A stretch of 64,000 bases of DNA from Chondrosia reniformis. Taxonomy: Eukaryota; Porifera; Demospongiae; Chondrillida; Chondrillidae. The stretch spans positions 7,310,501 through 7,374,500 of the forward strand of contig OX359193.1 of the NCBI GenBank assembly GCA_947172415.1. The letters run 5' to 3'. A program made the position numbers and the translations under genes. Below are positions 1 to 64,000 of the stretch, piece by piece (the stretch's first letter is position 1; each line of letters opens with the position of its first letter). Under the pieces are notes generated by a model. The model did no database searches, was not told where the DNA came from, and saw only the letters and a list, made by a program, of their open reading frames with translations.

Positions 1-101
1 AATAGTGATGATTAATTTTGACTTTTGTTGGGAGCACTTACCTCCAGTGATGCCCCTTTCTGCCACCTATGGCTAAAGAACTAGTGGTTTATTCTTGGTA
101 G

Positions 102-1030
102 GGTAACATTGTGGATTTCATGACGTTGACTGGATGGAATGGCTCTAGTGTGCTATACTTTGGTGACCACGTCTACAGTGACTTAGCAGTGAGTCATTAA
201 TACTTATATAGTGCTTTGTATTCTACCCAAAGACACTATACAACGGCAGCTCAGTCATGTGTACAGGACTCTAATATGTGTGTCACATAGGATCCTATTC
301 AGAGATTTGGATGGAGTACTGGTGCTATTGTACCCGAACTGGAGGTAAGATTTTCATGTCTCTTTATGACAATTTGTGATCTTAATGCATTAAACTCTTT
401 GCCAGAATGAGGTGGAGAAGGTTAGTTCTGACGAATACAAGTTGCTATTATCAGAGCTTCTTACCATTGAAAGTCTGTTGAGAGATTACCAAGTGAGCTA
501 ACTGTAAATCAGACATGGCAATCTCTTCAATTTGGCAAACCTTTCCTTGAAGGGATGCAGTGAACCTGAACATGTTGCACTCATGGAAGCTTGGAAGGAG
601 AGAAGGAAAATTGCAAGGTATACTTGTACTTCAAAGATGGCACTTCCCTAGTTTGTGATGATAGTTTTGCTTGCATATGTCACAGGGGAGGGAATACAAT
701 AGTGAGGGGGTACCTAGTTCAATGTGTTTGTTTGCTATTAAAAATTACCCAAAACAGTTTCAAGGGTGCCTCCTAGTGATTTTATGATGTGTTTGGCTAC
801 AAGGATCCCTTTGCTTACTTAGAAATGGAATGAAGTCTCAGGTCAACCCAAGATTTGGCGGGATTTTTAGGACCCAAAGGGGACCCACATACTTTACAAG
901 GAGACTGATCAGACTCGCCAATGTCTATACCTCTTCTGTTACCAATCTGTTAAGCTATCCCTTGGATTATGCTTTTTACTCTAGACGTTATGCACTGCCG
1001 CATGAACTGGCTGTTAATTTTGGCATCTGA
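102..1030 (+). CDS. NT5DC2/NT5DC3-like 5'-nucleotidase-domain protein, C-terminal part
   Basis: Five 3' exons of a gene that begins before the window: 102-188, 291-344, 406-492, 553-617 and 823-1030 (stop 1028-1030). The first exon reads [13 protein letters not shown], the late HAD motif typical of cytosolic IMP-GMP 5'-nucleotidase relatives. The next reads [14 protein letters not shown], as in the NT5DC2/3 family. The last exon carries [20 protein letters not shown] and [12 protein letters not shown], which match the conserved C-terminus of NT5DC2/NT5DC3. Splice phases join without a break (AG|A at the last junction). The family has the HAD phosphatase fold, but its substrate in animals is poorly known. 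NT5DC2 and NT5DC3 cannot be separated from this fragment, so no symbol is given. The N-terminal catalytic half lies outside the window. Confidence 0.87.
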
Positions 1031-1786
1031 CTTTGCCACCAATTCTTCAAAAATGTATATTCATGTTCTCAATCCTCGTTGCCTTTTTCTATTTAAACCA
1101 GACCATATGTATATCTCTCCTAATTCATTCCAGTAATGTTTATGCTATCTATTTACTGTTATATACTACTAATGAACGTAATACAATGCACATATTTTAA
1201 TTATTTATTTAATATTATAATAGATTTTTATATTACTCCATAATTGTAGTGTCTTAATTCAATAGTATATGTATTCCACTACTAATAGCCGTAATTTATA
1301 GAATCAATCTATAGGACTTTTATGAAAATTAATGAAATTATGAATGCTTAGCAGAAGCTGTTGATGTTTGACACAAAAGTGTGAAAAACGTTCTCGAGCA
1401 ATGTTTTTTAGTAGATAAATCAAGCAATGTTTTTAGTAGATAAATCAAGCAATGTTTTTAGTAGATAAATCAAGCCATGTTTTTTAGTAGATAAATCAAG
1501 CAATGTTTTTTAGTAGATAAATCAAGCAATGTTTTTTAGTAGAGAATATGATGTTAATATAAAGTCTGTGGATTCCATTGTACCCAGTATTGCATTTGGA
1601 TGGTGCATCTTTCGACTCTGAGCATCTAAGTCGCAGTTTGAATTTAAATCCTTTGGTCAAACGTTTTGACCCTATGGGTCTTCATCAGTGGCTGTTGGAT
1701 CAGGTCTTTGGCAGTCTTTTTATAGATACATTGTCCCACAGTTCATTATAATTATAGAAGAAATCTTATTTCATTACAACTACATA
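1031..1786. other. Convergent 3' spacer between the NT5DC-like gene and epsilon-tubulin
   Basis: AT-rich spacer between two genes whose 3' ends face each other. It holds the minisatellite at 1395-1545. It also holds a short stretch around 1662-1690 (acgttttgaccctatgggtc) that resembles the loop-proximal part of the foldback element at 39276-39475. No coding potential was recognised. Confidence 0.7.
1395..1545. repeat. Minisatellite, about 26-bp unit, about 6 copies
   Basis: Tandem copies of a unit containing gtagataaatcaagcaatg. Copies differ mainly in the length of the T run (5 or 6). It lies in the spacer downstream of the NT5DC-like gene. Confidence 0.9.
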
Positions 1787-4700
1787 TCACACAACAGTAG
1801 GCCTAGACACTTCAGAATGTGGCTTTCCCATTTTAGATTCAAGTTGATTGTATTCCTCTATAAGACTTGACATGGATTCCAAACTTTCTTGAAACAAATC
1901 CATTTCCATTCCCTCTACTCTGGTGTAATGATGCAAATGTGCCTGAAACATTATCATGGAAACCAGGAATGGTTTAACTTGTATAAATGGACTGCAGAAA
2001 ATCAAGTTTGTGAACAAACCTTTCTCTTATACAGCATACAAAATCTTTCTCGTAAATCTCGCAGTGAATATTGAAAACAAGTGTTATTAGCAAGTGTTAA
2101 TAGAGAATATGGCTACAATGAAAAGGAATTGAATGGTTAGATGGGAATGTTGTAAATGTTACTCTATCTCTCTAATGTGGTACAGTGGAAAAGGAGCTGA
2201 TTAGTCTACAGAGACATACCTGACCAACTGGTGGAACTGAACAGAGGCCTGTCTTCCATCCCTCTTCATTCCAATAAACAAAATTCAGTTTCTGTCTTAA
2301 TCTACAAAACATTAAAGTAATTCCATAGGACTGGTCTTTGTCGTACACAACATATTCTTCACTTGCCTGTCTATGTTTCTTCTGATATCTGACACATCAA
2401 CCTTTCCTCGCAACATAAGAGCACATGCCAAATAGATGCAGCTCTTTGGATCCGACTTTATCAACTGATAATCTCTGGAGAATCCATCAGTAAATATCTG
2501 ATCCAATCTGGACACGCACACATACACAACAACAAGGGCTCCTAATATCTAACTATACATTTCAGTAATAATTCATGCATTTAATAAACTTGATCTTATC
2601 AGTAGAATGGTGTACCTTATGGGAGGTAAGCTGATATCTTGCATGGCATAGAGTGGAGTGATGGAAGAAACTAGATAGTGTAGTTTTGGGAATGGAACCA
2701 GATTCATTGTAATCTCATTCAAATCAACATTGAGAGATCCCTCAAAACGCGAGGCACTGCAGCACAGAAAGGTGAAACAGCAGTACAATCTCACTATATC
2801 TCTCTATGCACAACTGTGACACCAGACACCTTGTTAGATTGAGCAGCAGATTGGCAGCGATGTTGTTCATGCTGTCAAATGGTCTAGCCCCGCCCAACAC
2901 TCCGCCCTTGCTGCTGGTGACCTCTGAACCCTTCTTTGATGTTCCCCTCTTGTCACTAGCCTTCATTACCTTATCACAGATGTCAATCAGAGCCTGTGTT
3001 CAGGGAAGTAGGACTACTTCACATGGAATAAAAACTAACAAATCTTCAACTGACCTGATTGTCTATGGGAAAGACACAGTCAGCCATCTCTGTCAGTCTC
3101 TGCATTGCTAGTACACTGAAATAGGAACATCTTCATTATGTGCACAATTGCAATGGCTAAGTAGAGAGATTGGTCACTCACACAGCCCAGCCGATTGGTC
3201 ACTCACACAGCCCAGCCGATTGGTCACTCACACAGCCCAGCCGATTGGTCACTCACACAGCCCAGCCGATTGGTCACTCACACAGCCCAGCCGATTGGTC
3301 ACTCACACAGCCCAGCCGATTGGTCACTCACACAGCCCAACTGATTGGTCACTCACACAGCCCAACTGATTGGTCACTCACACAGCCCAGCCGATTGGTC
3401 ACTCACACAGCCCAGCCGATTGGTCACTCACACAGCCCAGCCGATTGGTCACTCACACAGCCCAGCCGATTGGTCACTCACACAGCCCAGCCGATTGGTC
3501 ACTCACACAGCCCAGCCGATTGGTCACTCACACAGCCCAGCCGATTGGTATTGGAGGACATACAATGCATGTACACAATGCATGTTGTCATTACCTGTTA
3601 TATGGTGATGTGATGACATCATCATCTGCTGATGGGTAGACTGCAGTGACAAATCTAAGATAAACACACAAGACATCCCATAGTGCCATGATCCCAGTGC
3701 ATCCCATAGTGCCATGACCCCAGTGCATCCCATAGTGCCATGATCCCAGTGCATCCCATAGTGCCATGATCCCAGTGCATCCCATAGTGCCATGATCCCA
3801 GTACATCCCATAGTACAACCAGAAGGCCCAGGGATATACTGTATATATTTACACATGCCATCATCCACACACCTATAAACATCAGGATAGTTATCACTTA
3901 GCAGTTCCAGTACCTTGGTCCCAATTCCAGATCCAGTTCCTAAAATTGAATTCCATTTGGAAAAATATACATACAGTAAATGTTAAGCAACTGACAAAAT
4001 CCAAACTTTCAACTCTCTCAACTCCTCCCACCCACCCACTCACCTCCTCCCATAGAATGGAGCAAAAAGAAGGATTGCAAGCAATCACACTTCTCTGCAG
4101 CCTTCCTCACAATCTCACAAATATCCTCCTGATACCGGCTGCCGTACATCTTGTTACCCGTTGCCCTATATAGATGGCAGAAGGAGAACACTTCATAGGT
4201 AGCGTACTGCACCCTTGTCCCCTGATGACATCCTCCCTCTGACAGACCAGTTATTTCCTGATCCTGACACATCAGTTAGGAGCTGTTGGTGGTCAAACAC
4301 CTCTCCCATCCTCCCTCTAAGGAGCTCATTGACCACGCCCTCTTCCATATCAATTAACACTGCCTATGTACACATCAAGTGACATTGTGATTAGGCAATC
4401 TCAAGTGCTATTGCGCAACACCTCACCCTAGCCTTCAGTGCCTGTATCTTCCCCTTGCCATTTCCAATAGGTATATCACCATGACTACCAAATGAGGATG
4501 AAAGTGCGATAGCAATAGGTTTGCAAACCAAGATTGCCAAATACCGTTTGTCTACATTCCTGAAGAAACAGCTAATTGGCTCGTCATATATTCCTTTCTG
4601 CATTTACAGAGGAAGAAAGCAGCCATTTATGAATTTGTCATTGTGTCTTAGATTCAACAGAATACCTTATTATAATGTGCATGCTCCTGAAGAGCAAGGT

Positions 4701-4905
4701 CCCAAAACCGACATCCAATCTATCAAATTAAAGTGGGACATGATTTAGTAAGCGGACCACTAACCTGTATACCTCTCACTTCTCACCTGATTACCACACT
4801 GGCCCACTGTGAATAGACCAGAGAGGAACGCATAAAATGAACCTTGCAATTTAGTTAAATCTATAGTTAAATATACATACCTTGCACAACAATAGATTCT
4901 GTCAT
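1787..4905 (-). CDS. TUBE1: Epsilon-tubulin
   Basis: Sixteen exons on the minus strand: 4881-4905 (ATG 4903-4905), 4787-4806, 4666-4719, 4545-4597, 4427-4484, 4248-4363, 4044-4165, 3873-3939, 3595-3654, 3055-3115, 2830-2993, 2616-2756, 2367-2507, 2220-2301, 2020-2112 and 1787-1942. Together they encode 470 aa, close to the roughly 475 aa of vertebrate TUBE1. The start reads MTESIVVQVGQCGNQIG, the tubulin N-terminus. HSMGGGTGSG is the GTP-binding tubulin signature. NMNEITMNL-like, LVPFPKLHYLVSSITPLY and the C-terminal AHLHHYTRVEGME identify epsilon rather than alpha or beta tubulin. Epsilon-tubulin supports triplet microtubules of centrioles and basal bodies. Oddities: intron 13 (2302-2366) has a GC donor; the 60-nt segment 4485-4544 is an in-frame-sized intron with weak signals; two minisatellites lie in introns 8 and 9. 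Confidence 0.96.
3166..3549. repeat. Minisatellite, 25-bp unit, about 15 copies, in a TUBE1 intron
   Basis: Near-perfect array of a unit reading attggtcactcacacagccc followed by agccg. It lies in the intron between exons 3055-3115 and 3595-3654. Each unit contains ATTGG, the reverse complement of a CCAAT box. The unit length gives open frames on the plus strand with no biological meaning. Confidence 0.97.
3669..3815. repeat. Minisatellite, 26-bp unit, about 5 copies, in a TUBE1 intron
   Basis: Units of cccatagtgccatgatccca plus gtgcat, lying in the intron between exons 3595-3654 and 3873-3939. This neighbouring array is unrelated in sequence to the 25-bp array. Confidence 0.95.
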
Positions 4906-5304
4906 TTTGACCTAGCTGCAACAACTAGCCGCTGTCAATAGGGAAAGTCCCTTACTGCAAGCCAGACGGTTCGTATATCTATGCAATATTCCGTAAACTT
5001 CCTTTCCACTTGCAACGCTTTCTTTAGATCACGCTTCTCATCCCAAATTGTGGAACGTTTCTTGCAAAGCACAGGAAGGAATCAAAGGAATCCATTTCAT
5101 GTTGTCAGATTTCATTGTTGACCAGAATATAAAGACAGTTTTATTTCTTTGTCCGAATTCTGGTGACATAAAATGTACAGAACCATTTTATCAAGATCAG
5201 TATCTCCAACAAAGCCCTTCTTTAGGGTCTCAAGGTAAGTCTTCTCTTTGGGAAGATTAATGACTGACTTCAAGTTTTTTTTATATGACATGAAAAGATG
5301 TAAC
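4906..5304. promoter_or_regulatory. Divergent intergenic region of TUBE1 and ACADVL
   Basis: About 400 bp separate the start codons of two head-to-head genes, so both promoters must lie here or within the first introns. No TATA box is evident close to either start. Open reading frames run through part of it, but none matches a known family. Confidence 0.55.
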
Positions 5305-8300
5305 ATGAAAGTTCTATTGCGCAATGATTATTGTTCTAGACTTATTCTTTTCACTAATAGATCCATTCTGGCAAAAGACATTTATGTCTCATCTGTTGTC
5401 AGCACCGTGCATGCATATAGCTCAGAGACAAAGGTAACATACAGTATGCTGGTTACCATGGCAATATGCTCAGTAGATATATATACTGGATGCCATGGTA
5501 ACTTGTTGGTAGATGGCAATATGCTGGTTACCATGGTGATGTAGTTAGTAGATGTGGTAAATGTTTGTAGGTGAACAACTCGTTTGTGATGGCAATGTTT
5601 AAAGGTGAAATGCGACATGAAGAAGTGTTTCCCTACCCAGATGGTAGGTGAAAGGAGTATGGTATTACCATTTTCAGTCTTAAATTTAAATATTTATTGT
5701 TACTCAGTGTTAACACCAGATCAAAAGGAAGCAGTGAGCCTGTATATAGATCCAGTAAACAAGTTCTTCCAGGTAACAAGAGAACAGATTGTCTTACAGA
5801 AATTGTACCCACATCACTTTATTGATACATGAACAACAGGAGGTTAACAATGCAGCAAAGAATGACGAGGCTGAGACCATCCTACCCGAGGCATTGGCAG
5901 GTTTGAAGGAGATGGGTGCCTTTGGCCTGCAGGTATGTATGTGGGTTTGCTCGGCCAGAGCATAATGAATAGGAATATCCCCAAGGATGTGTTAAAATAC
6001 TCTTTCTCCCAACTCCTTAACACATTTGTAGATAGATAGTGAACCTGTATGGCATACCATAGATACTTGCTTAAACCTGTTGTTGAACCTGTTACTGAAA
6101 GTTTATACACTGATACATCCAGTCACCTCTCTAAGAAATCACATCCCACAGGTGGTTGCATTAGACAGGTACCACAGGTGGTTGCATTAGACAGGTACCA
6201 CAGGTGGTTGCATTAGACAGGTACCACAAGTGGTTGCATTAGACAGGTACCACAAGTGGTTGCATTAGACAGGTACCACAGGTGGTTGCATTAGACAGGT
6301 ACCACAGCAATAATATTTGACTAAGTTATTCTACCATGTGACAGGAATTATATTTTACTAGCTAACTATAAATAGTAGTTGCTCCTTGAAATGTTAGATA
6401 ATGCATACGTACATGAAAGAATGAAAAGAAGCCATAAAATGTTCAAATCCATACCGAGTTATAGGAGAATTGTGACAGAAAAGTTGAAGAATGTTGATAA
6501 TAGTAGTTGCACGCTCCTTCTTGAAAAGAACGCCTAATTATTCAGTAACCATGCCACGAGTTTAAAATACTATTTTGATTGTTTTTGAATGGCACACTTA
6601 AATTCCAGGCAACTTGATCACAGACCTGCTAGGTCAACACCATATAGCTCAGCTCTTAGAGCATGCACATCCAATGCTATGTATGCCAAAGTAACACGAC
6701 CTTTTGAATAGAATGACACACTCCAGTGCTGAATAAATTTGTTTGTATTTACTTAACAATGTCCTTTTGCTGTTTCAGGTACCTACTGAATTCAATGGCA
6801 TTGGACTCACCAACACACAGGTAATGCATGTTCAACACAATGCCATGTATAGCAGCTTCTACTTTCAAAGTCATTCATAGGCACAATATACCATGTAGGG
6901 CTTGTTTCAGTATTGTCTGGGTATATAACAATGGACTTGCAACATGTTTCAATAGAGTGCCAATTGACTTAGTACACAAATGAGTTGAAATAAATGTTTA
7001 CCCATTGAATGTCATTGTTGCCGTGAACAATGGACATTGTTGGGGTTGCACTTGTAGTAATACGTTTCTCTCTCTCATCTACATAGTATGCTCGCTTGGT
7101 TGAGATTGTCGGTAGCTATGATTTGGGAGTGGGAATAGGGCTCGGTGCTCATCAGGTATGTTTGTCTTCTTGTAGGCTGCTGTACTGGGGGAATTTGTGG
7201 GGGCTAGTGATCTGGGTGTGGCTGTTACCATGGCCGCACATCAGGTGACTGTCATGTGACTGGAGTATGGCATAAACCATTTACTTACCATGATGATGTT
7301 TACGTCCTGTAGTCAATAGGATTCAAAGGTATACTTCTCTATGGAAATGAAAGCCAGAAGGCAAAGTATCTTCCAAAAGTACGTTTTTTTAAATGTGGCC
7401 CATTGATATCCTATGATGACTGCTCTGATGTGGTGTGATGACCGCTCTGATGTGGTGTGAAGGCTGTGCTAGTGTATCACTCTTCAGTATGCCACTTCTC
7501 TGTATTTGACAATATTAGGTTGCAACTGGAGAGCACATAGCTTGTTTCTGTCTAACAGAGCCGTCAAGTGGATCGGACGCCAATGTGAGTTCCCTGTTAT
7601 GCACTGTGTGCACTCCTTACTTGGCATTTAACATGTCCATAGTCTATAAGAAGTCGCGCAGTACTATCAGATGATGGAAAGCATTACATTCTCAATGGCT
7701 CCAAGATATGGTAAGAATAGCGTGAGATAGTTGTCGTAGGGCAGGGATGTGGTTACAGCTTGTACGGAATGATTACCCTATCGCAGGATCAGCAATGGTG
7801 GCATTGCTGAAGTGTTCACTGTATTTGCTCAAACTCCTGTAAAGGATACAAAAACGGGAGAGGTCACAGATAAGGTGTCTGCTTTCATTGTTGAGCGAGC
7901 ATTTGGAGGCGTAACCAGTGGCCCACCTGAAAAGAAGATGGGAATTAAAGCCTCCAATACAGCTGAGGTGAGTGTGGAGGAGGTTATGGGAATGAACACA
8001 GTGAGGTAAACTACCTGTACAACGGACCTTTTATGGTTTAGGAATATGTACGAGTTCCTTGTATTATAGCAACATATGAGAAAGAAGAAACTACTTAAAT
8101 TACAAAGATTACAAAGCGCAAAGTTTCAAAGGAATGTTATCCTGTACCTGGAGCTTTGAAAAAATACTTTTTCATGACATAACACCCTTGTGTCCAAACA
8201 TCTGATTGTTATTCTAATTTCTCATTTTCCACTTTGGGTTCCAGGGCTTAATTGTTCTTCTCTGAGCTAGAGGCAAACAAAAGCGGATATGCTATGCCTA

Positions 8301-11300
8301 TTCTGTAGAAGAGCCTATAGGGGAACTAGATGTATTAAATAGCTATACACTGTTTGTCTGGAATGTATTGTAGCACTTTAAGGTTATTATTGAATGACTA
8401 TAATTTTAAATATTACTAGAATTTGTCAACCCCCCATGTCCATTCATTCACAGTATTTATGTTACTATGGCAACCTTTATACAGGTTTACTTTGATAATG
8501 TAAAGATACCCGTAGAAAACAGACTGGGAGGTAAGTTGTGTGCTACACTATCCAGTGGGCATGTTGCATAGCTGTCACGCCCATCTCCACTCCCCCTCAT
8601 ACACAGAGGAAGGAGAAGGTTTTAAGGTTGCCATGAACATTCTCAACAATGGCAGGTTTGGAATGGCGGCAGCACTCTCAGGAACCATGAAGGCACTGAT
8701 TGCTAAGGCAGTAAGTTTAATGACTGTTGTGTGTTACCTTGAAATGTTGTTCTATCTGACTCAAGGACCAACTTCTCTAAGTTTATAAAGATAAGTTTTA
8801 CGCAGTTAAAAGAAATCCTTATTCTATTAAAGATACATTTACTTGAGAATTAACCTCTTCTCTTATCAAAGTAAACTTTCCTAGTCATTAAATAGCAACT
8901 TGTTAAATCATAATTGGCTATTGTTTCAACATCTGGAAGTAATCATGGCTGCTATTGTCTCTTGAATGAACCTAATCAGAAGAAAGTCATTTTGGGCTTA
9001 TTAAGCAATACAATTTCTATGTACAACCATATTCAGAAATACCTTTTAATTGGATAACAGTGAATTATGAATATAATGCTCTCTCTAAATTTAATTATAT
9101 CAACATGTTTTCTGATGACAAGGAGTATTTTATCTGTGTGACAAGTTTGCAAATCTGTAACTCAAACTTCAAAGTAAATTACCCTTATCTTAATGTGTTT
9201 TAAGGTTTACATGAGCAGGTGGTACATTTGAAAGGGTTAATCTTTACAAAAGCTGGTTTGGCCCTCAGAGATTACTTCTCTTGTTTATTAAAAGCATTTT
9301 TCTGTGTCTCTCTCATGGCATCAATCACCATTTGGGGAAGGAGGTGGCAAAACATGAAACAATATAACTTCTTTTTGACCTCTTTAACAAGTCTGCCATA
9401 TATCACCATGGCAACCTCAAAGCAGTCATTTAATGTGATTATAAGTGGTTCCTTATCTGTAATGGTTCAAATGCAGTATACATATCAGATTTTATGTCAA
9501 ACTTTTCATGTCAGGAAAAAATACGGTCAACTTAACCAAAATCATGGTATCAAATGACAACTGATATTAACACAAATTGTTTCTTATGTGACTAGTATAG
9601 ATTCCTTGGTTATTTTATCACTGTTTACTTTCAAACGGCAAATTAGTGAAACCTTGTTTCTCTTTGCCAGCCCTTCCCCTAATTGGGCTCCAATGTTGTA
9701 TCTGTCCTGTAGATTATCACATGCAAATCACATGATTATCACAACACTTTAGGTTGAACATGTGACTGCAAGAGTTCAATTCGGAGATAAACTTCAGAAT
9801 TATGGAGTCATTCAAGAGAAACTCGCGAGAATGGCAATGCTACAATATGTAACGGAGGCAAGCAGCGCACATGCCAAATCTCCCTTAGTTGTCCATCATC
9901 CCTGAACTGCTCCTCCTTTGACAGTCCATGGCTTACATGATCAGTGGAAACATGGATAGAGGTTCTGTAGAGTTTCAGCTTGAGGCAGCCATCAGTAAAG
10001 TGCTTGCCTCCGAGGCAGCCTGGAATGTGGCTGATGAATGTATACAGGTTGTAGTTTTGTATAGATCTGTATAATTCTCTTGTGTTACTTCATATTGCTT
10101 ACTCTATTTCCATAGTTACACGGAGGCATGGGTTTTATGAAAGTGAGATGAGCTGTATGACTGCAGTGGAGTTGTGAGATGTGGTTTCTGTTCCTGTAGG
10201 ACTGTGGACTGGAAAGGGTTCTCAGAGATTTGAGAATATTCCGCATATTTGAGGGAAGCAATGAGATCTTGAGACTGTTTGTGGCTCTGACTGGCCTTCA
10301 GGTGGGTACAGTGCCTCCCAAACAGCTTGACAGTTTTTCTCTACTATCATAGCTTCACTTAGACCAAGTGTGCAAATTTTTATGACGGCAATGTCTCAGT
10401 AGCTGTCACCGTATCATATCTCCACGGCATCCTGTCATATGTGATAATGTCTCTATGCGGCTTCATTCAGTGTCACATACCCATACAGTGTACAATAGAA
10501 AAGATTAGAGAATAAACTACTCTCTGATCCGATGTACATCTATGTATGTAACCATGTAGATATAAATAAAACAATTATTAAGAAGATAGTTACATTGGCA
10601 CATTTCCTTTACTGGTCTAGCATGCAGGCAAGCACTTGAGAGAACTTCAAAAGACACTGAAGAATCCTGTCAGTAACATGGGATTGATAATCACTGAAGG
10701 CATCAAACGAACTCAACGGTTAGAACTGATAAGAGAATTGACTAAATATAACCACAACTGTTTACAGATTTAGGATTTGTTTGTTCTCAGTTCCGTTGGA
10801 CTGCCAACTGTGCCATCCCTTACTGGAGCTGTGCATAATAACCTCACGAAGGAGGGGGACCTCCTGAGAGAAGCTGTGACCTTATATGGGGCCGGTGTGG
10901 AAGCAGTACTTGCTAAACACGGAAAAGAGATAATACGTAGGTCTTGCTCACAGCACACCCTCTGATCTCATTTTGTTTCTTGCTGTGTTGACCTTGTATT
11001 GTATGACCCCAGGGTACTAATTGGTAACAGAATAGTTTTATCTTTTGAGGTGGAGCATGTGCTAGTTACCCTGTATGGCCCCCGCATGTATAGAGCTAAT
11101 CATAATAGAAGGCTTTGATGAAGATTGAGTGCCAAGGAAGACATTAATGTGCATTAGCTGCTTTCCTAATGAAGGACCCACTCATTCTGAAGATGACTGC
11201 TAACAGCTGTCATGCTCACAATGAATGTAGTTATCTGACAACTGTCATGCTCACAATGAATGTAGTTATCTGACAACTGTCATGCTCACAATGAATGTAG

Positions 11301-14300
11301 TTATCTGACAGCTGTCATGCTCACAATGAATGTAGTTATCTGACAGCTGTCATGCTCACAATGAATGTAGTTATCTGACAGCTGTCATGCTCACAATGAA
11401 TGTAGTTATCTGACAACTGTCATGCTCACAATGAATGTAGTTATCTGACAGCTGTCATGCTCACAATGAATGTAGTTATCTGACAGCTGTCATGCTCACA
11501 ATGAATGTAGTTATCTGACAGCTGTCATGCTCACAATGAATGGAACTATCTGGCAGCTGTCATTACAGGGTGATGTTTACCAGATACTGTACTCTTGCAC
11601 ATACCATATTCCTCTAACTCAACAATGAAAGATAAGACTTATTCCATGTGACTTTGAGCCAGTTTTCTTTATTGAATTGGCTGAACTACTTAATTAAGCT
11701 ACATTGCTGCCCAAAGTCATTAACCATGTTCACTGTAGGCGGTGGTACACAAATACACAATCTATTTGCTACATTCAGCTAACCATCACCATATTGAAAT
11801 AGTTTCATATGGTGCACTGTACAATAGCCACTAAAGTGGTTATTCAATCTTCAATTTTACTTTTGGCTCTGAATTCATTGCTACAGTTTCAATGTATACC
11901 ACCCTTTAACTTCTTTTTGAGATAAGGACTTCCAAATATGGTATAATGGTTAATGGTCCATTGTAAAACAGTCATCAATCACCGACAGTTACTCAACCAA
12001 TCACAAATGTAAAGTGTCATAGCAGCCCAACTTGTACACCTGATACATCTCCTTCACCTAGTATCTCAATGAAGGTCAATTGACCACTCAAATCAGCCAT
12101 CTACAAGTCTTTGTTATTGAAATTGGACCCTCTTACTAACACACTCAAAACAATGAGTGTATTCACCTTCTCCTTGTAATCAGGTTGAGTTCACCCCTTG
12201 ATGTTAATCTTTGACCAAACAATCTACAGGTATGTCGAAAACTCTAACCTTGTTTTGTGAGTGTCCAATCCTCTATGACATCACCACGGTAACCAGATAC
12301 GGTGTTTCAGTTGTGTCTTAGTTTGAAGAATATATCAAGAGTTATATGATTACAGACAGTTTTGACATATCAGACTTTGCCCAAGGCTATCAGGACGGCT
12401 CAGACTAAATGAGGTCACATTACAGACCCTGAAAAAGAAACTAATTAATTATGATTATGTCAAAGTTATCTTTAAATATCTTTAATAGTGCAGACTTTTC
12501 ACCCAAAGGGTCAGTTATGTGAATTTCTAGATCTCCAAATATAGTCTTATAATTGTAATTAGATGATCAAGATGTGGTAGAAACATGTACATGTGATAAA
12601 GTGACAGACAGGAATTCGTTTATCAAATAAATATTCAAATCATTTGAATAATGTCACTTATAATTCCTCTGTCATTGTACTTTTGTGGGAAGATCTTTTT
12701 AATTTAACTTGTAATTTGGAGGTTCATGAATATTCTATAAATTGTGTGGGTGGATTGGGAAACCTGGCATAGATAGAGGAGGCCTTGTAAAGCCATTGTG
12801 TTACACCAGAAGTCATTAAATATCAATTATAAGCTTCCTTTGTATATGCCATCCATGCGTTATATGTAGGACTCTGTGGGCTTCTGGAGATAAGGGAGTT
12901 ATGGCTTACACCATCTTATTAGCAGATAGATTAAAATCCCTCTCAACTCTCGGACTTGTTTTAATGGATTTTTCTTTCATGTCTTATCTTAAGTTATGAA
13001 TTAATCTTTATAATTCCCAAATAATGACATTCTGCAGGATTCTGTGTAAATGGACCTATTGTCACCTAATTTACTCTTCAAAGCCAACTTTAAGACCAGG
13101 AATTTTTCACATAATGAATCAATTAGTCACAGTTCATTCTGCGATGTCCTGTAACCCTGACTTACATGTGCTATATTTACTGTAGCCTCGTCTTATCTAA
13201 TATATGTCACACATCAGCTATCCATCACCCCACCCCTGTTTGTGTTAAGGTATAATCTCCTTTCAAAGAACTTTATCAGAATGACGTAATGATGTAATGC
13301 AAGAAAGCATATTATACGATGTAGCAATATTTTCAAAGTTTAAATGAAGAATGTCACGTTCTCTGATAAAAGCCTGATGGTAGGAATACCTCTCTGACCT
13401 GGTTAATGAAGCTCAAATATAAAATGTACGTCTTCTCTAAGGCTTTATTAACACAAGTTGTTCTGGTTCAACTGTGTATCCTGTTTGGAATATAAAGGTA
13501 CATTCTATGGCTACTTAGGAATAAGCTGTTATCAAATTTCAATTGAAAATGACTGAATGGGAGTATTCATCTTGTTTAGGTCCCAGTGCTTTCCATACAT
13601 TCAGAAGGTTTTGTAAAAAGCTGTTATTATGAAAACTTCAATACACTGTTATCTCCTTATGGTATTCACTGAATTACTTTTGACCTGTCAGTGTTATGAA
13701 CTTAATTTTTATTCGAGTGATTATCTGCTGAATGCATTTTGCCTACTGATAACTTATCAATACTAAACCATTTACTGTCTTCATTTATTCACTTTCACAG
13801 CTAGAACAATCCTGCAGTTTAATTTTTGAATTGATTGTGTCATCCTATTTCTATGCTCTTTCTGTAGATGAACAGTTTTTGTTGAAACGTCTTGCAGATG
13901 CAGCCATAGATATATACAGCATGGCTGTAACACTTTCCAGGTGGGTTGGTCAAACACCAAAATCGTAAACTGTTAACATCAAGCATTAGAAGTGTATTTG
14001 AGCAGCATGTTGTAAAGGTCAATGGAGTGTGGTTTGACCCGTGTTAAAGCATTGACCCTCTCTGATGGAGGCTATTGAGCTAATGAAGAGGTAGTGTGCT
14101 TAGGGAAATGCCTAACATATTGTATCAACCAGAACATGTGTTTAAGGTTACCCATAAATACTCAACCAGGGGTCATTGAACAGAAACAATACGAGTTTAT
14201 CTGGGTTGAAATATGTCAATGTTTATGTTTCTATGTGAACAATTGTCACTTGTTTTATGTTTTTTGTTGCATGAATATGCTGAGATTCCCATGTAAGCAA

Positions 14301-15183
14301 TAGATAGAACTTAAAAGAACACAACTGTTCTGTGGGAAGTAATGAGCGCTATCTAGTTCAGGTGATATTGTTGCTAGGTAACTGCAGTTAGTTGTCCTTT
14401 TGGAGCAGACATCATCAAGATTTCTTATCACAAGGGGGACAAAGTACAATTTCAAGGGGCAAACCTAGTTCAATGTTTGTTTGCTATCAAAATTGACTCT
14501 CTTCAAGAAGGGAGAAATATTTTTAAGAGGGGCTAATGCCCCCTTATCCCCTAAAAGAAACTCTGTTATTGGAGTAGCATTTTTGCCAATGACCTCTAAT
14601 ACTGAATAGAAACAATTCCTTGATTAAGAATGCTAAATATGCAGGAGACCTGGGATAGTATTGCAAAGGCCAATCTATGCAACTTTGTAAGCTTGCCTGT
14701 GCACAAATAAGGATCAATGTAATGGCTGTTTTAAAATTATAGCTTCAGCTATCCAAACCTAGTATAACCTAGTATAACCTAGTATAAGAAAGTTACAAAC
14801 GCATATACATTCTCAAGGTAAGAAACCTCTGGGCTGAACATTGCTGATCGTGCAAATCCATATAAATTATTGTCATCCGATATGATACTGTGAGACGCAT
14901 TGTTGCACAATTATTATTTCATCAATCAATAGCTTAATTATTTCTGTATGACGTATGTGTCTATAGAGCATCGAGGTCCCTGGATCTGAAGGTTAGCACG
15001 TCTGAGTACGAGACTGTCATGACTAAAACCTTTTGTGCTGAGGCTTTTCAAAGAGCCAAAACTAACCTAACCAACCTGAAGAATAGCCAGGCACTGACCA
15101 TGGATGGAAATTTGAAGTCTATTGCCAAGGAGATTTGTAGCAGTACTAGTGGCGCCAAGCAACAGCATCCACTCGGCTTTTAG
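5305..15183 (+). CDS. ACADVL: Very-long-chain acyl-CoA dehydrogenase, mitochondrial
   Basis: Twenty exons used per transcript: 5305-5433, 5571-5643, 5708-5772, 5840-5932, 6779-6820, 7087-7155 (or 7176-7244), 7313-7378, 7519-7584, 7643-7710, 7787-7967, 8485-8530, 8607-8710, 9753-9857, 9925-10047, 10116-10142, 10200-10301, 10621-10718, 10791-10936, 13868-13940 and 14967-15183. They give 630 aa. The first exon has a basic, Ser-rich start ([16 protein letters not shown]) typical of a mitochondrial presequence; in-frame upstream ATGs leave the start uncertain. [12 protein letters not shown] and GSKIWISNGG are FAD/substrate motifs of the family. [11 protein letters not shown] carries the catalytic Glu. 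The C-terminal extension ending HPLGF is the membrane-associating region specific to VLCAD/ACAD9. The enzyme performs the first step of long-chain fatty-acid beta-oxidation. Oddities: a duplicated exon pair, a 27-nt microexon, and a GC-AG intron at 9858-9924. Confidence 0.96.
5452..5539. promoter_or_regulatory. Cluster of three X-box-like palindromes in ACADVL intron 1
   Basis: gttaccatggcaat (5452-5465), gatgccatggtaac (5489-5502) and gttaccatggtgat (5526-5539) each resemble the RFX-factor X-box palindrome. They lie about 550-640 bp upstream of the start of the centriolar gene TUBE1. They are also part of a locally repeated sequence, so a regulatory role is only an inference. Confidence 0.35.
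6150..6306. repeat. Minisatellite, 26-bp unit, about 6 copies, in an ACADVL intron
   Basis: Units of ggttgcattagacaggtacc plus acaggt, in the intron between exons 5840-5932 and 6779-6820. Variants differ at a single G/A. Confidence 0.95.
7087..7155 (+). other. ACADVL: ACADVL alternative exon, copy a (69 nt)
   Basis: This exon is flanked by acatag and gtatgt. It encodes 23 residues, [20 protein letters not shown] then AHQ. It matches the vertebrate VLCAD sequence at this place ([12 protein letters not shown]). It is phase 0 at both ends, so either copy alone keeps the frame. Confidence 0.92.
7176..7244 (+). other. ACADVL: ACADVL alternative exon, copy b (69 nt)
   Basis: Second exon of identical length and phase, encoding [20 protein letters not shown] then AHQ. 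It aligns with copy a over its full length, with shared DLGV and AHQ. It starts only 20 nt after the donor of copy a, between a tgtag acceptor and a gtgact donor. The two are best read as mutually exclusive exons. Confidence 0.88.
8780..9752. other. ACADVL: ACADVL intron interior, AT-rich, nothing recognised
   Basis: Intron 8711-9752, just over 1 kb. An ORF of 112 codons at 9219-9557 resembles no family I know and reads across ordinary AT-rich sequence. One ccatggcaac palindrome-like site lies near 9407-9417. Confidence 0.5.
11205..11565. repeat. Minisatellite, 35-bp unit, about 10 copies, in an ACADVL intron
   Basis: Units of gctgtcatgctcacaatgaa plus tgtagttatctgaca, in the 2.9-kb intron 10937-13867. 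The copies are almost identical, with one alternating A/G site and a diverged last copy. Confidence 0.96.
11570..13867. other. ACADVL: Rest of the largest ACADVL intron, nothing recognised
   Basis: About 2.3 kb of unique AT-rich sequence up to the acceptor at 13861-13867. I found no coding segment, no RNA gene and no transposon ends. Confidence 0.5.
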
Positions 15184-15861
15184 CTGACACTCTCTACAAA
15201 CTATATTGTTAATACATTGCAACATAATATGTACATTTGAAGTTATAAATCATCTGGCATAAGTACCAGTAAGAAACATGAAATACATACAACACATTCA
15301 AAATCACTATCAGAGAATGTGCAATTACTCATTGAGTATATAGGGATAGCGGCCACTCTCTACAATATATTATCAATTATCATCTCACATACGTATATAC
15401 ATCAAGACAACATCTAATGCATTATAGAGGTCAGCCATATTTCTTTTATCACTTTATAATTAATTAAGAGATTTCTCCTTGATTCTGACACATATGTGCA
15501 TGCATGTAATGTATTCAATAGAATGTTTTATCTAATGAGATGTTATTTTATAGGACAATGCAACTGATTCATATTATATTACTATCATATAATTCAATAT
15601 CTTCTCCTTCATTGTAAATTTAATTAACAATAATGAAATGAATTTGATATAGGTATACCTATGTAATAGAAAAAATATAAATTAATAAGTATATCATAAT
15701 GTGTGTAGTATAATCTGCCACACAGAGTTAAATATACATGAATGAAGAGCACGATATTGATCATTAAACCACAATATTTCTATATTCATGCAATGGTATG
15801 TAAGTTTCACTAAATATTTAATGAGGCCTTATTACTACATATTCTAATAAAGCAAGAAAGA
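15184..15861. other. Convergent 3' spacer of ACADVL and MPDU1
   Basis: AT-rich sequence between the stop codons of two convergent genes, probably the 3' UTRs of both. No other feature recognised. Confidence 0.65.
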
Positions 15862-18792
15862 CTATTTCTTCTTCTTGTCATCCAAAGACACCCCGGAGTT
15901 CCAGTACAGTAGGAACTGAAAGACGATGGCTGTATTTAAAAGCAGTCCTACGAGGTAGCTACCAAGCATCAGGACATCGCCCGTCTCCTGCAGGGTGGTG
16001 AACACCCGTGCCACAGACCCGCCCCAGAGCATGAAGGCGGATATAAAGGCAAGCTGTCCAGTGCTCTTTGCAAGATACGTATGGTAAATCTGCGTGGACT
16101 GTAAACAGAAGAAAAATGAGTATAAATAACACAATACAAGAAATAATAGCCAACATCTCTACTATTTTTAGCAGAAATTAGAGATCAATGAAGGTGACAT
16201 TAATTGAATGACTGTTAATAGTGACACAGGTTCAACAAGAATTCACTTGTCTGTCTTCTGCTTATTATCATCCACTCTAATCTAGGTCTGCCTAATGTCC
16301 TGGAATTCCTTTAAGTAATACTGTCCCCACAAGTTGACAAGAACATTGTATGCAATTAGAAGTGTATAAACATGGTATTCCATGAAATCTACATCTTTGT
16401 CATTTTCCATTTGGGTTGAAATTTTTTTAATTGGCTGATGAATTCATATTGAAGCAAATTAAAACTGAAGCTGTAACCACAAATATACAACTGTATATTC
16501 ATAGTAGTCTTATTTACTGCCTTATCATAACATCTTATGATTAATGACAGTTGAATAGGCTCCAACACTTTCAAACTAAAAATTGGTTCAGTTCATAAGT
16601 TGGTCTGAATGGGTCACCATTAAGGTCAAAGGTTTATGTAGTTGGGAGAGATGGTTGACTGCCATACCACACTTACAATTAAGTATTATTCATTTAAGGA
16701 AACGGTTTGAAATACTGCTTAGTTCTTTCTTCTTTGCTGGTGAAATATGAAATTGCTATTTATTTTTCCATAAAATCAGATTTGCCAATGTATAGCGATT
16801 AAAGGTAATTTACCTTGCTAATACATATAAATACACCTTTAATAAACACAATTTGATAAATCTAATAAAATTTACAAAATAGTGTTAAACAGAGATTTCT
16901 TGACGTTATATTAACTTTGGCAAAAAAAGAAAATGTAAGAATACAGTATATTTCTGTAACCCACTTGTAAACTTAAAATCAAAATATCCTATAACATCAT
17001 AAGTGGAGACAGCTATTTAAAACAATGGCAGGCTCAAAATAACCATGGTTACAACTGCACCTGCTAATTTATGACCTGGCAACCATATATGGCAGCTTCA
17101 CCCACCTAGTAACCACTGCCATCTTCACCAAACACCAATTTAAATTTAATCTTCTTATAGATATATTACCATGGTAACAGTAATGGTAAGGGCAGTTAGA
17201 GGTCACTGTCCCTAATATCATTACAATTAGATAAAGAAGTGATATATACACCATACACTGCAGACAAAGGAACATATAGTAAAACGATACATAATACTAT
17301 GAAGAATTAAAAAATACTGATAACTAGTGATATAATGAGTTTGTATTACAGGTGACAAAATTACATTATTAGACGAGAACATGTGGTGATCGGTTGTGTT
17401 ACATGTTAGGGTATGTGGGAGCCAGATGGCAGCACACTGGTGACAGATGGAAGAGGAGAGCATACAGTAAAACCACACAGCTCTACTAGGAAGAACAACG
17501 GCAGTTTACCTCTAAAGGTGCTCACGGTACAATCTCACTCAGTGAAGTTGGAAAAATGGTTGTGCAATAATTGAGTACAGATGATGCGTATGTTAACTAC
17601 AGGTAGTCACTTTGTCTTGCTATTGTTCCATCGTGTATAGTATCGACTGCTACTACCTTGGCAACAAGATAAGTAGACTACATACAATAGACTGGCTGGC
17701 GACCAGAAAAGGAATACCATTGTTGTCACGGCAACATGATAAGTAGACTACATACAATAGACTGGCTGGCGACCCGAAAAGGAATACCATTGTTGTCATG
17801 GCAACATGATAAGTAGACTACATACAATAGACTGGCTGGCGACCCGAAAAGGAATACCATTGTTGTCATGGCAACATGATAAGTAGACTACATACAATAG
17901 ACCTGGCTGGCGACTAGACAGGGAATACCATCACACATAGGTGTTGCCATGGTAACATGATAGGTAGACTGCATACAATAGGCTCACCCTGCTAGTAATT
18001 AGAATCGGGATGCCACAGCTCTGCAGAAACGCCAGCACAGCACTGCTAGCCAGACCAGAGATGAGATAGTACATGAATCCTAGAGTGAGCACTGTATAGA
18101 GGAGTCCTGATGAATACTGCTTCCGATATAAAAAGATCAATATTGTAATCAGGAACACTTGGATGGTCAAAAACAGGCTTTCTCCATAAGTACTACAAAA
18201 TGACAATCCTTCAGATGTGATATTAACATCCCTTCCATTGTATCATGATTCAGTAGGCATTATTTAGACTCTTTGCCATTTGGCTACCTTACAGTGGTCC
18301 CAGATTATAATCCTACTATTGTGAGCTAATACAGTACATACCTGAATGGGAAGGCTTTGGAGTAGTTGTATGTAAATGTGAAGAGGTAACAGTACATCTC
18401 CAAAATGACCGAAAACAGGCTTAGTCCTTCTACAGAACCTGCCCGTAGAATCTTCAAAATCTGTGGGATCTTTACTGTAGAGAAACAAAGGCTTGCAATT
18501 TACCATGATGCGATTAGCTGATTAATTAGGTAAGACAAATGAATTGGCTGATTAATTAGGTAAGACAAATGACTCACGTATTGCAGACCCTGCAACTAGA
18601 GATATTCCAATGTAGCGACTCAAAAACAGTCGAAAACAATCAGCTAAAATGGAAAAGATGGCTTTAGTCTATCGGCTTAAGTTAATAAACGTTAAATGAC
18701 TAACCATTTGTAAAATCAAAGTTTAGAAAGACTTTGTCATAGCAGTCGCCGGGGAGAAGGTAATGCAAGATAGACAGAAAATATTCAGCCAT
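15862..18792 (-). CDS. MPDU1: Mannose-P-dolichol utilization defect 1 protein (PQ-loop family)
   Basis: Five minus-strand exons: 18705-18792 (ATG 18790-18792), 18578-18643, 18342-18474, 17988-18192 and 15862-16098, giving 242 aa. The N-terminus MAEYFLSILHYLLPGDCYDK resembles human MPDU1 (LLPEKCYDQ). Next comes GISLVAGSAILKIPQILKIL, the first PQ-loop motif, with AGSVEGLSL. The last exon has STGQLAFISAFMLWGGSVAR and TTLQETGDVLM, the second repeat, and it ends in a basic KKKK tail suited to ER retention. MPDU1 is a multi-pass ER protein needed for use of dolichol-phosphate-mannose and -glucose in N-glycan and GPI synthesis. Its length is near the usual 247 aa. The last intron (16099-17987) holds a 70-bp minisatellite. 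Confidence 0.93.
17660..17985. repeat. Minisatellite, 70-bp unit, 4-5 copies, in an MPDU1 intron
   Basis: Repeats starting at 17671, 17741, 17811 and 17881 (aagtagactacatacaatag), with a degenerate fifth copy ending next to exon 17988-18192. Each unit contains tgtcatggcaacatgat. The last contains gttgccatggtaac at 17942-17955, a strong match to the RFX X-box palindrome. Confidence 0.95.
18510..18570. repeat. Two-copy tandem duplication, 26 bp
   Basis: Two adjacent copies of gctgattaattaggtaagac in the second intron of MPDU1, just beside the donor of exon 18578-18643. Confidence 0.8.
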
Positions 18793-19129
18793 TTTGTTGG
18801 CCTTTAATGATTACGAAATCATGTGTCACTTATTAAATAAAGTTAATTGATTATCTATATTTTGGAATCTGACGCGTGTTTGTATTTAGTATTATGTAAG
18901 CAGCTGCCAAACGTTGACCTCATGAATATGCTCAGACATGTAGACAACCAGTGCGGAGCCTACTACAATTTATATGCATATGTACAAAGTATGAATTCAC
19001 TTTATTTAAATGATGATAAAAGAGCGGGATGGATGGAATGGTGGAATTAAACAATAAAAAGACACAGTTGTTGCATTCTTAAATGTATAAATTATTTCAA
19101 GTATAAGTGGAGAGGGAATAATTAATTAA
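18793..19129. other. Spacer between MPDU1 start and SoxB 3' end
   Basis: 337 bp that must contain both the MPDU1 promoter and the SoxB 3' UTR. A 67-codon plus-strand ORF at 18847-19050 resembles no family and is probably chance. Confidence 0.55.
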
Positions 19130-20218
19130 TCAGCTGGAAGTAGTTGATACGTGAATAGGTGTTGGGACTAGGAAAATCTGGTTGCCTGTCCCTGCTGTAA
19201 CTAGGATGGGCTGTGCTTGGGCAAGTAGCTGCGGTTGTAGTATTACCTGTGAAGGGCTCTGTTGTGATGACTGGAGCTTTTGCCAAAGGCATGCTATGCA
19301 CTTTCCACATTGCAAACCAGACCCTGCAATGCATGTTTGCTGCAGGCCTGGGAGGGGGGCAAGTGACCTGGGCTGCATCACTGCCATTTGCTGCATTGCA
19401 GAAGCAGTGGAGACAGCTAAAACCACTTTGGGCTGGGAAAGAGAATTTGGCATCAGGGCTGCTTGTGGACCAGGTGAAACTGCTGCATTTGTGGCAGGCA
19501 CAATCTGAGAGACTGTTGGAGGACTGGAAATGACAGAAGTGAATTGTACTGCACTGTGATCTCCTTCAGAGTGCTGTATTGTCGTTCTTTTTCCGATAGA
19601 GTCGCCTACAGGGTAGCTGCTGATTGAGGAGGTGCTACTACATCTACTGTCAGAGGTTAGACCTTCCTGCTTCTCTTCCGATACAAACGACACAGAAGAG
19701 CTGACTGGGGAGCTAGTGAAGCGGGTTTGCAAGGGAGAAGTCACTATGGAAGACATAGGAACCTGCTGCCCGACCACAATGCCCTCAGTATTCTGGCTGA
19801 CGGTTGGCATATAGCACCCAGGTATTAGGTAGGGCACCGGTGCCGATGGAGCCAAAGGAGAATTCATTATCGGCTCCATATCGCTACCTGACTCCACTGA
19901 AATACTGTGACGGTGGTGATAAGGGGGGCCAGAATCGCGACGCAACGCACCTGGAGTTTTCGGCTTGCGCCGAGGTCGATATTTATAATCAGGGTAATCC
20001 TTCATATGTTGTTTCCTGATTAATTTTGCTTCTTCGATGAATGGCAATTTTTCCGGATCTGGTAGTGCCTTCCACTCTGCTCCTAATCGTCGGCTAATTT
20101 CAGAATTATGCAGTCTAGGATTCTCTTGTGCAAGCTTTCTTCGCTTCTCCCTGGACCAGACCATGAAGGCGTTCATTGGTCGTTTAATATGATCGGGCGA
20201 TCGCGACATCGTCATCAT
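19130..20218 (-). CDS. SoxB-type HMG-box transcription factor, intronless
   Basis: A single open frame of 362 codons on the minus strand, ATG 20216-20218, stop 19130-19132. Residues about 8-86 form a complete Sox HMG box: [20 protein letters not shown], then [17 protein letters not shown] and [14 protein letters not shown]. The [11 protein letters not shown] signature and YKYRPRRK tail are those of group B Sox proteins, which bind the minor groove at ACAAWG-like sites. The C-terminal two thirds is Ser/Gln/Pro-rich with no other domain, as in a transactivation region. It contains an unusual Cys-rich stretch, [13 protein letters not shown]. Most animal SoxB genes are single-exon. The paralogue (SoxB1 or B2) cannot be fixed by eye. 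Confidence 0.96.
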
Positions 20219-20268
20219 CACTCTGTGCTGAGACGAACTAAATTATAAGCCAAATTGAGGATATTCAT

Positions 20269-20277
20269 CTTTATATA
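20269..20277 (-). promoter_or_regulatory. TATA box of SoxB
   Basis: On the minus strand the sequence reads TATATAAAG, about 50 nt upstream of the SoxB ATG. This would give a start site near 20245 and a very short 5' UTR. The 20222-20578 spacer otherwise holds this promoter and the ARGLU1 3' UTR. Confidence 0.6.
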
Positions 20278-20578
20278 CCTACCCGCACTAGCTCAATGAT
20301 AACAAATTATTCATCCAAAAATGAAAGGAATGCGGTTTTGCTATCCAACCTTAAATAGAACGTGCCCATATGTTTCAAACTGGTAAGCCAATAACAGTAA
20401 TAAGTGTGTCATACTATAGTCTTTCAATGAGCCATATCAGGGGTGGGTGAAGAAGCTTTTAATACAAATCCAGTTTAGCAATTCCAGATTTGTTACAAAT
20501 ACATGCATAAAGTGAGAAACTCAAGTGTAATACAGTAATGACTTGAACAAATTACAACAACTTCAATAATAAGGAAAA

Positions 20579-23500
20579 TCAGGTACGAGTTTTGAGTCCA
20601 AAACTAACTTTCGGTCTAACATTTCCTTTTTTATTCAAAATAATATCTTGCTGTAGTCTCTGCGCCTGGTCTTTTTCTCTCTGAAATGCGTTTCTTTCCA
20701 AATGTAACTTCTGCTTTTCCTCAAGCAAAGATAGCCTCTCTTGTTCCTGAAGATTCAAAGGAAGTGTTACGAAGATGAACGGACACACCCGTCTGCCAAG
20801 ACCACACTTAAAGAAACTTTACAATCAATAGCGGTTAAACTTTCTCAATTATTGTGATCATTCAGAAAACTTTCTGCTTCATTGATCAACAGGTACATAA
20901 ACAGAACATGTACACAGAAAATAAACAAAATTATAGAAAAGGGCCAATCAAATTGGATTTATTAAAATTATTTATTCTATTAATTTGCAACAAGCATAGC
21001 TCAAGATACAAAAAGTAATAAACATTCCTTCTAACATACACAGGTAAAATAGTTTCTATTAGCTTCAGTAGTGCACTTGAAAAGTGGACAACGTTAGATA
21101 CATACTGTATGCAGGTTAATTTTGTTGGAAAACACAATCAATACAGTAGAAAGTATTGGATTACATACTAAAGTGGATCTTTATAAAAAAAATCTGTACA
21201 TTAGGCAAAGAATCAGAAGTCCAATAGAGAGGAGAAGCTTAGTTTGAGAGGGATTATGAAGAGTGCAACAGAGAATGGATGGGGCAAAGGAGGAGAAACA
21301 TCAGAAAAGAGAGGATTAGGAGGATGTGACACTGCTTTGGTGTACAAGGAAATCAGTTACAATATTTCACAAATAAAACTATGGGCAAAAGAGTGAATCC
21401 ATTTAAAGGAATGGGTCCAAATATTGGTTGGTTCAATGCAATCACCTGTGGTTCAATGATACCATAATTACACACTGTCATTGACTCTATTCACTAAGGA
21501 ACCATGTAAAGTACTCCCTCTAGAAGCCAACAAGTCAAGTTGTCAGAGTTCCGCCAAACATCTTAATGCAATTTAATTCATATCACATAACGAGAGAAGA
21601 CCTGGGAAAAGGCACCACAAAAGGTGTTATAAATGGCCTTTGGTTCAAAGAAAGCAACGTAGAGTGCTTCAAATATGGTGCTAAAAGTAATAACTTGCTA
21701 ATTAAGTGTCAATAAAGTTATATATTGCAACTTTTTGAGCTAAAGTGCTGTAAAGAAAACACAACACGCATCTACTAAACCCAAGCACCTCTGAAGACAA
21801 AGGCAATACAATGTATCGTGTGACATTACTGGCTTGTGGGAGACCTTCACAGGTAATTCTAGTTACCTGTTACCAACCAAGTACTACAATAGTAATGGCC
21901 TTATTCAGCGACCTCTGCTCAAAACCCACTAGCATTGGAATTCTAGTATAATGTACTAGACAGAATTAAGCAGAAAAACAACATTAAAAACATCTTGTAA
22001 GCAGCCACTATGGAATGTACATTGGCGTCTGATACAGTGTATTCAATTGAGGGCAGATCTTGTACACAATGATTGGTGGAGTTTAGGTATGGGGTAGGGC
22101 CAGCTTCTTGAGGTGATTTTACACTAAGAAATGTATCAACTACACACTTCAACAAGAAAAACACCACAGATAAAGTTACAAACATTTGACTACACATAGA
22201 TATAAACATTCACAGAAGCTAATACGTTGGGAGTAAATAAGCAATTATAATCCAATATTAGTTTATCACTTGTTAGTTTGGGTGTAGAGATTGTGGTAAC
22301 ACTAGCGAAATGGGCCTCAAATTGATATACTTTGGTTAAGCATGCACAAAACTGTTACATTGACAACAACACATTTCAGAGATAATGATGCCTGATAATT
22401 TAAAAACATGATAAATCTGCAGCATTAAAAGTCAATCAACCATTAGTGGGCACCTGTGATACAGTACTTCCACAATCAAATCGATAGATTCATGGCAACC
22501 ACAATGTTACATCTGCCTTCCCGTGACAATGCATGTAATGCGAGTACCCCAAACCGTGCAACCACAATGATTGATAAGGAACTGTACCTCCCTCCACACA
22601 CTTACTATCAAATGCTGGTTGCCTTGGAGCTTCTTTTCATACTCTTCCGCAGTTGTCTTGTGCGCTACCTGCTCCTTCTCAAGCTCCATCTAAAAGAGGA
22701 ATTAATTATTAGTAACTTTAGCCCCAAATAATTTACAGTAGCTCACTCAATGGAGTTAGATTATAGGATCTCGATATCAACTTATCTGATCCATTGATCT
22801 GGTCTTGAAAAATAAATCCACTATGTAGGTATCACAATTGTAGGGTTTAACCCTAATGATTTCTTCTCAATATGGCTGCATCCCACAAAATGTATAGCAT
22901 CACACTACCTCAGATAATTATTAAATCCACATCAACTAATACATTATGCAGACGAACTTAATTATATTCATATCCATGAGATAATGATATTCATAGTTTA
23001 CAAAGGAATATTTTACATAAGTGTTAGGATCAGAAAACAATAGTGCAGTTGTATTATACAGAAATTTCACACATTAACAAACTATGAATCTGCTTAACCA
23101 AGATGGAGACTAGAAGTGAAGTACATAAGTGGTACATATAGATTTGAAGATTTATCAATTTCACCTTAAGGTTGGCAATGGATTGCTCTAGTTCAGCTGT
23201 TGCTTTCTGGTGTTCTTCTCCGAGCACTTGTTCAAGGTGCTTCTTTATATCTTGAACACGCCGAGCAACTTCACCTTCTACGTATTCGTTTTGCTTCTTC
23301 AATTCTTCTGATACCTTTTTCGCAACTTGTTCATCAACTCGACGACGGATTTCCTCCTCCGAGGCTACATGCCTACAGTAGAGTAATCCAAACAGAATTA
23401 AAGGCATCAGCTGGTCTTAATCAGATAACAAGGTCCTAAAAGATAATCTACTCTTTGATCATTTGAAAAACAAGATATTTATTAATAATTTATCTACGTC

Positions 23501-26147
23501 TATACATATATATATATACATAAATATAAAAATAGATGCTTTGATAGCTACGTATGTACATTGACAAATAGCCATCAAAGACTGCATTGGCAGTCCTTGC
23601 GATCTTTAAATTACGTATTTGAAACAAGCTGCGTATGTACCTTGACAGAGATTACAGCAAATGTGCCTTTTGTAAGAAGGTAAGAAGCTGTTTTTTGAAA
23701 AACTATTTCCATCTTTGACATGCAAAGTTTAGTTTATAGAACTGTAACAAGTCAAGCTAGAGTGGGAAACCGCCATGAGCAATACTTGTCACAAAGAGCA
23801 GAGATTCCAATGTGTAATCTTAGAAGATAACATTTTAATGTAGGTAGGTGTAGATACATTTAGTTTACTATTAGTAGGAGTAGGAAGATTGAGGCAATCT
23901 CCCAAGGGGACATAAAAGAGGTAGAGATTGGAATGATGGAGGAGTGGGGCTAACAGAATTCCTGCTGCCCAACCTGAGAAAATGAAACTGACATCCTCAG
24001 TCAATCTTCAAAACAATAAGTTACCTGTCATCTTAGTCGTAATACACAAGGCAATAGAATTTAATAGAATTACTTAAAGACAAGTTATCACAAAGCTATA
24101 CTATATCACTCAAGCAATTACAATCATAGTATCAAATTATACTATGACCAATCTCCTGGTAGCTCCTAAGCCTTAATGATGTCTGATTAGAAATCAATTA
24201 CCCACCTATCAAGCAATTATAAGACAACCTCTCTCTCTTTTATTTTTTGAAGGAAAACAAATTTTCTTAATTACAAATTCATTTCATATTTTTCCTTTAT
24301 CAAATTATTTTTTTAAGTTTATAGATTCTCGCAAAGAATTGCAGTAACTACAATGTCATTACATAAGTATGTATACCTGTATGTATATAATTACTCCTTC
24401 TTACATATGCACATGTATATGCTACAACGCTACAACAAGGCAAGTTCTTAATAGAAAGCTCTTGTGCTTGGCAATTTACCAAATTAACACATTGAACAAT
24501 CTTTGTACCAAGAAGGTTCAATCCAACAGACTCCTACATACGATTACAAAGATACTTTAATACTGCACCTGATAACATGCAAATATTGTATATGCATACA
24601 AATAGTTTATATAGGGAGCTCAATCAGATAATTAAAGCATATCTTAGTAAATATTGTTGCACTGACTTTTTGTCACAAAATGCTGAATCGTAAGTTCCAA
24701 ACAAAAACGTATATGCACATACATACTTATATATGTAAGTCGATGCATTCATAACTTGGTTAGGAATTGGAACCTAATATTACTCCTAGGAATTGAGACC
24801 ACCCAGACCACAATTATGTAAGATACAAGTGCTGAATGTGTAATATACAGAAACCGAAGCTGTATCAACATCTTAGAAACTGTAAAATTAGCTTGTCCTG
24901 TTAACCAGTGATTGTGTACATGTGGTGGATTAGTGAAAGGGAACACAATAGAATTAACTCATTGGTACAGGAAATACAATACGCCACATTTTAACCAAAA
25001 ACACATCTGAGATTAGACTTGAAAATTATCAACCAGGGGGCAGTCTTGTCCATTTGACAAAGTAACCTTGGGGAATATCTCACATTACTTTAATGTCTTG
25101 TTTGAAAATTAACATCTATTAAGTCTACTTATCGAGGAAAATTGGTTCTCTCTGTAACTTAAGATGCATGTATTCTTGCCCAAAGCTATATATGTTTATA
25201 TAAGTAACAAGTCCAGTCAAACAGTCAATTTTGTTTGTAGTCTTTAGCCCCATATTGATGTCAATCACGTCTATATCTAGGAAAATGGTGTATTAGATTA
25301 TTCATGTATTCCTAAAGGATCATTACTCCCAGAAACAAAACAAGAACAACAATTGTACTGCATTGTAAAGGGTACCATTTACCCAAATATTGAATAAACA
25401 ATGTTAATGACCGCATCTATAGGGCCACATAAGAATTCTTTACTGAATGAAGATTTAATTATGCTAAAAAGGCAAGCCATATTAATCCTCGCCTATTCGT
25501 TGTCATACTCACCCACATATGGTAATTGTACCGATGCAGGTTAGTTAAAACACACAATTAGCACCATTGTATGCATGGCATTATAGGAACACTAGAATGC
25601 CTATTCTGCAATAGTTTAAGTAACTTAATAAGTTATTTTAGTATCTGTCCTTTTGTGAATGTCCCTTGTATGTATTCTACACTTTGAAATCCAAATAAAA
25701 GTGTAATTGCCACCATGAAAGAGTTTGCTTGAGCATTCCTTTTTAAATACAAGACTGTAAAGAATGCCCATAACTATTGTTTTCTTATTTAACACAGGTA
25801 CGTATATACGTAGTTGTGTCGCCAAACGTATAAAAAGCAGTGTTGCACAATGTGTCAGCCATTTAATCAGATGAAAGGAAAATTGTTGGTATTTGTGAAT
25901 TAGCTTTTATAGATAACATGACAATACATTTTATACATGCGGCATACTTTCTGTCTCGTTCTCGTTCATCCCTTCTTCTTCTTTTATCAGGGCTTCTTGA
26001 TCTACTTCGCCATTTTCTTCTTTCTGGCGATCCAACTGAAGGGCTGTAATACCTTCGTCGCCTCGGTGGAGTTTTCGACCTACTTCGTGACCTTGAACGA
26101 CTTCTGTAATGTCTTTTCTTTGAGTTAGGACTTCTGGATCTGGACAT
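20579..26147 (-). CDS. ARGLU1: ARGLU1-like arginine/glutamate-rich nuclear protein
   Basis: Four minus-strand exons: 25948-26147 (ATG 26145-26147), 23165-23372, 22606-22689 and 20579-20746, giving 219 aa. Exon 1 is an RS domain (MSRSRSPNSKKRHYRSRSRS and KTPPRRRR). Exons 2-4 form a long charged coiled coil rich in E, K and R (EEEIRRRVDEQVAKKVSEEL). The end reads NVRPKVSFGLKTRT, which matches the conserved ARGLU1 C-terminus (RPKLSFSLKTQD in vertebrates). In vertebrates ARGLU1 is a splicing modulator and Mediator/nuclear-receptor coactivator. The sponge protein is shorter than human ARGLU1 (about 273 aa), mainly in the RS part. Introns 1 and 3 (2.6 and 1.9 kb) are long for this region. Confidence 0.9.
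20747..22605. other. ARGLU1: ARGLU1 intron 3, no gene recognised
   Basis: AT-rich intron. An 88-codon minus-strand ORF (21943-22209) is hydrophobic but has no recognisable family, and no splice-compatible role in ARGLU1 was found. Confidence 0.5.
23373..25947. other. ARGLU1: ARGLU1 intron 1, no gene recognised
   Basis: 2.6 kb of AT-rich sequence with many TACGTA-like short palindromes and a (TA)n stretch near 23505-23520. I saw no coding segment or RNA gene. Confidence 0.5.
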
Positions 26148-26432
26148 CTCCACGAGTATTATCGACTACACGCCCTCTAACAAAGACTGGGGATTCCCTC
26201 TTTGCAAAGGGCGTGACTTTAAAGGAGGAATTGAGTTTGGTTAGGAAAAGTTTTGGCCTGAAAGCTAAGAATCAAAGACTCCTTGTTCGCCTTGTTTCAA
26301 GTAGGTGTAATCTTAAGTGCTAATTATCGTAATGATGAGACTTCAAACTGTGTATAAGTGTGCGTGTATGTCGTTTACTAAACTTTCTCGATGTTGTTTT
26401 TGTGTAGTTGTAACAAGTATGCTGACATAGAA
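26148..26432. promoter_or_regulatory. Bidirectional promoter region of ARGLU1 and MADD
   Basis: 285 bp between divergent start codons. An inverted pair, acgccctc and gggcgtga, lies at about 26170-26215 and could be a binding-site pair or chance. No TATA box is evident. Confidence 0.55.
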
Positions 26433-29400
26433 ATGACCGAATTGATTGACTATTTAGTTATAGTAGGACGGCTGTCTGATCTACCATGCTCTGTTGCGAT
26501 GAAACACCAGACGCCTGTGGTAGATGGATTACCTAATATATTATGCAAGTTTCCTGAGGCGCGGCCATCTTGTCTTCCTCTTACCCCAGATGTACCAGCG
26601 TTTTGTATGCTTCAGGAACACATGAAGACGTTTGAGTATAGCAAATCAATGAATCACTTATTCATGCTCACAGACAAAGAAACTGACACGAAGAGATATG
26701 GTACATGTGTTCAATTTACCTTTGAGCACAGCCCTATTCAATCCAACGTAGAGCCTTCAGCAGATAGTGAAGATCAATTGGAGTCATTTGAAGTGCCTTC
26801 TGTTGGTGCACTATCCCTGGCTATCATTAGCAAGTTTCCCCATTTCCGGTTTTTCAAAGAATGTCTTCAACAGCTTGTTCAATATGTGGATGTCTTATTC
26901 AGCAATCAGATGACCTGGCTAGATCTCATTGACACTTCGCTATCTAGCAAATCATCAGCTGACCCAGTCCATGATGTGCTGGAGTGGATCAATAGTTTGG
27001 TGACTTTGGAGGTTCCCGCCATCGGCGAACTGCTTGAGGTGGAGCTGTCCATAGCCCCACCCATCAAGGTGTACACCCCCCCTCCACACAGGTTGCCCCT
27101 AGCAGATCTACCATTTTATAGGCTCTTTGATGCACTCTCTGTTGACAATGTTCTCAAGATTTTTACACTTTTGTTATGCGAGGAAAAGGTAAGAAGATCA
27201 TTGACAATATCCTAGAACTAGTATATCTTTGGATACTCCTCATTGTATGAATGTAAAGTGGTGTAGATGTATTGAAAACTATCATTAGGATACTAAGCTC
27301 TATCTTTGTTAAGATTTGGTCAATACATGGGGAAGTGTTATTGTTTAATTTTACCATATCACTGTTGCCATGGTAATGCATGACAGGGAGTGTGTAAGCA
27401 GTTTTATATGTATCTAGCAGCTTGTAGCAGGAGTACAAAAGAACTTTCAGTAATTTGTACATTAAAGTAATTGTAAGATAATTGATTAATAGGTTTAGCT
27501 AAAACCTGTCTTTGTTTGGTCTTAATTGAATCACCTTTTGATGGTTGAGCAGGTGACAGATGGAAAGTACAACCAAATCACTAAACTGTCACACCATGGA
27601 TTGAAGGTGGAAATACTGAAATGGATTCCAAGTGAATAGACCTTTCCTTTTACACTTTAGTAATCAGATTAGAGGTCTGACATATAATAGTGATTTAGCA
27701 TATGTACATGAATAATCAATACACTTTTCTTACATGCTATAAATAGTAAAAGGCCTATGGGGAACTAAACCTAATGAGAGCTATAGATGAGGATACAAGA
27801 GGTTTCTCCTTTTACTTTTTTCTTCTTCTCTACTGGGCCATCCTCTTACTTTTCTTCTTCTCCACTGGGCCAGACAGCTATTTCTGAGAATTCCACCCTT
27901 CATCAGTGACTCTGGGAATCTTTGTTTTCTTCTTCTTGATCTTTTGTGAGTCTTGGCTCTGATCTTCTGTGAGTCTTGGCTCTGATCTTCTGTGAGTCTT
28001 GGCTCTGATCTTCTGTGAGTCTTGGCTCTGATCTTCTGTGAGTCTTGGCTCTGATCTTCTGTGAGTCTTGGCTCTGATCTTCTGTGAGTCTTGGCTCTGA
28101 TCTTCTGTGAGTCTTGGCTCTGATCTTCTGTGAGTCTTGGCTCTGATCTTCTGTGAGTCTTGGCATATATAGTAATATAGTGGGTTTTAACAAATCCTAG
28201 AGGTTTCTTTGAGATAATTTGAGATTTGGCTTTAAGTTCAGCTAACATGATTGTTTATAACAAATATTTGTACTACATATACAAACTAAAAGGTAATTGA
28301 GTGAAGCCTGTTTATACAGCAGGAAGTGATACAATGTAAACAAGTTGGTTGGTGGGTTTAAGTGAAATAAAGCAAGCGTCTGTTTGTTTGTACAGAAAGG
28401 TTGTCTGGAATGTGCTCCAGGTCGCTTTGCGTTGGTCCTCGGAGTCACACTGCTTTGCCACCTCTGCTATAAATATACTCATTAGCTGTCACACAGTTGA
28501 GTGGAAGTCACTATTGGAGAGACACACGGAGTGTACCTGTATGTGTGTGTCTGGTCTGTTTATGGTTCAGACCACCCTCATCCAGTCACAGTACAGTGAT
28601 ACAATGAGATAATTAATAGAATATTAGGTAATATGTGGAACTGAACAGGTTTATAACCTCTTTTGAAGAAAATAGTGAACTGCAGCAGAATGTAGTGGAG
28701 TTCCTGGTAGTTAACAATTAACATATCTCGGTATGAGGGAGGATAGATGACAGATGATATTAAAGAAAGATATCTACTCCCTATTAAATTTGATGTACAC
28801 ATGACCTGTTTTCTGTCCTGACTTCATATTCCTCCCACCTTGTTACCATGGCTACAATAATAACTTAAAATAATGGAGACAATACAAAACCTTTAGATTT
28901 GTTTGAGCTGTATGTTTGTCTGTACATTCAATCATCTATCCCATAATTCTACCCGCCCATCTATCCCATTATTCTACCCGCCCATCTATCCATCTACCCA
29001 TCTACCCATCTACCCATCTATCCATCTACCCATCTATCCATCTACCCATCTACCCATCTATCCATCTACCCATCTATCCATCTACCCATCTATCCATCTA
29101 CCCATCTATCCATCCATTCATCTATCCATCTACCCATCTATCCATCTACCCATCTATCCATCCATTCATCTACCCATCCATCCATCTACCCATCTATCCA
29201 TCTACCCATCTATCCATCTACCCATCTATCCATCCATTCATCTATCCATCTACCCATCTATCCATCTACCCATCTATCCATCTACCCATCTACCCATCTA
29301 CCCATCTATCCATCCATTCATCTACCCATCTATCCATCTACCCATCTATCCATCTAGCCACCCATTCATCCACCCATTCATTATTCTGTTGTTTCTCGTC

Positions 29401-32400
29401 CGCCTTACTAGGTAGTAGTTCACTCACGTAAATTTGCTTTAGTATCAGAAGCTGTCCTGACGCTGGTGCACCTCCTCTATCCATTTGGCTACCTGTATCC
29501 AGTTGTACCACTCCTACCCACAGCTCTACCAGAAGCTGAAAATGTAAGTGTTTGTGTTCATTTTCTCCAACCATCAGTTCAGATATAGCTAATCATAATA
29601 CGTACATTAAAATGACCCCTTTGGAGAGATATAAATAGCTAAAGGGAGCAGAATCTCAATTAAAACCTCTTCAGGACAGTTGCGTATATAACTGTTCAAA
29701 CTCAATTCTTCATTAATATGTGCAAATGATACAGTGGGAAATCTGAGAGGATTAATTTAAAGGTTATACATATTTGAAGTAAGAAGATTCCACTGTACAT
29801 CAATCATTAAACTATATTCACGATATGAATATAGTTTAATGATATTCAAGAAGAATGCAGCATTTGCAATGTACTCCATTTTCATTTTATACTAAGACTA
29901 TGCATAATATTCAACTAATTGGCTCTAGTACATGAGGGCATGTACCTATAACCAATTGGAAGTTTCAGGACTCCCACATCACTTGACAATTCATTCAGTT
30001 CCAATAGATATCCCATTGATAATTAATTAAAATAATAGGTTTAAGAAATTGGTTAGAATAAAACTCTCATGCAGTTATATGCTAATTCAGAGTTCAATGT
30101 TAGGTGTAGTATGCAATACCATGGATTGTTATTACTTCTTTCTTTATACCACAACTTTCAGCTGTTGCATGTACCAACTCCATATTTAATTGGTGTACAT
30201 TCATCTTTCCTTGATAAACTGGAAGAGAACACCGACATTTGGCTGGTCAGTTTGGACGAAGACAAAGTGAGTATACGTATGTATATCTTTTAGATGGGTC
30301 ATATGTTGGAGTTCTGAACATCTGAATATGCAGTTTGATAAGTATTTGGATGTTTTGGATCTTCTTCCATTGCTTACTAGACTGTGTCTCTAAACACTCA
30401 AAAACAACCCATCTAGAAGATAAATTAAATGCAGTTTAAGAAATCTTTACTCTATTATGTATGTATTTTATTGCTTGTTCCTTTGTGTTGGCTAATGTTT
30501 TGACGTTTGACCTTTAAAATCTACCTGAAGTGTGTGACGTTTGAGCTTTAAAATCTACCTGAAGTGTGTGACGTTTGAGCTTTAAAATCTACCTGAAGTG
30601 TGTGGCCGTAACTTGTCAGTAATCTCTTAAACTGTGTTGTCTTTTTACAGGTGCTACCACCAGAAGCACACTGCAGAACTCCTGAATTACCAACAAGTCA
30701 TTTTGAATTGAAAGCAGATATTCAAAAGGTTGGCTGTCATTAATATACATAATTATGCCATACAGGCTCTGATGCAAGGCTTTTATGTACATACATTTAG
30801 TAGTGTATTTTATTATCTATGTACATTGCAATTCCACTATAGGCTCTGGCCAATCTGTCCAAACCTTCCTCGGTCACACATGATGAAGTTGATACTCTAA
30901 TTCGTGTTGCTTTTGTAAAGTTTCTTCTTGCTCCGGACATGCTGAGCTGCATACTACATCACATGTACATTATCAGGCTCTTTCCCAGGCCAACCATCTC
31001 ACTCAAGAGCCACTCCTTTTCAAACGAATACCGCTCAATTGTGCGCAAGATGAATAGTTCTACAGAGTTTGTGGAGAGAATCCTTTCAAGTCAGGTGTGC
31101 TGTTGGTAAACACACATGTTTGACGTTCTTACATGCAGCTCAAGTGTGTAGTTCAGTAGAGCATCTATTTATAGTGTTGACTATAAATTTCATTATATGT
31201 GACCTCTCTAGGTCTATATATTCCCCATGTATGCAGTTGCATATTAATGACAGTCACCTCTGTATTATCAGTCACATGTGCATTGGTTGAAAGGTGATCA
31301 TTATAACTTTGCACATGAAGGGAATTTTTTTAGGGTTCTTATGTCTCAATTTAGTGTATCAGAAACTTCCTGGAGTGGACCTTAAACCCAGACAATACTG
31401 CCTACATATCAATCATTCAGAAAAGTGAGTTAATAGAAATACAAGCATATTAGCCACTCTCTATTGTAGTGAACTGGCCAATTCTTACGTTTGGTAACTA
31501 CAGATGTAACAGATCCAAGCTTTATTGGTAGCAGCGTCGATATGATAGCACGGCATGAGCACCTCATGAATCACTCCGAGATGCTTTTTGATCCCACTAG
31601 AACACCACTACTCTATCAAGTGTTGCTAAGCAACAGGGGTTTTGACCAGACCTCCTTGGGTGACGGAGAGGGATATGTTATGGCTGAGGATTCCGACGAC
31701 CCAGAGGGCGGTGAGTCATGGGTCTTGCTAACCCCTACTGAAGGAGTTTCTACCCAAAAAGAGAGGAAAGTTAGCGAATCAACAGATGGACATTGTGAGT
31801 CTGTTTCCATGGAAATGACCCAGCTACCATCAGTGCAAGATACAAATGCCACTCTAACTCAAATGCTCCTAAAGGAAACTAAGAGAGCCTCCACAGGATC
31901 CTTTATCCTGCAGCCTCAATGGCCCAGCCCTGTTGCCACGCCCCCTCCAAGTCCTGATGGAACAACCACTTCTACGCCAAATGTATCGAAAAAGAGAGAG
32001 AGGTAAATGGATTTATTGCAGCTTTCAGCTTAACCTCAGCAGTTCATTCATTCTTCCCTTCACTCACAGTAGCTATGACAACTGCCAGGAGGTTGTGTCT
32101 CACATCGTTGATGGAAGTGGGCTGAGGTGGATTAAACGTAAAGTGGAGGGACTTGCCTCCACTGAAGCTCAGCGTGTTAATCTTTTAAACTCCTTGAGAA
32201 CAAGACTGCAAACATTGAAGCACTCTAAAGATGGAAATGGCACACAAACTGCCGAGCTGTTTCATGTGGTAAGAAGACAGTAATCATGTACACTTGTGTA
32301 AGTAATTGCTACATTTGGTATGAATTGATCAAACAGTTCTACAAGTGATTAAATCACGAGTTTTATGTGTACATACGTACGTATGTAATATGTACGTAGG

Positions 32401-35400
32401 TAATTATTTTGAGTAAGTTAGTTATTTCACAGGCTTCACCGAAGTCATTAGCATAATCAAAATAACCTCAGACGTGTTTGAATGTTTAATATGAGCACCA
32501 GGCCAACTAGACTACATGCTAATCTCATTGGCAGACCACTGTTTTTCTCATAATAGGATTCATTAGTTTTAATTCCTACATACATGACCCCAACATTGTG
32601 TTGGCTTATTTTATGCATTGTATCCCTTAGATATGTAAATATATATACAGTTGGTTCCCATCCCATGTACCTGCATGCATATATTTATTTATCCTAGGGG
32701 GTTCACAAATTGGTTTTCATGGGGATATGTGAGTTGTTGAAAGTTGTCTGGAAAGGATTTCTTGCTGACTTTAGAACTTCTCTAAACTGCAAGATGAAGT
32801 CAATATATCTTTTGCTGCAAATTACACTGACTGTCTACTTGGATGAGAAGGCCCCTAAGGGAATGTTTAAACATTCTCCTTCTGTGATGGTGGCAACATC
32901 TGGGTCTCTTAGCATATCTGAATCTGACTTATTTCCAAGCAGTGCTAACTCACTGGATGACAGAAAAACTGCAGTTTCTGAATATGAAGACCCTTCTACT
33001 AGTCAGCTTTTCCTTGATGCACTTGAGGATTCAGGGTCTCTGGAAATGGAGGGATCACCTCAAAGTGACACGCCCCTGCCTCAAAGTGACCCACCACTAC
33101 CTCAAAGTGACCCACCACTACCTCAAAGTGACCCACCACTACCTCAAAGTGACCCACCACTACCTCAAAGTGACCCACCACTACCTCAAAGTGACCCACC
33201 ACTACCTCAAAGTGACCCACCACTACCTCAAAGTGACCCACCACTGCAGCAAAGTGACCCACCACTACCTCAAAGTGACACGCCCCTGCCTCAAAGTGAC
33301 CCACCACTGCAGCAAAGTGACCCACCACTACCTCAAAGTGACACGCCCCTGCCTCAAAGTGACCCACCACTGCAGCAAAGTGACCCACCACTGCAGCAAA
33401 GTGACCCATCACTGCAGCAAAGTGACCCACCACTGCAGCAAAGTGACCCACCACTGCAGCAAAGTGACCCACCACTGCAGCAAAGTGACCCGCCACTACC
33501 TCAAAGTGACCCACCACTGCAGCAAAGTTACACGCCCCCGCCTCAAAGTGAACTTCAAAGCAACCTTTCATCACATCAGAATGACCTGACTCCTTCTCAT
33601 ACTGTAAATGCAGACATGTTTCACACTCCACTTCTCCAGGCCAAGCATTTAGGTATAGAGGAACCAGATGGCTCTAATGCAACAAGACGACAAGCTCCCA
33701 ACTCGGTCTTTGAATGGGAGAAGCGTATTCCATCAGAGCCCCTCCCCTTTTCGGTCTTGAGGAGCCAGCCCTTAGACCAATCTTCTGGTTTGATAGTTTA
33801 CACTCTACCTGAACCAGAAGATGACTCTTGGCTGAAGCGTACTTATATTCTGCGTAAACTAGAAGGCACGATCACAATTAAGAAGGAGTGGTCACATCAG
33901 TTCTGGAACAACCTGACATGGTCGATGGTCACAGGAGAAAGAGATCTTCTTGGTTGGAATGAAAAGACTTCAGATCTCTGTAAAAGGTATCCCATGCATA
34001 TCGCATACATATCCCATTTGTATTGTATACATGTAACATACGTACGTATGTACATATACCAACCATTACACAATTGTGCAGTTCCAATTTCAAGTCCACA
34101 TGGCTCAAAATAGATTGATATGGTTTAGATCCAAACTATATTCATTGTCCGTAGGTTCCAGTCTTCCTCAGAGTCTACTAAAAGGAAGCTTATATCTGAG
34201 GAAGACCAGATCATCACTTCTGTGATTGTGAACGTTGCCCTTTTCATGTCCATGTTTGGTACACCGGTGGATGAGATTAGAGAACACTTCTATCGTAGTA
34301 TAGCCAAGAGCCGTATCAGTGACAGGGAGGGGACCATTGTCAGCTGCCTACTAAGAGAGCTAATGAATATGGTATGAATTAATGAATGTAGAAAATGTCT
34401 CAGTTTCTTTGTTTAACTATAATTCTTTTTTTGCATTCATTCTTATATTTTGGAGGTGTATATTTTACAAAAAAAGAAAAAAATATTTAAATGTTGCTTA
34501 CCTTTTCTTATTAGGACAATGAGGATGTTCCTTTGTTGGATAAATTCAGACTCCTCCCACTCTACTCTGAGTTGAACCCTCCAATTTGTTTTATGGTTCA
34601 CCGTGGAACAGACATTACAGGCCAAGTGCTTAGTCTCACAGTAAGTGAAATATCATGCTTCATTTGTGCTGCTCTCTTCAAGATATATTTCATTTATTAC
34701 TTGAAATTTGAGGATGGAGAAATTTCTTTCATTTTTTGATTTAATTGTTGTACTAATGATTTTTTAGACTACAAAGACTAGTTGTAAATACTTGTTCATC
34801 ATTCATGCATAGCTTATAGAATATGTTAACATCTTGCGAGGGAAAATAGTTTCCTCACAGCTTTTGATCTCCTTCTAAAATGCATATCTTGCATTTCTCA
34901 GTATAATACATGAATATTTAATTTAGCTATTTCCCTCAGGTATGTCAGGATATGACATACTTTGTCAGCAATCATTTTACATCTTCTCTTATGTTTTCCT
35001 TGGCTGCTGTTTTAAAGTACCTAAGCAACGTATGTAAGCCAGTTCTTCCTCATCTTAAGTACATGTATAATGTATAATAGTACTGATGGTTCAATTTGGA
35101 CATTTCAGACTTTGTTTGCTGTCGCAAGTTTTTATTTTTGATAGACAATTAGCAGTTACTTATACGTAGGTAGACTTTATGTAATGTATTCCATGTGGAT
35201 TTAATCCTCTATGCACTATGCTTCAATATATAAGTACTATACATATGTAATAGAACTGTTGCTGTGACTAACTTAGTGGTCAATTACTAGAGGCTTAAAC
35301 CAGATGTTCCAAATTCCATATGTTTGTTTTTTCCCTCTAAATATATATGATGTTTAACAGTTATTACTTGTGGTTTGCTTATCACATAAGTCATTCATTA

Positions 35401-37213
35401 TACACAGGTGACCAACTCTGCTTGCTTGTTGCGCAAGTTCCCTGCAAATGATCTTTTGCATCATTTGTGGATTGACAGTATTACAGGACTGAATTGCCTG
35501 GTACAACAACAAGTGATACACTTCTATCACAAAGAGACAAATGGGAGTCAAACACTCCTCCAGTTTTACTCCAAAGAGGTAAGTGGAGTGTAAACTGTGC
35601 TCACTTGTTTAGCAGAGGGGATATATCTTTGAAAGGGTTTATCCTTTGATCTCTTCTCTAAGAAGACCCACCCCCAGGGTGAAGTATCCTACCACAAACA
35701 AGGAGTTTACGTAAATGAAAATTTGCATCTTTAGATGCTCAAAAGAGATTAATGGTAAACCCTTTCAAAGATACCAAGTTTGACATAGAAGAAACTCCTA
35801 CCTTATCTGGAGGTACGCAATCACAGTTTTGCCTCTCTTAACAACTACCTCCCAAGAGTAACATACGTATGTCTCTTAGGTGCACACATTTTTGAGGTCC
35901 CAAATGTAATTCTGTTAAACCCAATACATGCGCACCCTCCTAAATACAGACACCTCTCTATTCCGTATTGTGGTCAGTAAATTGACCCCAATGTATAGAA
36001 TTGCTACACAAAATTCATTCTAGAATGTGAAAAATACATACGTAACTACACTAAAGCTAGACAATTTAGGCAGCGGCCATCTTTGTCTGAGCTCCACAAG
36101 CATCTCCTCTCGTCATTGGGTGTACTTTTATTGGACCTATAAAGTACTGTAGAGCAAAAACTTTTAACTTTAACAAACAAACTAACAAAGTTTAAGCGGT
36201 TTAAGTTTAACTTAAGAGCAAGGATAAACAAACTAGAAGATTTACTTTGTTAATACCTAGTTCTGTTGTAAGTATACAGTGTACATTGTATTAATATGGA
36301 TGTACAGTATACATTGTATTAATATGGATGTACAGTATACATTGTATTAATATGGATATACAGTATACATTGTATTAATATGGATATACAGTATACATTG
36401 TATTAATATGGATATACAGTATACATTGTATTAATATGAATGTACAGTATACATTGTATTAATATGGATGTACAGTATACATTGTATTAATATGGATGTA
36501 CAGTATACATTGTATTAATATGGATGTACAGTATACATTGTATTAATATGGATGTACAATATACAGAAAGGGTTCATTTTTTATCATGATTTTAGTCACA
36601 AACTTTTTGTTGGATGTTTCGACCTTGAGGTCTTATTCAGTAAATGTGTCCTTAGTTGCTCAAAAGAGATTAAAGGTGAACCCTTTCAAAGATATACGTA
36701 CATTAATAAGTAAAGGTCTTCTGGTGAGAGATGAGATTGTTTGTTTTACTATTGGATATGCTGTGAATGGGGTGATTATAGTACGTAGTCATTCTTTAAT
36801 ATTTCCTAAGTTGTCCTTTTGTCGCGTCGTAATTATGATTACATTGTAAAATTTGAATAACTTGGAGAAGTGATTCTCTGTTTTGTAGTAATATTTTCTG
36901 ATTTGCCTCATTCCTTTCTCCAAGAGACCTGTACAGTGATATCTGTTCATTTGTGCGAGGGTGACACTGTCACTATTTTAGAGGCATTTATGGAATGTGT
37001 CTTGCCAATTAGAATGGATTTAGTCCACTGACTTTTCTGATTTTGTTGCTATACATATGTGGGTAGTACTGCTGACATGGTATTTAGAGCGACAACTGAA
37101 ATATTATATAGCGCTATTGAGGAAGGTCACTTGTTTCATTTCTCTCTTTCTAGTGCGAAGACATTTGCCAGGCTATTCTAGCTAGACAAAGAATACCATC
37201 CCAAGAGGAATAG
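26433..37213 (+). CDS. MADD: MADD-type DENN-domain Rab guanine-nucleotide exchange factor
   Basis: Exons 26433-27188, 28571-28595 (uncertain), 29443-29543, 30162-30266, 30651-30728, 30843-31094, 31355-31424, 31504-32002, 32070-32268, 32698-33986, 34155-34371, 34515-34640, 35408-35578 and 37154-37213 join to 1315 aa. The start [18 protein letters not shown] matches MADD (LLDYLVIVG). A uDENN/cDENN/dDENN module follows: [59 protein letters not shown]. Exon 32070-32268 ([20 protein letters not shown]) and the last exons correspond to conserved MADD middle and C-terminal regions. MADD activates Rab3/Rab27 in vesicle transport. Oddity: exon 32698-33986 carries about 23 copies of a heptapeptide. Exon 2 is a proposed 25-nt microexon needed to keep phase and supply TTLIQSQY. 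Confidence 0.9.
27731..27911. repeat. MITE-like dispersed element, family B, copy 1
   Basis: Lies in MADD intron 1. Contains gatgaggatacaagag, a pyrimidine-rich cttctctactgggcc segment, and an end near cacccttcatcag. The same ordered blocks occur at 37692-37846 and, inverted, at 47553-47672. Confidence 0.75.
27935..28163. repeat. Minisatellite, 23-bp unit, about 9 copies, in MADD intron 1
   Basis: Units of ctctgatcttctgtgagtct plus tgg, directly beside the family-B element. Because 23 is not a multiple of three, frames through the array cycle with a 23-residue period and are not genes. Confidence 0.96.
28935..29385. repeat. Tetranucleotide-derived array (CCATCTAY) in a MADD intron
   Basis: 450 bp of ccatctatccatctaccc-type repeats with interspersed ccattcat units. 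This is a compound microsatellite that ends about 55 bp before exon 29443-29543. Confidence 0.97.
29803..29843. repeat. Perfect inverted repeat, 18-bp arms, 5-nt loop
   Basis: atcattaaactatattca, then cgata, then tgaatatagtttaatgat. It lies in the MADD intron before exon 30162-30266 and could form a stable hairpin. Confidence 0.95.
30510..30606. repeat. Short tandem repeat, 34-bp unit, about 3 copies
   Basis: Units of gacgtttgagctttaaaatc plus tacctgaagtgtgt, in the MADD intron between 30266 and 30651. Confidence 0.9.
33058..33545 (+). repeat. MADD: Coding minisatellite in MADD, 21-bp unit, about 23 copies
   Basis: In-frame 21-bp repeats encode the heptad PPLPQSD, with PPLQQSD variants from cctcaa/cagcaa changes. 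They occupy residues about 818-980 of the predicted protein, between the DENN-linked half and the conserved C-terminal region. The unit is a multiple of three and lacks stops in other frames, so long spurious ORFs appear on both strands. The repeat is proline-rich and likely disordered. Confidence 0.97.
35624..35773. repeat. MITE-like element, family A, copy 1
   Basis: About 150 bp with terminal inverted repeats: left tatctttgaaagggtttat, right the complementary taaaccctttcaaagata. It lies in the MADD intron 35579-37153. No coding sequence. Confidence 0.85.
36273..36560. repeat. Minisatellite, 28-bp unit, about 10 copies, in a MADD intron
   Basis: Units of tgtacagtatacattgtatt plus aatatgga. 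It directly abuts the second family-A element. Confidence 0.96.
36562..36695. repeat. MITE-like element, family A, copy 2
   Basis: Inverted ends cagaaagggttca and tgaaccctttcaaagat match copy 1. The interior contains gtttcgaccttgaggtctt, similar to the foldback element at 39276-39475, and gctcaaaagagattaa shared with copy 1. Confidence 0.8.
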
Positions 37214-37691
37214 TCAGAAATGTTCAATAGTACTACTTCCAACTGATTTTATATCTTCAATTTGTATGCGTACAATTTTAGACAACACAGTACTAATCAC
37301 ATGTACTATCATTAATGTAAAGAACATGTATAATTTACCATTTTAGCTTTAATGTAATTTTCTAGTAACTCAGATGTACAGATAAGTTAATCTGCAAAGT
37401 GGCTTCAATTAATTTTCCTTTTCATCTATATGTACATGTATGATATCAAAAGAATGGTGTATGATTAGAGGATGTAGCATTGTACAGTTCATAGTATATG
37501 TGTCCGGCTGTGAGTTGCTTCCTAATGATGTAGCTATATATCTATGTATGAGTATACTCAAAGTGACAATCAAACTGCAAGTAAACACAATTAGACAGTG
37601 AAGTGGTAATACTATTGAAGTGGATCCAGCTATGTGTATGTGTGTATGCTCTTGTGAGTAATCTATAACATCATTTGTTTATATACGTATG

Positions 37692-37846
37692 TACATGCTA
37701 TATCTATTGTACAGTAAAAGGACTATAGGAAACTATAAACCTAGTGAGAGCAGGATGAGGATAAAAGCTATAGTGTCTTCTCTTTATTCTTTTGCTCCAC
37801 TGACCATGGGCAAGACTATTTCTAGGAATAACACCCTTCATCAGTA
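37692..37846. repeat. MITE-like dispersed element, family B, copy 2
   Basis: Shares acatgctata, cctagtgagag, gatgaggata, cttctctttattctttt and aacacccttcatcagta blocks with copy 1 at 27731-27911, in the same order. Confidence 0.75.
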
Positions 37847-39275
37847 GCCTAGCTTAGTCAAACGTCAGCTTTGATGTTACACAGAGCAAGTATATCAAAA
37901 CACTGTTATTCCTATGCCCTATGTATAGATATGAATACCGTACTCTGATAAATAGAATCCTGCCATATGGAATTGTCACTATAATTCTTCTCCACTATAT
38001 AGGCTTTTCCATCAGTGACATAAATTTCGAGTCCTTTTCTGGACCTCTGAAGTCCTTGCATGTTCTCATTGCCTAGCCTTATCTGCTGATAAGGAAACCA
38101 CAAGCTTATTGTACTCCTTGGGAAACATGAGTGGGTGGGGTAAAATCAAATGATGACAGTGGACAGTTAACTTGTGCCATGCTCTGAATAGGAATATACA
38201 TAGACAATTAAAGTACTAATGCGGTCACAATGTAACTAAATCATTCCTTATTAATGATAAATGTTCACTATATAATTAGCTGCCTGCCTTAAGCATTGCT
38301 GAATTTGGTAATGTGTGTACAAAAAAGTAAAATGTTATACATCATATTAATGGACACTTACAGTATATATATATGTCCATTATTGTTATACTATATGTAT
38401 ACAGTATAATATAAATCAGCCCAAATTATATGTTATATATTAAATTAACATCATAATTGATCAAGTAAATGATCTTACAGCATATCAGACCTGTATGTGC
38501 ATATTGTTAATATACTATATATTGTTATTGTAAGGTAAAGGTCCACTATTTGTACATACATAAGTATGTATAGGGAGATATTAAATTATCCTTTTACAAA
38601 TTAGATCAGCTGTACACTACAAATAGAAAATTAAGTAGCTATTCATATACACTACACTGTCTCCTCTAGGTAGGGCACTGGACGGTCTCTCCAAGTCTCT
38701 ATGTATAGAAATGAATTACGAGAGCACCACTTTTAAATGAAATGAAAATGCATGTTCTTCGTAGACAGTATTTCAATGCAGTCATATAATATTTAATGAA
38801 ACAAATTAATATTAATTGCTCCATACCGCTGCAAGTATTTTCAGGATGATTTAACATGAACAATTGGAAAGCATTTTGTACTTTAAATCATCATCATCTG
38901 TTAAAACTTTCTGAGTTCAAACACACTATAGACTTTCTCTGAGTATCTGATAAATCTCTGTGCGTATTATAGGAAAACTTTGTACTTCAAGAATTTCATT
39001 TGTCTCGTTATCCATGTATGTCATTGATGAAGTCAGTCGTGTTTACATATTATAATAGGAAACCATTCTAATCCCAGTAACACTGTACAATAGTAACTCA
39101 GTACAAAACCCTTCTCTCTTAGAAGTTAGCGTAAGGAGTAAGAAACCCTCCTTTAATTATTCAAGCTAAGGCCATTTTAAGGTTATACATACGTATAGTG
39201 ATATCATTAAATACTGACCATTTCAACCCTTTTATATGTGTACATATATATCCTTGATCAACAATCTTACATTAT

Positions 39276-39475
39276 CTTTGAATTGGTTCATCTTGAGTCT
39301 TTTGAGCGTCTAGAGATGCAGTTGGTTTATTATCTTCTTCTTCTTCTCCAGACATTTTGACCCTGAGGGTCTTCTTCAGTGAACTCTCAGGGGTCGAAAC
39401 GTCTGAAGAAGAAGAAGATAATAAACCAACTGCGTCTCTAGACGCTCACAAGACTCAAGATGAACCAATTCAAAG
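39276..39475. repeat. 200-bp foldback (near-perfect palindrome)
   Basis: The left arm starts ctttgaattggttcatcttg and the right arm ends caagatgaaccaattcaaag. The arms pair through ttggtttattatcttcttctt and on to cagacattttgaccctgag against ctcaggggtcgaaacgtctg. Only a short loop (ggtcttcttcagtgaa) remains. A handful of mismatches separate the arms. This is a foldback or MITE-type non-coding element. Confidence 0.93.
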
Positions 39476-39627
39476 GAAAGTCTGGTGCAGTTAGAAGAAA
39501 CCTGTTAACTTCATTACTATATACCATGCATGTTGCTGTGTATGTAAATAACATATATTTGTGGAATAATTTGTATTGCTTTGTCTAAAATTACTTGTAT
39601 CTATTCAGAATATATTGTGTATCTTCT

Positions 39628-39678
39628 ATGTTCATTTAATACTCTATATACAGAGTATATAGAATATTAAATGAACAT
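39628..39678. repeat. 51-bp near-perfect palindrome
   Basis: Starts atgttcatttaata and ends tattaaatgaacat, with no real loop. It lies about 390 bp upstream of the receptor gene start. Confidence 0.9.
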
Positions 39679-40065
39679 TACATTACAGTTAGGTCTGTAT
39701 GCCCAATATATAGAATAACCTATAGCTAGGGTTATATGTAATATTACATACAATGACTAAGAGTATATACTTAACAAATGGACATGTGTATGGGTGACTG
39801 ATAATACATACACTTAATATATATAATGTCTCCAAAAGCACCTAACCATGTCAAGAATGCGTTCCTATTCAGTTACTTCAGACACCAGGCTCTGAGAAGC
39901 CATACAGGTGCAGGCACACACAATGCATAGAAATTCTATAAATTTGCTATCCTATATTCCCAATATAAATAGCAGTGTGTGGGAAGCTGGAATATAAAAG
40001 AGCTGACATGGTATACTTACAAGCTGATAGTAACTATATACCCCTACTCACAGCAGAACACCAGG

Positions 40066-43000
40066 ATGGCCTCTACAAGAAAGAGTTACCTGCTCCTCTT
40101 AGTCTCTGTCTTTCTGGTTTCAAATCATCTGGTATCCTCACAAGGTAAGCTATAGAGCTGCATAATACCTACTGTATATACATAAATGTATCAGCACTAA
40201 TGGTATATAAAAGGCTTACCTATGTAAGGCTGTGGATCTCATGGCCAATCATAAGATATTTCTTGAGGATAAAGTAATTTAAACTGTAGCGATCCTATCA
40301 CATGCACACAAAATGGCTATATATATACTAACTACAGCCCACAGATGAAATATGGAGCCTATATTATAATAGCTAGGAGATATAAATAATAATTAGCTCT
40401 TGAAGGTTAATCATTAAAAACCTCAAAGAATGTATTGAAGCCCTATTCAACATATATAATTGTATACTATACAGCAAACAGCTGCTATATACTGTACGTA
40501 TATAAGAAAATGTCAGTCTTGAATTCGAACTTCAATGGGTTACATTTGGCTGGCTATATGTGAAAATTAAGTTCTCTCCACTTACCTCCTTGTAAGCCTA
40601 TACCCAGGCATCCTCATTGTACCTATAGCCTCCTTTGTAACTTCACCTTCTCAATATGAAGGTGCTGATATTTCCCCACAGACATAAGTATTTGTTCCAA
40701 TAGAGAGTGCGATTTATCCTGTGAATTGATTTAGCATTGACATATAATAAGAACATCTGTTCCAAAGATTCTATATATTTTATAGATATCCTATAGTGGT
40801 ATCTTGAATTATTGGTTATGCTACTTAGAACACCTTAAATGAGTTAGGTGCATGTACTCTTGGAAACTAATGAGTTTAATTAACAAGTGGTATCTTTTTA
40901 GTTGCCAATATGTATTATACATACATTATAAGCAGATACGAAACAGAGGCAGTTTTGTCTGAGTTAAATATACTGTATAAAGTTTGTGTAGTATCGGGGG
41001 GGAGGGTCAAACCTTTGTGTATACATCTTACAAAACATTCGTTCAGGATTGTTACATTACAAAAGTTGAATAATAGTCATGAAGTGTTTGGTTTTTACGG
41101 TAAACACATTAATTTGTGAATTGTCTGAGGGTACTTACCTGTATACATATATACTGTACATGTACACATATATATATTAGGATATACATTACATTTGAGG
41201 AATGGTATATGTTTCAATATTATGCATATTCTTTATCTGTATATGTTCTCTTTTTGTGTAGATCAATGCAATAGTGCATTTCCAGTCATACAAAATATGC
41301 CCAACAAATCTGAATCGTTTACCATTGACAGGAATAGCATTCAAAAATCTATTACAATTAAATTTATTTCTAATCCATTCCAGTGTAATGGTATAATAAC
41401 GGGATATAAGCTTTATACCAACTTGGAGGGTATCACTGGAATCAAGCGCGACGGAATCTATTCTTTCAGTATTTACCAATATAGTAATGAAAATTTTCTT
41501 AAGTCAACTGAAGTTCGATATTCCATTAGTGAGAACACCTCTTCAATTACTGGCACATTCAAACCTGAAATTCATGTTTCTAAGAACTATATAATAGGGT
41601 TGAGATTTGACAAACGTAAAAATATTTATCCTCCTCCAATTTTGTTTGTCCACGACCAAAACTACAGGACTGAACTTGATGATGAAGTGAATTGTGCCTT
41701 GTTAAATCAGTCAGTATCACAGAATATCTGTCAAGTTAAGCCATTGATGGAGCTATTCTTTACACCCAGTAAGTAATTAAAACTGTCACTAAATAGTCAA
41801 ATGTTTTTAGGTACCATAGAGTATTTTTAGTTAATGAATAAGAGGTAACAAGTTGTCACACTCCATTATTCAGTATGAAACAGAGGATTGTATTATGAAA
41901 TGACCTGTATATATGACTAGCACATCACATTTTGTATTTATGTATATGCTGTGTATTCATAGGTCCTATACCCACCCCTACTATTGTTTCCATGGTAACA
42001 AGCAGTCACATGGATTCAAGTCTTGAGACAAGTACTCCAGTGTTGCCATTGGATACTAATACTTCTGGGAAACCATTTATTTCAAATAACTCAACTCATT
42101 TGCAAAGTGATCAATTAAAAAGTAGTGTACACCCAACTCATAGCTTAGGACAAACATCTTCCTTATCAAATGCATCACTTCCAGTGACAATCGAAGGCAA
42201 TAATGATGCTACTTCTAATGCAGTGCAATCATCTTTATCATCACCTAGTCCTACCCTAGAGGTAAACTCTGTCAGCCCAGAGCCCATCACAACCTCCATC
42301 CTCATAATAATAATTCCAGCTGCTACTGTTATTCTTCTTATTCTGATACTCTTGTGTATCCTATTGACCTTTGGGTTGTCAAGGAGATTCAAGAAGGGGG
42401 ACATTGTCACTATAGGTATGCAAATGATATCAAATAATTAGTGATAATTTCTGCTTGAGTTATCAGTTGAGTATATTTGTAACAAGTGCAAAATCACTCA
42501 TTCTCTCTACTTTCCATAGTTGGATCAGATGGGTCATATATAGATGGCATTGGATCTGAAAATCCTTATGACAATATAGATGATGCTAAACATGCAGGCT
42601 TAATTGCTATGGAGAAATCAGTTGCTGATACACAATATAGTTTGAATGGTAACCATGTCCACCATATGGCAACAAGCTCACCTTCAGTACCTTCTCATGA
42701 CAATCCTGAGACTTCACCAGATGTTTCAAGCTTCTATCACACAGTTGAACCAGAACCAACCACTCCAACAGTTCAGAAAAATGAAAGCCTCTTTAAAAAC
42801 GCCACACAACCACCTTTACCCAAACTTCCAATAATTGATGATGACTCAGAGGATGAAGCTCCAAGTGATGAAGATGTATATGAATTGCCTCCTGATTTCC
42901 TGGGCCCAAATGTTAACTATTATAATGTAAGATACACATAGAGATCAGGTTCCATGCTATATCTAATTACTCTTCATTTACTATTTATCAATCGTTTTAG

Positions 43001-46000
43001 ATGTACATTATGCATTTACTTGGTCTTGTTGACGCTCCATTATCCTCGGAAAATGCCTTAATGTACTCATATAGTGGCCCAGCAATAACAATGTAATGTC
43101 AGCTCACCTGCTAAATATAGAAATTTATATTATATATAATGCAATAATGCAATTAATTAAGCTATATATAGGCATGAGGTGTGTATATAGGCTCAAAAAC
43201 AATATTAAGTTAAATCCAGATGCTTTTAAGAATAATGTGTTAATATACTCCAACCCATTAATCTTATCACTTTCACAGACTGTACCTGGAAGCCAAAAAG
43301 AAATCTCAGCAGTTTCATATAATGTTCCTTCAACAGTTAGTAATATACATATACATACATTAAGGCTTTTACAGCACCTTCATATAGTCCATTCATCTAT
43401 TGTGTTGTGCCTTTTTATTTTACAACTATGACTTATTACTCTGCATATATATATATATGCGTTATCACCTATAGTCTATGTCCCTTCTATGCGTATAGTG
43501 AATAGTATCAGTTACATATGTATGCATACACTTACATAATAAGTATTACCTGGCTTACTAAAGATAACACTTTTTCTCTACATTTTTATAAGATTCAGAG
43601 AAGACAAATATTTGCCAACCCTAATGACTGGGAAATTGAAGGGATATATGCAGTCTACCAATCTGTGTCTGGGGCAACAGGAGGTTCATCTAATGCATCA
43701 ATGAAAAACCAATATGCAAAGGTTCTAATACCAGAAAAAAAATCAAGAGATGAATTTTCAGAGAAATGGAATATGTTACCAAAAACTGAGGAGAGGATAT
43801 ATGACGAAATGTCTACCTCCAACTATCAGGAGCTTCCTCTTTCCATTGTCAAGCTAAAGGAGATGTTAGCTCGAGGACGGCATGGTCCAGTGCACAAGGG
43901 CATTTGGCAGAATGGAAAGGAACTGGAGTACATAGCAGTCAAAGTTCTTCGAAAAGGTGCCTCTCCCAAGGAAAGAGTGGAACTGTTACAAGAAGCTCTG
44001 ATCTTGGGAAGATTCCAGCATCCAAATGTTTTGAAGTTGCACGGAGTGATTACTTTAGTAGAACCAGTAAGATGTAGCCGTCATACCAAGAGTTTTTATC
44101 AATTATCTACTATAATACATAGTTCCATATATCTAGCAGCTGTCATTGTCCAAAAAAATGACTCATATTTTGGCCTAATTATTATAATAATTTCTAGAAT
44201 CCATCCATAATTTGATCTTCATTGAGAGTGATAAAAGTGAGATATGATATATTGCATACTGTAAAGGCATGCATACCCTGTTGATTTAATTAGGAAGCCT
44301 TTTATTGAGGGTACCCATAGTTCCATAAATGTTTAGATCAAAGCACTAGTCTGGCTGTCTGTCCTGAATCCTAACATGACTACAGGTCAGAACTTGCAAT
44401 CATATTAAGCACATACATTTCAATGGTCAGTAGATAAAGATGTATTTAGGATAGTTAGAATGTACTTACCAGCAGGAAAGCTTTGAAGTGATGGTAACCT
44501 GTCGGTGCTAAAGTCCAATAGAGACAAATATATATTCCCCCTCCCTCCACACCCTCTCACCCAGAAGCAGGTGTGTATGTATGAAGCCAAGAGTTTTCTT
44601 ATGATTTCAAATAAGAAATAAGAAAGGTAACCTTTTTCATTATATCATTTCTTTAACTTATGTAACTGCAGATAATGGTGATCACTGAACTTGCTACTGA
44701 AGGTGATTTGAAGAGTCACTTGCTGAAATTGCAAGACATGTGAGTGTGTAGTCATGGAAACAGATAACATGTGACTCAGTAGCTCTAGTACACTTTGCTG
44801 CTTGTAATTTAGGACTGGTTCAAGTGGGAAGAAGGTGCTTAACTATTTGTTGAAGTTCTCAAATCAAATTGCAGAAGGAATGAGTTATTTAGAAGAGTGC
44901 AAATTTACTCACAAACACTTAACAGCAAATAATATTCTACTGGACAGTTTTTATAATTGCAAAGTGAGTCTTAATTGAATATGTGGTCATGGCTTCTGTG
45001 TTGTGGCATCTTAATTTACCTTAAATATTCAGACTGATTGCTTCCAAGAATTGTGTACTTCCATAGATCACTTATTGTCTATTACCTAGACTACTCACTT
45101 CTCTATTGAGTCAAGTCATGACTAGTTAGCTAAAGGAGTCGGACATTTCCAAGAAATAAGCACATTTATAATAAAAATAAGGAATCCTTCTAATTGTGTC
45201 AAACTTTAATATTTGGAACTTTTGATTCTTGAGCATCTAAAAATGCTCTGGTCTTCATTACAGTGCTTTTAGATACTCAAATAGTCAAAAGATGTACAAT
45301 CCAACAATTCATGTATATACGTAGATTACTAATGATAATAACTCTATTAAAAGTAATACTAATACTCCATGAATATATAATCTAAATCACCATTTTCCCT
45401 AAATGGTTATTAACTACGTATACGAGGCTAATAAAATCTACCTAGGATTGCTGTTCCTTAACCACAAAGTGCGTGCAACTGTTATCATAGTAAAACAGGG
45501 TTCATATATCATAAACACTATACATAGGTCCTTGCTTACCTGACCCTACATGAACACTTGCATGGTTTATATAAACTCAGACTGTCATTAAAATTCATCA
45601 GCTAAGTATTTATTTGGCAACCATTTTAAATGGTACTTTTTATAGAATGTAATACTTTGTAATTATAACTTCATATTTGTGAGATACATACGTACGTACA
45701 TACATTATATACTAGTTGAGAAAGAAAAATATAAATACAATACAATAGATTTATTATAGTGATACACACATAAAGATGTATGCATTAGGCCAAGATGGGC
45801 CCATGAGTAACTGAGTTGAAAACTAATTATCAGTACAAGAGTTTAATTATGTAATTCTGAAAAGCAATATGATTACTTTTTCTAGCTAGATCAACAAGCT
45901 ATATATAGTGGTAGGTTTAGATATACCTATGCTTTATGTACGTATTTAATTTTCAAATGATAAATGAGTAGGTTCTGTTCCAAGATGTTCATATTCATAA

Positions 46001-48059
46001 TACGTACATATAATTACATTTTTCTTTAATTTTGAAGAAAACCTTTATGGATACTTTATAATCATATTCATAGTTTGAGTGGTCCATCTTTCAACTTTTT
46101 CAACTTTTCTATATGAGGTTAGGGTTTGGTAGAACCACTGTTGAGCATTATGACCCCAAGGGTCTGTACCTTGACTACACAGACACTCGACTATTGCATC
46201 AATATAGACAATCAAAAGTTGAAATATGCACAAACTAAATTATCAGTTGAACTATTTAGAAGGAATCCTTATTAAAGTTTGGTCTTGGAAACTAACTGTC
46301 TGCTTAAGTTATTTTGCATACACTGTACCTTCTTATATTGTTATCATAGACTAGACATTCAGTATAATATGGATTTATGTACATTGTATGTACCAATGTT
46401 TACATAATTCCATAGTGATTCTAGTCCCTTTTTATTAGGTGCGTAATTATATATCCACATCTATGTATAATAATTTATACATGTGTATCACATAATATAT
46501 ATGCAACTTAACTTCTTCATTAATACTACATGTTCATATGTGGTGATATACGTATGCTTCTGCAGAACCTTTATCTATAATATTTATTATTATATTATTT
46601 TATACCAATCAACCTGCATAGGGCCGGATATTGAGTCAGTGTGTGTGGGAGTCAGCGAGTGTGTGAGTGTGAATGTGTGAATGTGAGTGTGTGCATGTGT
46701 GAGTCAGTGAGTGTGGGAGTCAGCGAGTGTGTGAGTGTGAGTGTGTGAGTGTGTGCTTGTGTGTCAAGAGTGTGAGTGTGAATGTGTGCTTGTGTGAATG
46801 TGTGCTTGTGTGTCGAGTGAGTGAGTGTGAATGTGTGCTTGTGTGAATGTGTGCTTGTGTGAGTGTGTGAGTGTGAGTGTGAACATGTGTGAGTGTGTGC
46901 TTGTGTAATACATACTGTGTGTTCCATGACCCTAGTATGTATTTTCAGATTTCAGGATTTGGAGGGATTGAAAAGAGTGCAAGCTTAAAGGAGGACACTG
47001 AGATTAGATGGATGGCGCCAGAAAGCTTGCTTTATGGTAAATACTCTTCCAGCAGTGACGTATGGAGTTACGGAATGGTCTTATATGAGATATGGTCACT
47101 TGGACACAAGCCATTTGAAGCAATGTCATACACGCAGGTCTGTACAGAGCTTTCATAATGCTGTGTGTCTAATTTAAATATTTGCAAGTTTATTTACAAG
47201 TTCTTCATCTAATATTTTTATATTTTATCTGATACATATTTCTCCATAATAAGCGTATATATTAATATTATACAATTGTTGCTGAGTCTCAATAAATTAG
47301 GATACTTATAATAATATTAATAAAATATAATAGAGAGTCACTTCATGTAATATATATACCCACCTACTAGGTCCACAAAGTACACATATTTTCCTATTTT
47401 CCAATTGTTTCATACATAGGTGTTAACTCTACTTAACACCGGCTATTGTCAGCCTCCCCCACCTGGGTGTCCTAGGGATGTCTACGCTATTATGGCAGAC
47501 TGTTGGTAAGAGGCCAGCTGTTGCACAACACTAATTTGTCTAGACAACTAATTATTCAAGAAGGGTGGTATTCCCAGAAACAGCTGTCTGTCCCAGTGGA
47601 GTAGAAGAAGAAGGAGAAGACTCTTGTATCCTCATCTGAAAACTATCACTAGGTTTAGTACCATTTCATTGTAGAATAGACGTAGTGTATAGGAAAATGG
47701 TGCTTTAGGCTACTCTTGATATAAACACCAGTGAGAACATAAGTAATCTATAACACCATTTTTCTACATGCTACATCAATTGTAGCGTAAGAGGTGAGAA
47801 CTTTGGATGAGGATACAAGAGTCTTCTCCTTTTTACACATTGAGATGTATCACTTGTTTGTATCTCCAGGAATCCTGAACATAAGGAGAGACCACACTTC
47901 TCCCAACTTTCCGACGAATTTTCAAAATTTTCCTCTGTGAAAAATGAAGATGTAGAGAACAGAGAGAATAAATTGTTGCTGGATACCGCTTCAAAATTGG
48001 GGGCCCCTCTTGAGGATGGATTGAGGCTCTACATGGACATACAGAAGAAGTACGCATGA
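40066..48059 (+). CDS. Receptor tyrosine-kinase-like membrane protein, predicted pseudokinase
   Basis: Eleven exons: 40066-40144, 41262-41768, 41963-42415, 42520-42926, 43279-43335, 43593-44066, 44672-44739, 44813-44963, 46949-47137, 47420-47505 and 47870-48059 (886 aa). Signal peptide ([18 protein letters not shown]), a roughly 170-aa ectodomain of unknown family, and a Ser/Thr-rich stalk. One membrane span follows ([20 protein letters not shown]) with RRFKKG after it, then a roughly 250-aa juxtamembrane region with several Tyr motifs (ENPYDNI, EDVYELP, ERIYDEM). The kinase-like domain begins near residue 590: [12 protein letters not shown] (Gly loop), IAVKVL (Lys kept). The catalytic loop reads [10 protein letters not shown], so the HRD Asp is His. 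The DFG motif reads [11 protein letters not shown] and [17 protein letters not shown] follow. Kinase activity is therefore doubtful; a scaffold or allosteric role is inferred. Sponges have large families of such receptors. Confidence 0.9.
45216..45292. repeat. Imperfect hairpin, about 77 bp, in a receptor-gene intron
   Basis: cttttgattcttgagcatct and its imperfect complement agatactcaaatagtcaaaag flank a short centre. The gagcatcta core also occurs near 1617-1628, which suggests a dispersed element. Confidence 0.7.
46640..46910. repeat. Degenerate GTGAGTGTGTG microsatellite
   Basis: About 270 bp of gtgagtgtgtg/gtgcttgtgt repeats, ending about 38 bp before exon 46949-47137. A pure purine/pyrimidine-alternating tract lies this close to an acceptor. 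Confidence 0.95.
47553..47830. repeat. MITE-like dispersed element, family B, copy 3 (inverted, with partial second arm)
   Basis: 47553-47672 is the reverse complement of copies 1 and 2 (aagaagggtggtattccc at one end, gactcttgtatcctcatct at the other). 47777-47830 carries the same gatgaggatacaagagtctt in forward orientation, making an inverted pair around about 105 bp. It fills most of the last intron of the receptor gene. Confidence 0.78.
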
Positions 48060-48275
48060 CTCATTCACAATATGACGATTTATATATTGGTATTACAAAT
48101 ACATTTTTTTCCATTTTATTCTTTTTTTTCTGTAATCGTCGATATTATCGAATATTGAATATTAAGAAATATTCATATATCGATTTTAATCTGTAAACTA
48201 TGTCAGGCCACCTATGGTCAATGTGTTTGGTCACCAGTAGCAGCCTATATACCTACCAAGCACTGTACGCGGAAG

Positions 48276-51200
48276 ATGCTACGTCTTCAAAACATTCAGA
48301 GAAACTCAAACTCCTTCTTTTCTCTCAGAGGAACTCACAGGAACATTCGCCTTTTCAGTAAAAAGGCTGTAACTTCAGTTGATGACCAAAAGTTAGACGA
48401 TACTGATTCCCACGGGCATCCTCGTATTCCTTTTAGGGGCTGGTATGAACTCGAAAAGTGCGACGTTAGGAGGCAGTGGGTCGAGCGATTTACCGGGACG
48501 AAGCTGGAACAGGTTGGAGAATGGTGGAAACGTGAAGGCAGTGATGACAGCACGTCTACTTTGAAGTTAAAGGGTAACATAGAGAATGTTATAGGCCTAG
48601 TAAAGATTCCTGTCGGAGTAGCAGGTCCTTTGCTATTTAATGGGGAGGACGTACATGGATATCAGTTGTGCCCCTTCGCAACCACCGAGGGAGCTTTGAT
48701 AGCTTCAGCAACGCGAGGCAGCACCGCTATAACGCGAGCTGGAGGCGTGTGGACAGCAACAGGGACGCAAGAAATATCGAGAAACCCAGTGTTCAAAACT
48801 CGATCGATTAAGGAGACCCAGCTGCTTTGGAAGTGGCTGAAGGAGAACCAATCTTCTCTCTCTGACCAGGTCAACATGTACAGTCAGCATGCAAATCTGG
48901 TTGACCTGCGAGCTATTCCCAACGGCTGTTGTCTAGGCGTAGAGTTTGTTTACAGCACTGGGGATGCCTCAGGCCAGAACATGACTACCAGCACGACCTG
49001 GCACACGTGCAAGTGGATCCTCTCCAGGGTGAGCCAGGAACTGCCGCAGGTGAAGGTTGAATACTTGATGGTGGAGGACAGCTCCAGCAGTGATAAGAAG
49101 CTATCTTTCAGGAACCTCATCAGGACAAGAGGCACCTTTGCACAAGCAGAGGCCTGGCTCCCTGAATCCATTATTAGGGATGTTCTCAAGGTGGATATTT
49201 TAGTTTAGACTTATCAGTGACGTATGGAAGGCTTCTAGTGTGTCTGTTACCTTCTGTAGATTGATGTAAAAACTCTTTTGGAGGGATACAGTATCTTGAT
49301 GTCGGGAGAGGTGCAGTCAGGTACCATTGGAAATGCAATAAATTCCCCGAATGCTTTGGCTGCCATATTTGCAGCTACAGGTCAAGATATAGCCGCAATA
49401 GTGGAATCATCCGCTGCCATATTACAATTGTTTCCATACCGCCCCAAGACTGGTCATTACAAAAGTGGTGCTTCAAGCAGCCATCTATCACAGCAATGTG
49501 ATCACCTCCCTAATTTTGATCTTATGGACAAGGAAGGTGGAATATATGTATCACTAAAGTACCCAAGTCTGTGCATTGGCACAGTAGGGGGAGGGACAGG
49601 TATTGTGACGCAAAAGGAATGTCTTCAGATGATGGGGTGCTTTGGAAAAGTAAGTGAATTTTGTGTCACTACAGCAAAGTATTCAGCAATTCCTTGTACC
49701 ATGATGCATTATGTGAATGAGTATCATAAATTATTGTGACATGTACTATAAGGATAAAGATTACTTGTGCATTGATGCACCTTCCCAAAAGGGAAATGAT
49801 GGCATGCCTATATCCATGATGGTTGTCATGACATCGCATCACCTAACATCACTCTTGGTGATGCGCACTGCTACTACTGATGGTCTATGAGAGGTTGATC
49901 TGAAGTAATTGTTCTTCACTTAAATGATCACATTGTGTTTCTGAAATGACATTCTATCACTTGTCCTTTGTCTGCCAGGGGAAGAGGAAGAGGCTTGGAG
50001 AGATGATTGCAGGGTTCTCCCTGGCACTGGAGCTCTCTCTGATGGCAGCTCTCTCCAGTGGCCAGTTTGCTCAGGCCCACGAGAAGCTGGGTAGGAACAG
50101 ACCAGACAATGGTCTGAAGGAGCGGCACCTTAATGAGAGCCTGTTTAGCCAGGTACTGGGGCATAGAGGAAAATTGTTGTCATGGAAACCAATGAAGGTA
50201 AATATTGCAGATATAATTGTCTATTTTCAGTATATTACACTTGTATGACAGTTTGTTTTTGAACTGTTTTGTATGGAATAAATACTCCTAATTTATATGT
50301 GTAGGTTAACACAGGCTCTAGTATTTTATCAGAATTAACTAAATCTGAAATGAGCAAAAAAGTCGGCCATTTTGGATACGATCTGTGGTACAGAGACACT
50401 AATGGTATGTTGGACTGTCATAAATTGTTATAAATTTTGTGGCTTCCCAACAACTTTGTGTTAGTTATTGAGTTTATGTATGCACCTGATGTGTATGGGT
50501 TGCTAGGAGACGAAAGAGAGCTCCCAGTGGTCATCAAGGCAAAGGCTCTGGATAGCGAGACTTACAATATTGTCAACAAAATGGCGCAAGGGTGTGGCTT
50601 GCAGGTTGCCGGGCTATTTGAAAATTTCAAGTCAGAAGTAGGATTTAAGTAAGTATGTTCCACTTTTCAGTTGTTGACAAGTTACATTTTAGAGGTTGAC
50701 ATATTTGCAGGCACTGCCACGAGCGAGAAATCCAAATAGCTCTTAACAACGATCCCAACCTCAGAAAGTACACTCCAGAAGTATATCATGTCATTAGGAA
50801 TCCTCCAAAGGTGAGTTGGGCCTGCTTCTCAACTAGTTCCATTGGTACTCCTCTCTTCAAAATGGAGTTGTCCCCTCAGGAGATCTGCATTGTCTCAAAA
50901 TATTTTAGTTTAGGAAAGGCCATTTCTTGTTTGTGTTTATGTGTTTATGTGTTTCCCGTGAGTGTAGCATATAGACATGGGAACATCTACACATGAGACT
51001 AGATGGTAAGGTAGTGAGACTAGATGGGTAAGGTAGTGAGACTAGATGGGTAAGGTAGTGAGACTAGATGGGTGAGGTAGTGAGACTAGATGGGTGAGGT
51101 AGTGAGACTAGATGGTATTCTATACGCTTGTATTGTATTCTTGTAGGATATCTACGTTATGATCACTGAATTTTTATCAAAGGATAAATTTGACCTATTG

Positions 51201-52460
51201 AACTCTGCGGATGATATATCTGGTTGGACTAAAGGTGACATTGAAACTGTATTGACTGGAATAGCAGAAATTCACTCTCTCAACTTTAACAAGGGAGCAG
51301 AGTTGTCTGCGTTGCCATGGATGGATTCCTTCACTGCGCAGAGGATGGTCAGGCTTGAACCTTTGTGGCAAGCCATGTTGCAACATGCGGTGAGGGACTT
51401 TCCAGAAATGTGGACTGAGCAAAGGTTTATTCAACTAAATACTGTAGTATGCATGCCTGCTCTTTAGACTTCTAGTGTTCCACAGAAATGTTGTTTCAGA
51501 CAATTCATATGTAGTACAGTGGAACCTTTCAAATCTGATCACTTACATGTGTATGGGGACTAATTTATATGGCTCTGCTTTAGACAGATGGCAGGGTTAT
51601 CGTTTAACAGACAGTAGTTTAAAGTATGGAACTTGATTGAAATGACCACTTTAAATGCGTACCAGTCCTAGAGAGGTTACTGTAACACAGGTTCCACTGT
51701 AGTTTTGTATATAGTATAAGTTTTGGGTATTTATGTATGTAATAGTTCTTATGGTATAATTGCTGGTTGTGTTGTGTACATGTTTATTTCAGACAGCAGA
51801 TAGTTAACAAGGCTCTCAATCAAACAACCAACATTTGGAGTGTACTAGATGACTTTCCAAAGACACTGATTCACGGAGATTGTAATCCTAGAAATTCTTG
51901 TCTCAGAAAGCTGGATACTGGTCAGCCATTTTATTTCCTAAGAATAATTACTAAAGTTGGTACTCAGAAGTGTTGCTATATTTGTTTGTATTCTCCCATG
52001 CATTTTAGAGGAGGAAGGCCGCCACCGACTGTGCTTGTATGACTGGGAGCTCTGCACAGTTCATGTACCTCAGAGGGATCTGGTGGAGTTTCTGTCCTTT
52101 GTTTTACCTCCTGAAGCTACCTTTGAAGACTGGATAGGATTTATCAAATTCTATGCAGCCAAACTAGAGGAGTACACTGGACAACAGTTTCAAATGTCAA
52201 AGTAAGGAGTTTCAAATGTGTTACCATTCTCCTGTGCTTGCTGTGATGAATGGACAGTTTGCTAGTGTATTTTTTATAAATTTAGGTTTCTGGAGGTTTA
52301 TGACATGGCCAGCCTTGACTTTGCAATGACCCGGCTACTTCTCTATACTATTGCTCACACATTCAAGGACTACAAGTTCCTTCCGAGGGTCGTTGACTCA
52401 ATTTTCTCTTACATACAGCAGAGGAGAGAGCAGCCAATTGACCTACTAATATTGAAATAG
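48276..52460 (+). CDS. Soluble HMG-CoA reductase fused to an APH-type kinase domain
   Basis: Ten exons in unbroken phase (48276-49190, 49260-49649, 49979-50197, 50305-50404, 50465-50648, 50711-50810, 51147-51424, 51793-51920, 52009-52201, 52286-52460) encode 893 aa. Residues about 60-500 are an HMG-CoA reductase catalytic domain: ENVIGLVKIPVGVAGPL, ATTEGALIAS with the catalytic Glu, GDASGQNM, SDKKLS with the catalytic Lys, ATGQDIAA with the catalytic Asp, IGTVGGGTG, ELSLMAALSSGQ and a His in AQAHEKLGRN. No sterol-sensing membrane domain is present. Residues about 540-893 resemble the aminoglycoside/choline-kinase fold: VVIKAKALD, LIHGDCNPRNS (HGDxxxxN) and LYDWELC. The reductase makes mevalonate. 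The kinase substrate is unknown; mevalonate or a pathway product is an inference. The N-terminus (MLRLQNIQRNSNSFFSLRGT) looks like a mitochondrial presequence. Confidence 0.9.
50994..51115. repeat. Minisatellite, 22-bp unit, about 5-6 copies
   Basis: Units of gagactagatgggtaaggta plus gt, in the intron before exon 51147-51424 of the HMGR-kinase gene. Confidence 0.93.
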
Positions 52461-52831
52461 ATTTTTACCACAATTCTACAAAATGATTTTAAAACTGAAT
52501 CAACCAATAAAAATTTATAGTTTTATGCATATCAGCTGCTCAATTATTGACTGAGTACGGTGACCTTTTGAGGATCTAACACTTTTAATTTACAAATCTT
52601 ATGATACCACAACTACCGACTGTGCATTTCTTTATGCTTACAAACTACATATATACTAACCAACCATAGACTGCAATTCCATATCCACACAATTCCTTTA
52701 TGATGACGTCACAGATCATGTACATGTTTACATTACAGCTACGTAGCTGTAAGAAGTCATTGTTATTTTTTCGTCATTTGCCTGCTTTCCAAAGAGCGGA
52801 TCGCTACAGCTTTCTTGTCGAGGAGACAACA
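52461..52831. other. Spacer between HMGR-kinase and the GHR gene
   Basis: 371 bp holding the 3' UTR of the upstream gene and the promoter of the next. The GHR reading frame stays open back to ATGs at 52700 and 52703, so the last 130 bp may encode an N-terminal extension. Confidence 0.55.
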
Positions 52832-54417
52832 ATGGAAAAAAAGCAATCTTTGAAGACTGCTTTCTCAAACGAAAAGGGAGAATTCAAACGAAAGCCATCG
52901 CAATTTCGAGATTTTGTAACCAAAGACGGCAGTTCGAGGTTCAAAGCAGAGCCAAATAGATATCACCTTTATGTCTCTTTGGCGTGTCCGTGGGCGCATA
53001 GAACACTAGTTGTCAGAAAGCTGAAAGGACTCGAAGATGCTATCTCTGTAGACGTGGTAGATTACTACTTGGATATGGACAAGGGGTGGAAATTCTCACC
53101 GGGGAAGGAGGAATCCTGCACAGCAGACACTGTAAATAGTTGTGAGTACTTGCGAGAGGTTTACTTAAAGGCCAATAAGGACTACACGGGACGCATTACA
53201 GTTCCTGTTCTTTGGGATAAAGCGCAAGGAACCATTGTTAATAACGAATCTTCGGAAATCATAAGAATGCTAAACTCGGAATTTAACGACTTTTGTGCAA
53301 CTCCAAAGCAGGCAGCACTAGATCTTTACCCGAGTCACCTCAGGAAGCAGATTGAAGAAGTGAACGAATGGGTTTACAAGTTGGTTCTAACAGACAATTA
53401 ATTTTTAGAATATAATAGCTAATTTTACATGTGGTGCAATTCTAGTGAATAGCTGCATCTTAATAATTAATGGAAAAAGGGTGTATAATTAATTCTTTGT
53501 AACTTTATAAGTTTTTTGGTGAAATGAATGATTCACTGGAAAATATTATGCTGACTGAATCTTGGCTAGGGGGCCAAAGTCACTTCGAATGGCAACCAGT
53601 CATCCAAGATGGAAAAATGTCTCTATCTTTGCATAGGCTTAAGTGCAATTAGCTCCCATACTTTTTATAAGTATTTTTAATATTTAGGGATTTCAACAAT
53701 GGTGTGTATCGTACAGGCTTTGCTACAACACAGGAACATTATGATGCAGCTGTCAGGGAAGTGTTTACAGCCCTTGATAAGGTGAGCTAGCCAAATTTAG
53801 TGACTACAGTGGAGTCTCAAAGGCTGTGTTGTGATTGGTGGAATAATAATTATATCTTTTCACAACCGGCCTTTGTACATGCATTGTGCAATTAACAACA
53901 CAAAATGGAAATGTGGTTATATTTCTATGTATGCTAGTTGGACAATATCCTTTCTAAGCAGCGCTATCTAACTGGGAGTACTTTAACAGAAGCTGATGTC
54001 CGACTATATACCACTTTGGTAAGGTTTGATCCGGTCTATGTGGGCCATTTCAAATGTAATAAGAAGCGTGTCATAGACTACCCCAATCTGTGGCCTTACC
54101 TGAGAGACCTCTACCAGACTTCAGGATTTGCAGACACTACAAACAGGTTTCACATTGAACATCACTATCAAGTAAGTTGTACCATTACAACTGGTTCTTT
54201 GTATATATTGTTATTGAACACACTTTAGATAAACTAGTTCTTTTCAATGTTGTACTGCAGCTAATTACTGTTGCTAAGACATATTATCCAACCACATCAA
54301 AGTATTTTTTACCTTCTTCTTTATAAGGAATCCCACGCTCAACTTAATCCATTTGGAATTGTTGCCATTGGACCAGTGCTTGACTACCACCAGCCACATG
54401 GGAGAGAGAAGATGTAG
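52832..54417 (+). CDS. Glutathionyl-hydroquinone reductase (Xi-class GST)
   Basis: Four exons: 52832-53379, 53688-53781, 53938-54171 and 54328-54417, giving 299 aa from the Met of MEKKQSLK. An alternative ATG at 52700 adds 44 residues ([20 protein letters not shown]) that could be a mitochondrial signal. ACPWAHRTL holds the catalytic Cys of the CPWAH motif that defines Xi-class GSTs (YqjG, PcpF, ECM4). [20 protein letters not shown] is the GSH-binding region with the NESSEI signature. [37 protein letters not shown] and [13 protein letters not shown] are family hallmarks. The enzyme reduces glutathionyl-(hydro)quinones by a Cys mechanism. Exon 1 ends at a gttggt donor, where phase and family alignment both fit. 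Confidence 0.94.
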
Positions 54418-54675
54418 ATGGAAGTGGTCAAAACTGAGCTCTATTATAATAATAATTATATACGACATTTATCTTTGGCATGTATTTACTGCATTTTCAG
54501 TTGACACAAGAGTGCATTTAATTTTAATATTTTGCTATTTATAGAACAGTGTTTATACTATATTTGGAAGTAATGGGCGCGTCTATCATAGTCAGTTTAT
54601 CTAATATCTAACCGCCATTTCTTCTCTTGGGACGTTGTCAAGCTAACGAGGGACGCACCCAAGCACGTCTCCAAA

Positions 54676-55479
54676 ATGAAGATTCTTACTTTCAGTATGT
54701 GCTTAGAAGGTCCAAAGATGCAGGAGCGCGTTGCGGCGCTAGGTAAACTGGTGGACCAATACAAGCCTGATTTTCTAGCACTGCAGAACATAAATCTTGA
54801 AGTAGCCAAGAATATTACAAAGCTATCTTGGGGACAGCGTTACAAGCTCGCCCAGCCACACGTCACCTACGACATGAGAACCAAGCCGTGCAACGTTATT
54901 TACGCCGCTTATCCGGCCCATAGCACTGAAACAAGAGAATTTAAAGTTTCGAACGAAAAGAGGATGCTTTTCTACGCTAGCTTTGTCGTTCACGACAGGA
55001 AACGTGACCCTCACGTATTGACTATCGCCAATGTTCGCTTAGAAACTGAACAAAAGAGCACTCCAATTAGAGAGCACCAACTGAACGAGACGCTGTGTTC
55101 GATGAGGGAGGAGGCAAACGCTATAGTGGTGGGCGATCTTTCACTTCAGCCTCCTTCCCAGGATGGCCACCTGAAGCTTCTGGAGGGTTGGGAGGACGCG
55201 TGGTGCGAGGCCGGCAACAGCAGCACTGGCGGCTACACTGTAGATCCGCAGAGGAACCCTTTCATTAAAGACAAAGATTTACCACAGAGACGACCAGATC
55301 GTGTTCTTTATAGACTAGCCTACTACCAACTTGACAAGGTTCAGATTGTTGGCGAGGAGCCACTGAATGGACTAAACATAAGTGACCATTTCGGGTTTTT
55401 AGCTACTTTTACTCCCCGCGACAATCCCGCAAACCTGGGCTCAACCAAGGAAGATAGATTGTGTATATTTTATGAATAG
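54676..55479 (+). CDS. Intronless EEP-fold protein, TDP2-like, eroded active site
   Basis: One 267-codon open frame. The start MKILTFSMCLEGPKMQERVA and PDFLALQNINLEV align with the opening of TDP2-type endonuclease/exonuclease/phosphatase proteins (TWNVDGL, VVFLQEV). Later blocks are NAIVVGDLSLQP (GDTNL in TDP2), RRPDRVLYR (RxDR) and NISDHFGFLATF (SDHWGLL). Of the metal and catalytic residues, the Asn of TWN (here S), the Glu of LQE (here N), the His of SHLES (here in NVRLET) and the Asn of GDxN (here S) are replaced. The Asp of GD, RPDR and SDH remain. It is probably a non-catalytic or altered EEP protein. An intact long frame and codon-like composition argue for a real gene; a retrocopy origin would explain the missing introns. 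Confidence 0.8.
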   Translation: MKILTFSMCLEGPKMQERVAALGKLVDQYKPDFLALQNINLEVAKNITKLSWGQRYKLAQPHVTYDMRTKPCNVIYAAYPAHSTETREFKVSNEKRMLFYASFVVHDRKRDPHVLTIANVRLETEQKSTPIREHQLNETLCSMREEANAIVVGDLSLQPPSQDGHLKLLEGWEDAWCEAGNSSTGGYTVDPQRNPFIKDKDLPQRRPDRVLYRLAYYQLDKVQIVGEEPLNGLNISDHFGFLATFTPRDNPANLGSTKEDRLCIFYE

Positions 55480-55716
55480 ACACTTGGTCTTGAAGTAGGC
55501 ATATAACTCTATCAACCAAAGGATTTATATGCATGAATTGTTGAGTTTGCCAATCTCTTGTCACTTCTTTAACTCTCATTTTGTGTGCATACATGTCAAT
55601 GGATTGTTCACACAAGTTATATAACTGTTTTACAAACCCAAATTATGAAAAGTGCATGATGGTAACAAAGTTAGGTATGTAGCTGCTGGTTGTGAATTAG
55701 ATAGTGGACAGTGTAT

Positions 55717-58700
55717 TCAAAGAGCAGCAAAATGGCTGTCAGGTGCAGAAGCATTCATTCGCAAGTGTATTGCACTTTTGCTCTTCAGTTTTGCTGCCAA
55801 TAGTGTGTGTTCCACCTATGTATATATATATGTAAGGCATTAGATACACATACGTATATAGGTGTGTGTATATATGTATGTAAGGCATTAGATATATAGG
55901 TGTGTATATATATGTGAATACAATACGAAAGGTTACAAGTGGCAGGTATTATACAAATGAGGTGGATAACAAGCAGTCCCATACGACACAGTACCAAGAC
56001 CATACGTTGTAGGACATGAATGGTAGTACATACCACTCCAATGAACAGCTCCATTTGAGTGCACTCGGCCTTCAGTTTGGTCAAGGATTGTTTTATCTTC
56101 ACAAGAGGTCCTGCAAGGTTGATACAAAGAGGTTGATTATTCATCATATTTTAGCATCCAGTTAAGGGAGAGATGGATTACCCTATGAGCATTAAGTTAA
56201 TTAATCCAATCACCAAACCAAAACATTCAAAGGTCATGCATGGATGTTCTACATACGTACGTACCTGCATCAGTCATACTTGTCCCCTTCTCGTCCATCT
56301 GTGCCTTTACAGAATCAAGCTCCTCCGTAATCTAAATGCACACAAACATCAAGAATACAAGCAACAGTAAGATTACAACACCTCTATGCAGTATTTGAAA
56401 GTTGCAGATGCTGCCATCTTACTTGCTGTAACTGTTGTGTCAGCTCGTTCACAGTGGAACTACCTTGCTTGTAGTGGTCCCTTTCTTCAGCAAAACGATT
56501 CTGGGCCGATCTAAACTCTTCAATCTGGTGCTCCAGCTATGCAACAAATACAGACCTCCATCTCATTACTGTGACAGATATGTATATACTCGGGCTGATT
56601 ACCTGGCTGTTTATATACTTCTCTCTAGAGCCAATCTTTTCTACAGTCTTTGAGATATCAGTTGACAATTTGTTCAATTGTTCCTACATACAGCCCAACG
56701 GATCCAGTGACATACACACACTGTACTATGTATGTGTTTGGTATATATACAGATACGTATGCAACAAAAGACTTGTGTTACATGTCTTATCACCTTATTG
56801 TTGGTCAATAACCTCTCAATGTTGTCCTTGTGCTGATGAATTTGCTCATAATGAGACCTCCAATCCTAACGGGAAGACATGAGAGTTGCACAGTTTGTAT
56901 AGATAACATGTGTAAATAAAAGAAGACATTTAATTAAATTAAGATGGTGCTTAATGTAATTAAAAATCTTACTTTGATAGACTGCACAATGTACATATAA
57001 ATGAATTAACATTTAACCTCATTTACTGAGGCTTAACATATTAAATCCCAATTCACAACCTAATATAGCAAAGGGAAAGCTTACAAATCATAATACCTAC
57101 ATATTGTATAAGCAGTAGCTAAATGATTTATCACAGGGATGAAACCTTTTCTCAAATCAGGTTAACTCATAACATTGTCACCATAATACTGTGACATTGC
57201 CACACATTACCTAGGTAACAACAAGTGATAAGAAGTTGAAAGTTTTCTAAATGTCTGTACTAGAGATGCCATACAGCTGCCCCTCTTCCTATACTGCATA
57301 TATATTGGCAGAGAATTTATTTTGGTGAATTGGCAATTTTCACACAAATCACCAAATTATGATCTGCCAATATTATTGCATCATAGTGATGTTATCCATT
57401 GTAACTTTGGTAACCACCAAAATTTAAATCAGTCTAAAATTGCCAAATATTCTTCCTGCCAATATTTCCGGCTATACGGTATGTATTAAATGTCTGTACT
57501 AGGGATGCCATATACGTAGCTCACAGGAGATACACCAGCTAACACAATAAACAAGGCGAGGAGCACAAAAGTGTGTTTGTAGTCTGAAGTTCTTAATTGA
57601 CAGGTATCACATCTTAACAGTGCCTAGAAGCTAGACCCCAATTAGAATCACCTTATTCCTTCAATTTGGCTGTGACACAGTGGACTTAAATAGAATGGCT
57701 TCTCTCAACTTACTCTGTGGTCATTTCTGATAGTGACCTTGAGATGAGGTAGCACTCTCTCCACCTCCATCTGCCAGGCCGTGGCATCCACTGAGGGCCT
57801 CAGTACATCTCCAACCTCACCAGATTGTGACTTCTACATCAGATTTAAGGAAATGGAATATATCCATAATGGGCAGGACTACCTCCAAGTTGAAACATAA
57901 ATTTATGGTGATAATTCTATGGCTGAAGCTCAACCACTCCATGTAACTACGTACAGTATATGAATGATAAATAAATAATTCATTGTATGTACACACATAC
58001 CTGCTTCTGCTTGCCTTTGTTTGTGAAATCCAGAAAGCTCCCTCCTTCATCCAGCCCATCATCACTGTCTGCAGCATTTTCTTCTAAAATGTCATCATCC
58101 ATTCGTGATATTCTTAACTCATTGTTGTCATCTCCCAACACCTCATCCTGAGTCACTTGCTCATGAATCACAGCCCTGCAGATGTGTGGACGGATGGATT
58201 GATGTGTGGACGGATGGATTGATGTGTGGACGGATGGATTGATGTGTGGACAGATGGATTGATGTGTGGACAGATGGATTGATGTGTGGACGGATGGATT
58301 GATGTGTGGACAGATGGATTGATGTGTGGGTGGATGGATTGATGTGTGGACAGATGGATTGATGTGTGGGTGGATGGATTGATGTGTGGACAGATGGATT
58401 GATGTGTGGGTGGATGAATGGATGGATGGAATACCTCTTAAAATTAAATCTAGTTGCTCTTAGTGATACATCAGCAATATTATTGAGAAGGTTACAAACC
58501 TTGATAATGTAGAGGATGGAAGAGAGGTAAATATGTACGTACATATATTCAGAGGACACACATATAAACAACTTCCATCATGGCACAACAGATGTTGACG
58601 TACATGCACTCCACAGCCACTTTTCAACTTTGAGGGAGCAAAATCTACAGATATACTCTACAAGAGCATACACGTGTACATAGAGACACAAGAAGGGTGA

Positions 58701-59155
58701 CATGTCGGTGACCTACTAATTGCTTGGCCACATCCACAATGGTGGCAATGGTAGCATTAGGATCATCTGCCTATGAGTAGTGCGGAGATATGAGGTCATA
58801 CAACAGCATGCAACATGAGCAGTGCTATCACCTCTCCAGGTTGCTCGAGGCTCTTTCCACATTTCTTTAACATCCACACTGATATGTTTACAAAGTAGTG
58901 AAACTGTTCTCCCGGATTGGTCGGTAACGCAAAGTAATGACTGCAAGTACGCGTTTATTGCTAACCATACAACTACAGTACTTTACGACAACCGGTAACT
59001 CACCGAGTCAGAGGCTTAAAGTGAAGCTTCCTACAAAAATCTTGCTCATAATTAAGCAATTTTAGTTTATCTCCAAACTCCTCCATGGTGACTACCACCA
59101 GGTGGGCTAAGTTGGGAGACTCTGCCATGTCCATGGACCTGCGCACTTCTGTCAT
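55717..59155 (-). CDS. IFT57: Intraflagellar transport protein 57
   Basis: Thirteen minus-strand exons: 59004-59155 (ATG 59153-59155), 58832-58940, 58717-58770, 58604-58657, 58435-58499, 58001-58175, 57714-57833, 56794-56865, 56603-56683, 56423-56536, 56265-56331, 56006-56110 and 55717-55793. Together they give 414 aa (human 429). The N-terminal calponin-homology-like part has MEEFGDKLKLLNYEQDF, HYFALPTNPGEQFHYF, ADDPNATIATI and DFAPSKLKSG. The middle is acidic. Then come AWQMEVERVLPHLKVTIRND, KIGSREKYINSQLEHQIEEF and GPLVKIKQSLTKLKAE, the C-terminal coiled coil. IFT57 is an IFT-B peripheral subunit needed for cilium assembly. The last two exons are more divergent from vertebrate IFT57. A 20-bp minisatellite fills intron 5. 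Confidence 0.95.
55840..55920. repeat. Short tandem repeat, 2-3 copies
   Basis: Repeats of gtaaggcattagata followed by TA/TG-rich sequence, in the last intron of IFT57. Confidence 0.8.
57247..57515. repeat. MITE-like element flanked by direct repeats
   Basis: The inner part (about 57290-57482) has imperfect terminal inverted repeats. The left end has atactgcatatatattggca; the right end is complementary to ataccgtatagccggaaata. Subterminal tggcaatttt/aaattgcca blocks also pair. It is flanked by roughly 25-bp direct repeats, aaatgtctgtactagrgatg plus ccata, at 57248-57272 and 57488-57512. It lies in the IFT57 intron 56866-57713. Confidence 0.8.
58176..58430. repeat. Minisatellite, 20-bp unit, about 12 copies, in IFT57 intron 5
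   Basis: Units of gatggattgatgtgtggacg with g/a and acag/gtgg variants. The array fills the whole short intron, starting one base after the acceptor side of exon 58001-58175. Confidence 0.96.
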
Positions 59156-59250
59156 TCCGGCCCGAACTTGGTTTACTGAACAGACATTTTATTAGATGTC
59201 GTCATAGCAACTGGCTATGAATATCATTATTAACGTCCCGAGACGAAAAT
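59156..59250. promoter_or_regulatory. Shared bidirectional promoter of IFT57 and the F-BAR/J-domain gene
   Basis: Only 95 bp separate the two start codons, so transcription of both genes must be driven from this interval or start inside it. It contains the X-box at 59198-59211. No TATA box is present in either direction. Confidence 0.65.
59198..59211. promoter_or_regulatory. X-box (RFX binding site)
   Basis: GTCGTCATAGCAAC fits the ciliary X-box pattern RYYNYY-N(1-3)-RRNRAC at every position, with a 2-nt spacer. It is 43 bp upstream of the IFT57 start codon, a typical place for X-boxes of IFT genes in nematodes and vertebrates. Confidence 0.6.
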
Positions 59251-62200
59251 ATGGAGAAACTAAAAGGCAAAGTTAGAACATATATGGCTCCTTTAAATTG
59301 TCGTGTTATGAATTTATTGTCTACATAAATATTGTCATGTCCTTCAGAATGCCTTAAACTTGATTTTAAAGAAGTTTTCCGACTCCTGTGGTGTTGTGAA
59401 ATGTGTCTTGGATTTCTACAAGTCCATGGCTCAAGCTGAAGAAAATTATGCTGCCAACATTAAGAGGATAATCAAAGCAGGAGCCGCTTTTGGCTTCAGA
59501 TCGACCTTCTTAATGCAGCTCTTGGAGATGAGTCCACACGAGGAATTAAAGTATGTAATGTGCAGTCTGTGACTAGTGTATTCACCTCTGGTCTCCACCA
59601 GGTCACTAAAGGAGAGTTGGTTGACCCTTGGCCGTCAGCTTAGCTTGCTTATGGAGCACCATTTTGCAAAGGTTACTGATGATGTACAAATGTTGTGCTA
59701 TTAAAATTTATAATCTTCTAACACTTCTTAGTCAAAGAGCTATTCCTCTGATATCAGGCAACCCTTGCTAGACCTTCTTCCTCAACTGGAAGAGACAAAG
59801 AGGAAAGTGAGTATACATTATTGAGGATGAAAGAGGAGAGAGTGCCTCTGTGATGATGGGGCGTGCCTCTGTGATGGTGGGGCGTGCCTCTGTGATGGTG
59901 GGGCGTGCCTCTGTGATGGTGGGGCGTGCCTCTGTGATGGTGGGGCGTGCCTCTGTGATGGTGGGGCGTGCCTCTGTGATGGTGGGGCGTGCCTCTGTGA
60001 TGGTGGGGTGTGCCTCTGTGATGGTGGACGTGTACTTCTATGATTGTTCTGTTGCTATAGCTCAAGAGAAGATCTGCAGAGTTGGTTGCTAAACTGGAGA
60101 TATCTGAAAAGAAGACTACTGCTGTAAGTTACGTATTATACACTCTATACCAGCAGTTCATGAAGATATAATAAGTAACGGTACATCTAGGAGGATACAG
60201 ATGCTCTGGTTTGTTTAATATTTCTCCGATTTGTTGTCCCATGTAGACTAAGAAGAGGTACTATGAAGCTGGTGACAGATATCAAAGAATAGAAGCAGAT
60301 TTGACTAAAGCAAGGTACTCCACAGACTAAGTGTCATCCTTAATTAGTGATGGTAGTACTTTTGTTTTGACTGATGTTAGAAATGTTCCTGTTTCACAAT
60401 AATTATATTTTACTCTGCCTTGTTGTACAGGAATTCTAGTAATCAGAAACTGATTGCAGTAAGTCTGGTCCATATTTATGACATGAAATACTTTGTATAT
60501 ACATTGAAGATTAAAGATTTCCATTTTCATTTCAGCAAATGGAAGTCAAACTTAGTCACCAGGTTTCTGAAGTGGAGAATTGTGAAAATAGGTAACCAGA
60601 CAGTATACAAGTATCGTATATGTATGTACGTACATGTCTTGTATGCACCACTGCAGGTACAAGAAAAGCTTAGAAGAGTTGCAAGAAGCATATTCAGCCT
60701 TTGATACATCTGTTGTTAAGTTGTTCAAGGTACATATATATGTATGTAAGGTTGACACTACGTATGTCCTCCACATTTACTGATTGCATGAGATGTCAGA
60801 TTCGATTCCTTATATACTGCTCTCTTGTTGCTTAGGAGATAGAGGAATGTGAGGTCCAAAGAATTAAAGTAGTGGCAAGCTCAATAAAAGAATTTACAAA
60901 GTAGTTCTCTTTCCTGTTTCATATATTCTTTTGTTAGATGTACTTGGCTACCAAATGTATCATGCTCTCCAGATCTATAACATTCATATACTACATTCAC
61001 TAGGATCTTATCCAATACGTCACCAATATATTTGGAGGGAATGCAGAGGATTACATTGTCAGTAGATGAGATTAGTGCTGAAGTAGACATTGAGACTTTT
61101 GTTGACAGTCACAAAGACCTTTTGGAGGAGATGACACTTCCAATCTTTGAACCACATCCGTGTAAAGTGAGCTATGTTAAAGTTTAATAATTCTTGGAAT
61201 TAGGCTGTCGTGTTGTGATGTTATTATTATTAACTCTGGTCTTAATGTTTATTGAAATGCTGATTGAACTAGAAGATAGATGTGGTTTGATTATCACTGA
61301 TCTTTTTATGTGTACATCAGATAATGATTGGTGCCACAGCCTCCAGTAGTCCACCTTCCACCGATACAGCAGCCGGCTTGGATAGTGGACCTGAAGACGC
61401 CCAAGGGTCACCCACAAGAGATCAGCCAACATCAGCAGACACAAACAAGCAATCGTCACCTAATGGACCTAGTTCAGTTCCACCACCAAATGAAGATCCC
61501 ACAGAGATTACCAGACCTAAACCTCCCGCAAAGCCCATAAAGATAAGATCATTGTCTTCCTCAACAAATGATCCTCCAAATTCTGAAGCTACATTAGCAA
61601 GAACTAAATCACCTTCAGTAGGACAGACCAGAAAGGCAGAAACTTTAGATCCAGGAGGTCCTTCAAAAGACCAGCATGTTCATAATGATAGCTTGGAGGT
61701 ACTTCTGTTGGAACTGCAGGGTCAGGTGACTGTTAATGACTATTACAAGCTGCTGGGGGCTTCCCCATCTGCTAACGAGGCGGAGCTGGCCAAGTGTAGA
61801 AGAGAGCGGAACCAGGAGCTTCATCCAGACCACTTTAACCAACAGCCAGAGCAGAGAAGAAGGTGAATTACGACAACATTTCACTAAGCTAACACTATTA
61901 CATGTAAAACCACTTTTATATGTATCAATTTACATATGTATATGTATAATATAGTATGTAAATGATTTGCATTTATAGTGCTGAAGAGAAGCTCTCTCAA
62001 ATCAATCAAGTGTACACTAATGTTCTAAAGCCTCCTGGTACAAGGGAACTGTATGACCAGCTTTGTTCCTTCAGAAAGGTCAGTAGCTAACTGAATTATC
62101 CAAGTAACTAGCTTGCTAGCTGGTAGAAGGTACAATTCTAGTATAGTGTGCTTTACACCTGCCACACAATAGCAACTAACTTTAGTATCCAGTTGGATAT

Positions 62201-62413
62201 CCATGCATACTTTGCTTCTAATTGCTGCATCGGTTTGTCTATTAATTCTAGAGTTATGGAAAGTTTGCTTCTCAAGATATTGCTAAACTTAATATTGCCA
62301 AAGCTAGGCTACTGAGTCTAAAGGCAAGTTTAAAGAAGTCTTCAGTTCCTCAAGCCCTACTCCATGAGATTGAATCAGCTATAGAAATTATTGATTTACG
62401 ATTGGATACCTAA
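59251..62413 (+). CDS. F-BAR protein with C-terminal J domain
   Basis: Fourteen exons: 59251-59271, 59348-59550, 59602-59671, 59732-59806, 60061-60123, 60247-60314, 60432-60459, 60536-60591, 60657-60729, 60836-60900, 61004-61166, 61321-61862, 61979-62078 and 62252-62413 (562 aa). Residues about 8-260 look like an F-BAR/FCH coiled coil: LILKKFSDSCGVVKCVLDFY, MAQAEENYAANIKRI, then long charged helices (YYEAGDRYQRIEADLTKAR, ENRYKKSLEELQEAYSAFD). Residues about 300-420 are Pro/Ser-rich with RPKPPAKP. Residues about 433-505 are a J domain: DYYKLLGASPSANEAEL, ELHPDHF with the HPD motif intact, EEKLSQINQVYTNVL and TRELYDQL. F-BAR domains bend membranes and J domains stimulate Hsp70. An auxilin-like role in vesicle uncoating is an inference. 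Exon 1 (MEKLKGK) is short and less certain. Confidence 0.87.
59840..60027. repeat. Minisatellite, 21-bp unit, about 9 copies
   Basis: Units of gcctctgtgatggtggggcg plus t, filling the intron between exons 59732-59806 and 60061-60123. The unit is a multiple of three, so false ORFs run through it on both strands. Confidence 0.96.
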
Positions 62414-62969
62414 CTAAGGGTGAACCATTATAGTATTTATTAGACTCTTTGTTAATATACATTCTATATATTTTGTAGTATTTTGTGAATATATTTTAAC
62501 TAATTGTACTATGTTTCATTGCATGCCTTACTAAAGTGTGCATTTGTTACAATATATGTACGTATATACATACATAAAAAAATTATGGAAAATATGCTTA
62601 TCAGTGCAAGCCAATTGACCAATGTCCTATCTTGGCTGAGGGGAGGGGGGGTAATGTCCTATTAAATGGCAACTAATGATCACCTCCCGTCATTCAATAT
62701 GAGATAAATTATCAAAGAATCACCGAGAGTTATTTTATAATATCTTACAGTGATTATTCACTTTTTCATCATAAGTATAGCTTCTGCACAAGCTTAAAGT
62801 AGTTAGATGTTAAATAGGAAAGATTAATTAGCAGAATGTGTGTGTATTATATTCAAAAGGAAATTGAAGGTTAAGCATGTAAAGTGTGTATATATACATG
62901 TGTATTAAGATTCTATATTACAAGACACTACTGTTACTGCCTAATTGTTTTCAAACAGTTAAACAAGTT
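62414..62969. other. Spacer between the F-BAR/J gene and the membrane-protein gene
   Basis: About 550 bp of AT-rich sequence with a G-run (gaggggagggggggtaatg) near 62640. It presumably holds one 3' UTR and one promoter; nothing else was recognised. Confidence 0.55.
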
Positions 62970-64000
62970 ATGTTCCTGCTCCTAATTTACCTGTTTTTAG
63001 TAGTACCACTCTGTTGTGAATGTTCTAGCAAAACTTGTGGTCTCGAGTTCTCCTTTGATGGAGCCTCTGAAGATTGTATCACTGAGTTTTGGAAGTTTGA
63101 ACGTTGTAACATTTTGAAGAATCAAGAAAACTTGAAAGAAATATTCAATGCTTTCTATCCTGTCAACGAAATATTTCCACTGTCAGTCCAGGTTTCTTTT
63201 CTCCAGCAAAATGGAAAGCCTATTACAAGCAAATGTGAGCAGGAGATTTTTCTATGGGTTCCATATTCACTGTTTGTTATCATGGAGCCAACCAAATGGA
63301 ATGCCTGGGGATTAAATATGCTATCATTTTTCACTCCCTGGCAACCTAGAAGGCTGACTTTAAAATTGCACTCACCCTATCCTTGCAAGAATAGCACATT
63401 TGAATTTTTTACTGAAGTTATTAAAAAGGTAAAACTTCCACTTACCTACCATTTACATAATATGATAGGGGCTCATTACTATAGACAGTAATAGTCAATG
63501 ATTTCCAGTTGTTTATATATTAATAAAACCTTTTATACTTCCCATATTTAGTTGCAAATTTATGCACTCTCGCAGGACAGATCTGACAGACACTTAGGAT
63601 TTGTTTTGAGAGGGTGTGGGAGATCAGTTGAAAGCACATTGATGGAAGGGGTCAAAATTGATGCATCACCATCTTGGAGTAGGGTGACTCTAGACAGTGT
63701 TTCAGAAATTTTTATAAGCTTACTGCTGGTAGGTTTGTGTTTTCAAGCTGTGTTCCTGATAATTGTGCAAATCCTACTCCTCAGACAAAAGCATAACCTA
63801 GAAATATTTGCTCTACAAATAAAATCTGATGCACATGGCTACTATGGACTCATCTGGAGCTTTGCTACCATGGCTACCCTTAGCAACATCTTTATCCTGG
63901 GACGTGAAGCATGGATTATCAGGAACATATATATGGTATCTGGCAGCTACAAACTTATAGTGACTGGTATCTTTGCGGCACTGACAATATTAGGAGTCGT
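62970..64000 (+). CDS. Multi-pass membrane protein of unknown family, 5' part
   Basis: Exon 62970-63428 and exon 63552 to beyond the window end, in phase. The first ATG giving a sensible start is 62970 (MFLLLIYLFLVVPLCCECSS), a strong signal peptide. A roughly 200-residue lumenal or extracellular region follows, with paired Cys (CCECSSKTC, EDCITEF, KCEQEIF, YPCKNSTF) and one N-glycosylation site (NST). A first transmembrane helix lies near residue 210 (ISLLLVGLCFQAVFLIIVQI), followed by LLLRQKHN. Two further hydrophobic stretches follow (GLIWSFATMATLSNIFILG and LIVTGIFAALTILG). I do not recognise the family. The layout recalls receptor or transporter-like sponge membrane proteins, but no function can be assigned. 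Confidence 0.65.

Follow-up and report, generated by a model that had tools for sequence, protein, structure and literature searches.

The main text of Conaco et al. (2016; PMC4784904) reports two HMG-CoA reductase (HMGR) genes in all demosponges examined, one of which groups with prokaryotic sequences. There, the prokaryote-like sponge enzyme is called class II, is proposed to have been gained by horizontal transfer and is tied to isoprenoids; Capsaspora is described as having both HMGR classes and some fungi as having class II (PMC4784904). The words ‘kinase’ and ‘phosphotransferase’ do not occur in that main text (PMC4784904), and our literature search for a reductase-kinase fusion found no paper on such a fusion.

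Here we describe a gene of the sponge Chondrosia reniformis, encoded within a 64,000-nucleotide stretch of DNA (contig OX359193.1, positions 7,310,501 to 7,374,500; hereafter the window), in which an HMGR-like domain is joined in frame to an APH-type kinase. Like the prokaryote-like demosponge HMGR, its product is a sponge enzyme of bacterial affinity, and, judging by the main text of that report, the two probably belong to the same gene family. In contrast to the class II, isoprenoid-linked enzyme described there (PMC4784904), however, the window protein is class-I-like by score, lacks the lysine found at position 735 of the human enzyme and is fused to a kinase. We take the transfer to be known already. 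The fusion and its bacterial relatives we take to be new on the basis of the literature; the changed pocket and the likely different pathway we also take to be new. The gene is one of ordinary parts and an unusual whole.

A fused reductase-kinase gene in a sponge genome

The fused gene is real as an observation. Ten exons on the forward strand (48276-52460), joined with continuous phase, give one reading frame of 879 amino acids ending at 52460, which agrees with the exon structure and single protein proposed in an earlier note on this DNA, whose length of 893 residues was 14 too long. Exon 1 (48276-49190, residues 1-305) encodes a presumed mitochondrial presequence (residues 1-34, 48276-48377) and the first part of the reductase domain, with the catalytic Glu138 and Lys274. 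Exon 2 (49260-49649, residues 306-435) continues this domain with the catalytic Asp348 and a 30-residue insertion (360-389) that is missing from both bacterial fusions described below, and exon 3 (49979-50197, residues 436-508) holds the end of the reductase domain, with the catalytic His469, and the linker; a domain split at residues 508/509 had been proposed, and it coincides with the end of this exon. The kinase domain starts in exon 4 (50305-50404, residues 509-542) and extends through exon 5 (50507-50648), which encodes the N-lobe with Lys552 and Lys554, exon 6 (50711-50810), with Glu595, these three residues being common to the Streptomyces fusion, exon 7 (51147-51424), exon 8 (51793-51920), with the catalytic loop HGDCNPRN (742-749), exon 9 (52009-52201), with the metal-site DWE (769-771), and exon 10 (52286-52460), which ends the protein and includes the stop codon. 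A polyadenylation-like AATAAA (52506-52511) starts 46 bases past the stop.

All nine introns have GT...AG ends. Two of them have weak donors (GTGGAT after exon 1 and GTTTAT after exon 7), and the exon 1/2 and exon 7/8 joins are gapless in alignment to the intron-free Streptomyces protein. Intron 3 (50198-50304) lies at the domain junction, and here the earlier claim that no stop separates the two domains holds for the exons but not for the intron, which carries an in-frame stop on retention and an AATAAA at 50277, so that a reductase-only transcript is possible. Upstream, the closest reading frame (47844-48059), a putative last exon of a tyrosine-kinase-like gene, ends 216 bases 5' of the start codon; an HMG-box gene and a MADD death domain are the other flanking features in the window. 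These neighbours suggest the genome of an animal or a near relative, and a sponge agrees with the published pattern of two HMGRs. The fusion coding sequence has a GC content of 0.46, compared with 0.38 for the window.

Pfam recognises three families in the window protein above their cut-offs: HMG-CoA_red at residues 62-474 (E 2.6e-90), EcKL at residues 594-813 (E 5.9e-10) and APH (E 2e-6). In line with the earlier reading of this DNA, the protein contains all four catalytic residues of the reductase and the kinase motifs HGDCNPRN and DWE; the DKK loop of the reductase is present as well. The motifs HxDxxxxN and DWE are common to the EcKL (PF02958) and APH (PF01636) kinases, both of which are families of small-molecule kinases. 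Four Pfam families were found in the window protein up to E 10, none of them of the GHMP fold to which mevalonate kinase belongs. By sequence, the window kinase has no match among PDB chains up to E 10, and the Streptomyces protein gets no further than a choline kinase, at E 2.4.

The window reductase is closest to chains of human (1dq8), plant (8ecg) and archaeal (6hr7) enzymes, which we take to be class I (E 6e-39 to 2e-65; other chains 8e-5 or weaker). It scores 266.9 bits against NCBIfam TIGR00533, below the equivalog cut-off of 441.8 bits, and 25.2 bits against the degradative model TIGR00532. A class II assignment was rejected on these two comparisons. The window protein shares with class I HMGR the fold family, the catalytic Glu/Lys/Asp/His, the DKK loop and Asn755, but differs in the absence of Lys735, in Asn at His752 and Glu at Ser684, and in the added kinase. 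Unlike animal HMGCR, it lacks N-terminal membrane spans, as had been noticed before: no 19-residue segment starting before residue 100 has a mean Kyte-Doolittle value of at least 1.0. Its first 35 residues instead include seven Lys/Arg and zero Asp/Glu, and an RLF-S motif that resembles what we take to be an R-3 cleavage site; this composition points to a probable mitochondrial presequence.

Full-length relatives in bacteria

Whether the domain pair occurs in bacteria had been raised as a check, and it does. A tblastn search of 72,556 plasmid records returned a single record with at least 80% coverage, a plasmid of Streptomyces sp. NBC_01435 that encodes a 780-residue fusion (33% identity over 834 columns, E 4e-140), and a Pseudomonadota genome (G1268) encodes an 840-residue fusion (35% identity over 836 columns, E 6e-169). 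Both have the same architecture in an uninterrupted frame, with alignments that run from the reductase across the junction into the kinase. Since both proteins carry the two domains in one frame, an assembly or two-gene artefact, which the earlier note had named as a possible refutation, is rejected. Compared in pairs, the three fusions are 40-49% identical over their reductase domains and 30-33% over their kinase domains, with 23-29% across the linker; the catalytic His and the kinase HxD are 273, 270 and 277 residues apart, and HxDxNPRN and DWE are conserved in all three kinases. At the level of sequence, a chance pairing of domains is excluded. With both domains in frame and in the same order, Asn at position 752, no Lys735 and one reductase clade, the three proteins make up the reductase-kinase fusion family defined here.

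The family is rare in what was searched. Whole-genome searches found fusions in 0 of 398 genomes from the phylum of G001, 0 of 296 from the phylum of G002, 0 of 385 from the class of G262 and 1 of 369 from the class of G307, these four draws overlapping in part and including reductases cut at contig ends (for example in G619) that are not judgeable. Actinomycetota chromosomes were covered only by a separate scan, in which short peptides taken from the window protein were matched to genome contigs and three reductases emerged, all unfused; eukaryotes besides the window are outside the scope of the searches. Two scans of a viral collection gave no relative. For adjacent but unfused pairs, frames of at least 200 residues were compared at 37 loci (L001-L037), where the kinase domains had no match better than E 0.3 apart from the Streptomyces fusion. 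Searched alone against the 72,556 plasmid records (E up to 0.01), the kinase domain again matched only the Streptomyces fusion. Its unfused kin are a 400-residue protein in genome G1079 (E 4e-28) and weak matches in G142 and G262 (E about 1e-9). The nearest kinase relatives found are the kinases of the other fusions and the lone G1079 kinase.

Substrate pocket and phylogeny of the reductase

We compared 75 aligned reductases, a set that includes near relatives and whose rows are therefore not independent, using human residue numbers at what we take to be their positions on the reductase motifs. Glu559, Asp690, Lys691, Asn755, Asp767 and His866 are invariant in all rows, and Arg590, Asp690 and Asn755 are conserved in all three fusions. 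Lys735, in contrast, is Lys in only 12 of the 75 rows and in none of the three fusions; the 12 comprise three PDB rows, the HMGR of a Streptomyces mevalonate operon (L036) and eight Pseudomonadota genomes. The reductases of G1323, G1383, G1095, G1260 and G1091, five that were read among 51 matching genomes in the G307-class draw, all bear it. In the HMGR crystal structures as described in the cited part of PMC9500038, Lys735 forms a salt bridge to the terminal carboxylate of the HMG moiety of the bound statin. Position 752 is Asn in the three fusions (Asn333 of the window protein, 49341-49343, forward strand) and His in all 72 other rows. Glu at position 684 (Glu267, 49074-49076, forward strand) is shared by the three fusions and 31 further rows (34 of 75 in total) and is thus not fusion-specific. 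We note that class II HMGRs also lack Lys735 and yet use HMG-CoA, so its loss is no proof of another substrate.

In the final tree, which left out 21 of 73 rows (the odd rows L035 and L084, and 19 that were near-copies or trimmed for size), the three fusion reductases form one clade (support 100/97) that is sister to a group of Lys735-less bacterial HMGR-like proteins (96/91), with the animal, plant and archaeal rows placed elsewhere. A single branch separates the rows that bear Lys735 from the others (100/97). The branch of the window row is long, and a first tree contained only two fusions, both long-branched. When one fusion was omitted together with L035 and L036 (the two longest other rows), the Streptomyces row kept the same place (97/93); without the other fusion, L035 and L036, the window row stood beside the same group at only 85/81, with a top identity of 40%, to the archaeal row. 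The sister proteins also lack Lys735 but, unlike the fusions, are unfused and retain His752.

Mevalonate pathway markers and gene neighbourhoods

HMG-CoA synthase (PF08540) and mevalonate-PP decarboxylase (TIGR01240) served as markers of the pathway in genome searches at family cut-offs. Both were above cut-off in all three Lys735-bearing genomes counted (G030, G207 and G307; G1323, G1260, G1383, G1091 and G1095 do not form part of this count) and in none of 54 Lys735-less genomes (44 + 10), in each of which at least one reductase was read; these absences are soft, because the completeness of these genomes is not given. Single markers above cut-off occur among the Lys735-less genomes, namely the synthase in G010 and G425 and the decarboxylase in G1102 and G1197. 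Near-full-length decarboxylase matches sit slightly below cut-off in G425, G464 and G558, and G425 may for this reason have both markers and the pathway. The fusion-bearing G1268 has neither an HMG-CoA synthase nor a mevalonate-PP decarboxylase match.

On the Streptomyces plasmid, the fusion lies between a gene of the GH3 family, whose members are acyl-adenylating enzymes, and a P-loop gene resembling thymidylate kinase; counted from its predicted start, this gene shares 8 bases with the fusion. By eye, NRPS/PKS-like frames are also seen in this region. In G1268, one strand carries the fusion, a CDP-alcohol phosphatidyltransferase joined to a CarS-like domain, a formyltransferase-like gene, a hydrolase joined to an AMP-ligase, UbiA and a PPDK-like gene. 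A Pfam scan of six Streptomyces and six G1268 neighbours identified no mevalonate genes. Enzymes that activate acids and additional phosphate chemistry are found near both fusions. The two neighbourhoods are unlike each other, and neither names a product.

The AMP-ligase, UbiA and PPDK-like neighbours of the G1268 fusion recur at loci of the unfused sister group, where an HMGR-like gene, UbiA and a PPDK-like gene occur together in seven of nine loci (L033, L067, L068, L069, L071, L072 and L073, but not L070 or L074). Six of these seven also have DUF3419 (not L072), six have GNAT (not L068) and four have an AMP-ligase. Furthermore, plasmid L037 has annotated UbiA, PEP/pyruvate-binding and DUF3419 genes downstream of its reductase. 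By eye, L083 resembles these loci too. On another Streptomyces plasmid (L036), by comparison, mevalonate kinase, phosphomevalonate kinase, decarboxylase and HMG-CoA synthase are annotated together with a Lys735-bearing HMGR that differs from the fusion. The theme common to the contexts of the fusions and of the sister group would seem to be that an acid is activated and reduced and that its product then undergoes phosphate or CDP chemistry.

Proposed function and alternative explanations

Our preferred reading, to which we give a probability of roughly 0.5, is that of a two-step enzyme of bacterial type in which an acyl-thioester reductase and a kinase yield a phosphorylated alcohol, probably not phosphomevalonate. 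The N-terminal domain, of the HMG-CoA-reductase fold, would use two NAD(P)H to reduce an acyl thioester to a primary alcohol, onto which the C-terminal EcKL/APH-type kinase would transfer phosphate from ATP within the same chain. The product, probably a phosphorylated alcohol other than phosphomevalonate, would enter lipid or specialised metabolism, and in the animal the enzyme would probably be sent to mitochondria. Both activities, the channelling between them, the substrate, the location and the gain from bacteria are what we infer from the comparisons above. Because the carboxylate-binding lysine is missing and two further pocket positions have changed, HMG is unlikely to be the acyl group, and phosphomevalonate is therefore unlikely to be the product. 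The earlier note had placed the kinase so that it might phosphorylate mevalonate or a derived alcohol directly. A kinase placed for the reductase product fits well with a fusion conserved in two bacterial lineages; it is ‘mevalonate-forming’ that fares poorly, given a Lys735-less group, no genome of 54 with both markers and other gene neighbourhoods, and the evidence leans towards some other alcohol. At slightly less than even odds, we would go further and see here an undescribed single-chain reductase-kinase family that converts carboxylic thioesters to phosphorylated primary alcohols outside the mevalonate pathway. Bacteria would use it in lipid or natural-product clusters; an animal would have acquired it, added introns and a signal for mitochondria, and now make with it a metabolite not known from animals.

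The protein could instead be a bifunctional HMG-CoA reductase and mevalonate kinase that forms mevalonate and then phosphorylates its own product in cis for isoprenoids. HMG-CoA is made in mitochondria, and the step that follows in the mevalonate pathway is precisely a phosphorylation of the newly formed alcohol. The four catalytic residues, Arg590, Asp690, Lys692 and Asn755 are retained, and the P-loop kinase gene that overlaps the Streptomyces fusion recalls animal phosphomevalonate kinase, which has the same fold type. The main text of Conaco et al. likewise gives the sponge HMGR of prokaryotic type a role in isoprenoid synthesis (PMC4784904). A mevalonate role is nevertheless doubtful because Lys735 is missing, position 752 is Asn, none of the 54 genomes has both markers above cut-off and the bacterial fusions have the contexts described; Glu at Ser684, the lack of either marker in G1268 and of mevalonate genes among the 12 scanned neighbours, and the mevalonate operon of a different Streptomyces plasmid, with its own Lys735-bearing HMGR and a separate mevalonate kinase, speak against it as well, and we consider it unlikely. 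It is less probable still that the two domains have unrelated substrates, or that one is inactive, and were joined for co-expression or assembly only: the poorly conserved linker (23-29% identity) would suit such a tether, but both active sites are intact across three distant lineages, and Asn at 752 is restricted to fused reductases.

Mammalian HMGR is regulated via phosphorylation near its catalytic His, which might suggest that the kinase is regulatory and acts on a protein or on the reductase itself. We regard this as very improbable, given that EcKL and APH enzymes are small-molecule kinases and that the bacterial fusions adjoin biosynthetic-type genes with further small-molecule phosphate chemistry. 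We give the least credence of all to an assembly join, contamination or two separate genes. The stop and AATAAA of intron 3 could terminate a reductase-only transcript; against this family of explanations stand the one-frame bacterial homologues, the nine GT-AG introns, a GC content of 0.46 for the coding sequence against 0.38 for the window, and the adjoining HMG-box gene and MADD death domain.

If the gene encodes the two-step enzyme that we favour, the pathway assignment of the published extra sponge HMG-CoA reductase may be wrong. A reductase-kinase with another substrate would, moreover, offer a handle on an animal metabolite and a bacterial gene cluster. From its pocket residues, the window protein is predicted to be statin-resistant. 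The residue comparison also suggests position 735, together with 752, as a candidate test to tell mevalonate enzymes from look-alikes. Two such look-alikes, L005 and L034, are named in their records simply as hydroxymethylglutaryl-CoA reductase.

Junction and surroundings of the sponge fusion gene

Intron 3 of the Chondrosia reductase-kinase gene, which lies at the domain junction, contains an AATAAA motif (window 50277-50282) that could give rise to a reductase-only transcript. The next frame 3' of the fusion gene (window 52823-53398) encodes a glutathione-transferase-like protein (GST_N_2). The frame list also contains repeats that are open in several frames (window 28897-29428, 59757-60128 and 3112-3636).

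Bacterial fusion genes and unfused relatives

In the pseudomonadotal locus L081, the fusion gene is immediately followed by a single frame (11780-12979) in which the Pfam scan identified a CDP-alcohol phosphatidyltransferase together with a CDP-archaeol-synthase-like domain. The Streptomyces plasmid fusion is adjoined by a GH3-family gene, and its end is overlapped by a thymidylate-kinase-like gene (both within L004 13209-18121). An unfused, 400-aa relative of the fusion kinase is encoded in genome G1079 (L082 8781-9980, minus strand), where the genome search, in a draw of 369 genomes, returned no reductase match.

Unfused, lysine-less HMGR-like genes were found clustered with genes for UbiA and a PPDK-like phosphotransferase (L033 413-10472; L067, L068, L069, L071, L072 and L073; L083 and L037). 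Most of these clusters also carry DUF3419 and GNAT genes and most a membrane protein with no clear Pfam match, and several include an AMP-ligase. They occur in Pseudomonadota and in the phylum of G002, identified as Bacteroidota because of its Runella member. In the Sinorhizobium HMGR-like gene (L035 2369-3613), which is flanked by acyl-CoA carboxylase genes, the alignment of reductases revealed replacement of Arg590 by Lys; its product is perhaps another non-mevalonate reductase.
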